A stretch of DNA of 64,000 nucleotides from Rhodothermales bacterium (GTDB lineage: Bacteria; Bacteroidota; Rhodothermia; Rhodothermales; Bin80), in the NCBI GenBank assembly GCA_951812585.1, contig OX638318.1, forward strand, positions 276,819 to 340,818, in the 5' to 3' direction. Positions 1-64,000 of the stretch are shown here, piece by piece; positions within the stretch are counted from its first letter, which is position 1; every line of letters begins with the position of its first letter. A model generated the notes under the pieces. It was given only the letters and a program-made list of their open reading frames with translations. It ran no database searches and was not told the DNA's origin. Made by a program: the position numbers and the translations under genes.

Positions 1-1
1 C

Positions 2-1135
2 GCGGCCCATGGCGGCAATTCGTTTCGCACCTGGCGCACCGACAACGGCCAGTCTACGGGCATGGAGGTCTTGGACCGCGCCCATGCCAACGGGCTGTAT
101 GTCACTATGGGCATCGAGATCGCGCGCGAGCGGGAAGGTCAGGGACGGGGCGTGTTTGGGTTTGACTACGATGATGCGGATGCCGTTGCCGCACAGCTGG
201 AAGCGGTCCGTGAAGAGGTGCTGCTGTACAAGGACCATCCGGCCTTGCTCATGTGGGGCATCGGCAACGAGTTGAACCTCGGCGCTTCCAACCCGGCCGT
301 TTGGAATGCGGTCAACGACATCTCCAGGATGATTCATGAGGTGGATGGAAACCATCCAACGACTACGATGCTGGCCGGCCTGTGGCCTGAGCTCATCAGC
401 GACATCAAAGAGCGGGCGCCGGACCTGGATCTGCTGAGCTTTCAGAGCTATGCGGCGATTGTCAACTTGCCCGGCGACCTACTTGCTGCTGGCTGGAATG
501 GCCCGTACATGGTTACGGAATGGGGTGCCACCGGGCACTGGGAGGTACTCACCACGCCGTGGGGCACACCGATTGAAAACAATAGCTCCGTCAAGGCCGA
601 CTTCTACCGGGAACGGTACGAGATCGCCATCGCGTCGGATACCACGCAGTGCCTCGGTTCGTATGTGTTCCTGTGGGGGCAAAAACAGGAACGCACCCCG
701 ACTTGGTACGGCATCTTCCTGGAATCGGGCGAGAAGACCGAAGCCGTGGATGTGATGCACCACATCTGGAACGGATCCTGGCCGGACAATCGCACGCCGC
801 GCTTGGAGCGCCTGACGCTGGATGGCCGCGCTGCCACTGACAGTGTCCGCCTGGAGCCGTCCGCTTCATACGCCGCGGCGGTCGTAGCCCATGATGCCGA
901 AGGCGATTCTCTGACCTACTCGTGGGAGATCAAATACGAAAGCACCAGCGTGGCGCACGGAGGCGATGACGAAGAAGTCCCGGCGACCCTCACCGGTTTG
1001 ATCGAAGCGCCTGTGTCGGACACCGTTCATCTTACTGCACCCCAGGCGTCCGGAGCCTACCGCCTCTTTGTGTACGTCCGGGACGGGCATGGCAGCGCAG
1101 CGCACGCAAACATCCCGTTCTTCGTCGGAGAGTAA
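2..1135 (+). CDS. Glycoside hydrolase (GH2/GH5-like TIM barrel), 5' end outside window
   Basis: The reading frame is open from base 2, so the gene begins upstream; the first internal Met is at 62. The segment GGNSFRTWRTDNG just before that Met is typical of the start of the TIM barrel in GH2-type enzymes. WGIGNELN holds the expected acid/base Glu, and VTEWGATGHWE holds a Glu in the usual nucleophile position. After the barrel (to about residue 250 from the Met) a beta-rich C-terminal region (EGDSLTYSWEI, SGAYRLFVYVRDGHG) looks like a PKD/Ig-type fold. It is followed after 3 bases by the phosphorylase-like gene and then by a GH16 laminarinase, which suggests a beta-glucan substrate. The family is well supported; the substrate is inferred from context only. 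Confidence 0.75.
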   Translation, partial: AAHGGNSFRTWRTDNGQSTGMEVLDRAHANGLYVTMGIEIAREREGQGRGVFGFDYDDADAVAAQLEAVREEVLLYKDHPALLMWGIGNELNLGASNPAVWNAVNDISRMIHEVDGNHPTTTMLAGLWPELISDIKERAPDLDLLSFQSYAAIVNLPGDLLAAGWNGPYMVTEWGATGHWEVLTTPWGTPIENNSSVKADFYRERYEIAIASDTTQCLGSYVFLWGQKQERTPTWYGIFLESGEKTEAVDVMHHIWNGSWPDNRTPRLERLTLDGRAATDSVRLEPSASYAAAVVAHDAEGDSLTYSWEIKYESTSVAHGGDDEEVPATLTGLIEAPVSDTVHLTAPQASGAYRLFVYVRDGHGSAAHANIPFFVGE

Positions 1136-1138
1136 CGA

Positions 1139-4100
1139 TTGCCGCTTCCAGAAGACCGCTTGTTCAAGGCATCGGCAGGCAACGCTGAGGGCGCACTCAT
1201 CGCACGAGGAGGCGACACATGGTATGTAGTGCACCGCTACGACGCACTACAGCCATTTCTGATGTCCATCGTCAGCAGCGCTGATCACTGGCTGTTCGTA
1301 TCCAGTCGCGGCGGCCTGACCGCCGGGCGAAGGAGCGCGGAGCATGCGCTCTTTCCGTACATCACCGATGATAAGCTTCATTATGCTCACCACCATACGG
1401 GGCCGCTTACCATCTTTCGTACGCCAGCGCTGTGGGAGCCCCTTTCTGATCGCTGTGAGGGACACCACGCTGTAGAGCGGCACCTGTACAAGAGCATCCT
1501 AGGGCACCAGGTTTGCTTTGAGGAAGTCAACCTGGACCTGGAGCTCCGATTCTCCTACACATGGCAAACGTGCGACCGGTATGGTTTTGTCCGGCAGGTG
1601 ACGCTGGCGAATGAAGGCAGCCATGCGCGCACGATCCATGTGCTGGATGGACTGCGCAACATGCTGCCGCATGGGGTTTCGCTCGGGCTGCAAAACGAGC
1701 GCAGCACGCTGGTCGATGCGTACAAGCGCAATGAACTGATTGGCTATGTGGGCGTCTACGCGCTCAGCGCCCACATTGTAGATCGCCCGGAGCCCACCGA
1801 ATCCTTGCGGTGCACGACGGCGTGGTCTGTCGGACTCGACGCGAAGGCGACACTGCTTTCGGAGCGCCAGGTCTCGGCCTTTCGGCGCGACCAGCCGATT
1901 CGGAGCGAGCACGACGTTCGTGCCATGCGCGGGACCTACCTGGTAGCCAGCGAAATAACCCTGTCGCCTGGGGAATCCCGCTCATGGACCTTTGCTCTGG
2001 ATCTCAACCAGGGCTATCCCGATGTTGCCGCACTGGCGCAGCGGCTCACGCAGGATCCGGCGGCGCTTCAACAAGCGGTGGACCGGGCAACCAAGCGCGA
2101 TGGCGACAGGCTGCGGCGCATTATCGGGCTTGCGGATGGATTCCAGTGTACAAATGCAACGGTAATCAATGCCAGGCATGCCGCCAACACGCTCTTCAAC
2201 GTGATGCGGGGCGGCATGCCTTATGCACAGTATCGCATCACGCGGCGCGATGTGGTGGACTTTGTGGAGACACGCAACAGGCCTTTGGCAGCGACGCTTG
2301 GCGAGCGCCTGCCGTCCGAACTCACTATTCAGGCGCTGCAGGAATATGCGCGCGACGACCCGAAGCTGCGACGCCTGTGTCTGGAGTACCTCCCTTGGAC
2401 GTTCAGCCGACGCCATGGTGATCCGAGCCGGCCGTGGAACCAGTTCAGCATTAATGTGCGCCATGCGGACGGATCCCTGCGCCTGGACTATGAGGGTAAT
2501 TGGCGCGACATCTTTCAGAACTGGGAAGCGCTCGCCTTGTCCTACCCGGCCTGTGTGGTCGGGATGATCTGTACGTTCGTTAATGCTTCCACCGCCGACG
2601 GGTACAACCCGTACCGGATCACCCGCGCCGGGATTGACTGGGAAGAACCGAATCCGCAGGATCCCTGGGCGCACATCGGATACTGGGGCGACCACCAGAC
2701 CGTGTATCTGCACCGACTGCTGGAGATCGCCCGGTCGCACTATCCGGCGCTACTTCCAGCGCTTCTTGGCGCCCAGGTCTTTGCGTATGCCAATGTCCCG
2801 TACCGCATCAAGCCGTATGCCGCCCTGCTGGCTGATCCGCACGACACCCTCACCTTTGATGCTGCTCTGGCCGCGCGCATCGAGGCGCGCGTACGTGCCC
2901 TCGGCACAGATGGCAAGTTGGTCTTGGACCAACAGGGCTCTGTGCTCCTGGTCACGCTCGCCGAAAAGCTGATCGTTTCCATCTGTGCGCGCCTGTCCAG
3001 CTTCATTCCGGGTGCCGGTATCTGGATGAACACGCAGCGACCTGAATGGAATGATGCCAACAACGCACTGGTGGGATGGGGCGTATCCGTGGTCACGCTT
3101 TGCTACTTGCGACCTCTGCTTCTCATGTGCGCCGAGCTTTTCGCGCAGTGCGGAGATTGCGCGGTCATGCTGTCCGAAGAGGTAGCCGCCTGGCGGGATT
3201 CCCTACAGTCCGCCTTGGAGCGCGGTCTGGAGGGCCGCCTATTGATGGACGCGCTGAGCAAAGCCGGGAGTGACTATCGACAAGGTTTTTACACACTTGG
3301 GTTCACCGGCTCCGTTCGCAGCGTGCAGGGCGACGATCTTGCGGGCTTCTGCAGGAGCGCGCTGCGCCACATAGACATCGCCATTGCCCAGAGCCGGCGG
3401 CAGGACGGGCTGTACCATGCATACAACCTTATTGCGCATCTCGGCCATGCCGACATAGGTGTCGGGCGGCTGCCACTTATGCTGGAAGGTCAGGTGGCTG
3501 CACTCGCCTCCGGTCAGGTTGCGGTTCAAGAGGCTATACGTCTTCTCAAGGCACTGCGTCAGAGTGCGCTTTGGCGGGCAAATCAGAAGAGCTACCTTCT
3601 GTATCCCGACCGCGACTTGGCCGGGTTCATGCAGAAGTCCATCGTGCCAGCGGCGCTTGTTGAACGCGCTCCGCTTCTTATGCGCCTCATTGCGTCTGGC
3701 GACGATTCTATTGTAGGGTGCACAGCGTCCGGCACTTATTACTTTCATCCGTCGCTGCAAAACAGCGACAGCGTAGCGTCGGCGCTTGATGCGCTGACCC
3801 ATGCAGGGTATGCGAATGATGTCGAGCGGGACCGCGCGGCAATCCTGGACATCTATGAAGCGGTCTTTAGCCACCGGTCCTTCACTGGCCGGTCGGGTGT
3901 GTTCTTCAAGTACGAGGGCTTGGGCTGCATCTACTGGCATATGGTTTCCAAGCTTCTGCTCGCCGTGCAGGAGGTCCATTACCGAGGCCTCGACGCGGGC
4001 ATGGACGCGGGCGCGCTTGCGGAACTGGCCACCTTGTATTACGCGCTCCGGGCCGGCATTGGCGATCACAAGACGCCCGAGGAGTACGGCGCATTTCCTA

Positions 4101-4531
4101 CGGATCCGTATTCGCATACGCCTGCGCATATGGGTGCACAGCAGCCAGGGATGACGGGCCAGGTAAAGGAGGATATCCTCGGGCGGTGGAACGAGCTTGG
4201 GGTACGTGTGCGCAGTGGCAGGCTTACATTCAGCGGTGCGCTCTTGCGGCCGCGTGAATTCCTGCGCGCACCCGCCCCGTTCACCTACTATGACACGCGC
4301 GGCGAATCCAGAACGGTGCAGCTGAGTCCAGGCACGCTTGGCTTCACGTACATCCAGGTACTGATCGTCTACCACCAGGCAGCGCATCCGGCGCTGCACA
4401 TTCAGTATGCATCGGGCGCATCCAGCGAGCAGGCAACCCTGGCGCTGACACCTGCCGACAGCCAAGGCATATTTGCGCGCACTGGAGCAATCGACAGGAT
4501 CGACGTGTTTCTCGCGCCGCAGGGCCCGTGA
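1139..4531 (+). CDS. GH94-like glycoside phosphorylase/hydrolase, candidate beta-1,3-glucan phosphorylase
   Basis: A 1130-residue protein read from a TTG codon 3 bases after the previous stop. No better ATG is seen near the start, and the conserved-looking DHWLFVSSRGGLTAGR lies only about 50 residues in. An N-terminal beta-sandwich-like half is followed by a helical region with ordered aromatic motifs (NWRDIFQNWEALALSYP, IGYWGDHQTVYLHRLLEI, RPEWNDANNALVGWG). This is what I expect of large alpha6/alpha6-barrel clan GH-Q enzymes such as GH94, GH149 and GH161. No signal peptide is seen, so it is probably cytoplasmic. Sitting between a GH2/GH5-like enzyme and a GH16 laminarinase, phosphorolysis of imported beta-1,3-oligoglucosides would make sense. 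The exact family is a guess; an uncharacterised hydrolase is the alternative. Confidence 0.55.
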   Translation: MPLPEDRLFKASAGNAEGALIARGGDTWYVVHRYDALQPFLMSIVSSADHWLFVSSRGGLTAGRRSAEHALFPYITDDKLHYAHHHTGPLTIFRTPALWEPLSDRCEGHHAVERHLYKSILGHQVCFEEVNLDLELRFSYTWQTCDRYGFVRQVTLANEGSHARTIHVLDGLRNMLPHGVSLGLQNERSTLVDAYKRNELIGYVGVYALSAHIVDRPEPTESLRCTTAWSVGLDAKATLLSERQVSAFRRDQPIRSEHDVRAMRGTYLVASEITLSPGESRSWTFALDLNQGYPDVAALAQRLTQDPAALQQAVDRATKRDGDRLRRIIGLADGFQCTNATVINARHAANTLFNVMRGGMPYAQYRITRRDVVDFVETRNRPLAATLGERLPSELTIQALQEYARDDPKLRRLCLEYLPWTFSRRHGDPSRPWNQFSINVRHADGSLRLDYEGNWRDIFQNWEALALSYPACVVGMICTFVNASTADGYNPYRITRAGIDWEEPNPQDPWAHIGYWGDHQTVYLHRLLEIARSHYPALLPALLGAQVFAYANVPYRIKPYAALLADPHDTLTFDAALAARIEARVRALGTDGKLVLDQQGSVLLVTLAEKLIVSICARLSSFIPGAGIWMNTQRPEWNDANNALVGWGVSVVTLCYLRPLLLMCAELFAQCGDCAVMLSEEVAAWRDSLQSALERGLEGRLLMDALSKAGSDYRQGFYTLGFTGSVRSVQGDDLAGFCRSALRHIDIAIAQSRRQDGLYHAYNLIAHLGHADIGVGRLPLMLEGQVAALASGQVAVQEAIRLLKALRQSALWRANQKSYLLYPDRDLAGFMQKSIVPAALVERAPLLMRLIASGDDSIVGCTASGTYYFHPSLQNSDSVASALDALTHAGYANDVERDRAAILDIYEAVFSHRSFTGRSGVFFKYEGLGCIYWHMVSKLLLAVQEVHYRGLDAGMDAGALAELATLYYALRAGIGDHKTPEEYGAFPTDPYSHTPAHMGAQQPGMTGQVKEDILGRWNELGVRVRSGRLTFSGALLRPREFLRAPAPFTYYDTRGESRTVQLSPGTLGFTYIQVLIVYHQAAHPALHIQYASGASSEQATLALTPADSQGIFARTGAIDRIDVFLAPQGP

Positions 4532-5307
4532 GGCTCCTTTTCGTGCTACTGCTGGCGCCGGCCTGCACGACGCCGCCTTCGTGGACGCTCGTATGGTCTG
4601 ATGAGTTTGACTATGCGGGCCTTCCTGATTCAACCATCTGGGGGTATGCCGTCGGTGGTCACGGCTGGGGCAATAACGAGCTTCAGTACTATACGCGTGG
4701 TCGTATGGCGAACGCTGCGGTTCGGGAGGGCGTGTTGCACCTTACGGCGCGCCACGAGCCTTATGGAGGCCGTGCATTCACTTCTGCGCGCCTTATTACG
4801 CGGGGCAAGAAGGACCTTCAGTATGGTCGGGTCGAGATTCGCGCCCAGCTTCCTGCGGCCCGCGGAACCTGGCCTGCGATTTGGATGATGCCGGCGGACT
4901 GGACCTTTGCGCAGGGCGGTTGGCCGGATGTGGGCGAGATCGATATCATGGAGCATGTGGGGCATCACCCTGGCTTGATTCATTCCTCCGCGCACTCCAA
5001 GGCGTACCAGTGGCAGGCGGGCACGCAAAAGACCGATTCGCTGCTTGTCGAAGGCGCTACGACAGCTTTTCATACGTATGCCTTGGAGTGGTCACCTGAC
5101 TTTATTCGAACCTTCGTAGATACGGTCCCCGTTTTCACGTACCGCAATGAGGGCACTGGCATCGATGCCTGGCCATACGACAAGCCCTTTTACCTCATCC
5201 TCAATATTGCCGTCGGCGGGGCCTGGGGTGGCCGCGTGGACACCAGCGCGTTTCCGCAGACGATGCTGATCGACTTCGTGCGCGTATACCAGGCGGCCGG
5301 CCGCTAA
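4528..5307 (+). CDS. GH16 endo-beta-1,3-glucanase (laminarinase), lipoprotein
   Basis: 259 residues from a GTG start that overlaps the previous stop (GTGA), so the two genes are probably translationally coupled. A short hydrophobic leader ends in a lipobox (LLLAPAC), predicting an outer-membrane or periplasmic lipoprotein. The mature part is a single GH16 jelly roll: WSDEFDY at the start, then the catalytic GEIDIMEHVG motif. The extra Met in EIDIMEHVG (E-x-D-x-x-E) is the laminarinase type rather than the lichenase type. WPYDKPFYLILNIAVGGAWGG and the terminal DFVRVYQ are also family hallmarks. It probably cuts laminarin outside the cytoplasm to feed the two upstream enzymes. The length is normal for a stand-alone GH16 domain without a CBM. 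Confidence 0.92.
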   Translation: MRLLFVLLLAPACTTPPSWTLVWSDEFDYAGLPDSTIWGYAVGGHGWGNNELQYYTRGRMANAAVREGVLHLTARHEPYGGRAFTSARLITRGKKDLQYGRVEIRAQLPAARGTWPAIWMMPADWTFAQGGWPDVGEIDIMEHVGHHPGLIHSSAHSKAYQWQAGTQKTDSLLVEGATTAFHTYALEWSPDFIRTFVDTVPVFTYRNEGTGIDAWPYDKPFYLILNIAVGGAWGGRVDTSAFPQTMLIDFVRVYQAAGR

Positions 5308-6020
5308 GCCCTGAGCTAAGCCCTGAACTGTGTCCACAGCGCCCTGAAGGCGCACCAATCGGATAGAGACCCAGGATCGCGTTCACAGCACCTTATGTGC
5401 ACTTCACTCATAGCTCCCGGCACCCTGCGTTTGCGCCCCGTCCTAGCCTGCCGCATAGGCTATTCTCTCCTCCGAGAACCAGAAACAGGGGGTACGAAGC
5501 ACCCACAATTTGCGTAGAATAGGAAATTATATACAAAAGTAACCACCCACCACAAGAATCTAAGGCGTGCTCACACCGTACTCGACAACTGGCACCCGGA
5601 CCGGCCAATTGCTTCTTGGCTTATGGTCATCGATAACTTCAGATTCCTAGCCGCTCCACATGCACTGTATACTCTTCCGCAAGCCCCGTCGAACTTCGCC
5701 CCGGTCAACAGCTCCTGACTGAACTTCATAGTAGTTGGGCGCAGCCTCACCCTCGCGGCGCAGTCAGAAGGCCCATTTTGGCACCTTTTTCAGTCGTTTT
5801 TGGGCCGATTTGGGCACAAATGGTCCTGAAAGTGGGATTTTTGCCGTGATTTGAGGCGATTGTCAACCTGATGGGTCCGTTTTCGGGCTGCCCGTGTGTC
5901 GCCAGATCACGGTGAACGACGAAACGGCACAATATGTGAGAATAATGTCATTATTTTCGCCTTTTCTTGCATATATCGCCCCCTTCCTTGTGGGCATACG
6001 ACACCATAGCATATCTGCCC
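5308..6020. other. Intergenic region, no gene recognised
   Basis: About 710 bases between the laminarinase and the first transposase remnant. Just after the stop a short direct repeat (CTGAGCTAAGCCCTGA) is seen. The stretch around 5485-5545 is AT-rich relative to the surroundings, and 5755-5880 has several T-runs. No ORF here has a recognisable product or credible start. It probably contains the degraded left flank of the IS1634-type element, but no clear terminal inverted repeat could be matched by eye. Confidence 0.5.
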
Positions 6021-7762
6021 ATGTATGTAGAACGCATCCCGAATCGGAATTCAAACCCCACGTGGCTGCTGCGGCAGTCCACCTGGAAGAACGGTAAGCG
6101 CGTGAAAACCACCCTCAGCAACCTGACCAAGGTGCCGCACGAGTTCAGAATGCAAATCCGAGCGCTGTGCAGGGGTGGGTGGCATTGTTGTGCGCGACGT
6201 GCTGGGGTATTTCAGGGAAGTGTACCTGAGCGCGCAAAGCGCGCCACACGGACCTGTGGCCGCTACGCTGGGGACCCTGCGCAAGCTGAAACGCGATCAG
6301 CTCATCAGCGCGCGCACCCCGCGGGTGCGTACCATCGTGCTGGCCCTCCTTGTCCGTCGCATCCTTAACCCCGGCAGCAAGTATACCACCGCCAGCGCGC
6401 TTCGGGCGGAAGACCAGCCCCGCAGCCTGGGAGGGGAGCTCGCACTGGAGCACGTGCACGAGAACGCGATCTACCAGGCCATGGATTGGCTCTACAAGCG
6501 CAAGGACGCCATTGAACAGGAGCTCGCAGCCCGTCATCTGAAGGAGGGATCGGTCGTGCTCTGTGACGTCCCATCCCCGTACGTAGTGGGCCACGGCGCC
6601 GATCTGGCTGCATTCGGCTACGCCAGAGACAAGAAGAAGGGCACCAAGCAGATCCACTTCGGTCTGCTCTGCGACAAGGCCGGCCGGTGGGGGTGGAGGT
6701 ATTTTCGGGCAATACGGCCGATCCCGCCACGCTTACTGCGCAGCTGCAGAAGCGCAAGGAGCGTTTTGGCCTGCGCCGGGTCACGATTGTAGGAGATCGC
6801 GGACTGCTGACGCCTGCGCGGCTCACCGAAGCAGTGCAGCCGGCCGGCTATGACTGGATCACCGGCCTGCGCCAGGGCGCCCTCCGTCGCCTGGTGCAGA
6901 AAGAGGACTGCCCGTTGACGCTGTTTGACGAGAGGGATCTCGCGGAGATCACCAGCGACGACTATCCCGGCGAGCGGCTCATTGTGTGCCGCAACCCGCT
7001 GATGGCCGCGCGTGCAAGGAATAAACGCGCGGCATGGCTCCAGGCTACGGAAAAGAAGCTGGACGCACTGATGGCGGCCACCGTGCGCAAGCGGAGGCCG
7101 CTCCGGGGCACGGACAAGATTGCCCTGCGCGCAGGCGCCCTCCTGGGCCGCTACAAAATGCAGAAGCACATCACTACGGTCATCTCTGACGAAGCCTTCA
7201 GCTACCCGCGCGACGAAGCATCCATAGCGCTGGAAGCCCGTCTGGACGGCATGTACGCGATTCGCACCAATGTGACCGAGGACGCGCTCGCATCCGACGA
7301 GGCCGTCGCTTCCTACAAGCAGCGGGCGGTAGTGGCAAAGGCCTTCCGCAGTCTCAAGACCGTTGATCTGAAGGGGCGCCCCATCTACCACGATCGGGCC
7401 CGCCGCATCCAGTGCCCCTCTTCCTGTGTATGCTGGCCTATTACGTACAGTGGCACATGAAAGACAAGCTGGCCCCCATGCTGTTCGCAGAGGAGGATCT
7501 GGCGGCGGCCAAGGCGGCCCGTGCCAGCGTGGTGGCGCCGGCGGAACCCTCCCCGGAAGCACAAAGCAAGGCACGAACCAAAAAGACCAGCGACGGCGCT
7601 CGCGCCACCAGCTTCCAGTCGCTGCTGCGCCACCTGGCTCAGCTGGGCAAGTGCAAGCTGGTAGAGAAGAACAAGCCTGAGGAGACGATCAGGCTGGTGC
7701 TGCAGACGCTAAGCCCCAAGCAAAAGAAGGCCTTTAGGCTGCTCGGCGTAAGCCACCACTAG
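6021..7762 (+). pseudogene. IS1634-family (IS4 superfamily) transposase, frameshifted
   Basis: Four reading-frame pieces line up head to tail as one DDE transposase of about 580 residues. They are MYVERIPNRNSNPTWLLRQ at 6021; a piece from about 6175 (ARTPRVRTIVLALLVRRILNPG); a piece from about 6690 (GVEVFSGNTADPATL, VTIVGDRGLLT, FRSLKTVDLKGRPIYH); and a C-terminal piece from about 7412 (LFLCMLAYYVQWHMKD to the stop). The motifs LCDVPSPY and VGDRGLLT hold the first two catalytic Asp positions. Frames change near 6170, 6680 and 7410, so no full transposase can be made by normal decoding. A truncated relative lies at 8145 and a more distant member at 59958. It is either a decayed copy or a copy with single-base errors. 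Confidence 0.85.
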
Positions 7763-8144
7763 GCGGGCCGACAGCGCAGCCAGCCAGCGGCACTCGTCGC
7801 AAATTCCACAAAATCCAAGCGCCTTATTGGTCCCCTTGCCGGGTGCAATACTATGAAGTTCAGTCCTGAAGCGGGCGGCAGACGCGTGCTCCAGTGCTCG
7901 GATCCGCGCCACCACCAGGGAGCTTCTGCCACCCACTATTCCGCCAACCCGGTGCCATCGCCAAACTCCCAAGGCTAATCTGAGGTTACCCCCACAGCAT
8001 CAGATTGTGGGGAAGACGACTGGCCACTATTGCCTTAAGTAGTGATGGTAAGGTGTCACGTTTTGCAACGTTGTTAGGTCTTGGCTCTTTTCTACCTTAA
8101 TAAGTAAGGTAGCTGCAGCGTCTCTATTTCAATAATGTGTACCC
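7763..8144. other. Intergenic region between two transposase remnants, with hairpins
   Basis: No gene is seen. Two perfect inverted repeats stand out: CCCCACA (7990-7996) with TGTGGGG (8006-8012), and CTACCTTA (8092-8099) with TAAGGTAG (8105-8112). The second lies 33 bases before the start of the second transposase remnant and could be part of an IS end or a terminator. Neither is followed by a T-run convincing enough to call it a terminator. Confidence 0.4.
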
Positions 8145-8590
8145 ATGTACATTGCCCGCATCCCCAACAGGAACTCGCGCCCTACCTACCTCATACGCCA
8201 CGCGCGACGGGTCGGCAACAAAATCGTCAAGACCACCGTCCTGAACATCACTGCCCTGCCGGACCATGCCATCGAGGGCCTCCGCATTCTGCTGCGCGGC
8301 GGGATTGCCGTGGACGACCCCAAGATATCGCCCTCGAGAAGGCCTTTCGCTTCGGTGAAAGCACGCCGCATGGCCATGTGGCCGCTGTGCTTGGCACCAT
8401 GCGCGCACTGGGCCTGCCCCAGATGATTGGTGCGAAGAACTCCCGGCGCCGACGCCTGGTGCTGGCGCTGATTGCGGCCCGCATAATCAAGCCTAAGAGT
8501 AAGCGGGCGACCGGCTACAAAGCAGTGGCCGGAGCACATTCCCGATACGCTCGAGAATGTGGCACGAGCCCTATTGTCTACATCGCCTGA
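8145..8590 (+). pseudogene. Truncated IS1634-family transposase, N-terminal remnant
   Basis: The start MYIARIPNRNSRPTYLIRH is clearly related to the start of the copy at 6021 (MYVERIPNRNS). After a frameshift near 8325 the similarity continues in another frame (FGESTPHGHVAAVLGTM, RRLVLALIAARIIKPKSKR), matching the same order in the first copy. The remaining two thirds of the transposase, with all catalytic motifs, are missing. The sequence similarity fades around 8530; the frame closes at 8590. The copy is dead and marks the left border of the ubiquitin-like/patatin locus. Confidence 0.8.
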
Positions 8591-8726
8591 AGAACTGCTT
8601 GATTGGGATAAGACCACTAAGACGGTTGCGACAAGTAGCAATGATGGAGTCAGCTCGGAAAGCTCTTGAACGCATACCCGCCTACAGCCGTGTACTTAGT
8701 GTCAGTATTATGTACATATTATGCTC

Positions 8727-8751
8727 TTTATTTTATTTATTATAAAATAAA
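8727..8751. repeat. AT-only 10-bp inverted repeat downstream of the patatin-fusion gene
   Basis: TTTATTTTAT (8727-8736) and ATAAAATAAA (8742-8751) are perfect reverse complements separated by 5 bases. They lie in an AT-rich patch 85 bases beyond the stop of the minus-strand gene at 8836. It could form a weak transcription terminator for that operon, mark an element boundary, or be chance in AT-rich DNA. Confidence 0.4.
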
Positions 8752-8835
8752 TGCCACCATATACAATTCCCTGAATGTGGACAAATAGCACAGTAAGGCA
8801 TCGCGCTCGAAAGAATGTAACATCTATTCCGGATC

Positions 8836-11800
8836 TCACCAGTAAGCATCCGCGAGAAGATGTGCAAGTTGCTCACCTCGTCGAGAAATTTTCTCGAGGT
8901 CTACTTCACCCATGGCACGAAAGTCTGTAGGATAGCCAATCACCTGGTTTCGTTTTACGAAATCTTCTGGAAGTGATCCAACGTTGAGGTCTCGTTGAAG
9001 AGCTTCGTCTTTCATGCCGAGATACGGGAGAATTAGCGCATTGAGGTCGCCTGATGCACGTTGATCGAAGAGATGGCTCATTGTGCGATCCTGTCCTTTT
9101 CGGAACATCGCCTCGATGGCCCGCTTCATGCGGTTCGGCCAACCGTACGGAACAATGGCCCCATCCCACTGACCGTGACCCGCGTTGCAGCAGATGAGGC
9201 GTTCACATGGGTAAGCATGGGCCGTGTAGTCTGAGTTGCGTGATGGATCTAGACACGACGCACCAAGGTTGTCGTATATGCCCCCGTCTGTAAGAACTAC
9301 GCGTTCGGTACTTACTTCGTCGTTTCGCTGAAAGCTATACCGCTTGTGGAGGGCAGGAAGTAGCACCGGGTATGCGGCCGAAGCAGCAACGGCCGTAGCG
9401 ACAAGGACATCTTCCTGGACAGTCCCGAACCGCCAGCACGCGGAAACGCGACTGCCAAACCGGAAGGCCGTACCTGTCCGAAGCTCAGTAGCGTTGAGGA
9501 TCACGTCGAGACCAGTACGGCGGGGTTCATTCACTAATGCGTTGCCAAAGAGCTGTTTACGCAGAGCACCCTCAAACGCAGTTGTGCGGCTAGCCCAGCG
9601 GAGAAACGGTGGCGCAATTGGTATCGGTGATCTCTTCGCCCGGTTGGATGTCAACAGATTTTGACATACGGCTGCAATGCAGCGTACCAACTGAGCGCCC
9701 GCTGCAGCCGTGCCTGCTACAAGAAGAGTTGAAACTATAGGAGCTAATTGGACAGGTTTGAGCAAAGCTGCAGCTATATCCTTTTGGAGCCCCCGCCGCA
9801 GAAGTGCACAGACCCGCGCGTCAAAAGTGCTGAAGTCATCGTCGGAATAGGCGTACATCGCTGCAAGAACAGCCCCGCCGGAGACGGCAGAAATAACGCC
9901 TACTTCGTCAAGAATACCACGCGCATGGAGAGCCCGCAGGCAGCCAAGGTGGAATGCAATGGCGCGGGATCCACCACCAGAGAGGGCAAGGCCTACTTCT
10001 GACCGCCGTAACGAGGACTTGGCATTCGAGCTACGCAGGGATCCCGGCACGGCAGCGCTCGGGTCAGTTTCTACTCGAGCCTCACGAAAATCATTACGGC
10101 CGAACACATAAGTTCCAAGTCTGGGTTCCTCGTGAGGCGTCCCCATAATGGACAGCAGCAACCTACGCGGGCTTACCGGGCCGTCGGCCAATATTTTGGC
10201 TATGCCATGGAGATCGGTCTGGCTCGGAACAGGTACTCCGTGAGGATGGGTATGCCACATTCCCACGTAACGGACGCTGCCGCGCGACCACCGCTCTCGT
10301 TCCACATGGGCTGCTTGGGTGCCAGCGGTACCGCACATGAACAGATCTGGTCGCGCAACGCTATCGGAAGGTGGACCACTCACCTCCGTAATCCAGATGA
10401 CGCTGATTGCATCATTTCTTTCCCCAAACGAGAGTCCGCCAGTCTCGACATCCGGCCCGACTGCATCACGACTCCTCGTGATGCAGTCCTCCATTTGCTT
10501 CCAAGCTTGAGCAGACGTACGAATTTCGTAGCCGTGCTGGATGTCTTTAGTCACGATGTCGGGTGTGTAGGCGAAGCTAATGGAGAACTTACGATGACGG
10601 GTACTTGCCGGTACTGCACAGGGTTGACTGACGTAGTGTGCCGACGCTGTCGGAAGGTTCGCTTCCGCCTGCGGATGTTGATATCGACATAGGTATTTCC
10701 CTACCACGTTGAGCAAAAGGGCTGAGAGTGCAGATACATCGGCCGACGATCCAACGAAAGTTGGGCTCGAGCATCCCGGCTCAGGCTGGAAAAGGTTATC
10801 ATCAGACAGAGTCGAATAAAAGGCGTCTGCAAAGTGGCGTAGTGAACGGTCTCGGCAGACATCAATCTTTGCACGCCTGTACACATCTGCTGCTGCACCC
10901 GTGTGGTCAGGCGTCGCGACAACCGTAAGCCCGTGGGTTGCCTCGCGGCTGATTATCATCGAGACAACTGCCGCACATGCCTGCGGGTTGCTCTTTCGCA
11001 CCTCCTCAAGCTTCGTTCGGACACCTCGGGCGGCTGTGCAGTCAAAGACTACATCGGCGGCATCGGTCCAGTCGTCGCTAGTTAAAGCGGACGTGAGTAC
11101 ATCCAAGACGATGGGGACAACCTCAAGTCCCCGAGTGCCAGGTCGGATGGCACGTAGCTTAGCAGCGAGTGCCTCCGCCTTCGGTGTCCCAATGTCCGCA
11201 TCGTCATAAGGCTGGCGTACGAGAACACCAGGGGTTACTATCCCGTTGTCCCGAAGGATGAGTTTGGCCACCCCTGCACGCGCGAGATGCAATGCAACTT
11301 GGCCGCCGAGAGCTCCACAACCCCAAACGGCAACCACCTTTCCTCGGAACACGCTTAGGGGAGACGCATGGTCACGGCGGGTCACAATCTCTGGACGATC
11401 CTCTAGGACATGGCACCATGAGACAGTCGTACTCTCCGCCCACTTGAACATGATGTGTTCACACTCTTCTCCTATCGCCCGCAAAACCCTGTCATCCGAG
11501 TATTTGTTGACGATGAGCCTGAATCCCTTTGCAAACGTTGGCTCAATCCGCCATGCCGTCAAGTGTTGCTTAAGTTCATCACTGCCACGGATGCCTCTCA
11601 TTGGCGTGCCGATAATCACGTAGAGGGGGACATCTTCTTCGTTTCGCAAGGAAGCATCCTGAAGCAGAAGGAAGAGTTCTTGCTTTGAGACTCCTCGGAT
11701 ATCCAGAGCTGCTACGAGGTCTATCATGCGAGTAGGAAACTCCCATGGCATTGGTTGGGCGAGCAGAGCACAGGCAGCGATTGACCCAACTCTCCCATCG

Positions 11801-12378
11801 AATGGTTGGTCAGTCCACGCAATGATGTCGACACGGTACTCGTGGACAACATTCAAGCCAGCAAATCCGCACCAAGGCAAGCCCGTGACAACGGGTGTAT
11901 CGACGCGTGGTAAGACGCAATAGCGGGGTCCAGCCTGGGGATAAGTCACTGGTGGATGAAGGGCTCCACCTACGGGATCCAATTCGTTTAGGCTCGCCTT
12001 CTCCAGCCACATCCAAAGGCGGTCGACGAATCCAAACATTCCATCATTCGGATCCCATTCGACATCTGGGGCCTGGTAGAGACACAGGGAATGTGCCCAC
12101 TGGACGTGTGGCCGCCCCGCAAACCGTGTATGCCGAGTGCAGACCCACGGCTTGGAAAACGGGAAGTCAGCAGGGATCTTGACGAGAAACCTCTCGCGAG
12201 CGCGGAGGATGATTCCCTCGGGTACACGATCAAGATCGGCTGTATGAAGCGAGATGTCGAGACATAGAACACCGGCTGGCTCCGATGGCTTGACAATAGC
12301 GACAATGGTAAACGTACCTTTCCCTGCCGCTTGGATTTCGAAGACCTCGTTGAGAGCTTGGGTTTGTCCGTCGCTCAT
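8836..12378 (-). CDS. Four-domain E2 / E1 (ThiF) / JAB / patatin phospholipase fusion
   Basis: A 1180-residue protein. Residues about 10-150 look like a bacterial E2 (UBC-like) domain with HVQWAHSLCLYQ, the likely thioester Cys being C99. Residues 150-340 are unassigned; by analogy with CBASS Cap2 they may be a linker plus an inactive adenylation domain. Residues about 345-575 are an E1/ThiF domain: nucleotide loop GCGALGG (353-359), D377, and EPGCSSPTF with candidate catalytic C536. Residues about 625-770 are a JAB/JAMM isopeptidase: E645 (ETGG), H709 and H711 (HTHPHG), S719 and D722. Residues about 795-1060 are a patatin lipase: oxyanion loop GGGSRA (801-806), nucleophile S833 (AVSGG) and D1031 (DGG). 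All key residues appear present. Its start overlaps the MBL gene stop by 4 bases (ATGA). No CD-NTase or ubiquitin-like modifier gene is adjacent. A conjugation-controlled membrane-lipid effector in defence is inferred. Confidence 0.88.
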   Translation of the reverse strand: MSDGQTQALNEVFEIQAAGKGTFTIVAIVKPSEPAGVLCLDISLHTADLDRVPEGIILRARERFLVKIPADFPFSKPWVCTRHTRFAGRPHVQWAHSLCLYQAPDVEWDPNDGMFGFVDRLWMWLEKASLNELDPVGGALHPPVTYPQAGPRYCVLPRVDTPVVTGLPWCGFAGLNVVHEYRVDIIAWTDQPFDGRVGSIAACALLAQPMPWEFPTRMIDLVAALDIRGVSKQELFLLLQDASLRNEEDVPLYVIIGTPMRGIRGSDELKQHLTAWRIEPTFAKGFRLIVNKYSDDRVLRAIGEECEHIMFKWAESTTVSWCHVLEDRPEIVTRRDHASPLSVFRGKVVAVWGCGALGGQVALHLARAGVAKLILRDNGIVTPGVLVRQPYDDADIGTPKAEALAAKLRAIRPGTRGLEVVPIVLDVLTSALTSDDWTDAADVVFDCTAARGVRTKLEEVRKSNPQACAAVVSMIISREATHGLTVVATPDHTGAAADVYRRAKIDVCRDRSLRHFADAFYSTLSDDNLFQPEPGCSSPTFVGSSADVSALSALLLNVVGKYLCRYQHPQAEANLPTASAHYVSQPCAVPASTRHRKFSISFAYTPDIVTKDIQHGYEIRTSAQAWKQMEDCITRSRDAVGPDVETGGLSFGERNDAISVIWITEVSGPPSDSVARPDLFMCGTAGTQAAHVERERWSRGSVRYVGMWHTHPHGVPVPSQTDLHGIAKILADGPVSPRRLLLSIMGTPHEEPRLGTYVFGRNDFREARVETDPSAAVPGSLRSSNAKSSLRRSEVGLALSGGGSRAIAFHLGCLRALHARGILDEVGVISAVSGGAVLAAMYAYSDDDFSTFDARVCALLRRGLQKDIAAALLKPVQLAPIVSTLLVAGTAAAGAQLVRCIAAVCQNLLTSNRAKRSPIPIAPPFLRWASRTTAFEGALRKQLFGNALVNEPRRTGLDVILNATELRTGTAFRFGSRVSACWRFGTVQEDVLVATAVAASAAYPVLLPALHKRYSFQRNDEVSTERVVLTDGGIYDNLGASCLDPSRNSDYTAHAYPCERLICCNAGHGQWDGAIVPYGWPNRMKRAIEAMFRKGQDRTMSHLFDQRASGDLNALILPYLGMKDEALQRDLNVGSLPEDFVKRNQVIGYPTDFRAMGEVDLEKISRRGEQLAHLLADAYW

Positions 12379-13550
12379 GACCGCCCAAAGCCTACTTCCT
12401 GGGTGGGCGGGGCATTCGAGCCGCGGGCTGTTTGGATGGCAGCGGCAAGGGTAACCTTGAGCGAGTTGGCACTGTCGGTTGAATCATCAGATGTCTCGAC
12501 TTCCAAGAGGACGCATCCTTTCGTGTCGATTTTGAATACCACGGGTCCACCATGCTCGTGGGTGCAAATGAAGTGGTGCTCGGACGACACGATTTCCTCG
12601 TAGCGCTGGCGAGCCTTGAGGTAAGGCGGGTTTTTGCCTTTCTCATCCGAGAAGTCCGCCTCAGAGCTTGAGACTATACGACCGTCATCCCCAACCATCT
12701 CATCGAAGTCATCAAGAATGTCCTGCCTGAGGACTTCGTCATCGTCATCCTCACCCTTCCAGTACATAGCGCTCTTGGAACAGTGGTGGGGGGCGAGGAG
12801 CACGTCGGTATCGAGCCGCTCCTGCCTCCTCTTCTCCTTCGTCTTATCGACGATACGACGGAGTGTCGGATAACTAAGATCGCCGAAAAAGAGGGCTCGG
12901 CCCTGCCCACCGTCATTCAAGACCGTGATGTGGAGGGCGAGGCTGGTCTCATTGCGTTCGCCAGCGCTTCCATCCTTGAACGGGGCGTGAATAAACGCCT
13001 GGAATGCCTCACCATGATCGATTCCGTCGATTTCCGTGACGGTGTCGCTCGGGCATGTACGCCAGCGCTTCGGAAAATCTCTATACTTGCCTTTGGCGAA
13101 TACATCATCGTGGCCGATGACGAGAACCCGGTCAAGCGATGGCGTGTTGTCACCCTTCTCCATTGTGACCTCACGGCGGCGCTCAACCTCGTCTTTAAAG
13201 GCGCACGCGTCGTCACAAAGGTCCGTGTCATTCTCCCGGAAGATACACGGCGTGTGCCAGATCTGGCCGATGTCAACACGCTCAAGGAGATGGATGAAAC
13301 CGAGGACATGATCTTTATCGGGGTGCGTGAGTGCGAAACCGGCGAGATAGGGGCGGCCATTCCGCTTGGGAAGGAGCCGTACAAGTTCGTCTACGATTGG
13401 CACATGCTCCTCATCCTCATCCTCCGACTTGGAGAGATGGTGGAGGTCGACTTGCAAAACAGTTTCGTCCTTGTCAATCACTACTGTGGCGCTGTCGCCG
13501 GTTCCGACAGGCCAAAAGACGAATCCAGAATTCGGAAGCTCAAAGGTCAT
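12375..13550 (-). CDS. Metallo-beta-lactamase-fold hydrolase (ComEC/Rec2-like)
   Basis: 391 residues with the MBL metal motif in the form THPDKDH (H76, D80, H81), followed by FFGDLS (around 222) and APHHCSKSA (H255, H256). These match ComEC-type stand-alone MBL proteins rather than beta-lactamases. No signal peptide, so cytoplasmic. It is the first gene of the minus-strand operon and overlaps the E2-E1-JAB-patatin gene by 4 bases, which suggests fixed stoichiometry or joint action. MBL genes beside E1/E2/JAB modules are known from comparative surveys of bacterial ubiquitin-like systems. The C-terminal tail after about residue 350 is polar and ends in a Gly-Phe-Gly-Arg-Ser sequence. Substrate unknown; possibilities include a nucleotide or nucleic acid. 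The ATG at 13550 has no clear Shine-Dalgarno. Confidence 0.85.
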   Translation of the reverse strand: MTFELPNSGFVFWPVGTGDSATVVIDKDETVLQVDLHHLSKSEDEDEEHVPIVDELVRLLPKRNGRPYLAGFALTHPDKDHVLGFIHLLERVDIGQIWHTPCIFRENDTDLCDDACAFKDEVERRREVTMEKGDNTPSLDRVLVIGHDDVFAKGKYRDFPKRWRTCPSDTVTEIDGIDHGEAFQAFIHAPFKDGSAGERNETSLALHITVLNDGGQGRALFFGDLSYPTLRRIVDKTKEKRRQERLDTDVLLAPHHCSKSAMYWKGEDDDDEVLRQDILDDFDEMVGDDGRIVSSSEADFSDEKGKNPPYLKARQRYEEIVSSEHHFICTHEHGGPVVFKIDTKGCVLLEVETSDDSTDSANSLKVTLAAAIQTARGSNAPPTQEVGFGRS

Positions 13551-13617
13551 GTTTAAGTACCGTTTGAGAATGGGGACCGTGACGGGGTTGTAGGCCCCAC
13601 CAGAGACTACTACGAGG

Positions 13618-13684
13618 AAGCGTGACAGACTTGTGCGTTTTCGCGATCCGACCGCGAACCCTGGGCATCTGCCTTGTCACGCTT
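13618..13684. promoter_or_regulatory. Nested inverted repeats in the divergent promoter region
   Basis: Between the MBL gene (leftward) and the sigma-factor gene (rightward) lies a perfect 10-bp inverted repeat, AAGCGTGACA (13618-13627) and TGTCACGCTT (13675-13684). Inside it is a 6-bp inverted repeat, TTCGCG (13640-13645) and CGCGAA (13653-13658), with nearly the same centre (about 13650). The position in a 185-base divergent intergenic region makes this a good candidate operator or paired binding site controlling both transcription units. No -35/-10 pair could be assigned with confidence. Confidence 0.5.
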
Positions 13685-13735
13685 ATTCGTAGATTAATGA
13701 CAAGCAGCTAGTGCCCCGGACAACCTCGCACCTCA

Positions 13736-14503
13736 ATGCGATTGGTCATACCTGAACCATCGCCGCTGGACACAGAGTCCGACGCCGAACTCCTGCTCAT
13801 CGGCGCCGCGGGCGACGAGAATGAGCGTCGTCAAGCGACGAACGCCTTTTTCAGGCGCTACGCTCGCCAGCTGTACGGATTCTGCCGGCAATCCCAGCGA
13901 ACGCTGGGCGGTGCAGAAGTTGTCGACGACCTCGTCATTATGACGTTTCAGCGTGCGTTTAAACGCGCTGATAGCTACAACAGTGATGGAATCGTCGATC
14001 CGGAACATTCGCGCGCGCGAACTTTCCGATGGCTTACGACAATCGCAAAGAATCTGATGCGAGACTGGCTTAGGAGCAGTAGCGAGCACCATCCTCCTGC
14101 GCTTACGAGCATTGCCAAACCAGACAGGCAAATCGAAGGCCAATTCGCCCGTGCAGCAGAGGAGGCTAAGCCCCGACGGTACGCGAGGCTTCCAGACGAT
14201 GCTGTCGAGAAGATTCACGACCCAACTGCTATTCAGAAGTTCATCGGCAACGATGATGAATCACCGCTCACCATCTCTCCCGAGGGAAAATGCCTCCAAG
14301 AAGCGCTGGCAACCCTGGCGGAACGGGAACGGGAGATCCTTCTACTTTCGGCGCAGTACTCCATTGATGGAAAACAACTTCGGCTTCCACCGGACGTTCT
14401 GAACGGACTGTGCGCGCGCTGGGAAACGACGAAGATGAACGTTCGCAAGATTCGTATGCGGGCGCGCAACAAAGTCGAAGAGTACATGGCAACACACTGC
14501 TAG
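13736..14503 (+). CDS. RNA polymerase sigma factor, ECF/sigma-70 family
   Basis: 255 residues. Region 2 features appear at residues about 35-105 (FRRYARQLYGFCRQSQRTLGG, DDLVIMTFQRAFKRA, ARTFRWLTTIAKNLMRDWLR), which fit sigma region 2 including the promoter-melting segment. A region-4-like helix-turn-helix is at the C-terminus (LAEREREILLLSAQ, then WETTKMNVRKIRMRARNKVEEY). The middle linker is longer than in typical ECF sigmas. It is divergent from the MBL/E2-E1-JAB-patatin operon and followed by a 119-residue protein and an ImmA/IrrE peptidase. It may therefore drive the defence operon or be released by proteolysis of a neighbour; that regulatory role is inference. Confidence 0.8.
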   Translation: MRLVIPEPSPLDTESDAELLLIGAAGDENERRQATNAFFRRYARQLYGFCRQSQRTLGGAEVVDDLVIMTFQRAFKRADSYNSDGIVDPEHSRARTFRWLTTIAKNLMRDWLRSSSEHHPPALTSIAKPDRQIEGQFARAAEEAKPRRYARLPDDAVEKIHDPTAIQKFIGNDDESPLTISPEGKCLQEALATLAEREREILLLSAQYSIDGKQLRLPPDVLNGLCARWETTKMNVRKIRMRARNKVEEYMATHC

Positions 14504-14531
14504 CCTTCACCCAAACCTTTCTCGTAGCCAT

Positions 14532-14891
14532 ATGAAGAAGCGGATGCATAAGACCCGTACGGGCAAGACCCGGTCATCGGTTCACGAGTCGTCGCTAATT
14601 GAGGCTCTCAGGAGCGGTGGATTCATCGCCCCGGCAACAGACGAAGATGCCCGTCGATGCCTGGACCGGTTCAGCGATTCATCTACTAAACTGCCACCTG
14701 CTCTGCAGGATGCTGACGCTGCAGTCAGCCGCATCCTCGGAGAGAAGGTACATCTGCCGGAGCAATTGCTGCGTCAACCTGAAACCGAGCAAGCATACTC
14801 GCTGAGACGTGCAGCCAGAAAGGGAGGCTCAATCTCACCTGAGATCGAAAAGGCAATGCGACAGGCCCGCGAAGGAGAGGACAGCGAATGA
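14532..14891 (+). CDS. Small protein of unknown function between sigma factor and ImmA/IrrE peptidase
   Basis: 119 residues, not recognised. The N-terminus is strongly basic (MKKRMHKTRTGKTR), the middle is helical and polar (DARRCLDRF, ALQDADAAVSRILGEKV), and the C-terminus is acidic (ending EGEDSE). No signal peptide, metal motif or helix-turn-helix is obvious. It starts 28 bases after the sigma gene and its stop overlaps the start of the peptidase gene by 4 bases (ATGA). The gene order sigma / small protein / ImmA-type protease makes an anti-sigma factor or protease-cleaved repressor a reasonable hypothesis. It does not look like a ubiquitin-fold modifier, and it has no C-terminal Gly. Confidence 0.7.
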   Translation: MKKRMHKTRTGKTRSSVHESSLIEALRSGGFIAPATDEDARRCLDRFSDSSTKLPPALQDADAAVSRILGEKVHLPEQLLRQPETEQAYSLRRAARKGGSISPEIEKAMRQAREGEDSE

Positions 14892-15736
14892 GTAAGCGGC
14901 TGCACCTCACACGCAATCGCGTCCAAGAGATAGCTGATTTGGCCGAAGAGGTCGCTGGCTATCAATTTCCTGTCAACCCCATCGCCATCTTGCGAACTCA
15001 GGCTAGGATCTCGTTAAGGCGCGGCCATTTTGGCGACGCCTTTGACGGGCTTCTGGAGTGGCGTGAGGGGCGTTTCTGGGTCTACAGCAACCTTGTGAGG
15101 GTTGGCCCGCCTGAATCTGCTCGGGAACGGTTCACAATTGCACACGAACTTGGGCACTACTTCATCGATGAGCACCGTAATGCGCTCATAAGGGGAGTAG
15201 GTTGTCATCCATCCTTCAGCGAGTTCCAATCAGACGAGTTGGCCGAGCGCGAGGCTGATTTATTCGCCTCTCGCCTTCTCATGCCAACGTGGGCATTTAC
15301 CGCTGCCATACCGAAGAATCCGCAGGGGATACCCGACATTCTTACGCTGAAAAAACAATTCGAAACCTCGCTCACCAGCACTGCTATTCGGTACGTGGGC
15401 CTTGCCGGCTTTTTCTGTGCGATTGTGAAGTGGAACGATGATGGATTCGGGTGGCGCTGGACATCTCAGGAAGCCTACGAAAACCGGTATTGGAGTACGA
15501 TCAAGTCCGCAGATCGTCTTCCACGGGACTCCGCCACTCGAATGATCATGCGAGGGGAAGCATCCTCGCCCGGTTTCATCGAACGCGGTGCCGTGGCTTC
15601 GATGTGGTTTGACTACGTCGGCATGGGTGGGCAGCGCGATATAATCTTGATAGAGCAGGCGATTTCGCTAGGCCAGTACGGTTGCTTGACCCTTCTTCTG
15701 CCCGCGCCAAAGAATGGCCAGTGGCCTTGCCACTGA
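14888..15736 (+). CDS. ImmA/IrrE family metallopeptidase (COG2856-like)
   Basis: 282 residues. The zinc-peptidase motif HELGHYFIDEH (HExxH) is near residues 87-97, and EREADLFASRLLMP about 30 residues further on supplies the third ligand, as in ImmA and IrrE. The N-terminal part (about 1-85) is the usual family lead-in (VNPIAILRTQARISLRRG). The C-terminal third is a less conserved extension. Known members cleave or control a DNA-binding repressor after DNA damage (ImmA/ImmR, IrrE/DdrO). Here no XRE repressor is adjacent; instead the partner appears to be the overlapping 119-residue protein and the sigma factor upstream. It is probably a sensor/protease controlling this defence locus. Confidence 0.88.
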   Translation: MSKRLHLTRNRVQEIADLAEEVAGYQFPVNPIAILRTQARISLRRGHFGDAFDGLLEWREGRFWVYSNLVRVGPPESARERFTIAHELGHYFIDEHRNALIRGVGCHPSFSEFQSDELAEREADLFASRLLMPTWAFTAAIPKNPQGIPDILTLKKQFETSLTSTAIRYVGLAGFFCAIVKWNDDGFGWRWTSQEAYENRYWSTIKSADRLPRDSATRMIMRGEASSPGFIERGAVASMWFDYVGMGGQRDIILIEQAISLGQYGCLTLLLPAPKNGQWPCH

Positions 15737-15929
15737 CCTTACTGAAAAGTGAAACAACATTATTTCCAAGTATCCCTGAACCAAGGCTCCTCCTTGGGCT
15801 GGTAGGGGCAGGAATGCTGGGGAAGCACGGACGGGATCTTGGTTTTGCATCTCAAGGCGGGGCGTGAGCACGGTACGATGGACTCTTGTGCCTTGACCCG
15901 ATCCGTGTGGTCAAAGTGTACGTGTCCTT

Positions 15930-16790
15930 GCCAGGTCTGTAATTGCTTACGCGCCCTCTAGACGATAGCCAACGCAACAGGCGTGTCGACCGGGGCTGCG
16001 TTCTACGGCAAGCCCCGATTCGGGGCTTGCCGTACCCTACAGATTCCTGACGATGCCGAAAAGGATGTTCGACCCGGGTGTGGGTTTGGTTGCTTTTCTT
16101 GTTGGACAACTGGCCCGAGTAGCTCAGCTTCCGTTTTCGGGATGCCTTGCGCAGAATGCACCATTTGCCCCGTGGCCTGCTGTTTGTGCCGGTCGCACAC
16201 GCACGGCTAAGTCGCCATGGATTTGCGCTTCCTTACCAAACAGACATTGGGATATCACTGCTACGCTGGCTCCTGGCCCTGGGAATCGATCCCGATGTGG
16301 TCCTTCAAGCCGAAGCACCCCGTAGTTCCCCTGCTAGTGGACTTCATGTCTGGATCTCGCTGCCACGCCTAGTTCCTGGTGAAGGCTGGCGCCACGATAG
16401 TCGCCACATCCACGACCGGCGCTTTCCTTGGCCATGGGCCCGCGGCGCCCCAATAGCCGTTGACATGTCACCAAGACCTCCGATAATGCCGTACGAAGAA
16501 ATGAAGGGGCCTGCAGATCGGCGTTTCATCCGGTGCCTCACCCGGCTGCAGGTAAGCAACAGCCTGCATGGACAGGCTGTCGTCCAGGGCATCCTCCATG
16601 ACCGGATCGGAGCGACCATTCTACTGCTGCATGAAATAGATGCACAGCATGGTCTCCAACGACATAGGCGGACGGCCGCGCAATCCCCTGGGATGGAAGG
16701 GCGCGATCATCGCACAGCGTTATTCCACGGCAACAGGGCATCCATACGCTTCAGCAGTTGCTGCCTGCGCGTTTTGTGACCCGGTTGTGG
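15930..16790 (-). pseudogene. Decayed IS5-family transposase
   Basis: Read on the minus strand from about 16790 to 15930, three frames together give the typical order of an IS5-group transposase. The pieces are TRRQQLLKRMDALLPWNNAV, then RGRPPMSLETMLCIYFMQQ, then MEDALDDSLSMQAVA and PGEAPDETPICRPLHF, then a piece like GCFGLKDHIGIDS, and finally RVEHPFRHRQ near 16070. Several stops and frame changes are present, so it is non-functional. It separates the ImmA gene from the type ISP restriction gene and supports the idea that this stretch was assembled by mobile elements. Confidence 0.75.
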
Positions 16791-16915
16791 TAGGTGAGAT
16801 CTCCTAAAAGGATAACTGCTGCATCGGACACGCTCGCATGGCGTAAGGGGTATACGTGGTATGTATATTGGGACGTACTCATTAGATCCGAGTTTTCTGA
16901 AGCCCGCTGCTCCCG

Positions 16916-17082
16916 ATGATACTTTCCAGTACCTCCAGCCTGGATGATATTCTGGATGCGTGGCGCGAGGAGGCCGCTGCGGCAGAGTATAGCAAGAACG
17001 CATCAAGGGCACGGCATTTGAGCGGCTGTGCAAAGCCTTTCTCACGCATGATCCGACGCAGAAGACCCAGTATGAGCCCCCC
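16916..17082 (+). pseudogene. N-terminal codons of the type ISP enzyme, out of frame with the main ORF
   Basis: From ATG 16916 the frame reads MILSSTSSLDDILDAWREEA and then loses sense near 17000. In the next frame from about 17005 it continues as KGTAFERLCKAFLTHDPTQK and runs into the main ORF. This is the normal N-terminus of type ISP enzymes, so a single base seems to be missing close to 17001-17005. The main ORF alone would start at GTG 17083 and lack about 56 residues. This is either a real inactivating or phase-type mutation or a sequencing indel. Confidence 0.7.
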
Positions 17083-20000
17083 GTGCACTACGGGGAGTGG
17101 GCCCGGGCGCAGGGCTTGCCTGAAACAGACCTGGGCATCGACCTGGTCGCCAAGGTCCGAAGCGGCGAAGGCTGGTGCGCGATCCAGTGCAAGTTCTGGG
17201 CCAAAGGCAAGCGGCTGCAGAAGGCTGACATAGCGCAGTTTCTGGCGGCTTTTCCGCCGGGCATTACGCGCCGCCTGCTCATTGATACGACGGGAAAGGA
17301 CTGGGGTCACAACGCCGATGCGCTTTTGCGCCAGCATGCGATCCCGGTGGCTCGCATTGGGCTGCACGAGCTTCGTCAGAGTCCGATTGACTGGTCGCAG
17401 TTCGTAGAGACCGAAGAGGTCACGCGCCCGGAGCCCAAGACGCCACGTCCACACCAGGAAGAGGCCATACGCAAGGCTATGACCGGCCTTGCAGACGAAG
17501 GCTCCCGCGGCAAGCTCATCATGGCATGCGGAACGGGCAAGACGTTTACGTCGCTTCGCATTGCGGAGGACCTTGCGGGACGCGGTGGCCGCGTGCTGTA
17601 CCTGGTGCCCAGTCTGGCCCTCATGTCCCAGACGGTGCGGGAATGGGCCGCGGATGCGCGGCTTTCGCTCCGGGCGTACGCAGCATGCTCGGATGTGCAG
17701 GTTGGCCGGCGTCGTCGCCGCAACGACGACCACATCGACATGGACGCGCTGGATTTGGCCTTTCCGGCAACGACGGATGCGGCCAAGCTGGCGGAGAAAG
17801 CTTCCCCACACGCACCCGATGATCTTACGGTGGTATTTGCCACGTACCACTCGCTTCCCGTGATTGGCGAAGCTCAACGGATTCATGGGCTGCCGGACTT
17901 TGACCTGGCCATCTGTGATGAGGCCCACCGGACAGCAGGCGCGCGCATCAAGGGTGAGGAGGACAGCCACTTTGTAAAGATCCACGACCAGGCGCATATC
18001 CGGGCGCATCGCCGGCTGTACATGACCGCTACGCCGAAGGTATATGCCCCGTCTGCGCGCAACAAGGCGGGTAAAGTGAACGCTGCGCTGTGCTCCATGG
18101 AGGATGAGGCGCTGTACGGCCCCGTCCTGTACGAGATCGGCTTCGGGAGCGCCGTGGAACAGGGGCTCCTCACCGACTACAAGGTGATCGTGCTGACGGT
18201 GCCAGAAAATGCCGTCGCCCATGGAATGCACGAGTCAATGGCCCGGTATGAGCTGAAGCTGGACGATGCGGGCAAGCTCATTGGCTGCTGGCGGGCGCTG
18301 GCGAAGGCCGATGAGGAGGAATTTCCTGAGGATGATCAGCTGCCCATGCGCCGGGCCATCGCCTACTGCCGCGACATCAAGTCCTCCAAACAGGTGGAGA
18401 CGCTCTTCGGCACAGTGGTGCACGAATACCGCGAATCGTCTCAGGCGAACGCAAAGGACGAAGTGTCGGACTATGCGGTCGTAGCGCAGCATGTCGACGG
18501 CACTTTCAATGCGCTGAGGCGCAGCGAGCGCTTGACATGGCTTGACAGCGTGCGCCCGGCCGACGGGGCCTGTCATGTGCTTTCGAATGCGCGCTGCCTG
18601 GCCGAGGGCGTGGATGTGCCGGCGCTGGACGCCATCCTCTTCATGCATCCGCGCAAAAGTCAGATCGACGTGGTGCAGGCGGTGGGCCGCGTGATGCGGC
18701 GTGCTCCGGGCAAGCAGATGGGCTACGTCATACTGCCCGTGGTGATTCCCTCCAATACGGATCCCACAGCCGCCCTGGAAAAGTCTGACACGTTCCGTGT
18801 GGTCTGGCAAGTGCTGAATGCCATTCGGTCGCACGATGAACGGTTTGAGGCCATGCTCAACCTCTTGGAGGAAGGCCGATCCGGCACGCACTTGAGCATC
18901 GTTGCGCTTGCGGACTGGCAGCCAAGGCCTTCCAACGGCAGGAGCACTATCGATATTGGCGAAAACGGTAATGGCGATAAAGACACCGTCGGTAAGACAA
19001 GGTTCGCTGAGCCGGAACTGTTTGATCTGCCCGCAGCGATACGCGCCAAGATTGTGGAGAAGTGCGGCAACCGGCGGTACTGGGACGAGTGGGCGGGGGA
19101 TGTCGCGGCCATAGCCCGGCGGCATATCGAGCGCATATCGGCGATAGTCACAGCTGACGAGTCAGGCAGCGCAACGTTGGATTTGGATGCATTGCTTGCC
19201 GACGAGGCGGTGCAGGAGATATTTGAAGAATTCCTGGATGAGCTACGCGATGACCTGAACGAGGGCATATCCAAGCAGGATGCCATCGAGATGCTCGCGC
19301 AGCACATGGTCACCCGACCCGTCTTTGAAGCGCTGCATGGCGATGCCCGGTTCGTCGATCAGAACCCGGTTAGCAAGGGCATACAGCTGATCCTGGATGT
19401 CCTGGAGCCTGCCCACATCGAGCAAGAAGCGGAAAGTCTCGAGGCGTTCTACGACAGCGTTCGCAGGCGCGCCAAGGCCGCGAACACGCCGCTGGCCCGG
19501 CAGAAGATCATCACGGAGCTGTACGACAAGTTCTTCCGGAACGCTTTCCCGAAGACAGCACAGAGGTTGGGCATCGTATACACGCCGATAGAGATCGTGG
19601 ACTTCATCCTGCACTCGGTGGATGAGGTGCTACGCACAGAGTTTGGCCAGTCGCTGTCCTCAGACGGCGTACAGATCCTGGATCCCTTCACCGGAACGGG
19701 CACCTTCATCACGCGCATCATCCAGAATGGCCTGATCAGGCCTGAGTCTCTGGCCAAAAAGTACGCGTCGGAGATCCACGCCAATGAGATCATGCTGCTG
19801 GCGTACTACATCGCGGCGGTCAACATTGAAGCGGCCTTTCACGCCGCCGTGGGGGCGGACGAATACCAGCGCTTCCCAGGGATCATCCTGACAGATACGT
19901 TCGAAATGCAGGACAGCCCAGATCTGATCGCGAATATTCTGCCGGAGAACTCCGAACAGCGCAAGAAGCAGAAGGATGCGCGCATCCGGGTGATCGTAAG

Positions 20001-21861
20001 CAATCCGCCGTGGTCGGCAGGTCAAAGAAGCGAGAACGATGCGGCCCAGAATCAGAAATACCCGAACCTCGATAGCCGGATTACAACAAACTATGCGCAT
20101 CATTCAAAGGCGACCAACAAGAACAGCCTGTACGACAGCTACGTGCGGGCGATTCGTTGGGCGTCTGATCGCATCGGGGACAGCGGCGTGATCGGGTTCG
20201 TGACGAATGCGGGCTGGCTGGACGGAAACGCCATGGACGGCATGCGCAAGTGCCTAGAGGAAGAGTTTACGGGCATTCATGTGGTCCATTTGCGGGGGAA
20301 CCAGCGGACACAGGGCGAACGGTCGCGACAAGAAGGGGGCAAGGTATTTGGGGCGGGGTCACGGGCGCCGGTGGCGATCACCCTGTTGGTGCGAAACCCA
20401 AAGCGCCACGGGTGCAGGATTCTGTTCCACGACATCGGCGACTACCTGAATCGCGAGGAGAAGCTCAACAAGGTCAAGGAGTATCAGAGCATCCGCGGCG
20501 TGGCTGCAAGCGGAGGCTGGTCGACCATCGTGCCGGATATGTACCACGACTGGCTCAATCAGCGCGACGCGGGCTTTGCGGCGTTCATGGCGTTGGGAGA
20601 CAAGTCTGGAGGCATACAGATTGGCGAAAAGATTTTCAAGAACTACTCACAGGGGGTAAAGACCAATCGCGACGCCTGGTGCTACAACTTTTCGAAGACT
20701 GCGCTGAATGACAAAGTGCAGGGCATGATCCGCTTCTATGAAGCGGAGCGACGGCGACTCCAGGATCAGATTGTAGCTGCGCACAGGCTGTCGGCAGCGG
20801 AGATTACCCGCCTCATAAACAACGATGCCACCAAAATCAGCTGGTCGGACGGCCTGAAAACCCACTTGCGCGGGAACAAGAGACTCAGCGTCGAAGAGGG
20901 ACGCATTGCGGCGTCTCAATACAGACCCTTCACGAGGCAGTACATCTACCTGAGCCGAAGACTGAATGACAGGGTCTACCAGATCCCGAAGCTGTTTCCA
21001 CACGGAGAGGCGGAGAACCGGCTCATCTGTGTGCCGGCAAAAGGGGTAAAAGACGATTTTACGTGCCTCATGGTCGACATCATACCCGATCTGAACCTGA
21101 TCACCGGCGGACAGTGCTTTCCGCGGTGGCAATATGCAAAGAATGGTTCGCCCGAAGCCAGATTGTTTGCCGAGGAAGAGAAATCGGACGCCCACGGGTA
21201 CGTGCGCCAAAGTGCGATCAGCAAGGAATCAATCACCGCCTTTGCGGAGAAGCTGGGTGCCGAGTGCAAGGTAACCGCGGACGACCTCTTTCACTACGTG
21301 TACGGCGTGCTGCACCTCCCCTCCTATCGCACCAAGTATCAGGCAAACCTTAGCAAAGAGCTGCCCCGAATACCGATCCCAGTGAAGCTGGAGGACTACC
21401 GGGCGTTGGCCCAAGCCGGCGAGGCGCTCGGCAAACTCCACACGGACTACGATGATGGGGAGCCGTGGACCATTGAATTTGCAGACGGCGGCTGGAAGCC
21501 GCGTAACGGGACAGCAGAGATGGAGTGGTTTCGCGTGGGCAAGCCCATGCGCCATCCCGGCAGTGGAAGAGCCAAAGACAGGACGCGCATCTGGTACAAC
21601 GACTACATAACCATTAAGGGTATCCCCGAGGAGGCCTACGACTACATGGTGAACGGCAAACCGGCCATCGCCTGGGTCATGGAACGGCAGTGTGTCAAGA
21701 ATCACAAAGCCAGCGGCATCGTCAACGATGCCAACCGCTACGCCCTGGAAACCATGCAGGACCCTGCCTATCCGCTGAAGCTCCTGGCCAGAGTGATCCG
21801 CGTCAGCATCAAAACCCTGCGCATCGTAAAGCAGCTGCCAGACCCCGTGTGGCATTCGTAG
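17083..21861 (+). CDS. Type ISP restriction-modification enzyme (nuclease-helicase-methyltransferase)
   Basis: 1592 residues in the open frame. Near the start is an Mrr-like PD-(D/E)XK nuclease (GIDLVAKVRSGEGWCAIQCKFW: D then QxK). Next is an SF2 helicase (about 125-620) with Walker A MACGTGKT, DEAH box CDEAHRTAG, motif III-like MTATPKVY and motif VI-like QAVGRVMRRAPGK. An N6-adenine methyltransferase follows (about 830-1200) with SAM motif DPFTGTGTF and catalytic NPPW. The C-terminal 350-400 residues are the target-recognition part. This order is that of single-chain LlaBIII/LlaGI-type enzymes, which need no partner subunits. The true N-terminus lies at 16916 but is separated by a one-base frameshift. 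If that is real, the nuclease domain might still be made from the GTG with its first helices missing. It stands next to the ubiquitin-like/patatin locus in a defence island. Confidence 0.93.
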   Translation: MHYGEWARAQGLPETDLGIDLVAKVRSGEGWCAIQCKFWAKGKRLQKADIAQFLAAFPPGITRRLLIDTTGKDWGHNADALLRQHAIPVARIGLHELRQSPIDWSQFVETEEVTRPEPKTPRPHQEEAIRKAMTGLADEGSRGKLIMACGTGKTFTSLRIAEDLAGRGGRVLYLVPSLALMSQTVREWAADARLSLRAYAACSDVQVGRRRRRNDDHIDMDALDLAFPATTDAAKLAEKASPHAPDDLTVVFATYHSLPVIGEAQRIHGLPDFDLAICDEAHRTAGARIKGEEDSHFVKIHDQAHIRAHRRLYMTATPKVYAPSARNKAGKVNAALCSMEDEALYGPVLYEIGFGSAVEQGLLTDYKVIVLTVPENAVAHGMHESMARYELKLDDAGKLIGCWRALAKADEEEFPEDDQLPMRRAIAYCRDIKSSKQVETLFGTVVHEYRESSQANAKDEVSDYAVVAQHVDGTFNALRRSERLTWLDSVRPADGACHVLSNARCLAEGVDVPALDAILFMHPRKSQIDVVQAVGRVMRRAPGKQMGYVILPVVIPSNTDPTAALEKSDTFRVVWQVLNAIRSHDERFEAMLNLLEEGRSGTHLSIVALADWQPRPSNGRSTIDIGENGNGDKDTVGKTRFAEPELFDLPAAIRAKIVEKCGNRRYWDEWAGDVAAIARRHIERISAIVTADESGSATLDLDALLADEAVQEIFEEFLDELRDDLNEGISKQDAIEMLAQHMVTRPVFEALHGDARFVDQNPVSKGIQLILDVLEPAHIEQEAESLEAFYDSVRRRAKAANTPLARQKIITELYDKFFRNAFPKTAQRLGIVYTPIEIVDFILHSVDEVLRTEFGQSLSSDGVQILDPFTGTGTFITRIIQNGLIRPESLAKKYASEIHANEIMLLAYYIAAVNIEAAFHAAVGADEYQRFPGIILTDTFEMQDSPDLIANILPENSEQRKKQKDARIRVIVSNPPWSAGQRSENDAAQNQKYPNLDSRITTNYAHHSKATNKNSLYDSYVRAIRWASDRIGDSGVIGFVTNAGWLDGNAMDGMRKCLEEEFTGIHVVHLRGNQRTQGERSRQEGGKVFGAGSRAPVAITLLVRNPKRHGCRILFHDIGDYLNREEKLNKVKEYQSIRGVAASGGWSTIVPDMYHDWLNQRDAGFAAFMALGDKSGGIQIGEKIFKNYSQGVKTNRDAWCYNFSKTALNDKVQGMIRFYEAERRRLQDQIVAAHRLSAAEITRLINNDATKISWSDGLKTHLRGNKRLSVEEGRIAASQYRPFTRQYIYLSRRLNDRVYQIPKLFPHGEAENRLICVPAKGVKDDFTCLMVDIIPDLNLITGGQCFPRWQYAKNGSPEARLFAEEEKSDAHGYVRQSAISKESITAFAEKLGAECKVTADDLFHYVYGVLHLPSYRTKYQANLSKELPRIPIPVKLEDYRALAQAGEALGKLHTDYDDGEPWTIEFADGGWKPRNGTAEMEWFRVGKPMRHPGSGRAKDRTRIWYNDYITIKGIPEEAYDYMVNGKPAIAWVMERQCVKNHKASGIVNDANRYALETMQDPAYPLKLLARVIRVSIKTLRIVKQLPDPVWHS

Positions 21862-22393
21862 GGGCCAAGCTCACGCCGCGAAGTGAGACAAGTCGGGTGC
21901 CACTTTGCCTTCCGAGTGCGCCGGGTGCGCCCTGCCCGATCCTGCGTACTGCCAACGGCCGGATCCATGTGCGCCACGCGAGGCGTCGGCAATGGAGCGA
22001 AATCGCTAGGGCCCTTAACGTTCAGGCTGCCGCGGGATTCGTAACCCCACATTCCAAGGAGATAGAGCGGCAATGGGCGAATCCTCGTGGAGCCTGGCGG
22101 GGTAGCGGCCCAGCAGGCGGATGCCGAATCTCGACTTACGGCATTCTGCGTCTTTACGGAATGCACGGCCCATCGGAAGCATCGAGCTTTAAGGCCTGCT
22201 GGTCCTTCGGATGGAGCACCCACCCTGATGCATCGCAACCGCGTCGCCGCAAGCACCTGGAACTTCGCACGGGCGCAGCACCCCCAAGCGGTTGCATTTG
22301 TCGCGGTTGCACTGTTCAATGTTGCAATATTTTCAGTACCTTTTCGTGGAACCGTTTCCTTCTACCAAATCACCTGATATCCAAATTATCACC
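21862..22393. other. Intergenic region, no gene recognised
   Basis: 530 bases between the restriction gene and the T9SS surface protein. No frame shows a recognisable product or family motif. Close to the next gene (22290-22360) several TTGCA/TTGC words occur in a less G+C-rich stretch, the most likely place for its promoter, but no consensus promoter could be fixed. Confidence 0.4.
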
Positions 22394-24532
22394 ATGAAAC
22401 AGTTTGTTACATGCCTCGCGATGCTGATCGCATCACCCGCCGCCCTGGCACTCGCCCAGGCTGGGCCTGCGCTCGGCAGCGACTTTATCTTCTTTCGCAA
22501 CGGCACCAACACCAGCATCCCCGATGTAGGTGGCACCGAAGAAGCCGATCAAAACGATCCGAATGAGATCTCGATACGCTACGATTACAGCGACTGGTCT
22601 TACCAGTTTTTTGGCTGGGACCCCGGTGTTGGCAAGGACTTGACAGGCAACCTTACTAGCAACGATATCCTACATCTCAAGCTGCGGGTCCATCAGGACA
22701 ATGCAAGCAAAGACAACACGTTCATCATGTTTGAGGACAAAACGAACGGACAGCCCGATGATCTGCCCATGCGGCTGGTCTGGCGCGTTCCTGCAAGCAT
22801 GAAGGATGGCAACTGGCACACGCTTGACATCCCGTTACCCCCGGAAAAATGTGCCGACCTGGCCAGTGCTCGCGGAACCCTGGGCCTTGCAGACAACTGG
22901 TGGTACGGCGGCAGCTGGTCCAACGCCACGCAGCGCGTGGGTGACTACGATGACGAATGCGGCAATACAACCAATAACCCCCAGTACTGGAAGGAATTCG
23001 AGTGGACCAACGTCAAATCTCTAGGTGCATTTTTCGACCACAACACCGGCGGCAACAGCATCTGGTTTGACGATGTCTACATCGGGAGCGCAGGCCTTGA
23101 TTTGACGATCGCCGATGCGCCGCCTGCCGCCATGTCAGGCGTCATGGTGGAAACGCTGCCCGAAGGCAACAAGATCTCTTGGACGCATGATGCCAGTTTT
23201 GGGGGGTACCGGGTCTACGGCAGCAGCAATGCATTCACAGATGCCGGTGCCGATGGCGTCTTCGAAATGGGGACCATTCCTGGCGACGCGATGGATTTCA
23301 GCCTTACGCATTACCTGCAGTACGTCCACCCCACAGTGGCTCCGGGAGCTACAAATGCCTTCATGTATAGTCCATATTACGGCGTGGCGTCGCTGAGTCA
23401 GTTTGGGGTAGAGAACAAGGACGTTACCAACAGCATGGCTAACCCCACGAACGCTGACCTGTCGCTCGCGCCCGTAATCCTTGAACTCACAGACGCTGAG
23501 GCCGGCATGCTGCTTACAGACTTTGCCAGCGGCAACGCCTCTGGAAGTGGGTTCCATAGCGACTGGCTGCCCTTCATGCTGAATCAAAGCCACTACAAGC
23601 TCGCGGATGTCCAAACGCCACCGGACAATGACGACGATCTGTCTGGCACTTTTTGGCTCGGGTATTCCCAGCTCAACGAGCTGTGGCTCTATGCGGAAGT
23701 GCGTGATGACCAGATAGACCTTCCGAGCTCTGGAACCGGTGATCCGTGGAACTACGATACCATTGAAATTGGCTGGGCCAATTATGACGTGACCGACGAC
23801 GGTGGAGATGTCATTTTTGGTACGCCGCATCAGGACTTTAGCCGTGGCATGTACGCAGACTACCAATTCCGCATCGCGGGCCGCGACGGAGGCAGCGCTG
23901 CATTCTGGGAGGTAGGCAACCCTGGTGTCGGCGAAGTTGGCGGCGCAGTGTACAACGCGTGGATGGATAACAGCGGCAACCAGATTGGCTACAAGATCCT
24001 GGGTGTCCTGCCGCTTGACGGAATACAGGAGACTTCAACCGGCGATGCGGTACTGTCGCCCCCAGGGGCCGGCGATCCCATCCGTTACATGGCCATCGAT
24101 ATCGTGCTCAACGACCGGGATTCAGGCACGCGCGAACACCAGATTCAGACCTCGCGCAAGTACAACGCTGGGGGTCAGTGGTGGAATACTCCGGCGGAAT
24201 GGGAAACCGTTGCGATGTCTCCAAGAGATCAGCACCCCATCGCCACACAGACAGAGTTTCCCGAAGATTTTGTGCTGAACCAGAACTATCCCAACCCATT
24301 CAACCCGACTACGAACATTGGCTTTACGCTGGGCTCTGCAGAGCGCGTAACGCTTACAGTCCACGACGTACTCGGAAGGAAAGTCGCCACGTTGCTTCAG
24401 GGACAGCAGCTCGTGGCGGGCAGCCATTCGGTTCCGTTCCGTGCGGAAGGCTTGGCCTCCGGGATCTACATCTACCAGATCCGGGCAGGCGACGCCTTTA
24501 TGCAGACGAAGCGAATGATCTTGGTCAAGTAG
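22394..24532 (+). CDS. Secreted surface protein with CBM9-like region and T9SS sorting domain
   Basis: 712 residues starting at MKQFVTCLAMLIASPAALAL, a clear Sec signal peptide ending near AQA; longer upstream starts would bury it. Residues about 25-230 form a beta-rich module ending ...SIWFDDVYIGSAG, like the galactose-binding/CBM folds at the front of surface glycan-binding proteins. A segment ISWTHDASFGGYRVYG follows, fibronectin-III-like. Residues about 440-600 (LWLYAEVRDDQIDLPSSGTGDPWNYDTIEIGW) resemble CBM9 or cellobiose-dehydrogenase-cytochrome-type beta sandwiches. The last 90 residues (LNQNYPNPFNPTTNIGF, VHDVLGRKVATLL, ASGIYIYQI) are a type A T9SS sorting domain, so the protein should be exported through the outer membrane and anchored or released. 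No catalytic residues are recognised; glycan binding is inferred. Confidence 0.85.
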   Translation: MKQFVTCLAMLIASPAALALAQAGPALGSDFIFFRNGTNTSIPDVGGTEEADQNDPNEISIRYDYSDWSYQFFGWDPGVGKDLTGNLTSNDILHLKLRVHQDNASKDNTFIMFEDKTNGQPDDLPMRLVWRVPASMKDGNWHTLDIPLPPEKCADLASARGTLGLADNWWYGGSWSNATQRVGDYDDECGNTTNNPQYWKEFEWTNVKSLGAFFDHNTGGNSIWFDDVYIGSAGLDLTIADAPPAAMSGVMVETLPEGNKISWTHDASFGGYRVYGSSNAFTDAGADGVFEMGTIPGDAMDFSLTHYLQYVHPTVAPGATNAFMYSPYYGVASLSQFGVENKDVTNSMANPTNADLSLAPVILELTDAEAGMLLTDFASGNASGSGFHSDWLPFMLNQSHYKLADVQTPPDNDDDLSGTFWLGYSQLNELWLYAEVRDDQIDLPSSGTGDPWNYDTIEIGWANYDVTDDGGDVIFGTPHQDFSRGMYADYQFRIAGRDGGSAAFWEVGNPGVGEVGGAVYNAWMDNSGNQIGYKILGVLPLDGIQETSTGDAVLSPPGAGDPIRYMAIDIVLNDRDSGTREHQIQTSRKYNAGGQWWNTPAEWETVAMSPRDQHPIATQTEFPEDFVLNQNYPNPFNPTTNIGFTLGSAERVTLTVHDVLGRKVATLLQGQQLVAGSHSVPFRAEGLASGIYIYQIRAGDAFMQTKRMILVK

Positions 24533-24560
24533 CATTCGGCCTTTCGATAACAAGCAATGC

Positions 24561-24598
24561 AGGGGCGCTTTCAGATCCTGGGAGCGCCCCTGTCTTTT
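24561..24598 (+). terminator. Rho-independent terminator after the T9SS surface protein
   Basis: AGGGGCGCT (24561-24569) pairs perfectly with AGCGCCCCT (24583-24591), with a 13-base loop, followed by GTCTTTT. It lies 29 bases after the stop codon. Confidence 0.75.
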
Positions 24599-25446
24599 GC
24601 TGAGGCCCAGCGTAAGACATCACCGCACACCCCAGGCACTGCGCAACCGCTGCCTGAATCAACAGGCCGCCCATCCTTGGCAAGATCCTTGCCAAGGATC
24701 TTTGGGGCTGGCCAAATGCATCATGCCGGGTGCAGTGCTCAACCGCGCAGGATACGTCAGCGGATGACTGAGCTTGATAAGGGCAGGCCTGTTGCAAATC
24801 AGGTCCCTGCGGCTTCTGAAATCGCGCGGAAGGCATCGCTGCCGCAGGTGCGCCCGCCAGCGCTGCCGCAGTAGGCTTCGTCGCGGCTGCCCTGGCCTGC
24901 GTAGCGCAATCCAGGCTGAAGCAACCCGGTGGCCTTATGGCAATAGGGCCGGTCACGGTAATGCATTACGGCGTAGTAAGTACAGAACGATCATTAATTG
25001 AATTGGCAGCATCGCGTGCGTGACTTAGTCCTTTGTGATTGCCTTCGCCCAGATCAGGTGTTTTCCGTAACCGTGCTTTCCAATGAACAGGCCGCTGGAG
25101 CAGGCGGCGCTGATGGTCTGGACAGCCCGGTGCGATGAAGTGCGCACTGGGTCCATGCAAGCCCGCCCTACGATGCGCTATTGGGAGCCATCCTGAACAT
25201 GTAAAAGGGGCTACTCCGGCTATTTTCTGGGTTAAGGCGTCCATAAGGCCCGCGAATGCTGCGCCGCGGCTGGCATAACAGCGTCTGAACCGGGCTGACC
25301 GGGAGCCGCTGCATGCCATAGCAGGATGGATCGAGTATCGACCTCAAAGCAACTACGATTGCTCTAAACAATGTTTGAACACGGGAACTTTTTTCAAGAT
25401 CCGATGTAAACATAATCAAATTCTTTCTTGCCAGACTTTTGATTGA
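24599..25446. other. Intergenic region, no gene recognised
   Basis: About 850 bases with no credible gene on either strand. It contains the 12-bp palindrome at 24673. The last 100 bases before the nuclease gene are more AT-rich and probably hold its promoter. No RNA gene or transposase motif could be recognised. Confidence 0.4.
24673..24699. repeat. Perfect 12-bp inverted repeat
   Basis: ATCCTTGGCAAG (24673-24684) and CTTGCCAAGGAT (24688-24699) are perfect reverse complements with a 3-base spacer. There is no T-run next to it, so it is a DNA-protein site or hairpin rather than an obvious terminator. Confidence 0.5.
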
Positions 25447-26745
25447 ATGACCCAGGTCTTAGTAATTGCCGATGCGCACATAGGGCGGTACCCCTCGAAA
25501 GTGCCCGTGAACCAGGATGAACTGACTGTCCGCGCCGTGTGGAATGCAGCAATAGACTATGCGCTCGAACACCCTGTGCATGCAGTTGTCCTGACAGGCG
25601 ACATCGTTGATAAGTCCAACAAGTACTTTGAGGCCTATGGCCCCGTCAAGCACGGCGTTCGCACGTTGACGTCCGCGGGCATTGAGGTGTTTGCGGTGGC
25701 AGGAAATCACGACTACGACGTCTTTCCGCGGCTGGCCAGCGAGGTAAGCCAGGACCGATTCCATCTGCTGGGCCACAATGGCACCTGGGAAACAAAACCG
25801 CTCATCGTCGATGGCCGCGTGGCCGCGTGGTTCATGGGATGGTCGTTTCCTTCCCTGCATTGCTCCAAATCGCCGCTGGAAACGCTACAGCTGCCGTCGA
25901 AAAGCGAGCCCATAGTCGGCATTGTTCACGGCGAAGTGAGTGAATCAGGGAGCCAGTATGCGCCGCTTTCTCTGGAAACCCTGCAAAGGCTGCCGGTTGC
26001 GGCGTGGCTGCTCGGACATGTGCATAAGCCGCAGTGCTATGACGGGAGTCCCCCAGTGCTTTATCCCGGATCGCTCCAACCGCTGGACCCGGGTGAAGCG
26101 GGCGCGCATGGCCCCTGGATGCTGAACATCGACAGGCAAGACACCGTCTCTGTAACGCAAGTGAAGCTAGCTTCCGTCCGATACGAAAAGGTCGCCATCG
26201 ACGTAGGCAAGGCAACCGATATCAAAGACATTGAATCTGCAATCACCGCCAGGGTCTCTAGGGAAGCGGGACGACTGCAGAGCGAAAACGAGCAGCTGCG
26301 CCATGCGGTATTGCGGGTGAATCTAACAGGGCGAACGGCGCTGCATCGCGAGCTGATCACACGCTCATGGAGCGATACGCTGGACAAGCTTGTGGTTCCA
26401 ATGGACACGCTGCAAGTCACAGTCGACACGGTCGAGTGTAACACCACGCCCGCGCGCAATCTGGATAACATCGCGCGATTCACAGACCCGCCTGGAACCC
26501 TTGCCCGTTGGATCCTAGAACTTCGGTTGATCGCCGATGGCGCCGCGGTTACGCCTACGCCAAAATGCAAATCGCTCCTATCCGCCGCACGCGACGAACT
26601 TGCGCGTGTTCAGAAGGTGAAGAACTACCAGGATCACCTGGCCAAGCTGGATTTAGGTACGACTGACCTCGCCGCGCTACTAGCGTCCCAAGGCTTATTG
26701 CTGTTGGACGCACTGATGTCCCAGCGCGACAATGCACAAAAGTAA
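25447..26745 (+). CDS. yhaO: YhaO-type metallophosphoesterase nuclease (SbcD/Mre11-like)
   Basis: 432 residues. The N-terminal 230 residues carry all calcineurin-like phosphoesterase motifs in order: DAHIG (9-13), LTGDIVD, AGNHDYD, VHGE and LLGHVHKP. These are the ligands of two metals in Mre11/SbcD nucleases. The C-terminal 200 residues are a less conserved capping region. The gene is followed after 29 bases by a YhaN-like ATPase, the same pairing as yhaO-yhaN of Bacillus and parallel to sbcD-sbcC. It probably works as a DNA-end nuclease controlled by the ATPase. The symbol rests on the neighbour pair and overall architecture, not on a database hit. Confidence 0.8.
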   Translation: MTQVLVIADAHIGRYPSKVPVNQDELTVRAVWNAAIDYALEHPVHAVVLTGDIVDKSNKYFEAYGPVKHGVRTLTSAGIEVFAVAGNHDYDVFPRLASEVSQDRFHLLGHNGTWETKPLIVDGRVAAWFMGWSFPSLHCSKSPLETLQLPSKSEPIVGIVHGEVSESGSQYAPLSLETLQRLPVAAWLLGHVHKPQCYDGSPPVLYPGSLQPLDPGEAGAHGPWMLNIDRQDTVSVTQVKLASVRYEKVAIDVGKATDIKDIESAITARVSREAGRLQSENEQLRHAVLRVNLTGRTALHRELITRSWSDTLDKLVVPMDTLQVTVDTVECNTTPARNLDNIARFTDPPGTLARWILELRLIADGAAVTPTPKCKSLLSAARDELARVQKVKNYQDHLAKLDLGTTDLAALLASQGLLLLDALMSQRDNAQK

Positions 26746-26774
26746 TACCGCTAATCTTAACAATTGCAGGAACT

Positions 26775-29576
26775 ATGACTAACGCAAGACGCGTCCAATT
26801 CAGGCGAATATCAGTTGACCGCATGTACGATGAACCCTTCACGGGGCTCTCGTTGTCGAATCTGTCTGAACACATCAACATCGTATACGGGCCCAACGCA
26901 TCAGGCAAATCCACCTTGGCCAACGCTATACAGACGACGCTGCTGCGCAGCCACAAGCCATATGGCAAGGCGGTGATTGATGCCACACTAGCAACCCGCA
27001 GAGGCGAACTGATAGTACGCGTCGATGGTGTCCAGCGCGAGTACTTCTTGAATGGAGAGACGATGGATTGGACGCCTGAGCTGATCCGTCCAGAGAGCTA
27101 CCATATCTCCCTGCACGACTTGCTGAGCGCAGAATCGGACGAAAAATCTTTCGTAGAGGAGATCATCAGGCAAGCCAGTGGCGGATACGACGTAGGCAAG
27201 GCCGGCAAAGTCTTAGAATTACACGAGGCGCCATCGTATAAAAAGCGGAAGATCGTGACTGCATTCAAGAGCAGTTCCAGGCGGCTCCGAACAATCGAAA
27301 AGAAGCAGAAAGTTCTCGACACCGATCGGAAACGCCTCGCAGATCTCCACGATGAGATCGACGAGAAAGACCAGGCATTACATCGGCGACAGCTCCTTCA
27401 AAAGGCGTTGGCCTTTAGTGAAGCACATCAGCAATGGGTTCGTTGTGACCAAAACGTAGCAAAGTATCCGCCTGCCCTGCGCGCGGCTGACTTGCGAAAC
27501 TTGAGCGACAAGCCAACGCAGCTTGAGAAGGCTAACAAGGATCTCGCGAAAATAGATGGAGAACTTGAGCAACTCGGCCGCGAATTAGCTGCTGTGGAAA
27601 CCGCCATTCTGCAGAGCAGCTTGCCGGAGACTGGATTGCTGGTAGGCCTGCTGGAACAGCTACGGCTTCAAACGCAGGGACTAAGCGATACTGACACAGA
27701 CATTACTCGGATCAAGCAGAATCTGGTGGGTCTTCAGCGTGAAGCCGAGGCCCTGTTAAGCAGCGTGTCTGGTGCGGTGACAACCGATGCCGCTGTACAG
27801 TTCGGCTTCGAGGAAGTGGAACGCTTGGAAGAAGTGGTCCGGAGAGCCTCCAACACGAAAGGACGCAGCGACGCATTGCAAGCCCTGGAGCAACTCTTTA
27901 GAACTGATAGCGACACAGACCTGGAAGAACGCGTCGATCAGCTGAAGCAAGCGCAGAAACGTCTATTGGGCTGGCTTCAGGCGAAGGCAAGCGCAATAGC
28001 CGGACTGCAACGGGTCAAGCTTGTCTTGTGGATTGCGACCCTTCTGACGACGATCAGCACACTGGTGGTGGCCTTGGGCCTTGGCAACGCTGTCGGATGG
28101 AGCGGTCTGGTGCCGGTCGCGCTAATCGTTACGGCACTGATCTGGCTACAATCCACGGGGGCACAGGACAGTGAAGGGAGCGAGCATCGTCGACAGTTTC
28201 TAGAGCTGGGAATAACTACGCCGAACGCATGGGAACACTCGGCCGTGTCCGCAAGGCTTACCGAGCTGTTGAACGAGCGTGCTGGCGCTCTGCTGGACCT
28301 GGAAAAACACAAACGCTGGACAGCCCGGGCTGACGAATGTGCGAAAGTGCGCACCGAGATGGAGGAAACAGCCGCCCAACTGGCAGCGCTGCGCGACAAA
28401 ACTGGCCTCACTATCGATCCTGTGGAGCCCTTGTATTATGTGGTCGTGAAGATTCTGACATACCAGGATAAGATGGCACAGGTAGCGGGTGCTGAAAAAC
28501 AGCTACGCCAAGCAGTAAAGAGGCGCGCCGGCCTGATCGCACAGATAAACAAGACCTTGACTGCGCTTGGCGAAATGGAAATCGCCTCCCACGACGAGGC
28601 AGCAGGAACACTCGAGGCGCTGCGCTCCAAGAAAGAAGCATTGCTGCGGGACCTGCAAAAACGCGATGTGATCACGACTCGGCTAAACGACCGCACGCAG
28701 CAACGCAACAGTGTCCATGAGGACAAAACAAAAATCTTTACGGACCTGGGGCTGAATGAGGGCGACACGGAAGGACTGATTCGGCTGGTGGATCAAGGAC
28801 CTGAATTGCGGGAGCTGCAGCAAAGTGAAAGGGAAGCCAGAATCCTCCGGGATAAGGCTGAAAAAGAGCTGGACGTACTCCGTGGAGAAGTGGAAGCGCT
28901 CAAGACCCTGCCCTTGAAGGACTTGAAGAACGAGCTCTCAGCACTTGATGGTGCAGCCGACGAACGGGCAGCGCTGCAGAAAACGATCACCGAAATTGAA
29001 ACCAAAATCGAAGATGCCGAGCGGAGAAACGACTTGGAAGATGCGCTTGCGGAAGCTGAGAAAAAGCGTTCTGCACTCGCGGAAGAGCGCGAACAGGAGT
29101 GGAACAAGGCTGTAGGACATGTGATCTTTAAAGAGCTTATAGACTACACCAGAGAACAAGGCTTGCCGAAGGTCTTCACGAAGGCAGTTGAAAACTTCTC
29201 CGCTGTAACCAGCGAACGCTACGAGCTGGGTATTAGAGACAATCACTCGTTCGAGGCATACGATGCCAAGCGCGAACAGAAGTATGAACTAAACCAGCTT
29301 TCGAGCGCCACGCGCGTGCAGCTGCTCTTATGCGTGCGCATCGCATTCGTGGAAACGCAGGAGGAGAACGGTAACCACTGCTTCCCGCTTACGCTGGATG
29401 AAGCGCTCGCCAATAGCGACGACATACGGGCTGGGACCGTGATTGATACCATCGCCAAGCTGGCGGAGAAACGGCAGATCTTCTACTTCACAGCGCAGGA
29501 AGATGAAGTGGTAAAATGGAAGGAGCGGGCCGGCAACGAGCTGATCAAGGTTCACCAACTTACCCCTGCTGCTTAA
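26775..29576 (+). CDS. yhaN: YhaN-type SMC-like ATPase with central transmembrane segment
   Basis: 933 residues. Walker A is YGPNASGKST at residues 38-47. Two long coiled-coil arms (about 150-400 and 480-810) are rich in Glu, Lys, Leu and Ala. Between them is a hydrophobic pair of helices at about 414-460 (VLWIATLLTTISTLVVALGLG, then a second segment ending near LIWLQ) in place of the zinc hook of SbcC. The C-terminal lobe has the signature LSSATRVQLLLCVRIAF and Walker B LTLDEALANSDD. Membrane anchoring in the middle is the hallmark of YhaN. An AGGA Shine-Dalgarno precedes the ATG. It probably forms a membrane-tethered nuclease complex with the upstream phosphoesterase, in DNA repair or clearance of foreign DNA. 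Confidence 0.82.
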   Translation: MTNARRVQFRRISVDRMYDEPFTGLSLSNLSEHINIVYGPNASGKSTLANAIQTTLLRSHKPYGKAVIDATLATRRGELIVRVDGVQREYFLNGETMDWTPELIRPESYHISLHDLLSAESDEKSFVEEIIRQASGGYDVGKAGKVLELHEAPSYKKRKIVTAFKSSSRRLRTIEKKQKVLDTDRKRLADLHDEIDEKDQALHRRQLLQKALAFSEAHQQWVRCDQNVAKYPPALRAADLRNLSDKPTQLEKANKDLAKIDGELEQLGRELAAVETAILQSSLPETGLLVGLLEQLRLQTQGLSDTDTDITRIKQNLVGLQREAEALLSSVSGAVTTDAAVQFGFEEVERLEEVVRRASNTKGRSDALQALEQLFRTDSDTDLEERVDQLKQAQKRLLGWLQAKASAIAGLQRVKLVLWIATLLTTISTLVVALGLGNAVGWSGLVPVALIVTALIWLQSTGAQDSEGSEHRRQFLELGITTPNAWEHSAVSARLTELLNERAGALLDLEKHKRWTARADECAKVRTEMEETAAQLAALRDKTGLTIDPVEPLYYVVVKILTYQDKMAQVAGAEKQLRQAVKRRAGLIAQINKTLTALGEMEIASHDEAAGTLEALRSKKEALLRDLQKRDVITTRLNDRTQQRNSVHEDKTKIFTDLGLNEGDTEGLIRLVDQGPELRELQQSEREARILRDKAEKELDVLRGEVEALKTLPLKDLKNELSALDGAADERAALQKTITEIETKIEDAERRNDLEDALAEAEKKRSALAEEREQEWNKAVGHVIFKELIDYTREQGLPKVFTKAVENFSAVTSERYELGIRDNHSFEAYDAKREQKYELNQLSSATRVQLLLCVRIAFVETQEENGNHCFPLTLDEALANSDDIRAGTVIDTIAKLAEKRQIFYFTAQEDEVVKWKERAGNELIKVHQLTPAA

Positions 29577-29583
29577 GGACTGT

Positions 29584-29604
29584 GCGGCGCATGGAATGCG
29601 CCGC
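29584..29604 (+). terminator. Stem-loop after the yhaO-yhaN pair
   Basis: GCGGCGCAT (29584-29592) and ATGCGCCGC (29596-29604) form a perfect 9-bp stem with a 3-base loop, 8 bases after the stop. It lacks a following T-run, so it may be an mRNA-stabilising or Rho-assisted end rather than a classical terminator. The following 200 bases to 29818 contain nothing recognisable. Confidence 0.5.
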
Positions 29605-29818
29605 CGGGCGCTGGTGGCTCCTGCCTCTACCGCCGCTTAGGTTTGGCGGAACCCCACGCTACTGCGCGCCGTGCACGCAGTAGCGAAACACGCAGTCTTC
29701 ATAAGCCATTGGGGTGCAGCGGCAGCAGACGCACAACAGCGTTACCTTAAGGGTTGCCGCCATTGGCACAGGACACCCAAATGCGGGTCCTTAGATCTGC
29801 AAGAAAACAGACCGCTGT

Positions 29819-32491
29819 ATGCGCTCACGAGATGCCTGCACTGCCATGGCAGTGCTCCTTTTGGCCCTTGGTTGCGAAAATGCCGACACCGATGTCACCG
29901 CCAGCCTTCCCGCAACCGGCAGCCGCGTGTGGATAGGACCCGACTTCTACGCCAACAGGCTCATGGACTGGCAGCTTGATGCGGGTCGTATCGAATGCAT
30001 AGAAGGACGATCTCAAAAGCCCATGCGCACGCTGCACCTGCTGACACGTGCACTGTCGGACGCGGATGGGTCCATCCAACTATCCGTGGATACTGGACCT
30101 GTCGATGCCGGCGGCGCAGCGCACGCCAACACATGGACCGGGTTCCTGGTTGGCGCCGGGGGAAGCCATGTGGACTTTCGGATCAGCAGCCTCACTCACC
30201 ACTGGCCGGGCGAGGATGGCGGGCTGATCTTTGCACTGGACGGCACAGGTCACATCATTGCGCGTGACAATGCCCACAACGAGGCGCGCAAAGGTCCGCG
30301 CGTGGACTTCACAGCAGACGACTGGCCGCTCATCGAACCCGCATCCTATAACGGCGCAGTGGAGCCCTACGCCAGCGTCACACTGGCGCTAACGGCACGC
30401 CCGCGCGGTAAGCAATATGACGTTACCGTGTCCGCGCTCGGCGGCGGCGCATTGCTGGCGCAAGCCGTATTTGAAGGGCTCGACCCGGAGCACTTTTCCG
30501 GCAATGTCGCGCTGGTTTCGCACAACAGCGCACGCATGGAGGGCCCAGGCTACTGGTTCGAGAACTGGCAGGTGGGCGGCAGCAAGATCGCCATCCATGC
30601 TGAGCGCGCATTCGGACCCGTGATGGGCGCTATGTACACGGTCAGCGACGAAGTGCTCAAGATGACAGCCCAGCTGGGCCCCATCGGAGAGTCGGATACG
30701 CGCACAGTAGTATTGGAACTGCACGACGGCAAGGACTGGCATCCGGCGGCCACCGGGACCATTGAACCTGGCAGCTTTACCGCCGCACTGCGCGTAAGTG
30801 GCTTCACCCCAACCGCCGATGTGCCCTACCGCGTGGCCTACGACCTGGTAGGAGCCGAGGATGACCCAGAGACCCATTACTACGAAGGCACTATCCGCCA
30901 TCCACGCGTTGACGACGATGAGTTTGTGCTGGCGTCGCTGAACTGCCAGAACATATCGCAGAATCGTGACCTTGTCTGGAATCACAGTACCATCTGGTAT
31001 CCGCACAACGAGCTGACCGCCGCTGTAGCGACACATGATCCGGACCTGCTCTTTTTTGCGGGCGATCAGATCTACGAAGGTGGCTTGGCCGGCATCATCC
31101 GCGCACCGCTCGACAAAGCCTACCTGGACTACCACTACCACTGGTACCGCTTCGTCTGGGCTTTCCGTGACCTCATGCGGGATCGTCCCACCATAACAAT
31201 ACCGGACGACCACGATGTGTACCACGGCAACATCTGGGGCGATGGCGGCATCAAGGCTGAAGGCGATGCACGGCCTTTGTCAGACAATGGCGGCTACATC
31301 ATGGATGCGCGCTTTGTCAATGCCGTGCACCGAACACAGGTGTCACACCTGCCCGATGCGTACGATCCGACGCCCATTGCGCAAGACATCACGGTCTACT
31401 ATACCGATATGACTTACGGCGATATCAGCTTTGCCATTGTGGCGGACCGGATGTGGAAATCCACGCCGCGTAAGGCCGTGCCCGAGGCCGCCGTGCGTAA
31501 CGGCTGGCCGGAGGATCGCGCGTACGATGCCACAAAGGTGACAGAGGCCACGCTGCTGGGCCCCAGGCAACTGGCGTTCCTGGAAGACTGGGCGAAGGAC
31601 TTTTCCGGCAACACCTGGATGAAGGTGATGCTGTCGCAGACCCTTTTCAACAACCTGGCCACCTTGCCGGAGGGCTACTACGATGACCGCGTAGTACCGC
31701 AGATGCGTTATGCCGAACCCGGAGAGTATATCCGCACCGACCACCTGGGCACGGACATGGATTCCAATGGCTGGCCCCAGGCCGGACGTAACAGGGCGCT
31801 GCGAACGATACGCAAAGGATTTGCATTCCATGTGGGCGGCGATCAGCACCTGGGAAGCTTTGTCCACTACGGCATTGACGCTTTTGGCGACGGCCCCAAT
31901 GCTTTTATTGCACCAGCGATCGCCAATGTGTGGCCGCGGCGGTGGTTTCCGCCTACGCCCGGTGCCAACCGCGCGCCCGACGCGCCAGAATACACTGGCG
32001 AGCATCTGGATGGCTTCGGCAACCGCATGACCGTGCACGCCGTGGCCAACCCTGTCCGCAGTGGCAGGGAGCCTGCTGCGTTGTATGACCGTGTCCCCGG
32101 CTACGGGATCGTGCGATTCAACCGCAGAGCGCGTACGATCACCGCCGAAGCATGGCCGCGGTGGGTGGACCCCGCCGCGGACGATGCCGAGCAGTACTCC
32201 GGCTGGCCCGTGTTGGTAAACCAGGAATCGAACTACGGGCGTATACCGGCCGGCTACCTGCCCCGCATTGAGGTCACAGGGGCGCAGGACCCGATCATTC
32301 AAGTCGCCGAGGAAACTTCCGGCGCCGTGGTCTACACGCTGCGCATTGATGGCGCTACCTTCCGCCCCAAGGTCTTTGACGAGTCCATCGCTTATGTGGT
32401 GACCATCCAAGGACCGCAGGGCGCAATGCAGCGACTCACGGGTCTGCGCGTGGCTCCGGGCACCGATACGACCATCGCAGTCGCGTTCTAG
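29819..32491 (+). CDS. PhoD-like alkaline phosphatase/metallophosphoesterase lipoprotein
   Basis: 890 residues with a short leader ending in a lipobox (LLLALGC), so probably a periplasmic or surface lipoprotein. Residues about 30-250 form a concanavalin-like N-terminal domain (WTGFLVGAGG, GYWFENWQVGG). An Ig-like stretch follows to about 360. The PhoD-type metallophosphatase domain has FFAGDQIYEGG, TITIPDDHDVYHGN and GGDQHLGS, containing the Asp/His metal ligands. The following gene is a sulfatase; PhoD-like and sulfatase genes often occur together in glycan-degrading loci. Substrate could be a phospho- or sulfo-ester on a polysaccharide; this is inference. Confidence 0.85.
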   Translation: MRSRDACTAMAVLLLALGCENADTDVTASLPATGSRVWIGPDFYANRLMDWQLDAGRIECIEGRSQKPMRTLHLLTRALSDADGSIQLSVDTGPVDAGGAAHANTWTGFLVGAGGSHVDFRISSLTHHWPGEDGGLIFALDGTGHIIARDNAHNEARKGPRVDFTADDWPLIEPASYNGAVEPYASVTLALTARPRGKQYDVTVSALGGGALLAQAVFEGLDPEHFSGNVALVSHNSARMEGPGYWFENWQVGGSKIAIHAERAFGPVMGAMYTVSDEVLKMTAQLGPIGESDTRTVVLELHDGKDWHPAATGTIEPGSFTAALRVSGFTPTADVPYRVAYDLVGAEDDPETHYYEGTIRHPRVDDDEFVLASLNCQNISQNRDLVWNHSTIWYPHNELTAAVATHDPDLLFFAGDQIYEGGLAGIIRAPLDKAYLDYHYHWYRFVWAFRDLMRDRPTITIPDDHDVYHGNIWGDGGIKAEGDARPLSDNGGYIMDARFVNAVHRTQVSHLPDAYDPTPIAQDITVYYTDMTYGDISFAIVADRMWKSTPRKAVPEAAVRNGWPEDRAYDATKVTEATLLGPRQLAFLEDWAKDFSGNTWMKVMLSQTLFNNLATLPEGYYDDRVVPQMRYAEPGEYIRTDHLGTDMDSNGWPQAGRNRALRTIRKGFAFHVGGDQHLGSFVHYGIDAFGDGPNAFIAPAIANVWPRRWFPPTPGANRAPDAPEYTGEHLDGFGNRMTVHAVANPVRSGREPAALYDRVPGYGIVRFNRRARTITAEAWPRWVDPAADDAEQYSGWPVLVNQESNYGRIPAGYLPRIEVTGAQDPIIQVAEETSGAVVYTLRIDGATFRPKVFDESIAYVVTIQGPQGAMQRLTGLRVAPGTDTTIAVAF

Positions 32492-32570
32492 CATGCGTAT
32501 AGCCTCCAGAATGCCCCCGCTGCCGGTGCCACATGCGTCAACTCTTGAACGATAATCCTGATCAGAAAAT

Positions 32571-34001
32571 ATGGCCTTGCGGTACTTCGCCCTGCTCTCC
32601 TTGGCAATGCTTTCGTGCGCCGCGCCGCAAACGCCCCGGAACGTGGTGCTCATACTGGTCGATGACCTCGGGTGGATCGACACCGGCGTATACGGGAGCA
32701 CCTTCTACGCAACGCCTGCTATCGACAGCCTGGCTGCCCAAGGCATCCGCTTCACCCAGTTCTACGCAGCCAGCGGCGTCTGCTCGCCCACGCGTGCCAG
32801 CATTGTGACTGGCAAGCACCCAGCACGGCTCCAGATAACCAACTGGATTGGCGGTGAACAGCAAGGACCGCTTCTCCAGGCCGACTATCAGCGTGCACTG
32901 CCGCTGGAAGAAGTCACCGTCGGCGAGGCCTTTCAAGACGCCGGATACGCGACCGGGTACATAGGCAAGTGGCACCTGGGCCAGGAAGGATTCATGCCCG
33001 AAGATCAGGGCTTTGCCTACACGGGCGCCGTCAACTACGCGGGGCAGCCCGGGTCGTTCTTTCCACCGTACGAGAATCCCAACTTTCCAATCTCCAATGT
33101 ACCGGGGCTGAAAGGGGATCCAGACGGCGCATACCTCACCGACCGCTTAACCGATCTGGCGATAGCGTTTGTGGAGCGCCATCAGCACGAACCGTTCTTT
33201 CTGTACCTGTCGCACTACGCGGTACATACGCCGCTACAGTCCAAACCTGCGCTGACTGAACGCTTTGCAGCCCAATCAGCCGCAGTGGGGGATGGTCCAG
33301 CGTTTCTGCCGGAACGCACCCTCGGCACCACTCGGCAGCACCAAGATCACGCGGTGTATGCAGGAATGATCGCCTCGGTGGACGAAAGCGTTGCACGCAT
33401 CATGGCCGCACTCACAGCGCGCGGCCTCGCAGACAACACCATCGTGGTCTTCACCTCGGACAACGGTGGACTCAGCACGCTATCCGGCGAGCGCCGCTGG
33501 GCCCCCACCTCCAACCTGCCCCTGCGCGCCGGCAAGGGCTTCCTGTACGAAGGCGGTATCCGCATTCCGCTGATTGTGCACGATCCCACCGGGCCGCGCG
33601 GGACGGTGGTGGATGCGCCAGGGAATACCAACGACCTCTTCCCTACACTCCTGGGCCTGACCGGCCTGCCGCCACAACCGGATCTGGATGGCCAAGATCT
33701 GTCCGGCATCCTGGCAGGCGGCACCGCACCCATGCGTGCGCTGCACTGGCACTTTCCGCACTACCACGGATCGGGCAACCGGCCATCCGGGGCTATCCGA
33801 AGGGGCCGTTACAAGCTCGTGGAGTGGTTTGAAGACGATACAGCAGAGCTGTTTGACCTTTTGGCCGACCCCGGTGAAGCCACTGACCTATCCGCGACCA
33901 TGCCCGCACAGGCCGTAGCGCTTCAGGAAGCCCTCCAGGCATGGAGGCACGCAACCGGTGCCCGCATGCCTACACCCAATCCCGACTGGGACGCGCAATA
34001 G
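32571..34001 (+). CDS. Sulfatase (formylglycine-dependent), lipoprotein
   Basis: 476 residues. The N-terminus MALRYFALLSLAMLSC has a lipobox-like end. The type I sulfatase signature SGVCSPTRASIVTGKHP contains C71 (C-x-P-x-R), the residue converted to formylglycine. ILVDDLGW gives the paired metal-binding Asp residues, and FTSDNGG and GKWHLGQ are further family motifs. C-terminal ELFDLLADPGEATDLS is the standard closing segment. It probably removes sulfate from polysaccharides such as those of algae. Gene order (PhoD-like, sulfatase, then DUF1080, rhamnulokinase) suggests sulfated, rhamnose-containing glycans, but the exact subfamily cannot be told by eye. No sulfatase-maturing enzyme is in the window. 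Confidence 0.93.
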   Translation: MALRYFALLSLAMLSCAAPQTPRNVVLILVDDLGWIDTGVYGSTFYATPAIDSLAAQGIRFTQFYAASGVCSPTRASIVTGKHPARLQITNWIGGEQQGPLLQADYQRALPLEEVTVGEAFQDAGYATGYIGKWHLGQEGFMPEDQGFAYTGAVNYAGQPGSFFPPYENPNFPISNVPGLKGDPDGAYLTDRLTDLAIAFVERHQHEPFFLYLSHYAVHTPLQSKPALTERFAAQSAAVGDGPAFLPERTLGTTRQHQDHAVYAGMIASVDESVARIMAALTARGLADNTIVVFTSDNGGLSTLSGERRWAPTSNLPLRAGKGFLYEGGIRIPLIVHDPTGPRGTVVDAPGNTNDLFPTLLGLTGLPPQPDLDGQDLSGILAGGTAPMRALHWHFPHYHGSGNRPSGAIRRGRYKLVEWFEDDTAELFDLLADPGEATDLSATMPAQAVALQEALQAWRHATGARMPTPNPDWDAQ

Positions 34002-34008
34002 GTGCGTG

Positions 34009-35502
34009 TTACTGCTCTGGCCCCACCAGACGATAGCTGACAAAGGCCACTGAACGGCTGTCGGGCGACCAGGACGGTACGTTGATGGTGCCCTGCCCAC
34101 CAAAGAGCGTCGCGATCACCAGCGGAGTCCCGCCGCCTGCGGGCATAAGGCGCAAGGTTACGGGCTTGTTGGGCGGGTGCCCCTCAACGTCTCCGTCGTA
34201 GGAAAGAAACACGACCCACTGTCCATCGGGGGATGGATGCGGAAACCAGTCGGCATAGTCCTCATCGAACGTCAGCTGCTCCGGACTGGAGCCATCCGGT
34301 CTCATGCGCCAGATCTTCATAGAGCCGCCGCGGACCGAATTATAGTAGATATAGGCCCCGTCCGGCGAATAGTCCGGGCCATCGTCCAGTCCGGGCGTAT
34401 CCGTAAGCCGGATCTCTTCGCCGCCTTCCACCGGGATCACATAGATGTCAAAGTCTCCATCCCGCCGGGCGGTGTACGCCAGCATCTTCTGGTCTGGAGA
34501 CCAGCCATGCCAGTAGGAAGGCGCACGATCAGTGACCCGCTTCGGCGTGCCCCCCTCGGCCGGCATGACGTAAACAACCGATCCCTGATCGTCGGGCGAA
34601 TGACTGATCGCCATCAAGCTGCCATCCGGCGAATAGCCGTGATCATTGTTCAAGCGGTCCGCAAATCCTGTGTCTATGGGACGCAAAATCTGCGAGGCGA
34701 TCTCAAGGCTGTACAGCTTGCCTTCGTGGTTCACCACCAGAAAGTCCCCGTCGGGCGACCAGTTCGGCGCCTCAAAATGCGCACGGGATCGCCGAACCAC
34801 CTGCCGCGTGCCCGTGCCTACTTCCAGGATCTCAATGGAGCTCTCCAGCTCGCGCGTGGCCGGCGTGCCCAACTCATTGAACGAAACATTGGTGAATCGC
34901 GCAGTCTCTTGGACTGCGGCGTCGTGTGCGCACACGACCAGGCCAACATAGACCTCCTCCGGCAACGCAATAGATACGTTCCCGACGACGTACAACGGAT
35001 CCCTCCCTCGGAGCAGATACAGCGTGTACAGACTGTCAGTGCGCTCCAGCCACAGCGATGCGGGCGCGCGAATGCCGGACAAGATTTCGCGCGTCGGGCC
35101 GCCCTTCTGCTCCCGATACTGCAATGCAATAAGCCCGTCCCCATGCACGAGCGCATCCACATAGGGGCTGTCATCATCCAGAGAGGCACGAATCATCCAC
35201 CCCGCCTTCTTGAACAAGTGTCCAGACGTGTCGGCGAACGTAATGTCCGCATTCATCACCAGATCCCCTGATGCACGCCGCCACACGTAATAGAATTCGT
35301 CGCGTTCGCCGTAGATGTCCGCACCGCTCCCCGTAATCGTATAGGATTCGTCGGTAGCATCGTAGACCAGATCCCCGCCCAGCGGTGCGCCGCCTACATT
35401 GGATTCCCCTTCAAACATGCCGCGGTCCACTCTGCACGCGGCGAGCCCTGCCACCATTACGATGAGAAGGGCCGCGCGGCCCCATATTATACGCTGCGTC
35501 AT
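34009..35502 (-). CDS. TolB-like WD40 beta-propeller lipoprotein with N-terminal lectin-like domain
   Basis: 497 residues, lipobox AGLAAC near residue 22. Residues about 35-210 (YYVWRRASGDLVMNADITF, KKAGWMIRASLDDDSPYVD) resemble a DUF1349/laminin-G-like sandwich. The rest is a propeller of PD40 repeats, each with the SPDG/PDYSPDGAYIYYNS type signature (NWSPDGDF, GYSPDGSL, GWSPDQKM, HPSPDGQW, SWSPDSRS). Proteins of this type bind or sense, and do not show catalytic residues. It is convergent with the sulfatase (8-base gap) and lies 10 bases after the Nif3-like gene on the same strand, so these two are likely co-transcribed. Confidence 0.85.
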   Translation of the reverse strand: MTQRIIWGRAALLIVMVAGLAACRVDRGMFEGESNVGGAPLGGDLVYDATDESYTITGSGADIYGERDEFYYVWRRASGDLVMNADITFADTSGHLFKKAGWMIRASLDDDSPYVDALVHGDGLIALQYREQKGGPTREILSGIRAPASLWLERTDSLYTLYLLRGRDPLYVVGNVSIALPEEVYVGLVVCAHDAAVQETARFTNVSFNELGTPATRELESSIEILEVGTGTRQVVRRSRAHFEAPNWSPDGDFLVVNHEGKLYSLEIASQILRPIDTGFADRLNNDHGYSPDGSLMAISHSPDDQGSVVYVMPAEGGTPKRVTDRAPSYWHGWSPDQKMLAYTARRDGDFDIYVIPVEGGEEIRLTDTPGLDDGPDYSPDGAYIYYNSVRGGSMKIWRMRPDGSSPEQLTFDEDYADWFPHPSPDGQWVVFLSYDGDVEGHPPNKPVTLRLMPAGGGTPLVIATLFGGQGTINVPSWSPDSRSVAFVSYRLVGPEQ

Positions 35503-35512
35503 TGCTGCTGCA

Positions 35513-36364
35513 CTAGATGTAACGAAATGGATCTCCTGTTGGAATGTGCCTTACCTGCACCCCGGGAATGCGAGGCTTGAGCCATTCTGCAAGGTACTGC
35601 ATGCCCGGCTCTTCGCTCAGCGCATGTCCTACTACGATCAGCCCCCGGGGCTGATCGTTCCACGCACCGTCACGGACGTACTCCGTTGTTTCCCACTCGC
35701 GCACCTCGCCGACCACCAGCACATCCACCCCACCGAGCGCCTCGATCTGCCTGCGCCCGCCCACAGCGCCGACCAGAAGTCCAACCCGTTCGCATGGCAA
35801 CGCAGGCGGTCCCATCACCCGGACGCGCTGCGCGCCAAAGCGGCGCTTCATAAACACGGAAAGCTGTGACAGCGGCGTCGCAGGAATCACGCACCGCTGC
35901 GGATTGTCCGGCTGCGCATAGCCCGTCCAACCCAGAAGGCGGAGTACGCCGGTTGCAATGCCGTCAGGATCCCGCGCATGCCAGTAGTCATGATTGCGCC
36001 AGACCACCACGCCATTTTCTTCCAGCAAGCGACGCTTGGCTTCGTAGACCGGATCCGTCGCCAACCAGTGGGTTTCATCCAGGTGGTTGTAGAACGTGGG
36101 CTCGTGCGTGATGATGAGATTCACGCCGAACCGAATGGCGCGCAGGATTACTTCGTACGTAGCCAGAAAGGTCGTCGCCACACCGCGGACCTCCTGGGAC
36201 GGGTCACCCACCTTTACGGTGTCCACGGTCGACGCCGCCGATACATTCGGTGCAACTTCCATGCAGAGGTCAATTACATCCTGTATACTGCGTGCGCGTG
36301 GCTTGGCCCGCGCGGCTACCGCCGCACCAGCAGCCGTGGCCAGGAATTCGCGGCGTGTGGGCAT
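35513..36364 (-). CDS. TAT-exported Nif3-like dinuclear metal centre protein
   Basis: 283 residues. The N-terminus MPTRREFLATAAGAAVAARA is a twin-arginine signal (TRREFL). Nif3-type metal motifs follow: NLIITHEPTFYNHLD, WRNHDYWHARDPDG and VVGEVREWE, with GHALSEEPGMQYLAEWL at the end. Nif3 family proteins are usually cytoplasmic, so a TAT leader is unusual and implies that a folded, metal-loaded protein is exported. Function is unknown across the family (a hydrolase is suspected). It precedes the TolB-like lipoprotein gene by 10 bases, and is divergent from the DUF1080 gene. Confidence 0.85.
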   Translation of the reverse strand: MPTRREFLATAAGAAVAARAKPRARSIQDVIDLCMEVAPNVSAASTVDTVKVGDPSQEVRGVATTFLATYEVILRAIRFGVNLIITHEPTFYNHLDETHWLATDPVYEAKRRLLEENGVVVWRNHDYWHARDPDGIATGVLRLLGWTGYAQPDNPQRCVIPATPLSQLSVFMKRRFGAQRVRVMGPPALPCERVGLLVGAVGGRRQIEALGGVDVLVVGEVREWETTEYVRDGAWNDQPRGLIVVGHALSEEPGMQYLAEWLKPRIPGVQVRHIPTGDPFRYI

Positions 36365-36460
36365 GAATTCGGTTTTTTCTTTGCAGAGCGCGCCAGTCCG
36401 GTTGAACCGATTAGTGCGCCGAACGGTCTAATGTGGTGCATTGAAATAAACAACGGTGCT

Positions 36461-37894
36461 ATGATACGCACGCTGCTTACCGCTGGTTTAATCGTAATCG
36501 CTGCCACACCGCTTCAGGCCGCAGCGCAGGATAACGGTTGGGTGGATCTTGTTCAAGGCAACACGCTGGAAGGCTGGACGCGCCTGAATGGCGAGGCGAC
36601 TTACAAGGTACGCGAGGGCATGATCATTGGCGTAACCACGCCCAACACGCCCAACACCTTCCTGGCCACCAACGAAACCTACCAGGACTTCGCACTGAAG
36701 GTCGAAGTGTGGGTTGCTGAGGGCATCAACTCCGGAATCCAGATTCGGAGCGAAAGCAGACCGGACTACATGAATGGACGCGTGCACGGCTACCAGGTGG
36801 AAATAGACCCTAGTGCCCGCGCCTGGAGCGGCGGCCTCTACGACGAGGCCCGTCGGGGCTGGCTCTACCCGCTGACCTTGAATCCCGCGTGCAGAAAAGC
36901 ATTCAAGGTGGAGAACTGGAACGAATACTACGTTGAAGCCATCGGACCATCCATGCGGACCTGGGTCAACGGAGTCCCCTGCGCCGCGCTGTACGACGAC
37001 CTCACACCAGAAGGGTTTATCGCCTTGCAGGTCCACAGCATCGGCAGCGAAGCGCAAGCCGGCAAGGAGGTACGCTGGCGCAACATACAGCTTCGGCCAG
37101 GCAGCGCGCACATGCGACCGCTTGACGATACCTATGTCGTAAACCTCGTGCCCAACACGCTCTCGCCGCAGGAAAAGGCACAAGGCTGGGAGCTGATCTT
37201 CGATGGCATCAGCACGACCGGCTGGCGCGGCGCAGGCAAGGAGCAGTTCCCCGCAAGGGGCTGGCAGGTACGCGACGGCGTGCTGATCGTGGAAGCATCC
37301 GGCGGCGCGGAAGCCACCTACGGTGGAGACATCGTGACAGTGGACGAATACGACATGTTCGAAGTTAGCTTGGACTTCCGTCTTACGGAGGGCGCCAACA
37401 GCGGCATCAAGTACTTCATTACGGAGAGCTACGGCAGCGACGCCTCTGCCATTGGACTTGAGTTTCAGCTGCTGGACGACAAGCGCCATCCCGACGCGAC
37501 CCAAGGCGCAGCCGGCAATCGTACCCTCGGCTCCCTGTACGACCTTATCCCCGCCGCCACAGGCAAACTGGACCGCGGCCCTGGGCGGTGGAATCGCGCT
37601 CGCATAGTTGTTAAAGATCAGCGGCTAGATGAGACGCTCCAAGGCAATCGCATGGAGCAACACCTCTTCAAGGGCGCGTACGTCGAACACTGGCTCAACG
37701 ACCGCATGGTGGTGGCCTACGAACGGGGAACGCCATCCTTTGATGCGCTGGTGGCGCGCAGCAAGTACGTGGTCTGGGAGGGGTTTGGACATTGGCAAAG
37801 CGGCCACATCCTGCTGCAGGATCATGGCGACGAGGTCCACTTCCGGAGCATCAAGGTCCGACGCCTCGCATCAGGTCAGGCACTGGGCTCATAG
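36461..37894 (+). CDS. Secreted protein with two DUF1080 (3-keto-disaccharide hydrolase) domains
   Basis: 477 residues from MIRTLLTAGLIVIAATPLQA, a good signal peptide; a longer upstream frame is open but would hide it. Two copies of the same domain follow. The first, residues about 25-215, has WVDLVQGNTLEGWTRLNG, GINSGIQIRS and YNGRVHGYQVEID-like motifs. The second, about 230-470, has WELIFDGISTTGWRG, GANSGIKYFI, GLEFQLLDD and HWLNDRMVVAYERG. DUF1080 domains are jelly rolls linked to 3-keto-glucoside/disaccharide hydrolysis, often near Gfo/Idh/MocA oxidoreductases, one of which lies at 40892. The end overlaps the convergent rhamnulokinase gene by 19 bases. Confidence 0.9.
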   Translation: MIRTLLTAGLIVIAATPLQAAAQDNGWVDLVQGNTLEGWTRLNGEATYKVREGMIIGVTTPNTPNTFLATNETYQDFALKVEVWVAEGINSGIQIRSESRPDYMNGRVHGYQVEIDPSARAWSGGLYDEARRGWLYPLTLNPACRKAFKVENWNEYYVEAIGPSMRTWVNGVPCAALYDDLTPEGFIALQVHSIGSEAQAGKEVRWRNIQLRPGSAHMRPLDDTYVVNLVPNTLSPQEKAQGWELIFDGISTTGWRGAGKEQFPARGWQVRDGVLIVEASGGAEATYGGDIVTVDEYDMFEVSLDFRLTEGANSGIKYFITESYGSDASAIGLEFQLLDDKRHPDATQGAAGNRTLGSLYDLIPAATGKLDRGPGRWNRARIVVKDQRLDETLQGNRMEQHLFKGAYVEHWLNDRMVVAYERGTPSFDALVARSKYVVWEGFGHWQSGHILLQDHGDEVHFRSIKVRRLASGQALGS

Positions 37895-39288
37895 ACTGCC
37901 AGCCGCGCGGTTCGGGCAGCCACCCTGCGCACATCTGCGGGGCTCTCCAGGTCTCCCATCGCATAGGCTTGCACCAGCAGGTTGCCGAGCGCAGTGGCCT
38001 CGGCCGGCCCCGCAATCACGCGGCAGTGGCACCGGTCGGCAGTCCACTGGTTGAGGAGCGCATTGCGCGCGCCTCCGCCGACAACATGCAGCACCGTGAT
38101 CCGGCGTCCAATGATAGTCTCCAGCTGACGCAGCGCTACGCGATACATCTCAGCAAGGCTTTCCAGGATAAGTCGCACCACCGCGCCTCGGCTCTCCAGC
38201 GCGGTCATGCCATGCTCCAGGCAGTACGCACGCAGCCGCGCCGGCATGTCGCCCCTCGTTGCAAATCGCGGATCCGCCAGATCCACCAGCCCTTGCGGCG
38301 GCGGCGCCTGTCGTGCCTCCTTGAGGAGCACCGCATAGTCAAACGACTCGCCCGCCTCTCGCCAGGTACGCTCGCATTCCTGCAGCACCCACAGACCGGT
38401 GAGGTTTTTGAGCAGACGTATGGACCGGTTGAAGCCTACCTCATGCGTGAATCCAAGCGTACGCGCCTGCAGTGTCTTCATGGCGCGATCGGACTCTACG
38501 CCGAGGATGGACCAGGTCCCGCTGCTCAAGAAGGCCCAGGACGATGTATCGCTCCGAACGGGCACCGCCGCCACCGCACACGCCGTGTCGTGCGAACACC
38601 CCGCAACGATGGCCACGGGCTGACCTTCTACTGACGCAGTGCCGATCCGCGTGCCGGACAGCACCGTCGGAGGCCACTTTGACGGACACAGGCCCAGACG
38701 CTCCATGAGACCGTAGGCCCACGTCATGGTGTGCGGCGCAAAGACCTGCGTAGTGCTAGCCGCAGATACCTCAGCCACAGCGCGGCCGCTGAAGCGGTAG
38801 TTAAAATAATCGGCGATAAGCAAACGCGTGGCCGTTTTCTCGTAGTTGCTTGGCGTCAGCACCTGATCGGCTACCACCTGAAACAGCGTGTTGATCGTCT
38901 GCGGCTGCACACCCGTGATGCTGTAAATCTCCGCGGGATCGACCCGCTGCGCAATCACCGCATCCATCCCCGTGACGCGGGTATCCCGGTAGCAGTGTGC
39001 CTGGCGCACCGGTTCCATGGCAACGCTCAGCGGGATATAATCCACACCCCAGGAATCCACGCTCGCGCTCCTTAGCGGGACCTCCCTGCACACACGCTGA
39101 AACGTGTCGTGCAGGGCGATCCATATTGCTTCAAGGTCCCAATACAGCCGCTCGCCATCCACCCGCAGCGGCGTAGCAAAGCGATGCATCTCGGACATGT
39201 GCATACGCTCGCCATCAAACCGCCCCAGCACAGCGCGGCAGCTGGAAGCGCCTAGATCAAATGCAAGGTAACAGGGCTCAGCAGTCAT
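37876..39288 (-). CDS. rhaB: Rhamnulokinase (FGGY family)
   Basis: 470 residues. FGGY kinase motifs: LAFDLGASSCRAVLG at the start (phosphate loop, with the DLGASS form typical of rhamnulokinases), VDSWGVDYIPL, the substrate-loop CYRDTRVTGMD, SSGTWSILGVE, and the C-terminal HVVGGGARNALLNQWTAD. It phosphorylates L-rhamnulose in rhamnose catabolism; the isomerase and aldolase genes are not in the window. Length is normal. Its presence, with sulfatase and DUF1080 genes, suggests use of rhamnose-rich sulfated polysaccharide (such as ulvan); this is inference. Rhamnulokinase is preferred over xylulokinase because a clearly different xylulokinase is at 52655. Confidence 0.88.
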   Translation of the reverse strand: MTAEPCYLAFDLGASSCRAVLGRFDGERMHMSEMHRFATPLRVDGERLYWDLEAIWIALHDTFQRVCREVPLRSASVDSWGVDYIPLSVAMEPVRQAHCYRDTRVTGMDAVIAQRVDPAEIYSITGVQPQTINTLFQVVADQVLTPSNYEKTATRLLIADYFNYRFSGRAVAEVSAASTTQVFAPHTMTWAYGLMERLGLCPSKWPPTVLSGTRIGTASVEGQPVAIVAGCSHDTACAVAAVPVRSDTSSWAFLSSGTWSILGVESDRAMKTLQARTLGFTHEVGFNRSIRLLKNLTGLWVLQECERTWREAGESFDYAVLLKEARQAPPPQGLVDLADPRFATRGDMPARLRAYCLEHGMTALESRGAVVRLILESLAEMYRVALRQLETIIGRRITVLHVVGGGARNALLNQWTADRCHCRVIAGPAEATALGNLLVQAYAMGDLESPADVRRVAARTARLAVYEPSA

Positions 39289-39376
39289 GCTTCGGGGTGC
39301 GCCGTGTGCGCGTCCATGCGAACGAGTTGCAAACTATGATACTTATATACCAATGGCCGTGCACATCACTATGGTG

Positions 39377-40423
39377 CTACTTTTGCAGCACCAGCGAAGT
39401 GCATTGCCGCAGCACCCGCTCCAGCGCCTGTCGCTCACGCGTGTCAATAGTCAATCGGTACTTTTTCCGCACGGCGATGACCCGACCGGCGAACCAGCAA
39501 CGGTTCTTATCCGGCAGCCATTCCGCAGCGTCATAGTGTCTTTTTGCACGGCGGTTCACCTCTGGGCTGGCCAAGGTCAGGTTCATGAGATCCTCAGAAA
39601 ACCGCCGGCGCGTGGCTGTATCCGCTCGGCACAGTCCGCTGTCGTGTGCTTCCGACACGGCAATCATGTGCTCGATGTCCGTACTGTATTTGTCTGCGAA
39701 CCGCCGGCCTGTATAAGGTCCGTAAATGCCGCCGAGGCTGCTAATGATGCGGTCTTCCACGCTCTGTCGATACGGGTAGTCATCCCGATCATACGGGGCA
39801 CAGCGGTGTTCGGGAGCCACCCTTAGGCGCTGCAGATCATCCAGCGCACAGGCAGGTCCCGCGAGCGGGTTGCAGGGCTTTCCGGGTGCGGGCTCCGCAG
39901 CAGGTGCGTTCTGGTCCGCTCCGCGCGAACTGTCCACTGACGCCGCTGGGGCCGCGTGCTCCTCTGATGGCTGCACTGCCTCCGAGACAGACGCGGTGGG
40001 CACTTCCGGCGGCGCGTCTGCACTGCCGACGGGCTGAGCAGAGGCCTCTTGCTGCGGCTGCAACCCACTTTGGGGCCGTTGCTCCTCGTCGAGCGGCGCG
40101 TCTGCCTGCACGTCTAACTGCGCTGATACCATGCTCCGCTCAGCAGGCAGCGTGTCTGTTTCGGTCAGGACTTGATCGCCTTCAGCGTTCTGCGTTTCAG
40201 TCTGGGCCGCACCGGTAAGCTGCGAGTCGGGCGCGGCTAGGCCTTGGTTCTCATCGTCGGACTGCGAGATGGCACTTTCGCCCTTGTCAGACGTGTTGCG
40301 AGACGTGCTGCGCCCGATTACCTGGCAGAGAAGCAAGACGCCCAGAATCACAAAAAGTGTTATCCACAGTATCTTGCGTCTGGACTTCTTCGTGCGAACC
40401 GACGGGTGTTTGGTGTATCTCAC
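39377..40423 (-). CDS. Membrane-anchored HNH-type (DUF1524/GmrSD-C-like) nuclease
   Basis: 348 residues in three parts. A basic N-terminus (HPSVRTKKSRRK) and one transmembrane helix (ILWITLFVILGVLLLCQVI, about 19-37) come first. A low-complexity linker rich in Ser, Ala, Glu, Gln and Pro covers about 40-190. The C-terminal nuclease domain has CNPLAGPACALDDLQ, DRDDYPY, then STDIEHMIAVSEAHDSGLC with the HNH His, EDLMNLTLASPEVNRRAKRHYD, and DAAEWLPDKNRCWFAGRVIAVR. Paired Cys residues may stabilise an extracytoplasmic domain. It probably cuts DNA on the outer face of the inner membrane or in the periplasm (nutrient DNA, or incoming DNA). The domain type is well supported; the role is inference. 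Confidence 0.8.
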   Translation of the reverse strand: MRYTKHPSVRTKKSRRKILWITLFVILGVLLLCQVIGRSTSRNTSDKGESAISQSDDENQGLAAPDSQLTGAAQTETQNAEGDQVLTETDTLPAERSMVSAQLDVQADAPLDEEQRPQSGLQPQQEASAQPVGSADAPPEVPTASVSEAVQPSEEHAAPAASVDSSRGADQNAPAAEPAPGKPCNPLAGPACALDDLQRLRVAPEHRCAPYDRDDYPYRQSVEDRIISSLGGIYGPYTGRRFADKYSTDIEHMIAVSEAHDSGLCRADTATRRRFSEDLMNLTLASPEVNRRAKRHYDAAEWLPDKNRCWFAGRVIAVRKKYRLTIDTRERQALERVLRQCTSLVLQK

Positions 40424-40891
40424 CTTGATTCGTGCCTGGCTTCATGATACGTTCGCCTCACTTACGGCAAGCACATGACGCGGATCGCCATGCACGCAGC
40501 ATGTGCAGCAATGCGCAGATAATGTGTGCCTCCAGCGTGAAGATAGCACATCCAACCGCTATATCCCGGGCGGTAAATCCCCTGCGCCTACACGTCAAGA
40601 GCCGTACCATGTCATTCTGGAGCGCATCCGTGGGCATTCGATGGGGGCCCTTCGAGCGCGTTGCTGCGTGCGCGGCAGCAATCATGGGCATACGCGACTT
40701 CTTTGGCAGCGCGGATGCGGCCCGGGGCCGCACGGCAGTAACGGTTGGAGTTACGCCCGGGACAGCCGAGGTGTGTACAGCGCACCGTAACTTCCGAGGC
40801 CCTTTGCATATTTGTCGGCACCAGGCCACGGGTGTGTACCCCGCGACAGGCACGCAAGGGAGCATCTGCTGGTAAAAAAAAACATCTGAGC
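40424..40891. other. Intergenic region between divergent nuclease and oxidoreductase genes
   Basis: 470 bases, no gene recognised. An A9 run (40874-40882) precedes the oxidoreductase ATG by about 10 bases, in the place of a Shine-Dalgarno site, as often seen in Bacteroidota-type leaders. Confidence 0.4.
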
Positions 40892-41893
40892 ATGCGTAAG
40901 ATTCGCTGGGGAATACTCTCCACTGCGCGCATCGCCACGCAGAAGGTTATTCCAGCCATGCAACAGAGCCGGCTCGGCAGCGTGGTGGCTATCGCCTCGC
41001 GGTGCCCGGCGCGTGCCCGCGCCGTAGCCGGGCAGCTTGGCATCCCGGCCGCCTTTGGATCCTACCAGGCGCTCTTGGACTCGCCCGCGGTGGATGCGAT
41101 TTATATCCCGCTGCCCAATCACTTGCATGTGCCCTGGTCGATTCGCTCCCTGCGCGCTGGCAAACATGTTCTCTGCGAAAAGCCCATCGGCCTGTCGGCC
41201 GGGGAGACCAAGCGCCTGGTCGCCGAAGCAAAGAGACATCCAGAGCTGAAGGTAGTCGAAGCTTTCATGTACCGGCACCATCCGCAGTGGGTGATGGCAC
41301 GTGACCTGGTGCGGCAGGGCGACATCGGCACACTCCGCGCCGTGCAGACCTGCTTCACCTACTTCAACAAGGATCCGGACAACATCCGCAACCAGGCGGA
41401 CAAGGGCGGCGGCGCACTGATGGATATTGGTTGCTATGGCGTATCGCTCTCCCGATTCCTGTTTGAACAGGAACCCGTCCGGGCCCTTGCCTCCATGCAG
41501 ATCGATCCCTCATTTGGTACGGACATCCTGACATCGGCCATCTTGGACTTCGGCCGCGGCACAGCCAGCCTCACCTGCGCCACGCAGCTGAGCCGCCATC
41601 AAGCGGTAACAATCCTCGGTGAGGAGGGCCACATCGGTATTCGCATCCCCTTCAACGCACCGCCCGATGAGCCCGTGGAAATCATAGTTAAGACCGCCCG
41701 GGGCGTGAAATCGCGCCGCTTCGGCCCGGTCGACCAGTACACGCTTCAGGCCAATGCGTTTGCCCGGGTCGTGATACAGGGCACTGCGAAGCCGATGCCG
41801 CTCGATGACGCCGTGCGCAACATGCGCGTAATCGACGCATTGGCAGCAAGTGCTCGGCAAGGTGCATGGGTCAGCATCAGCGCACCGCTCTAG
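40892..41893 (+). CDS. Gfo/Idh/MocA family NAD(P)-dependent oxidoreductase
   Basis: 333 residues starting at MRKIRWGILSTARIATQKVIPAM, a Rossmann start of the GxxxxA type used by this family. Later motifs: DAIYIPLPNHLH, the diagnostic HVLCEKPIGL (with the catalytic-region Lys), and GGGALMDIGCYGVSLSRF with the Asp and the His/Tyr pocket region. No signal peptide, so cytoplasmic. Family members oxidise or reduce sugars at C1 or C3. With DUF1080 proteins upstream, a 3-keto-sugar route is plausible, but the substrate cannot be told from sequence. Confidence 0.9.
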   Translation: MRKIRWGILSTARIATQKVIPAMQQSRLGSVVAIASRCPARARAVAGQLGIPAAFGSYQALLDSPAVDAIYIPLPNHLHVPWSIRSLRAGKHVLCEKPIGLSAGETKRLVAEAKRHPELKVVEAFMYRHHPQWVMARDLVRQGDIGTLRAVQTCFTYFNKDPDNIRNQADKGGGALMDIGCYGVSLSRFLFEQEPVRALASMQIDPSFGTDILTSAILDFGRGTASLTCATQLSRHQAVTILGEEGHIGIRIPFNAPPDEPVEIIVKTARGVKSRRFGPVDQYTLQANAFARVVIQGTAKPMPLDDAVRNMRVIDALAASARQGAWVSISAPL

Positions 41894-42190
41894 CGCCACC
41901 TCCGGCGTGAACGCCCAATAGCTTCTTCACCCAAACGGGCTGTTGCATACCTTTATCGGGTGAATATGCTGCTTGGCGCCGTAGGCATAAATAGTTGTCA
42001 ATAGATGACGTCAGGTACCTCCGCGTCGGCAGAGCTAGGGACCACCTACGCCCGCCGGTACATTTCAGATGTCGTTTTACCCATTCTGACCGGTCGAATG
42101 AAGGTGGGCCATGGCCGACGAGTGCCGTATCGATCCAGATTACGGCCGACCATGGGGATTCGTGATTACAGCGGGCCGTGGATGTCTCCC

Positions 42191-45100
42191 TTAGCGAATG
42201 TGCACGAAGCGGCCCATCCGATACGTTGCGTGGCTCTCGGGCGACACGGCCATCAGGCGATACAGGTAGAGTCCCGAAGAAAGGGTAAGGCCACTTATTG
42301 CAATGGTATGCGCCCATCCAGCGGACAGATCCACCGGCGCTATAGCAAGCACGCGCCGGCCCGTTAGGTCCATGACTTCAACGGTCACGCGCGCCGGCCA
42401 AGGCAGATCGAACACGATGCGGGTCCATGCACGGAAGGGATTCGGGTAATTGCCCTGCACGGCAAACGACTCCGGCAATGTTTCGTGCTCAGCGGCCACT
42501 GGTGAAAACACCTCAATAGTGAAGTGCAAACTGTCGGCGGACCCGTTCATGTCGGTCGCCGTGTATGTGTAGGGTAAGGGAGCTTGCGTGACTTCCGTCG
42601 GCGTACCGCTGATCGTGCGCGTTGCCGAGTCAAAGCTTAGGCCTGTCGGCAGTGTGGGGGCCAGCGTGTAATTGATCGGCGACACGCCTCCCGAGGCTTC
42701 AGGCAAGACCAGCGGCGCCATGGGCTGTGCTCTGGGAAAGGTTTGATTTGCAATTGTACCTGTAAGCTGCAAAGGTGCACAGGTGGGCCCGTCTGTATTC
42801 GGGATGCTGCTCAGCCACGCTTGGAAATCATTGTCCGCCGGTGCACACAGTTCCTGGCCGCCAAAGTAGAAAGTGTTTAGACTGTCCAGCTGCATGAGAC
42901 TCCGCGGCAGCGCACCCGTCAGCGAATTGTTGTTCAGATACAGCCTTTGCAAAGCCGAGAGGTTGCCGAGTTCAGAAGGGATCGGCCCCGTCAGCGAATT
43001 GTTGTGCAGCCACAGCGCTTGCAATTCCGAGAGATTGCCGAGTTCGGGAGGGATCGGCCCTGTCAGCGAATTGTCGAACAGATACAGCGTTTGCAAAGCC
43101 GAGAGATTGCCTATTTCAGCCGGAAGCGGCCCCGTTAGCGAATTGTTGTTCAGATACAGCCTTTGCAAAGCCGAGAGGTTACCGAGTTCGGAAGGGATCG
43201 GCCCCGTCAGCGAATTGTTGGGCAGATACAGCACTTGCAAAGCCGAGAGATTGCCGAGTTCGGTCGGAAGCGGCCCCGTCAGCGAATTATCGGACAGCCA
43301 TAGCACCTGCAATTCCGAGAGATTGCCGAGTTCGGCCGGGATCGGCCCGGTTATGTCATTATCGTACAGTAACAGCCGTTGCAATTCCAAAAGATTGCCG
43401 AGTTCGGTCGGAAGCGGCCCCGTCAGCGAATTGTTGGACAGATTCAGCCCTTGCAATTGCTGAAGGTTGCCGAGTTCGGAAGGGATCGGCCCCGTCAGTA
43501 GATTGCCGGACAGATACAGCGTTTCCAAAGCCGAGAGATTACCGAGTTCGGGCGGAAGCGGCCCCGTCAACGAATTGCGGGACAGATACAGCGTTTGCAA
43601 AGCCGAGAGATTGCCGAGTTCGGAAGGGATCGGCCCCGTCAGCGAATTGCTGTGCAGCCACAGCGATTGCAATTCCGAGAGGTTGCCGATTTCGGAAGGG
43701 ATCGGCCCCGTCAGCGAATTGTTGGACAGCAACAGCCATTCCAATTCCGAGAGATTGCCGAGCTCGGGCGGAAGCGGCCCCGTCAGCGAATTGCCGTGCA
43801 GCCGCAGCACCACCAATTCCGAGAGATTGCCGAGTTCGGAAGGGATCGGCCCGGTTATGTCATTATCGTACAGCCACAGATCTTGCAAAGCCGAGAGATT
43901 GCCGATTTCGGAAGGGATCGGCCCCGTCAGCGAATTGCGGGACAGAGACAGCGCTTGCAAAGCCGAGAGATTGCCGAGTTCGGCCGGAAGCGGCCCCGTC
44001 AACGAATTGCCGGACAGACCCAGCCCTCGCAAAGCCGAGAGATTGCCGAGTTCGGCCGGAAGCGGCCCCGTCAGCGAATTGTTGGGCAGATACAGCACTT
44101 GCAAAGCCGAGAGATTGCCGAGGTCGGGCGGAAGCGGCCCTGTCAGCGAATTGTTGGACAGATACAGCCCTTGCAATTGCTGAAGGTTGCCGAGTTCGGA
44201 AGGGATCGGCCCCGTCAGCGAATTGCCGCCCAGAAACAGGCTGTGCAATTCCGAGAGATTACCGAGTTCGGGCGGGATCGACCCTGTCAGCGAATTGCGG
44301 GACAGATACAGCGTTTGCAATTCCGAGAGATTGCCGAGTTCGGAAGGGATCGGCCCTGTCAGCGAATTGCTGCGCAGATCCAGCCATTGCAATTCCGAGA
44401 GATTACCGAGTTCGGGCGGAAGTGGCCCCATCAGATTATTATTAGGCAATGCCAGCTGATACAGCCATCCCTGACTGAGGAAAACGCCAAACCACAAGGC
44501 CAGCGCCTCCTCACTCGGAACCGTCGTGATGTCCCAATGGTCATTGCGCGTCCATTCGTCCCCGCCGGTGGCCACGTATAATGCACTCAAACTTTGATGG
44601 ACCGCCTCCAGCGACCGGTTGACCCGAAACGAAAGCTGGTCCGCCTCGTCCTCGTGTGCCCCTTCACGGATGTGCGTAAAGAAACGCACTCGCTGGTTGG
44701 CAGGCGCGTCCGAAGCCACCGTAAACTCCAGCCCGACCTCGACCGAGTCGCCACCGGCCAGGCTTCCAATATTGACCGACGCAGCGGTCAAGTCTATGAA
44801 CGAATACGGTGCGGCCCCCACAAGCCCCACACGGAGTTGACGGGCATCGGCCAGGTGATTGACTACCGTTGCCGTTACCGTTACCACATCGCCCGAAGCA
44901 ATCTGGCGGTCACCGTCGTCATCCACCCAACTCCAGCGCTTGAGGCGTACGGCGGGTACAGCCGGCACGCCGAGGGCCGCCAGCGCGTTTACAAATCCCC
45001 GCCCGAGCCGTCCGGCCAGGCCCGGATTCTCCGCATCCATGTTGTCGCTCGTAAGCCTAATATGCTCCCGCAGCGCGTCCGGTCCCATGTTGGGAAACCG

Positions 45101-46342
45101 GGTCTTCACCAATGCCGCCACGCCTGCCGTCAACGGCGACGAAAACGACGTCCCGCTGATAGATATATAGCCGTTGTCTGATCCGGTGGTCACGATGCCC
45201 TCGCCCGGAGCAAAAACGTTTACCAGCTTTCCGTAATTCGAGAAACCCGCCCGTCTGCGCGTGTCTTTCTCCGTTGCACCCACCGACAGCACGCGCGGAC
45301 TACGGGCCGGATAGAACCGGAACAGATCGTTGCTGCGCGCAGAATTACCGGCGGCGGTTACCACAAGGGCTCCCATGTCCGTAGCCAGATTCAGCGTTTG
45401 GTCCGGAAGCCTGATATAATCATCGTGTCCTGCCAGGCCTCCCCAGCTCGCATTGATGATATCCGCCCCATTGACCGCCGCATAGAGGATGCCCTCGTAG
45501 CCATAGCAGATATATAAATCACCCTGCTCGCACCCAGTATTGATGTGCATCAGATCCGCGTTCCAGGCCGCACCGGCTACTCCCACGCTGTTGTCGGTCA
45601 CCGCGCTGGCCGAACCTGCAACGGCCGTGCCATGTTGGGCATTCGAGGGCGTCTCCGGCAGCCCCGTCGGATCGTTGTCCGTGTCGTCGCCGTTGGCGAA
45701 GTTGACACCGTGCACATCGTCGATGAACCCGTTGCCGTCGTCATCGACACCGTTGTCGGCAATCTCACCCGGATTCGTCCAAACGTTGGCGCGAAGATCC
45801 TCATGCCGCCATTCGCCGCCACCGTCCACGATGGCTATGACGACCCGCGGTGCGCCGCCTTCGCTCTTGACCTCATCCCACGCCTCCGGCAAGCGCAATT
45901 GACGTAGCTCCGTCTGCTGACTGTACATGGGATCATTGGGGTGCACACGCTCCCAATACGCCTGCGTACGATTCACGAGCACCGGCTCGGCATACACCAC
46001 GCCTGGCGCCGTGGCCAGATTACTGGCCACCGCCTTCGGAGCCACATTCGCGTGATAGCGCACATAATACGTGCGGCGGAGCGCCATCAGGTTCTGCCTG
46101 GTCTTCGGCGTGGGCTCCACATGATCCAGAAACGGATACACGCGCGCAATCAGGTGGACGCCGTACTGCGACGCCCGCCGGTCAAAGTCGCGCAGCCCGG
46201 TCCTGCTGGTTCTGTTGGCCATGACCACCTCCGGCGCAAACTGTACCACGACCACATGAGACGCATACTCGGGATCGCCCTGCGCTGCAGCCAAGGGCAC
46301 AACCAGAACCACAGGCAGTAGCAACACGATCAGGATACGCAT
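42191..46342 (-). CDS. Giant secreted subtilase with 22 leucine-rich repeats and T9SS sorting domain
   Basis: 1383 residues from MRILIVLLLPVVLVVPLAAA; an AAGGGATGG site precedes this ATG, and longer starts would hide the signal peptide. Residues about 25-125 look like a propeptide. A peptidase S8 domain (about 165-455) has D173 (IAIVDGG), H237 (AQHGTAVAG), N333 (AAGN) and S399 (SGTSFSSP). It contains a calcium-loop-like insert (GVDDDGNGFIDD). A CARDB-like sandwich (about 460-580) follows. Next come 22 tandem 24-residue plant-type LRRs (about 627-1155; consensus LxxLxLxxNSLTGPIPSELGN), then a putative-Ig domain (GLSFDSATRTISGTPTE) and a T9SS type A sorting domain (VQGNYPNPFRAWTRIVF). It is likely a cell-surface protease with an LRR binding arm. 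Repeats are nearly identical at DNA level, so copy number may vary or be mis-assembled. Confidence 0.92.
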   Translation of the reverse strand: MRILIVLLLPVVLVVPLAAAQGDPEYASHVVVVQFAPEVVMANRTSRTGLRDFDRRASQYGVHLIARVYPFLDHVEPTPKTRQNLMALRRTYYVRYHANVAPKAVASNLATAPGVVYAEPVLVNRTQAYWERVHPNDPMYSQQTELRQLRLPEAWDEVKSEGGAPRVVIAIVDGGGEWRHEDLRANVWTNPGEIADNGVDDDGNGFIDDVHGVNFANGDDTDNDPTGLPETPSNAQHGTAVAGSASAVTDNSVGVAGAAWNADLMHINTGCEQGDLYICYGYEGILYAAVNGADIINASWGGLAGHDDYIRLPDQTLNLATDMGALVVTAAGNSARSNDLFRFYPARSPRVLSVGATEKDTRRRAGFSNYGKLVNVFAPGEGIVTTGSDNGYISISGTSFSSPLTAGVAALVKTRFPNMGPDALREHIRLTSDNMDAENPGLAGRLGRGFVNALAALGVPAVPAVRLKRWSWVDDDGDRQIASGDVVTVTATVVNHLADARQLRVGLVGAAPYSFIDLTAASVNIGSLAGGDSVEVGLEFTVASDAPANQRVRFFTHIREGAHEDEADQLSFRVNRSLEAVHQSLSALYVATGGDEWTRNDHWDITTVPSEEALALWFGVFLSQGWLYQLALPNNNLMGPLPPELGNLSELQWLDLRSNSLTGPIPSELGNLSELQTLYLSRNSLTGSIPPELGNLSELHSLFLGGNSLTGPIPSELGNLQQLQGLYLSNNSLTGPLPPDLGNLSALQVLYLPNNSLTGPLPAELGNLSALRGLGLSGNSLTGPLPAELGNLSALQALSLSRNSLTGPIPSEIGNLSALQDLWLYDNDITGPIPSELGNLSELVVLRLHGNSLTGPLPPELGNLSELEWLLLSNNSLTGPIPSEIGNLSELQSLWLHSNSLTGPIPSELGNLSALQTLYLSRNSLTGPLPPELGNLSALETLYLSGNLLTGPIPSELGNLQQLQGLNLSNNSLTGPLPTELGNLLELQRLLLYDNDITGPIPAELGNLSELQVLWLSDNSLTGPLPTELGNLSALQVLYLPNNSLTGPIPSELGNLSALQRLYLNNNSLTGPLPAEIGNLSALQTLYLFDNSLTGPIPPELGNLSELQALWLHNNSLTGPIPSELGNLSALQRLYLNNNSLTGALPRSLMQLDSLNTFYFGGQELCAPADNDFQAWLSSIPNTDGPTCAPLQLTGTIANQTFPRAQPMAPLVLPEASGGVSPINYTLAPTLPTGLSFDSATRTISGTPTEVTQAPLPYTYTATDMNGSADSLHFTIEVFSPVAAEHETLPESFAVQGNYPNPFRAWTRIVFDLPWPARVTVEVMDLTGRRVLAIAPVDLSAGWAHTIAISGLTLSSGLYLYRLMAVSPESHATYRMGRFVHIR
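42880..44450 (-). repeat. Tandem 72-bp repeats encoding LRRs
   Basis: About 22 in-frame units of 72 bases each encode the 24-residue LRRs of the subtilase. Words such as GTCAGCGAATTG and CCGAGAGATTGCCGAGTTC (plus-strand reading) recur every 72 bases with few changes. The regular three-base periodicity keeps two other frames open on the opposite strand over hundreds of bases; those are shadows, not genes. Recombination between units is likely. Confidence 0.9.
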
Positions 46343-46499
46343 GTCAAATCCATCCCTTAGAAGATGCAATTGCTTGTAGCATACTCCAATTGTAAAAAAA
46401 AGTCTCTTGCAAAAGCCCGGAATTGAAGGTTTTATCACTTGTGAGGCAGGCCACGGGCACCCTCCTAGCCCGGACGATATACCATCAGTTATAACCATC

Positions 46500-47200
46500 C
46501 TTTGCGCTGCAAAGGAGCAAAATGGTCATACGGAAGCGCTTCGTTTCTCGGATTTGGGGCGGTTGCACAAGTGGTCGGAACGTTCGATGGCGACCCTATG
46601 TCCCCGGACACAGGGTCACTGCTGCTACGAGAGGCCGACCAGACGTTCGACGTCATAGGCCGCTTGGCCGCCTGCTTCACGGGCCACCGTGATCCGGCAA
46701 GGTCGAGCTCACCTTGGAGGCGATGCTTAGGCAACGAATCTACGCGATAGGCCTGGGCTACGAAGACGTGAAGGGCCATCACCGCCTGCGGGACGATCCC
46801 GTGTTGGCCATGGGCTTGGGCTGCAAAGAGGTAACCGGTGTGCAGCGGGTCCGGACGCTCTAGCAGCCGCGGACCGCTGATTTGCAGTGCGCACTGCGGC
46901 GCAGGCAGTGTGATGTGGCCTTCCGCCTCCAAAACCCGCAGCGCCTTCACACAGCTGCCCTGCTGCGTGCAACGGAGCGCAGCTTACAAACGCCGCACAC
47001 ACGATCCGGCCGACCACGTTCGGGCTCTTGTCCCGATGCGCATCCGGCGTTGTCTGCGATCCTGGCCGCGCAAAAGGATGTGCTTGTCCTACCTTGATCG
47101 TCTTGCCCAGCCGGACCCGCCCCGACAGGGCGCTGTGGAGCTGACCCGGGGCACACGGCCCGGGATGCGGACCTCCCGGGCTGACTGATCCACATACGCA
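46500..47200 (-). pseudogene. Possible decayed transposase with DUF4338/DruA-like N-terminus
   Basis: On the minus strand a piece in one frame (VKALRVLEAEGHITLPAP, then PRLLERP) and upstream pieces in other frames (NVVGRIVCAA) together resemble the start of DUF4338/DruA-like proteins and of some IS4-type transposases. In these a VCxxLxW segment is followed by a gene-product turn and LxRLxxxGLIxLP. No intact frame, no catalytic motif and no terminal repeats were found. The rest of 46343-47340 holds nothing recognisable. The assignment is weak. Confidence 0.3.
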
Positions 47201-47340
47201 TACGTGTTCACTGGAGCCAGCCCATACGGGCACGACGCCAATGTCCGTATGGGCCGGCGCAATCTGCTTTGAGGGCGCTGACGCTGGGCTTTAGATTGGA
47301 TGGGCCCTTACCTTACAGCCTCGTAGCATGACCGTGGACC

Positions 47341-47706
47341 TTGCCCGACCGCATGGCAGCAAAGCATGCAGCCGCACTGGCAGGCGGCACCAACGGAGCA
47401 CCGGTATCGTTGGATTACATCATCGGCGTACCCGTGGCAGCGCGGGATGCGGAGGTGCCCACTATATTGGATCAGAACTACCCGAATCCGTTCAATCCGC
47501 CTGAGACCGTGCAGTACAGCCCGGCCCGATCCGGTCGAGCGGGTGGTCTACGACCTCTGCGGGCACGAATAGCTGTGCTGTTAGCGGGTATCCAGGCCGC
47601 CGGCGCTCACGAGGTCCGTAGCAGATGCCCGTGCAGCGCAGTACACCTGTGCCGGTCCCGCACGCTCCATGGCGGTGCTGCAAGGCGCATGGTGCGGGCC
47701 CGGTAG
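47341..47706 (+). pseudogene. Orphan, frameshifted T9SS sorting-domain remnant
   Basis: The frame contains PTILDQNYPNPFNPPETVQYS, the unmistakable start of a type A T9SS C-terminal domain. The continuation is spread over frames: VERVVYDLCGHE in a second frame, then LAGIQAAGAHEVR and RTLHGGAARRMV back in the first. These match in order the expected ...VYDLLGREV...G...AG.HEV...RL and C-terminal Met-Val end. There is no N-terminal secreted protein attached in frame. It is the tail of a lost T9SS cargo gene, not a functional small protein. Confidence 0.75.
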
Positions 47707-47942
47707 TAACGAAGACACGATTTGCCGCAATCAGCTGAGGCTGATGATGTATAGAATGCCCGACGGACTGGACCGCGGCCCTGCGGAGTACTTTCACGGG
47801 CGCAAGCGGATACCAAAGGAGGTACTTTGATTGGAGGAACTCCAGGCAGGTCAGCATGCAGCATGATTGCCGGTGTCACAGCATCAGAGGAGTCCCTGTC
47901 GGATAACGCTCTTTAATTGCACCCAACAAAGCGAGATAGCTT

Positions 47943-49058
47943 ATGCGTACACAGCTGAACCGCCGCCAGTGGATCCTTGCCAGTGCGGCTGCACCCTTGG
48001 CGCTTCGCCCGATCCTGGCCCAAGCCGCGCGCAGGGGCATACGCGCAGCGCCCATACGCCTGCACAGCAATGAGAACCCGTACGGCCCATCGCAATCCGC
48101 CCGGGACGCAATAGCCGCCGCGATGGGAGAATCCAACCTCTATCCCAGCGCCAAGTACCGGGAGCTTGAACAACTCATCGCAGCACGCGAAGGACTAACG
48201 CCTGACCATGTGGTGCTCGGCGCAGGATCGCATGAAGTGCTCCGCATGACCGCGATGGCCTACGGCCTCGCGGGCGGCGAAATCGTCACCGCCTATCCCA
48301 CTTTCGAAGGGATGGAGCGCTATGCGGCGAGGATTGGTGCCCATGTGCATCGCGTGCCTATCAACGATGGCCTGGTCATGGACCTTGCCAAGATGGATCA
48401 GCGCATGACACAGGCCGTGAAGCTGGCCTTTGTGTGCAACCCCAACAACCCTACCGGTACCATCACGCCCAACAGCGTGCTTCAGCCCTTTGTGGAAACC
48501 GCTTCCAAGCGCGCCGTGGTATTCGTTGATGAAGCCTACTACGAACTCGTCACGGATCCGTCGTACAAGACTATGGTGCCGCTGGTCGCAGAAGGCCGCA
48601 ACGTAATCGTCTCGCGAACCTTCTCCAAAGTCTATGGATTGGCGGGGCTGCGCGTGGGCTATGCGCTGGCACGTCCGGACATCGCATCTCGGCTCCGGGC
48701 TTACCGTACTGACAACGCCATCAACATCCTGGGGCTTCGGGCTGCGATAGCAGCGTATCAGGACCCCACGTTCGTTACATGGAGCCGCGACAGCATCGCT
48801 GAAGAGCGCGAGAAGGTGGTGACCAAACTGCAGGCGATGGAATATCGCAGCGTGCCGTCGCAGACCAACTTCATCTTCTTTAACCTCAAACGGCCGATTG
48901 GAGACTTTCAGCGGGCTATGGCGGCACAGGGAATACTGGTTGGACGCCCGTTTCCGCCCTATCTGGACTGGTGTCGCCTCAGCATCGGGAAGCCCAAAGA
49001 AATGGCAGCCTTCATGGATGCGTTCCGGCTAGTCATGAACGAGCCTACCGGCAACTAG
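47943..49058 (+). CDS. TAT-signal aminotransferase, histidinol-phosphate aminotransferase-like
   Basis: 371 residues. The N-terminus MRTQLNRRQWILASAAAPLA is a twin-arginine signal ending near AQA. The rest is a fold-type I PLP enzyme of the HisC group: LHSNENPYGPSQSAR, LGAGSHEVLRM, FVCNPNNPTGTI, VFVDEAYYEL, the Schiff-base Lys in SRTFSKVYGLAGLRVGY, and the C-terminal Arg region DWCRLSIG. Export of a folded, PLP-loaded aminotransferase by TAT is uncommon, although predicted in several bacteria. A role in histidine biosynthesis is therefore unlikely; the substrate is unknown. It is followed after 28 bases by the DUF4159 gene, probably as one operon. Confidence 0.85.
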   Translation: MRTQLNRRQWILASAAAPLALRPILAQAARRGIRAAPIRLHSNENPYGPSQSARDAIAAAMGESNLYPSAKYRELEQLIAAREGLTPDHVVLGAGSHEVLRMTAMAYGLAGGEIVTAYPTFEGMERYAARIGAHVHRVPINDGLVMDLAKMDQRMTQAVKLAFVCNPNNPTGTITPNSVLQPFVETASKRAVVFVDEAYYELVTDPSYKTMVPLVAEGRNVIVSRTFSKVYGLAGLRVGYALARPDIASRLRAYRTDNAINILGLRAAIAAYQDPTFVTWSRDSIAEEREKVVTKLQAMEYRSVPSQTNFIFFNLKRPIGDFQRAMAAQGILVGRPFPPYLDWCRLSIGKPKEMAAFMDAFRLVMNEPTGN

Positions 49059-49086
49059 TCCAGGCGCAGGCACGTACGCACGCACC

Positions 49087-49839
49087 ATGCTGTGGACGAA
49101 TACGCTAAGTAGCCTGATCCTCGCCGCGCTGGCGCTCGCGGCCCCGAGAGCCGAGCCCCCGACCCAGGACACAGGTTTCCGTTTTGTGCGCGTGCGCTAC
49201 CAGAGCCATCCGGGGCTGCGGTTTAATGCCTGGGCGACGGACTATCCGACTGCTGATCTGAACCTTCACGAGGCCATTGATCGGACGACCCTTCTGCAGC
49301 TTGATGGGCCGCCCATCGTGCTGGACCTGACCGACGACCGCATCTTCGACTACCCGGTTCTTTACCTGACGGAGCCGGGATACTGGCAAACGAACGACGA
49401 GGAAGTGGCCAACCTACGCAGGTACCTTGATCGGGGTGGATTCCTGATCATCGACGACTTTCACGACTACGGGCGGGGACAGGTGGGGCCGCAATGGAAC
49501 AACATGTACAACAACATCAAGCGCGTGTACCCCGACGAGGAGCCCGTAGAGATGGATGCCTCTCACCCCATCTGGTCCATCTACTACGACATTGATCCTG
49601 ACGCGGCGATATCAACAAAGAATGGCAGCGGCCGCTGGGGCTGGGGCATGCGGTTTGGGCCCCTGGACGATGTCTACTACGGGATCACGGACGAATCCGG
49701 GCGGCTGACCATCGTCATCTGCTACAACCAAGACATCGGCGATGGCTGGGAATGGCCCGGCGGACGCAACCTCGGCTCGGCCTCTACGGTGAGCTTTCAG
49801 ATGGCCATCAACTTCATCCTGTGGGCCCTTTCCCACTGA
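49087..49839 (+). CDS. DUF4159 family secreted protein
   Basis: 250 residues with a signal peptide (TLSSLILAALALAAPRA). DUF4159 motifs: FRFVRVRYQSHPG, DYPVLYLTEPGYW, LRRYLDRGGFLIIDDFHD, SHPIWSIYYDID, and the C-terminal INFILWAL. The family is linked to glutamine-amidotransferase-like folds and is common in Bacteroidota and Planctomycetes, with no established function. It ends 10 bases before the convergent DUF4399 gene. Confidence 0.85.
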   Translation: MLWTNTLSSLILAALALAAPRAEPPTQDTGFRFVRVRYQSHPGLRFNAWATDYPTADLNLHEAIDRTTLLQLDGPPIVLDLTDDRIFDYPVLYLTEPGYWQTNDEEVANLRRYLDRGGFLIIDDFHDYGRGQVGPQWNNMYNNIKRVYPDEEPVEMDASHPIWSIYYDIDPDAAISTKNGSGRWGWGMRFGPLDDVYYGITDESGRLTIVICYNQDIGDGWEWPGGRNLGSASTVSFQMAINFILWALSH

Positions 49840-49849
49840 GTACACGGCG

Positions 49850-50314
49850 CTACTCTACCGTTATGGTGATCAGCGCGGAAGCGATGGGCGGATCGTGCGG
49901 AATATGACGGTAATCACCCAGCAGCATTTGCAAAGTGTGCGTCCCGGGGATAAGCGTCAGGATGGCTTCCGTCTGCCCCTTGCCAAAGTGGATGTGGTTA
50001 GAGTCGGCAGGGATGGGCAGATCCATGCTGGGCAGTTCGGCGACATCCACAAGAAGGTGGTGATGTCCTGTTTCGGGGAAGTCCACGCCCGCCGGGGCTA
50101 CGCCCATGCCAGCCAGCCCGAAGACTACTTTAACTTCTCCCCCGCTGATGGTGGCGCCATCCTCAGGGGCGAGAATGTACGCAGCGGCACCCTCTGGTGC
50201 CGCCACCCGCACCATCTCCGCGGGTTCGTCGGGCTGCGCCTCGGAGGCAGGCGCTTCCGTCTGGCAAGCAGCCACAAAAAGCAGCACCGCTACGGCAATC
50301 GCACAATACTTCAT
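49850..50314 (-). CDS. DUF4399 lipoprotein
   Basis: 154 residues from MKYCAIAVAVLLFVAAC (lipobox VAAC); an upstream Met at 50410 in the same frame is less likely because it would add 32 non-signal residues. The mature part contains the DUF4399 pattern: EDGATISGGEVKVVFGLAGMGVAP, FPETGHHHLLVD, NHIHFGKGQTEA and PGTHTLQMLLGDYRHIPHDPP. The many His residues suggest metal or sulfate binding, but the family function is unknown. Confidence 0.88.
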   Translation of the reverse strand: MKYCAIAVAVLLFVAACQTEAPASEAQPDEPAEMVRVAAPEGAAAYILAPEDGATISGGEVKVVFGLAGMGVAPAGVDFPETGHHHLLVDVAELPSMDLPIPADSNHIHFGKGQTEAILTLIPGTHTLQMLLGDYRHIPHDPPIASALITITVE

Positions 50315-50466
50315 GACATCAGGAGTCTCGGCTTGGGCTGCCGGAAGATACGATACGCCAGGCAATGTGCGGTCTGCGGCGCATTGATGCCAGGGAGCAC
50401 ACTGGTACAAAGAAGCTGCTCTTGCGTTTATCGAGGTCCTGCCACAGGACTATTGCGCATGGCTGA

Positions 50467-50970
50467 ATGAGCTTCTTGTTCCATACCACAAGACCCGAGG
50501 AAACGCTGGCGCTAGGCGCGGTCATCGGCGCGCGTCTGACTGTGGGACAGGTGGTGGGGCTCGATGGACCGCTCGCGGCGGGCAAGACCTGGATTGCCAA
50601 AGGCATCGTGCAAGGCATCGGCCGCTGCGACCAGGCGCTGATCAAGAGCCCAGCCTATAACCTGATTCACGAGTACCCGCTGGAAACCGCGCCGTGGTTC
50701 ATTTGCCACATGGACTTCTATCGCCTGCCCACGCTGTCGCCAGCCGACGCCCTGCTCTTCAGCGAAGTCCTGGAACGAACCGATGCCATCTGCCTGGTGG
50801 AGTGGGCAAGCAAATTCCTGGGAGACCTCGTGCCCGACTACCTGTCGGTCACGCTTGCCAAGACCGGCACGGCCGGCGAGCGCACAATCCAGGTAAAGGC
50901 CCACGGTGCTTCCGAACAATACGTAGCCCTCGCCCGCCGTATTCACGCTGATGCCCACGCTCCTGCTTGA
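50467..50970 (+). CDS. tsaE: TsaE, tRNA t6A biosynthesis ATPase subunit
   Basis: 167 residues. The P-loop is GPLAAGKTW (residues about 34-42). The family signatures [12 protein letters not shown] and HMDFYRL follow, and the C-terminal LVEWASKFL with the conserved Glu-Trp. Together with TsaB and TsaD encoded directly downstream it makes N6-threonylcarbamoyladenosine at position 37 of ANN-decoding tRNAs; TsaE powers turnover of the TsaBD complex. Overlaps tsaB by 20 bases. Confidence 0.93.
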
Positions 50971-51619
50971 CACCTCGGGGCCGCTTTCCACGATTGCGGT
51001 CGCGGCCGGCAGTACCATCGTGAGCGAGTCCTCGTTGCACGGCCGGCCGGCAGCACAGGTGCATGCGCAAATTCGCGCCGCGCTGCAGGAAGCCGCCACA
51101 ACATTAGCGGATATTGATACAATCGCGGTCGTCGTCGGGCCCGGGTCCTGGACCGGCCTCAACATCGGCGTGACAGCAGCCAAGACCCTGGCGCTGGTGT
51201 TGCGCGTTCCGCTGGTGCCTGTTTCAACGCTGGACGCACTGGCGGCCACCCACATCTGGCAAAAGGGGCGCGTGTGCGCATTTCTCGGCGCGGGGCGTAG
51301 CCGGGTATACCGGGCCTGGTACAATACGACACCAGGCGGAACCGTGCTGCTGGATAGCGGCACCCCCGGGGTGCTCCCTGCTGCGGCTCTGGACGAAGAG
51401 GCCGCATCGGAGGGCAGCACGCCCCTGCTCGTAGCCTATGGCGAAACGCACATGCTTACGCCTTCAGCACGCGCAGCGCCGATAGTCACGCCCAGGCTGA
51501 CGCCGGATGCACTGGTGGCCGCGGCTGCCCGCGTGCCTGCCCTCACGGCGGAAGAGGGCCTCTTGCTTACGCCGGCATACATGCAGGCGTCCATGGCCGA
51601 ACGTGACGCAGCCAAGTAG
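50951..51619 (+). CDS. tsaB: TsaB, tRNA t6A biosynthesis scaffold subunit
   Basis: 222 residues, starting at [20 protein letters not shown], an ASKHA-fold beginning typical for TsaB (YeaZ). [23 protein letters not shown] is the diagnostic GPGSxTGLRIG loop, with Asn in place of the usual Arg. It pairs with TsaD in a heterodimer. It lies between tsaE (20-base overlap) and tsaD (4-base gap), forming a compact operon. Confidence 0.93.
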
Positions 51620-51623
51620 CGCG

Positions 51624-52658
51624 ATGGTAATCCTGGGCATTGACACCACATGCGACGACACCAGCGCCGGCATTGTGGAAAACGGACATCAGATACGGTC
51701 GAACATCGTTTCGTCTCAGTATGCGGCGCATTCGGCGTTCGGAGGCGTGGTGCCCATGATAGCGGCTCGCGAGCACACGAAGCAAATCGGCCTGGTAATG
51801 CGCGCCGCGCTGCAGGAAGCCGGGATCGGCTTCCGCGACTTGGATGCTGTCGCAGTCTCAAATGACCAAGGGCTCCTGCTTTCGCTCGTTGTTGGCGTAG
51901 CAGCAGCCAAGTCCATCGCCCTGGCGTGCGACATTCCGCTCGTGGGTATTCACCACCTGGAAGGACACATCTATTCCGCGCTCATGACACATCCGGAAGC
52001 GCTTCAGTTTCCGTTCTTGTGCCTGACCGTCGCGGGCGGGCACACCCTCCTGCTGCGCGTAGAGCAGCATGGTGCCTACCGCCTCCTGGGACATACACGT
52101 GATGATGCTGCAGGCGAAGCGCTGGACAAGATCGCACGACGGTTAGGGTTGGGTTTTCCGGGAGGTGCGGCTATAGAGCGGCTGGCCCAACAAGGAAACG
52201 CCGCCGCCTATGCGTTTCCACGGCCCATGATCCATGAACGAAACCTCGACTTCAGCTTCAGCGGTCTGAAGACGGCCGTCGTCAACGTTCTGGACAAAGC
52301 GGACCATTACCGCCTGCAGGATGTGGCCGCGAGCCTGCAGCAGGCGGTCGTGGATGTACTCGTAGCCAAAACCCTACGCGCCGCAGAGTCTGAACAGCTG
52401 TCCCGCATCGCCCTTGGCGGAGGCGTGGCCATAAACAGTCTCCTGCGAAAACAGCTCAGTGCAGCTGCGGCAAAGAAAGGGATCCAGACCTTCCTGCCCG
52501 CGCGCGCGCTCTGCACGGACAACGGCGCTATGGTGGCAGGCGCCGCCTACTACCTGCTGCAACACCGCGGCGCGGACCCGCTCACGATACCAGCGCGCGC
52601 CAATGCGCCGCTGGGCCGCCTCCAAGTTCAATACCGCCACCCAGCCAAGTACCGCTAG
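51624..52658 (+). CDS. tsaD: TsaD, threonylcarbamoyl transferase subunit, with atypical motifs
   Basis: 344 residues from MVILGIDTTCDDTSAG; a longer upstream frame overlaps tsaB and is unlikely. Family motifs: SNIVSSQYAAHSAFGGVVP, AAREHTKQI, the metal-binding HHLEGH (H111, H115), TVAGGHT, DDAAGEALDKIAR, GLGFPGGAAIE, FSFSGLKTA, and GGGVAINSLLR plus TDNGAMVAGA at the end. Two sites differ from the usual enzyme: CDDTSA instead of CDETSA, and SNDQGLLLSLVVG where most have a T-x-GPGL-x-GSLLVG loop. The protein is otherwise full length and in an intact tsaE-tsaB-tsaD operon, so it probably works; the changes may mark a lineage-specific subfamily. Confidence 0.92.
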   Translation: MVILGIDTTCDDTSAGIVENGHQIRSNIVSSQYAAHSAFGGVVPMIAAREHTKQIGLVMRAALQEAGIGFRDLDAVAVSNDQGLLLSLVVGVAAAKSIALACDIPLVGIHHLEGHIYSALMTHPEALQFPFLCLTVAGGHTLLLRVEQHGAYRLLGHTRDDAAGEALDKIARRLGLGFPGGAAIERLAQQGNAAAYAFPRPMIHERNLDFSFSGLKTAVVNVLDKADHYRLQDVAASLQQAVVDVLVAKTLRAAESEQLSRIALGGGVAINSLLRKQLSAAAAKKGIQTFLPARALCTDNGAMVAGAAYYLLQHRGADPLTIPARANAPLGRLQVQYRHPAKYR

Positions 52659-54139
52659 GCGTGATAATACGGCCTGAGGTGCACGTATAGCGAAGCAAAG
52701 CGCGCATGCAGGCCATCGTACACCGCAGCCCCGGGACCCGGCTGCGCGGCGGCATGCGTCGTGATCACATCTGCACAAGCCGCCTCCGCCGACGGCCAAT
52801 GGGCCGCAGCCACGCCCGCCAAAAGCGCCGCACCCAGTGCCGCGCCCTCCGCGACGCTTACGGCCCGCAGCTCAAGCTGCAGCACATCCGCAAGGATCTG
52901 CCGCCAAAGCGGGCTTTGGGCTCCGCCCCCGGAAATCCGCACCTCGCGGGGCAAGGGCAGACCCGCTTCCAGCAGCAGGTTCAGGTTGTCGCGCAACCCC
53001 ATCGCTACGCCCTCCAGCACCGCCCGAGTCATATGCGCGCGCGTGTGTCCAGGCGTCAGGCCAACGAAGGCTCCAGTGGCCCGAGGATCGGCGTGCGGCG
53101 TGCGCTCACCCGTCAGGTAGGGCAAGAAGACCAGACCCTGGCTGCCCGGCGGGATGGCTGCCGCCTCGGCGATCAGCGCGCCATAATCCATCCCCTTGCA
53201 AAGCGCATCATGATACCAGGCCAGACTGCCTGCGGCCGACAGCATCACCCCCATCATGTGCCACCGGTTCGGCACGGCATGCGGAAAGGCATGGGCCCGC
53301 CCTGCCCCATCCACGAACGGCCTCGCACAAGGCGCGAACACCACCCCAGAGGTGCCCAGCGTGAGCGCCCATTTGTCGGGCGCCACGGCGCCAACGCCTA
53401 CCGCTTGCGCTGCCTGGTCTCCACCGCCAGCCACGACAGGTGTGCCTGCGCGTAGCCCCGTCGCCTGCGCACCCGCCGCCGAAACCACGCTCGTCACCGT
53501 GGGGCCTTCATGCGTGGGAGGCAGCCATTCGCCCGGTATATCCAGTGCCTCTAACATGACGGATGACCAGGCGCGTGCAGCCAGATCCAACAGCAGCGTG
53601 CCGCCTGCACCCGCCTTGTCCGTCGCCAGCGTGCCGGTGAGCCGATAACGAATATAGTCCTTGGGCAAAAGTACCTGCCGGGTGTTGCGGTAGACAGCCG
53701 GTTCGTGATCGCGAACCCAGAGCAACTTGGGCGCAGTAAACCCGGTGTACGCATCATTGCCCGTGACTCTCACGAGGCGCTCGAGTCCTAGCGCTTTGCG
53801 AATCGCATCACACTGCGCCTGGGCGCGCCCATCATTCCACAGCATGGCCGGGCGCAGCACCTTTCCCGCAGCGCCTAACATGACAAGCCCATGCATCTGC
53901 CCGGTCAGGCCGACCGCCTGGATCGCAGCTGGAGCAACTTGCGAAGCCCTGAGCACCCGTCGTATGCTCTGACACATGGCATCCCACCAGTCGCCCGGGT
54001 CTTGCTCGCTCCAGCGTGGGTGGGGCATGGAAACCTTGTGCGGCGATGCAGCGCTGCCTGCAACGCTCCCATAGGCGTCCACCAACAGCGCCTTGGACGC
54101 CGTCGTCGAGATGTCCAGTCCTAGTGAATACTGCATCAA
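52655..54139 (-). CDS. xylB: Xylulokinase (FGGY family)
   Basis: 494 residues. The start YSLGLDISTTASKALLVD is the FGGY phosphate loop. LTGQMHGLVMLGA, LRPAMLWNDGRA, LLPKDYIRYRLTG, GGGDQAAQAVGVGAV, TLGTSGVVFAP, FLPYLTGERTPH and ISGGGAQSPLWRQILADVL are the ordered motifs of xylulokinases (MHGLV and LWND(G/Q)R are diagnostic). It phosphorylates D-xylulose for entry into the pentose phosphate pathway. Xylose isomerase is not in the window. It overlaps the convergent tsaD stop by 4 bases. A second possible start is at 54136. Confidence 0.92.
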   Translation of the reverse strand: MMQYSLGLDISTTASKALLVDAYGSVAGSAASPHKVSMPHPRWSEQDPGDWWDAMCQSIRRVLRASQVAPAAIQAVGLTGQMHGLVMLGAAGKVLRPAMLWNDGRAQAQCDAIRKALGLERLVRVTGNDAYTGFTAPKLLWVRDHEPAVYRNTRQVLLPKDYIRYRLTGTLATDKAGAGGTLLLDLAARAWSSVMLEALDIPGEWLPPTHEGPTVTSVVSAAGAQATGLRAGTPVVAGGGDQAAQAVGVGAVAPDKWALTLGTSGVVFAPCARPFVDGAGRAHAFPHAVPNRWHMMGVMLSAAGSLAWYHDALCKGMDYGALIAEAAAIPPGSQGLVFLPYLTGERTPHADPRATGAFVGLTPGHTRAHMTRAVLEGVAMGLRDNLNLLLEAGLPLPREVRISGGGAQSPLWRQILADVLQLELRAVSVAEGAALGAALLAGVAAAHWPSAEAACADVITTHAAAQPGPGAAVYDGLHARFASLYVHLRPYYHA

Positions 54140-54253
54140 TGGGCAGGGGCCAGGCGCGCGGCCAAGATACGCGCCGTTGCGCAGTGCTGCGCACAGTGAG
54201 CCGCCGTATACGTATCATTCGTGCTTGTCCGGGAAAGTGCACATCGGTAATCC

Positions 54254-55753
54254 GTGGAGCAGGAATCCACTCATTCCTATTCGGTTCGCCAGATCACGGG
54301 ACTAGCACTAGGCCCTGTCTGGATTCTGGTTGCGCTGATCGTTCCTGCACCCGGGGGACTCAGCACAGACGCCTGGATGACGGCAGGCATCGCGCTGCTT
54401 ATGGTTTCGTGGTGGATCTCAGAGGCGCTACCGATCGCTGCGACTTCGCTCTTGCCGCTGGTGCTCTTTCCTCTCCTGGGCGGCGGCACAATGCAGGAGG
54501 CCGCAGCGCCGTTCGCCAACCCGCTGATATTCCTTTTCATGGGTGGGTTTCTGATTGCGACAGCCATGACCCGGTGGAACCTGCACAAGCGCATCGCACT
54601 GCATGTGATCCGGCGCGTGGGCACCAGCCCGCAGGCGCTCATCATGGGCTTCATGCTCGCGACGGCCTTCTTGAGCATGTGGGTGAGCAACACGGCCACG
54701 GCCGTCATGATGCTTCCAGTCGCGCTGTCTGTCGTGGCCTTGGCCGATCCTGGGGCGGCCGATCCCAAATCCGCCGCACCGTCGCAGCAGCGGTTTGCAC
54801 TGGTGCTCCTTCTCTGCGTCGCCTATGGTGCCAACATTGGCGGCATGGGCACACTGATCGGCACGCCACCCAACGCGTTCATGGCTGCATTCTTTGAAAG
54901 CGAGTTCGGCTACACGATAACCTTTGCGCGCTGGCTGCTGGTCGGCTTGCCAGTGGTTGCACTGGGCCTTCCCCTTACCTATCTGGTACTGACGAAGGTT
55001 GTATTTCCGTTTGAGACCGGTCAGATTGCGGGCGGCCGCGCACTTATTGAATCGGAGCTAAAGAAGCTCGGCCCACCCAGCCGCGGCGAGTGTCTGGTAG
55101 CATTCGTGTTTGTCATTACGGCGCTGCTCTGGATCACGCGTCCCTTGATTGCAGCGGCGCTTCCCGGCCTTACGGATGCCGGCATCGCGATGATGGGCGG
55201 ACTGGTGCTCTTTGTGCTTCCAGTAAACCTGCGCCGCGGCGAGTTTGCGCACACCTGGAAGGCTGCCAACGAGCTCCCCTGGGGCACCCTCTTGCTCTTT
55301 GGCGGCGGACTCAGTCTGGCTGCCGCTATGTCTCGCACCGGCCTGTCGGCATGGATCGGCGACTCGCTCGGTTTCGTCGACCTGTTTCCGGTCCTCCTCA
55401 TCATTCTTGTCGTCACGGCAGTCATCATCTTTCTTACGGAGCTGACCAGCAACATCGCGACCACGGCCACCTTCCTGCCCCTCCTGGCAGCGCTTGCCAT
55501 TGGCACGGGCGAGAGCCCAATGCTTCTGGCTATTCCCGCCGTCCTGGCCGCTAGTTGCGCCTTCATGCTCCCGGTGGCGACGCCTCCGAACGCCATCATC
55601 TACAGCAGCGACCGCGTCACCGTCCCGCAGATGGCGCGCGCAGGGATCGTGCTCAATGTACTGTTCATGACACTCGTGACCGTACTGGCCTATACGCTTG
55701 CAACCTGGGTTTTTGGGATCCAGGTGGGCATCATCCCCGCATGGGCGCAGTAA
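54254..55753 (+). CDS. SLC13/DASS family sodium-coupled anion transporter
   Basis: 499 residues from a GTG codon; about 11-12 hydrophobic segments. Family signatures occur twice, as expected from the inverted-repeat fold: MWVSNTATAVMMLP in the first half and LTSNIATTATFLPLL in the second (the SNT sodium/substrate clamp). NIGGMGTLIGTPPNAFMA and MLPVATPPNAIIYSS are also present. It probably imports a C4-dicarboxylate or a related anion, including sulfate, with Na+. The ligand cannot be read from sequence. The gene stands alone, divergent from xylB. Confidence 0.92.
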   Translation: MEQESTHSYSVRQITGLALGPVWILVALIVPAPGGLSTDAWMTAGIALLMVSWWISEALPIAATSLLPLVLFPLLGGGTMQEAAAPFANPLIFLFMGGFLIATAMTRWNLHKRIALHVIRRVGTSPQALIMGFMLATAFLSMWVSNTATAVMMLPVALSVVALADPGAADPKSAAPSQQRFALVLLLCVAYGANIGGMGTLIGTPPNAFMAAFFESEFGYTITFARWLLVGLPVVALGLPLTYLVLTKVVFPFETGQIAGGRALIESELKKLGPPSRGECLVAFVFVITALLWITRPLIAAALPGLTDAGIAMMGGLVLFVLPVNLRRGEFAHTWKAANELPWGTLLLFGGGLSLAAAMSRTGLSAWIGDSLGFVDLFPVLLIILVVTAVIIFLTELTSNIATTATFLPLLAALAIGTGESPMLLAIPAVLAASCAFMLPVATPPNAIIYSSDRVTVPQMARAGIVLNVLFMTLVTVLAYTLATWVFGIQVGIIPAWAQ

Positions 55754-55923
55754 GCAGCAACCTTCCACGGAACGGCACCTGGCGCTGCACCACGCGCGCC
55801 CCACAAGCACAAGGCTGAAACCAGTCGCCTCGCAGCCCAGCTTTATCAGCTTGGCCTGCCCTGCATTGTTTGGCACCAGACCATCCGCAAAGTCCCTATG
55901 TGCCACAAAAAGGTGGAACAAGC

Positions 55924-55947
55924 TTGCACCCTAATTTGGGGGTGCAA
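55924..55947. repeat. Hairpin upstream of the small secreted peptide gene
   Basis: TTGCACCC (55924-55931) and GGGTGCAA (55940-55947) pair perfectly around an 8-base loop. It lies 47 bases before the start of the small peptide gene and 170 bases after the transporter gene. It could be a leader structure or a terminator, though there is no T-run. Confidence 0.4.
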
Positions 55948-55993
55948 TGGCGGTCTTACGAAATCAATAGCCGCCCCGAAGGGCATTTTTGAC

Positions 55994-56188
55994 ATGAACA
56001 CAGTAATGAACTTCCTAACGCGCTCACTCGTCATAGTAACGCTCATCATGGGTGTGTACGTGATGGGCGCAGTTGTGAGATCCGTGATAAGCCCAAACGA
56101 TGTGCAGGCCGCAACAACGGACTGCGATGCTAACTGGAAATGCCATCTTCCGGACTGCGGCAGTTGGCCCAGCCCTCTGTGCCAATAA
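55994..56188 (+). CDS. Small secreted Cys-rich peptide, NVEALA-like
   Basis: 64 residues: MNTVMNFLTRSLVIVTLIMGV begins a signal/anchor helix (about 6-30). A short PNDVQAATT spacer and a C-terminal mature part of about 25 residues with four Cys (DCDANWKCHLPDC and the final LCQ) follow. The layout (hydrophobic leader, then a motif resembling NVEALA, then a short Cys-containing tail) is like the small NVEALA proteins that Bacteroidota encode next to 6-bladed beta-propeller lipoproteins. Such propeller genes are indeed at 57978 and 62461, the nearer one now separated by an IS3 element. A longer in-frame start at 55898 is less likely because it buries the leader. Function unknown. Confidence 0.55.
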   Translation: MNTVMNFLTRSLVIVTLIMGVYVMGAVVRSVISPNDVQAATTDCDANWKCHLPDCGSWPSPLCQ

Positions 56189-56296
56189 GAAGTGAGACAG
56201 TTCAATACATTAATAGTGTAGCCGCGTTGGGGTTCAAGCGGCAGGGCTGGTCTGGCGATTTTGCTTAACCAATCCATCATTTTCCCCTATTCAATC

Positions 56297-56698
56297 ATGG
56301 AATCCGATTACCCTTCCAACACGACCGGTACGGCAGAGGTCCCTCCGACTGAAGTGGTTCCCAAGGCCAAGCGCCGCAGGTTCACGGCCAGTTACAAGAT
56401 GCGCATTCTGGACGAGGCCGAGCTCTGCAGCAAGCCTGGAGAGGTCGGTGCGCTTTTGCGTCGGGAAGGCCTTTACTCGTCTCATCTGGCCCAGTGGCGC
56501 AAGCAGCGCGAATATGGAGCGCTTTATGGTTCGACCCAGGCTGGGAAGGAACTGTTGGCCAAGGACGAGGAGATTCGGCGGCTGCGCAAGGCGCTTGGTC
56601 AGTCCCGGCAGCAGCTTCAGAAGGCCGAGGCCATCATAGAGGTTCAAAAAAAAGTCTGCATGCTCTTTGGCATCAGCAGCGAGAGCGAGGCCGGGTAG
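56297..56698 (+). CDS. IS3-family transposase OrfA
   Basis: 133 residues. A helix-turn-helix region with the IS3 OrfA form RRRFTASYKMRILDEAE and LLRREGLYSSHLAQWRKQRE binds the terminal repeats. A Leu/Gln-rich coiled coil follows (EIRRLRKALGQSRQQLQKAEAI). Start chosen at MESDYPSN; an upstream Met at 56261 is possible. The gene ends 2 bases before OrfB, but the OrfB frame is open far upstream, allowing fusion by frameshifting. Confidence 0.88.
   Translation: MESDYPSNTTGTAEVPPTEVVPKAKRRRFTASYKMRILDEAELCSKPGEVGALLRREGLYSSHLAQWRKQREYGALYGSTQAGKELLAKDEEIRRLRKALGQSRQQLQKAEAIIEVQKKVCMLFGISSESEAG
56646..56653 (+). other. Probable -1 programmed frameshift site (A8) between OrfA and OrfB
   Basis: Eight A residues cover the OrfA codons CAA AAA AAA. 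The OrfB frame is -1 relative to OrfA and has no stop between this site and the OrfB start at 56701. Slippage here would yield a single OrfAB transposase (EVQKK joined to SLHALWHQQRERGRVA), as is usual for IS3 elements. Confidence 0.65.
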
Positions 56699-56700
56699 CG

Positions 56701-57771
56701 ATGAGGGAGAGGGTCAAGGCATTGCGTCCGATTCTGGGTACGGTGGCGGCCTGCCGCCACGTGGGGATCTCTCGCGCCTCCTATTACAGAAGTCAACGTG
56801 CGGCGCAGCAGCAGCCGAAGCGGCGTCGCCAGAGCAGCCGACGGTTGTCGGAAGCTCGCCGGGCGGAGATTCGGGCGATATTGAACGCGAGGCGTTTTGT
56901 GGACCTGCCGCCACGCCAGATCTGGGCCACGCTCCTGGATGAAGGCACCTACCTGTGCCACTGGCGCACCATGTATCGTATCCTTAGTGAAAACAGGGCG
57001 ATACGCGAGCGCAGGAATCAGCGCGTACATCCTCCGTACACGAAGCCGGAGTGGTTGGCCCAAGCTCCGAACGAGCTTTGGACGTGGGACATCACCACGC
57101 TTCGGGGCCCGGTTAAGGGCCTGCACTTCAAGCGCTACGTGCTACGGGATGTCTTCAGCCGCTACGTGGTGGGATGGACCCTTGCCTCGTTTGAGTCTGC
57201 CGCGCTGGCCAAGGATCTCGTCCTGGCCACATGCGCGCGTCAAAACGTCCGAAGAGACCAGCTGGTCCTCCATTCGGATCGCGGCCCGGTGATGACAAGC
57301 AAGACGTATGTGCAGCTGTTGGCAGAGCTGGGAGTGGAAGGCTCCTACAGCCGTCCGTATCGCTCGAACGACCATCCCTATTCGGAGGCGCACTTCCGCA
57401 CGGCGAAGTACCACCGGACTTACGAGGTGCGCTTCGGCTCCCTGGAGGACGCCCGGAGCTGGGCGCGGCTCTTCTTCCATTGGTACAACAACGAATTCTA
57501 CCACACGGGGATTGCGCTGATGCATCCCTCGACGATCCACTACGGCAAGACGCGCGAGGTATGGAAGGCGCGACAGCGCGTCATGCAGGAAGCCTATGCG
57601 CGAGAACCGGAGCGATTCATTCGGGGGATGCCCAAGGTACCCATGCCACCGCGGAAGGTGTGGATCAACCCGCCAGACGACCCCCAGGCTGCGGTGAAGC
57701 TCGTAGCCAAGAGCAATGGCCGCCAGTCCCGCAACTTCGTAGTCACACGCGACCAGTTACTGCCCACATGA
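56701..57771 (+). CDS. IS3-family transposase OrfB (DDE integrase)
   Basis: 356 residues counted from the ATG at 56701; the frame is open from 56494. An HTH_21-like region (RRLSEARRAEIRAIL, LPPRQIWATLLDEG, CHWRTMYRIL) precedes the integrase core. The DDE residues are in LWTWDITTLRGP (D), LHSDRGPVMTS (D) and NDHPYSEAHFRTAKY (E). The gene is full length and undamaged. Confidence 0.92.
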   Translation: MRERVKALRPILGTVAACRHVGISRASYYRSQRAAQQQPKRRRQSSRRLSEARRAEIRAILNARRFVDLPPRQIWATLLDEGTYLCHWRTMYRILSENRAIRERRNQRVHPPYTKPEWLAQAPNELWTWDITTLRGPVKGLHFKRYVLRDVFSRYVVGWTLASFESAALAKDLVLATCARQNVRRDQLVLHSDRGPVMTSKTYVQLLAELGVEGSYSRPYRSNDHPYSEAHFRTAKYHRTYEVRFGSLEDARSWARLFFHWYNNEFYHTGIALMHPSTIHYGKTREVWKARQRVMQEAYAREPERFIRGMPKVPMPPRKVWINPPDDPQAAVKLVAKSNGRQSRNFVVTRDQLLPT

Positions 57772-57977
57772 GTTCCATCCACTACACTAAATCCGAGGCG
57801 AACTTGTCTCATTTTTGTTGGCACACACCGCAGCGATCCAACTCTGTGCGGTGTTTGCGCCTCTTTTCCCGGACCACTCACCGATCAGGGTTGCCAGTAT
57901 GTACCTGAGTATGGTGGTAGCCACTTGAGATGTCGAGAGTATAATTGCACTGACGACATGCAACCAACATAACATAG

Positions 57978-59609
57978 ATGCCAAAGGCTTCTACATTTTG
58001 TGCCTTGGTGCTGCTGCTCGCAGCCTGCCAGAACGACGGTGCAGGCCCAGGCAGTAATCCATTGCCCTCTTCCAACGCTGACTTTCAACGCGTTGAAGGG
58101 CATCCACACCCCGACAGCATCCCTGCCGTTACGGATCCGAGGTTCATCATCAAGGATGTACCTCGGGACACCCTGTTCTGGATCGGGAATGCTCTCCGAG
58201 GCGGTCGGACAATCGGCAAAGCGGAAGGAGACTTGGACGAGATGTTGGGCACCATCCGGGATGTGGCCGTCAGCGACAGTGTCGTGTACTATGCGGATGG
58301 AAACTACAGCCATGTCCGTGCCTACGATTTCGAGGGCCATCTCGTTGACATATTGGGAGGCCCCGGAGAAGGACCAGGTGAGATGGCATGGGTGAGCAAG
58401 GTCTCCGTTACGGGTTCAGGCGACAGTGTGTATGTGGTGGTCGGATCCGGTCAGTATAAGATTTCGGTGTTCAGAAGGCGCCGGGATGGCACTCATGAAT
58501 TTCGGAATTCGTTTTCATCTACCGTGGATTTCTTTAATGGTGCCATGTGTGCAATGCATGGGCACGTATACACCACGGGATACAAGGAAGACCTCAGCGG
58601 TGTGATTCACAAACACACGCTGGAAGGGGCCTACGTCTCATCGTTTGGCGCCCGCTACAACCACGACGCACGAATAGTGCGCTCAACTATCGCAGAATGG
58701 GCCATCTTGGAGTGTAACGCGACGCACCGCACACTCCTCCACCTGCAGAGACAAGCTCCCATAGCGACGGCGTTCACGGAGTCGGGTGCCGTGATCTGGC
58801 GAATCAAGTTTTCTGATGCCCGGATAGCTTTGGCAACAGTGTATTACTCGAAAAACCGGCCGTACGTGTCAATTGCGCAGGGGCTCCCATGGATCGGCGA
58901 ATCGCGTGCCCCGGACATCGTGGGAGGGGCAAGCGGAGACACGTTCTGGCTTACACGCCTTGAACTGCTGTCCGAAGAACGGGATCGCTGGGTAGGCCAC
59001 CTCTACAAGGTCGATGTGCTGTCGGGGCGAGGCGAATATGTGGGGCCACGCCCGTTCAATCATACCCTGCAAGCGGGAATGAGAATCCAGGCCATAGCGC
59101 AAGAGCGGCTATTCGTCAGCCGGATGACACCGTTTCCCCAGCTGGGGAATACATCGCATGCCGAGCGAGATACGGTGACTAATAGGAAGGCGGGCATCCA
59201 TCGGACAGCCAGCAAGCTGGCAGCACTTGTGCTGCTGTTATCCACGATATTTGTACTGTCTGCGTTGGATGTGCTCCCCTTCCCGGCCATCACGATCCAA
59301 TGGCCGAGTGTGCACACCGAGGACTCGGCTCGATACGTGCCATCATTTGAAAGGCCCCTGGAACGCGAATTGGTACTGGTGTACTTTGGTTCAGCGTCTT
59401 GTGTTTGGTGTAGCAACCCCGATCTGCCAGGCATAATCGACAGCGTGAAGAGTACCGTACGTGCGCACGCAGCAGCACGTTTCCTTCGCCAGACTGCCGC
59501 ATGGGCCTTCCTATGGCGACATCACGTCTGGTGGAACGTGAAACTGCTGTGGACGGAACCAGGAAGCTACGGCGTGCTTGGCGGCGGATCATGCTTCCGA
59601 TTCATGTAG
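57978..59609 (+). CDS. Beta-propeller lipoprotein with membrane segment and truncated thioredoxin-like tail
   Basis: 543 residues as read. Lipobox LLLAAC at about residue 17. Residues about 60-380 form a 6-bladed-propeller-type sheet (LGTIRDVAVSDSVVYYADG, YDFEGHLVDILGGPGEGPGEM, RVIAQERLF-like blades). After about residue 400 the character changes: a transmembrane helix (ALVLLLSTIFVLSALDVL) and then a thioredoxin-like start, LVLVYFGSASCVWCSNPDL, with a CxxC. Past about residue 505 the frame no longer looks like that fold, and from 59567 it runs antisense through an IS4 transposase remnant. The natural C-terminus has therefore been lost. The gene may once have been two adjacent or fused redox/propeller proteins. 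Confidence 0.65.
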   Translation: MPKASTFCALVLLLAACQNDGAGPGSNPLPSSNADFQRVEGHPHPDSIPAVTDPRFIIKDVPRDTLFWIGNALRGGRTIGKAEGDLDEMLGTIRDVAVSDSVVYYADGNYSHVRAYDFEGHLVDILGGPGEGPGEMAWVSKVSVTGSGDSVYVVVGSGQYKISVFRRRRDGTHEFRNSFSSTVDFFNGAMCAMHGHVYTTGYKEDLSGVIHKHTLEGAYVSSFGARYNHDARIVRSTIAEWAILECNATHRTLLHLQRQAPIATAFTESGAVIWRIKFSDARIALATVYYSKNRPYVSIAQGLPWIGESRAPDIVGGASGDTFWLTRLELLSEERDRWVGHLYKVDVLSGRGEYVGPRPFNHTLQAGMRIQAIAQERLFVSRMTPFPQLGNTSHAERDTVTNRKAGIHRTASKLAALVLLLSTIFVLSALDVLPFPAITIQWPSVHTEDSARYVPSFERPLERELVLVYFGSASCVWCSNPDLPGIIDSVKSTVRAHAAARFLRQTAAWAFLWRHHVWWNVKLLWTEPGSYGVLGGGSCFRFM

Positions 59610-59860
59610 CCGCCCATCATGGCTACCAGCTTGATCGCAGACGCTAAATCGGTCAGCTCAATCAGGCGGTAATTCCGGGAGTACAACCGCAACATCGTGA
59701 TGTCTGCTTCGGTGAAGATCACCTCGGCCGCTAGGTTGCTCACGGCACGACCCAGCCGCGTCATCAATATGATGCGCCGGGGCGCTACCATGTAGATGGT
59801 AATCAGGTTTTGCAAGGAGACAGCGCTGGAGGAGCCCGACCGGGCATGCCAGTGTCGCAT
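59567..59860 (-). pseudogene. C-terminal remnant of an IS4-family (Tn5/IS50-like) transposase
   Basis: 97 residues containing SLQNLITIYMVAPRRIILMTRLGRAV, IFTEADITMLRLYSRNYRL, LASAIKLVAMMGGYMNRKHD and PPP. This is the well-known C-terminal region of IS4-type transposases (YVVAWRIL..TRLGR, then LGGYxNRKxDPPPG). The catalytic part is missing. It lies antisense over the 3' end of the propeller gene and next to the IS1634-type remnant, so successive insertions probably cut the propeller gene. Confidence 0.75.
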
Positions 59861-59957
59861 ACGCCTGGCTCGACTTCGCCATTTTATGACTCAACATATA
59901 CGAAAAGAGTGTACTCCCGCCTGGTTGGCACTACTTTTCTTCTGTCGGTCGCCCGCC

Positions 59958-61774
59958 TTAATCCTGTCGCACGTAGCGCTGCCGATGCAGGCTGGGCGTG
60001 ACGCCGCAGATCCGCGCTATCTGAGCCCGCTCTGCCCTTGGGCGCTCGTCCTGCACGTTGACCATCACCGGGCCTTGGGTGTCCTTGAGGGTCGTCATCA
60101 CCCGGTGCCAGGCGCTCAGCTGCGGGCGAAGCTGCTTCCAGCTGGTGTGGATGCCCTGCGTCTTCAAGCGTGTCCGGATCAGGTGCACCGCGTGATAGAC
60201 ATATACGGCTATACTGATGTGCGCTGCGATGAGTGCGTCCTTGCTGTGGTATAGCGGCCGCATCCCCAGTTCCGACTTCAACGAGCGGAAGGTGGCCTCC
60301 CACCTCGGACAGCCGCCAATACGTGGCCACAATGTGCTTAAGGTCCCATCCCGTTTGACTGGTGCGCAGCACGTAGCCCCCCAGGGCCCCGTCGGCCTCT
60401 TCCCACTGCGGCTTGCGTGCAAACGTCACGGCCTTGGCATGGGGGCCACTCCCTTCTACGACCGTCACCTTGTACTGGTGGGATACGCGCGCATAGCGCT
60501 CCTTTATGCGTCCGACCTGCTCTACAACTTTCTGGTATCGCTTGGTTCGGTAGGGCTTCTGCAGCCCATCGTGCAGCGAGGTGAGGGCCGCTTCCAGTAG
60601 CGTGCGCCGGCGCTGGAGGATCTGCTCTTCCTTGTGCTTTCTGGCTTCGCTGACAGCATAGAGCAGCGTCTCCTGCTTCTTCTGCTGCAACTGCCACACC
60701 CATACGGCGTGACCAGCCTGCGTGGTCAGCGTGCTGTCGGGCTCCCGCTCTGGCGGCAGGGGCCGCTTACCCCGGTGCACGCAGGTCCAGTCGTAGCCCT
60801 GTGCTGCCAGCCAGGACACGTTCGCTTCCGTAGCGATCCCTGCCGTCCATGATCACCGTCGGCGTCTGGCCGTCCACGCTGGCGTTCAGACGCGCGATAG
60901 CCTCCTGCAGCGTGCCGGGCTCCGAGACGTTGCCCGGCAAGGTCTCACAGGTGCGCGGGAAGCCCGCGCCATCGCGCACCAGCCCGAGCGTCACCAGCGG
61001 GCAATCGGAACGCTTTTGCTTCGAACGCCCATAGGCCCGGTACTCGCCGTGCTGTCGGCCATGATAAGGGGTGTTGGTCAGGTCATAAAAAAAAACACGG
61101 TCTCCGGCAGGCTCAAGAGCAAGCGCTCCTTTTGGAAGAGCGCTTGCTGAATCGCCTGGTTGTGTTCCCAGAGCAGGTCCCCAATACGATACAACTTCGC
61201 TAACGACACTTTCCTGCCGGGGCGTAGTCCCAACAGGTCCAGCGTTGTTGACCTGCTCTGCAGCCACTGAAGCGTGGCCCGTTCGCTGTTGGGTGCAGCA
61301 TGCGTGCGACCACCAGGGCTACGGCCAGGCGCGCGTCGCGCTCCTTGGCGCCAACCTGGATCAGCGTGTCCTTCAGTCCCAGATCCTCGAGCGCCTGGAG
61401 GCAGACGCGCTCTGCACCCACGCTGCGGGCATGCTCCGGGTGCTCAAGGGAGTCCATGTCCACCGTCATGACGCTGTCAGGCTCACCCTCCGGCTTCGCG
61501 TGTGCACCTATGCCGCGTGCGCGCAGCTGCGCGACAATGGCTTCGGCCGTGTGCTGCAGGCCGGGATCGAACACGAGCGTCGGCTGCCCCTGCAACAAAT
61601 TCTCTATGTGAAGCACCAAGGCGCCCACTGGTCACGGGGCGTGTCAAAGTGGACGCCCAGGTTCAGCAGGGTCGACTGGCGCACCTGCCCGCCGATGCGG
61701 TCGCTGCGGACCAGGCGGTAGCTGTGTCGCGTCTCGCCCTGCTTTGTGTGGGTCTTGGTTGCCCGTATGTACAT
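59958..61774 (-). pseudogene. IS1634-family transposase, frameshifted (second lineage)
   Basis: Read from ATG 61774: MYIRATKTHTKQGETRHSYR, QSTLLNLGVHFD, then in a new frame LVLHIENLLQG and LVVARMLHPTANG. Next, FFYDLTNTPYHGR and PTVIMDGRDRYGSE, a long piece with RTLLEAALTSLHDGL and KRYQKVVEQVGRIKERYA, and finally in another frame FRSLKSELGMRPLYHSKDALI to the stop at 59958. Frame changes occur near 61625, 61230, 61090 (a T9 homopolymer on this strand), 60800 and 60330. It is a different lineage from the copies at 6021 and 8145. No terminal inverted repeats could be fixed. Confidence 0.82.
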
Positions 61775-62460
61775 GGTGTCTGCCGGTCAATGCTGACGCC
61801 AAGATAGTGACGGCGCACCCCAAGCAAGTCCACAGGCAACATCCTGGCACTACATTGGCCTTTTTCAGACCAACACACTCAACTTCACGTAATTCTTTGC
61901 CGTAGAGCCTCGAAATATGGCCCAAAAGGGCCTGTAATGGGGGAAAAGTGAGCTGGGAGTACCTGTTTGCCCCCCCCTCCTGGGGCAGCGGTGGGTTCCC
62001 AAAATGGCGAAGTTGGGCTGTACCATCTCGATTGTGGACTGAGCGAACTAACCGCCCGTCCAAGCACAAGACAAACTCAGGCCCCGCTATTTTTAGTTGT
62101 CGTTGTCGTTAATAATAAATGTCGCCACTCATGGGCCGCATTTTCATGGGTTCAGGCGCACAATTGTACTAAACGCACGTAACCACGGTGAAGGCAATGA
62201 CCCGAACGCCCGTGCTGCATGTACCGGGCGCCTTGCCCGTCTGAAAACAGTAAGACCGCAAACGACTGGTTAAGTACATCCCCAGTTCGCATATAAGGGG
62301 GTGCCGAGAGCATCGAAGTCCTGCTTATCCAGCAGGACGATCATTACCGAAGCAAATCACCGCGCATCCCGTGTACAGGCAGGCACACTAGAAAGACTCG
62401 ACGGCTCTATGGCGACCCGGAGAGACAAGGATGAGCAACCGTAGCGCCTGGGGCCGGCCG
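61775..62460. other. Intergenic region, no gene recognised
   Basis: About 690 bases between the transposase remnant and the 3' end of the propeller gene. It contains a C9 run (61971-61979) and an AT-rich patch near 62090-62120, but no ORF with a recognisable product. It may include the ends of the neighbouring insertion sequence. Confidence 0.4.
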
Positions 62461-63600
62461 TCACATATTTACCGAATACGCCACAACCGTGGGGACCACC
62501 GGGCGGGGATCAAATACCGATTCAGCTTCAATGGACCCGTAAGCTCGGCCAGATCGTACGACTTCCAGCGTAAGGTCCGTCGGCAGCTCTGTTCGGCCCA
62601 CCACCTTTTCGGCTGCGTCCAGAATCAGCCACTCTGCGGTTGGCATTTCCCCTTGGGACTCGCCTTTGACCCATACCTGATCCTTATCGTCCACAATGAA
62701 GGTCTTGTACGCCGGCTTCACCTCGTGAATCGATCCGAATGCAGAAGGATTTATTATCGCATCAAATTCTGTTGTCGTGACGGGGATGGGTACGTGATTT
62801 TTCTGGACAGCTCCTAACGCCTCTCCATCCACCGAGGTAATAGCTATGTCAATGGTTTCGTTCCATCCGGAGTACAGCTTTCCACTCGGACTGAAGCTAA
62901 AAGTCGGCCTGCGACCGAAGGGAACAAAGCGTAGCGCAGGAGTCTGTTCCGGTGACACGAAAAGCAGCAGCTCCAGATCAGGCAAGCGCGCCAAGATCCG
63001 CACCATCGTGCCAGCCCAACTCGTCAGCGCGGCCACCCTAAAGCGATCCGCGTCCAGATTATTGACACGAATACTGAAACTATGCAGGGTAATGGGGCCC
63101 ATGTCCGTGATTCCAATGACGTTAGAGATATTGCCAACGGAATCGTTTCGCACGATCTTGAAGCGACGTTGGAACAACCAGGTTTCTGGAGCGAAAACCG
63201 AGAGGCCCTGACGGGTATCAAATACGTAGATCGAGTCATTGCGGCCAACGAGCACGTTCGAAATGTCTCTGAACTCGCCAGGGGCGACGCCACGACTGCC
63301 AAATTTTCCTATCAGGACGCCTCCCGCGGAAAATACCGAGATGTCCATGGAAGACGCGTCGCCAACGAAGAGTTGGCCGGCGGCGTTGACAGCCAAGCCA
63401 TCAATGCCGCCGAATACAACGGTGTCTCCGGCTGCTTCATCTCCTATGCGGAAGATCTCGGAGAGAACTATCTGAGGATAGCTTTCCTCACTGCGGCTCG
63501 CGTCACCGCCATCCCTCTGGCAAGCCGCCATGGACAGGCATAGCAGAAAGAAAACCGCAGGCTTTAGGACATGCGGTATGTGCCAAAAGAAATGATCCAC
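62461..63600 (-). CDS. 6-bladed beta-propeller lipoprotein
   Basis: 379 residues with a signal ending in a lipobox (LLCLSMAAC). The mature protein is a run of NHL/6-bladed propeller blades: GGIDGLAVNAAGQLFVGD, ISVFSAGGVLIGKFGSRGVAPGEF, ISNVLVGRNDSIYVFD and FIVDDKDQVWVKGE. This pattern (loop x-x-x-D/N-G-x-I/L-x-V-x-D, then FDxxGxLxxxxGxxGxGPGE) is the Bacteroidota 6-bladed propeller lipoprotein family. No catalytic residues are seen; binding or sensing at the outer surface is likely. A GC-rich 8-bp inverted repeat lies upstream at 63644-63672, between this gene and the tRNA. Confidence 0.88.
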   Translation of the reverse strand: MDHFFWHIPHVLKPAVFFLLCLSMAACQRDGGDASRSEESYPQIVLSEIFRIGDEAAGDTVVFGGIDGLAVNAAGQLFVGDASSMDISVFSAGGVLIGKFGSRGVAPGEFRDISNVLVGRNDSIYVFDTRQGLSVFAPETWLFQRRFKIVRNDSVGNISNVIGITDMGPITLHSFSIRVNNLDADRFRVAALTSWAGTMVRILARLPDLELLLFVSPEQTPALRFVPFGRRPTFSFSPSGKLYSGWNETIDIAITSVDGEALGAVQKNHVPIPVTTTEFDAIINPSAFGSIHEVKPAYKTFIVDDKDQVWVKGESQGEMPTAEWLILDAAEKVVGRTELPTDLTLEVVRSGRAYGSIEAESVFDPRPVVPTVVAYSVNM

Positions 63601-63794
63601 TTTAGCGTAGGCTAAGTTTCACGTTATACCGAGTATCGAATCCGCTGCGCAGCGCAACGCAATTTGCGCAGCATAATGTGGGCGGAAGCCGCACCGCTTT
63701 GCAGGGAGGCAGCAGGAGCATGCTTCTGATGCGGAGCGATTTCCGATGTAAGCACAAGGGAAAAATCACGACGAACGGCGCGGAGGCGGAGATG

Positions 63795-63868
<74 letters not shown>

Positions 63869-63920
63869 ACGCGCCAAACTGGTACGGAAACGCAGCCCAT
63901 TGGTTCCACGCAAAAGGTAA

Positions 63921-64000
63921 GTGCACACACGCGTTGACACCATCGTGGTTGGCGCTGGCCTTGCAGGCGCGCTGAGCACATTCTGGCTCAGCAAAACGCA
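63921..64000 (+). CDS. FAD-dependent oxidoreductase, N-terminal fragment
   Basis: From GTG 63921, preceded by an AAAAGG Shine-Dalgarno, the frame reads VHTRVDTIVVGAGLAGALST and continues to the window edge. The beta-strand followed by GxGxxG/A is the dinucleotide-binding start of FAD-dependent (DadA/glycine-oxidase or related) enzymes. Too short to place further; divergent from the tRNA. Confidence 0.65.
   Translation, partial: MHTRVDTIVVGAGLAGALSTFWLSKT

Follow-up and report, generated by a model that had tools for sequence, protein, structure and literature searches.

A sigma factor, a small protein and a CapP-family protease recur as a cassette beside immune operons and may serve as their damage-responsive controller

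The window analyzed here is a stretch of 64,000 nucleotides of a Rhodothermales bacterium. It carries three co-directional genes on the forward strand, encoding an ECF-type sigma factor (13736–14503, 255 aa; identified from the ORF, Pfam and NCBIfam), a small protein that we call protein X (14532–14891, 119 aa; ORF and family alignments), and a metalloprotease of the CapP family (ImmA/IrrE, M78; 14888–15736, 282 aa; PADLOC and a family profile). The sigma factor and X genes are separated by a gap of 28 nt (14504–14531), and the X and CapP genes overlap by 4 nt (14888–14891). On the reverse strand, starting at position 13550, lies the gene for the MBL-fold protein of a 6A-MBL operon (12375–13550; NCBIfam NF058524), accompanied on the same strand by the gene for an E2-E1-JAB protein of 1180 aa with a C-terminal patatin domain (8836–12378); they are the presumed first and second genes of the regulated operon. 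The triad is thus divergent from the MBL operon, and the 185-nt intergenic region (13551–13735) presumably contains the promoters of both. Coordinates and strands agree with the first-pass annotation, which had described a closely spaced, co-directional set of genes divergent from the MBL operon. It had also remarked on a sigma factor unaccompanied by an XRE repressor, and indeed the sigma factor matches Sigma70_r2 and sigma70-ECF above their cut-offs, whereas no XRE or HTH gene, and no CapH, lies within the triad.

The divergent operon is of the 6A-MBL type, as the MBL enzyme scores 250.3 bits against a cut-off of 220 (NF058524, E 2.9e-74) and the cap2_3 protein 348.5 bits against a cut-off of 320 (NCBIfam NF058523, E 8e-104). 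Within the product of 8836–12378, Pfam matches the Prok-E2_A, ThiF, Prok-JAB and Patatin families. The patatin phospholipase domain (residues 797–1040 of 1180) falls beyond the 665-position NCBIfam 6A-MBL cap2_3 model, and is possibly a built-in effector. Downstream of the triad a 1592-aa type IIG restriction-methyltransferase is encoded (17083–21861, forward strand; PADLOC E 0), which identifies this region of the window as a defence island. Adjoining the 6A-MBL operon, broken transposase-like ORFs in two similar pieces (6175–8641) point to remnants of insertion sequences at the edge of the island.

By its sequence, the first gene of the triad encodes an ECF-type sigma factor in which regions 2 and 4 are both present. 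It matches Pfam Sigma70_r2 (E 5.9e-7) and NCBIfam sigma70-ECF (TIGR02937, E 2.1e-15), with region 2 at residues 38–115 and a region 4 that has a longer linker ahead of its HTH and NVRKIRMRAR as recognition helix. When the family profile was compared with solved structures, region 2 resembled ECF factors and region 4 resembled RpoH/SigA. Region 4 was also predicted with a pLDDT of 76–98 by block in a model of the sigma factor fused to X, and its Foldseek matches were sigma factors.

The third gene can be classified as a CapP, that is, an M78/IrrE zinc peptidase with an HEXXH motif, homologous to the characterized CapP. Matches were obtained to Pfam Peptidase_M78 (E 3.5e-12) and PADLOC capP (E 1.8e-46), and the family profile matches the solved CapP structure 7T5T at 1.7e-24. 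The window protein contains HELGH and EREADLFASRLLMP, and HELGH and EADxFASxLLMP are conserved motifs. The earlier assignment as an ImmA/IrrE protease is therefore sharpened to CapP. ssDNA activates CapP, and likewise PprI, a distant relative, and both proteases cleave a transcription factor (PMC10904395, PMC13373217); by analogy, the window CapP may respond to ssDNA as well.

Protein X has no relative in Pfam, NCBIfam or the PDB, matches no HTH family, and shows no detectable homology to any anti-sigma. Its family is characterized by an N-terminal G-x(3)-P...E block and a C-terminal AAR-x-G block followed by an amphipathic helix, and residues P34, A95 and R96 are invariant in the family alignments. 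We considered whether X could be a remnant of CapH, but the PADLOC capH match is weak (E 0.007) and a profile–profile comparison of X with CapH gave a probability of 0.4%. Structure prediction of X alone was too poor for a fold search (pTM 0.27). The sigma factor–X complex, modelled as a read-through fusion after alignments that matched halves of the sigma factor to X had been set aside, reached a pTM of 0.33, with confidence for region 4 alone and no reliable interface. On the basis of co-occurrence and gene order, X is a candidate anti-sigma that would hold the sigma factor inactive. It is also the most likely substrate of CapP, since it is encoded between sigma factor and protease in every triad and has an invariant Ala-Arg (Ala95-Arg96) preceding a conserved Gly. 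An Arg is likewise invariant in the CapH alignment, and an Arg is important in the cleavage loop of DdrO (PMC10904395); the arginines of X, CapH and DdrO may be equivalent.

Searches with the sigma factor gave no match in the plasmid collection, none in 395 genomes at E 1e-15, and nothing in a related-locus search with this protein alone, because the sigma factor diverges fast; we therefore repeated the search through CapP. Among the best 30 CapP loci of the 395 genomes, which represent the phylum of the window, 12 besides the window have genes for a sigma factor and X immediately preceding CapP, in an order identical to that of the window, several of the sigma factors being weak in single-sequence searches and confirmed by profile. 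A scan of species genomes identified the triad in Acidobacteriota, Verrucomicrobiota (Spartobacteria), Balneolota (Fodinibius) and many Bacteroidota, and further copies are located on viral contigs and on one Segatella copri plasmid. As the same gene order is conserved in some 30 other loci across these phyla and viral contigs, the triad is no chance arrangement.

The first-pass annotation had proposed looking for conservation of the triad beside E2-E1-JAB-patatin and other defence operons, and this was strongly borne out: in 21 of 29 assessable loci an immune operon adjoins the triad directly, in divergent orientation. The operons concerned are CBASS (with Cap15, SaNUDIX or patatin effectors), Bil, multi-ubiquitin/E1, Cap2-like E1, E2/E1/JAB and 6A-MBL, the operon of L065 being assigned from the near-identity of its gene starts to those of L039. 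No immune operon adjoins the triad in L033–L037, and the neighbours in L053, L064 and L078, also counted among the exceptions, are not readable as a clear immune operon. Homologues of the three genes are thus not scattered through unrelated contexts, with the exception of one family (L034–L037) that has the triad in a conserved nusA-infB-rbfA-like housekeeping neighbourhood (gene names by eye). In the genomes G390 and G272, TGTCACGCTTNGGCGTA-like repeats flank the triad on both sides. The recurrence of the triad beside many different anti-phage operons in several phyla gives it the appearance of a portable on-switch. The cassette is also modular: between the start codon of the first operon gene and the stop codon of CapP, the DNA of L040 and L062 is approximately 97% identical, and beyond this L040 continues into a CBASS operon and L062 into an E1 operon that includes a ubiquitin-like gene. 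Across the triads, supported branches of the tree require the operon type to have changed at least four times.

CapP is partnered either by sigma factor and X or by the HTH protein CapH, and never by both, in 80 species loci, some of which have neither partner by the profiles used. In a maximum-likelihood tree of CapP the partner label requires two changes, against 21.8 for shuffled labels; two triads from viral contigs sit on the CapH side. CapH+CapP also occurs in G278, a genome from the same family as the window, and the CapH+CapP loci seen on plasmids share the divergent geometry of the triads. A third, more divergent three-gene form was observed in L106 (4166–5902), L110 (4858–6639) and L131 (4075–6573), with proteins of about 195 aa and 121–134 aa encoded upstream of CapP that fall outside the sigma and X profiles; its CapP lies within the sigma–X side of the tree. 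The viral contigs L135 and L136 carry sigma–CapP loci, and in the tree the L135 CapP sits on the CapH side.

The intergenic region of the window contains an 18-nt inverted repeat with arms at 13610–13627 and 13675–13692, 47 nt apart. The half-site TGTCACGCTTCCTCGTAG (13610–13627, reverse strand) faces the MBL operon, and TGTCACGCTTATTCGTAG (13675–13692, forward strand) faces the sigma operon. A search of the 3.2-Mb genome that allowed up to two mismatches gave exactly two sites for the half-site TGTCACGCTTNNTCGTAG, both of them in this region. Related pairs are present in most triads; significant inverted repeats were found in about half of 19 non-redundant triad intergenic regions, and the hexamer CGTGAC in 10 of them, against 0.7 expected. 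CapH control regions, compared alongside, have different sequences. The spaced architecture of the window recurs in L135 and L136, where paired TGTAACG...GTCGTA sites about 40 nt apart lie about 110 and 55 nt upstream of the sigma factor gene.

Read inwards, the arms present a -35-like block, AAA[C/G]CG, and GTA or GTC follows this block after 15–17 nt in 26 of 38 half-sites, with 0–3 at any other spacing; given that the half-sites were selected visually and that many of the loci are relatives, we treat this as a strong pattern and not as a test. The spacing corresponds to the promoter geometry of ECF factors, so that the repeat would constitute two promoters placed face to face in most relatives. 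Such a reading would yield nearly leaderless sigma mRNAs in L042, L043 and L078. In the window neither -35-like block is followed by a GTA or GTC -10 at the expected distance, and the outer TCGTAG block, which is repeated and conserved in the half-sites, is left unaccounted for by the promoter reading. The residue of the recognition helix that aligns with sigmaE S172 and SigW T171, both in contact with the -34 base (PMC6713349), tracks one base of the motif: it is hydrophobic with TAACG (6 of 6) and polar with TCACG (13 of 13), with L038 (Met, TGACG) and L042/L044 outside both classes. This covariation of sigma factor and motif is suggestive only, because the tree allows one to three independent changes. 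Lone sigma-facing half-sites in L034, L036 and L037 were dismissed as promoter evidence, as the element also flanks the triad downstream (G390/G272) and a reversed-pattern control gave similar counts.

Taken as a whole, we consider it probable that the triad, together with the divergent promoter region, is a portable cassette that controls immune operons in response to damage. In the resting state the ECF-type sigma factor would be kept inactive by X. The ssDNA that arises from DNA damage or phage replication would activate CapP, as in CapH+CapP, and the activated protease would cut X, most likely at or near Ala95-Arg96. The freed sigma factor would then bind core RNA polymerase and transcribe from the paired promoters in 13551–13735, raising expression of both the 6A-MBL operon (MBL, E2-E1-JAB-patatin) and the sigma factor's own operon. 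The main doubt about this model is whether the sigma factor is a true activator, given that its region 2.2 aligns as DDLVI, with Ile in place of the Gln usual in ECF factors (DLVQ). In most ECF sigma factors this Gln binds core, and it is gone from most relatives too.

The leading rival explanation holds that the sigma-like protein and X together are a repressor bound to DNA at the paired sites, in effect a split CapH, and that cleavage of X by CapP leads to derepression. CapH, the known substrate of CapP, is itself a repressor, and the paired sites look like operators overlying the presumed promoters; the core-binding Gln is gone in many members, and the window pair is without a canonical -10. 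However, a repressor would not need a region 2 that is kept above the Sigma70_r2 cut-off. The spacing of the sites, ranging from 0 to 47 nt, is unlike that of a dimer operator and makes a symmetric operator the less likely reading of the repeats, and most loci fit the -35/15–17 nt/-10 geometry of ECF promoters in both directions. We therefore regard repression by sigma factor and X as unlikely.

Another possibility is that the triad belongs to a general stress regulon of the host and merely tends toward defence islands, as might be thought from the L034–L037 family in its housekeeping setting. This has a small chance of being correct, in view of the 21 of 29 triads that have an immune operon as their immediate divergent neighbour, the cassette of L040/L062 that ends exactly at the first operon gene, and a window motif that is found nowhere else in its genome. 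CapP could also cut the sigma factor itself, with X as an adaptor or chaperone, so that transcription is shut off or pulsed; in both CapH+CapP and PprI-DdrO it is the DNA-binding protein that serves as substrate. The most conserved candidate cleavage stretch, the invariant Ala-Arg, is located in X, though, X is always encoded between sigma factor and CapP, and an immune operon that is turned off by damage makes little sense, which renders this the least probable of the readings considered.

The best model, release of the sigma factor by CapP, joins CapP sensing to a protease/anti-sigma/sigma logic like that of CalpL/CalpT/CalpS. CapH+CapP has a homologous CapP, the same divergent placement beside CBASS and ubiquitin-like operons, and a presumed ssDNA trigger (PMC13373217), whereas the window has sigma factor and X where the HTH repressor CapH sits directly upstream of capP; the predicted logic is consequently one of activator release instead of repressor loss. 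In the type III CRISPR Calp system, cleavage of an inhibitor frees a sigma factor in the immune response, and protease, small inhibitor and ECF sigma factor are likewise encoded in one operon; the Calp protease, however, is a Lon-SAVED protein triggered by cA4 in one CRISPR context (PMC11417357). The window cassette has an M78/CapP protease without SAVED and a 6A-MBL neighbour, and its family serves many immune operons. CapK+CapS and CapW/BrxR are controllers that respond to DNA damage and adjoin immune operons of these classes, but are built of unrelated proteins, CapS and CapW being repressors. Pairs of the RseA/RsiW type also have a small partner gene after the ECF sigma factor and proteolytic release, yet RseA and RsiW are membrane proteins cut by site-1/site-2 proteases, whereas the protease of the triad is cytoplasmic and X has no known anti-sigma domain.

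The first-pass annotation had suggested a protease-released sigma factor as a new way to arm a defence operon. This suggestion is supported in part; it had overlooked the CapP identity of the protease, the known damage-responsive controllers CapH+CapP and CapW, and Calp as a precedent for protease, anti-sigma and sigma factor in defence. What looks new is the combination of CapP with a sigma factor and its deployment as a swappable controller, the parts (CapP, ECF sigma factor) being of known kinds. In the papers open to our literature search, no sigma factor is linked in this way with CapP or with a CBASS or ubiquitin-like operon. The cassettes would, somewhat more likely than otherwise in our judgement, represent an undescribed family of controllers, in which CapP destroys an anti-sigma, the freed ECF sigma factor fires a bidirectional promoter, and a mobile cassette swaps between operons of the CBASS, Bil/multi-ubiquitin and 6A-MBL types and takes the place of CapH+CapP in Bacteroidota and other phyla.

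CapH+CapP and CapW have been assigned to 219 of 544 Bub operons and CapK+CapS to 59 (PMC13373217), which leaves about half without an assigned controller; the sigma–X–CapP cassette could explain part of these. If the model is true, a damage-sensing protease can be rewired from repressor removal to activator release, and immune operons can be silent by default and fired through a dedicated promoter. The nearly identical cassettes of L040 and L062 beside two immune operons offer a ready natural experiment. Small basic ORFs of 41–65 aa (MAKDSSGKKFNRIPEYKRK..., MATNPPKDGSRKGAV...) occupy the interval from the divergent promoter to the immune genes in L040 (11498–11671), L042 (8098–8223), L043 (8615–8788), L044 (8007–8132), L062 (4816–4941), L064 (4801–4932) and L066 (4717–4914), and are common to CBASS and E1 operons.
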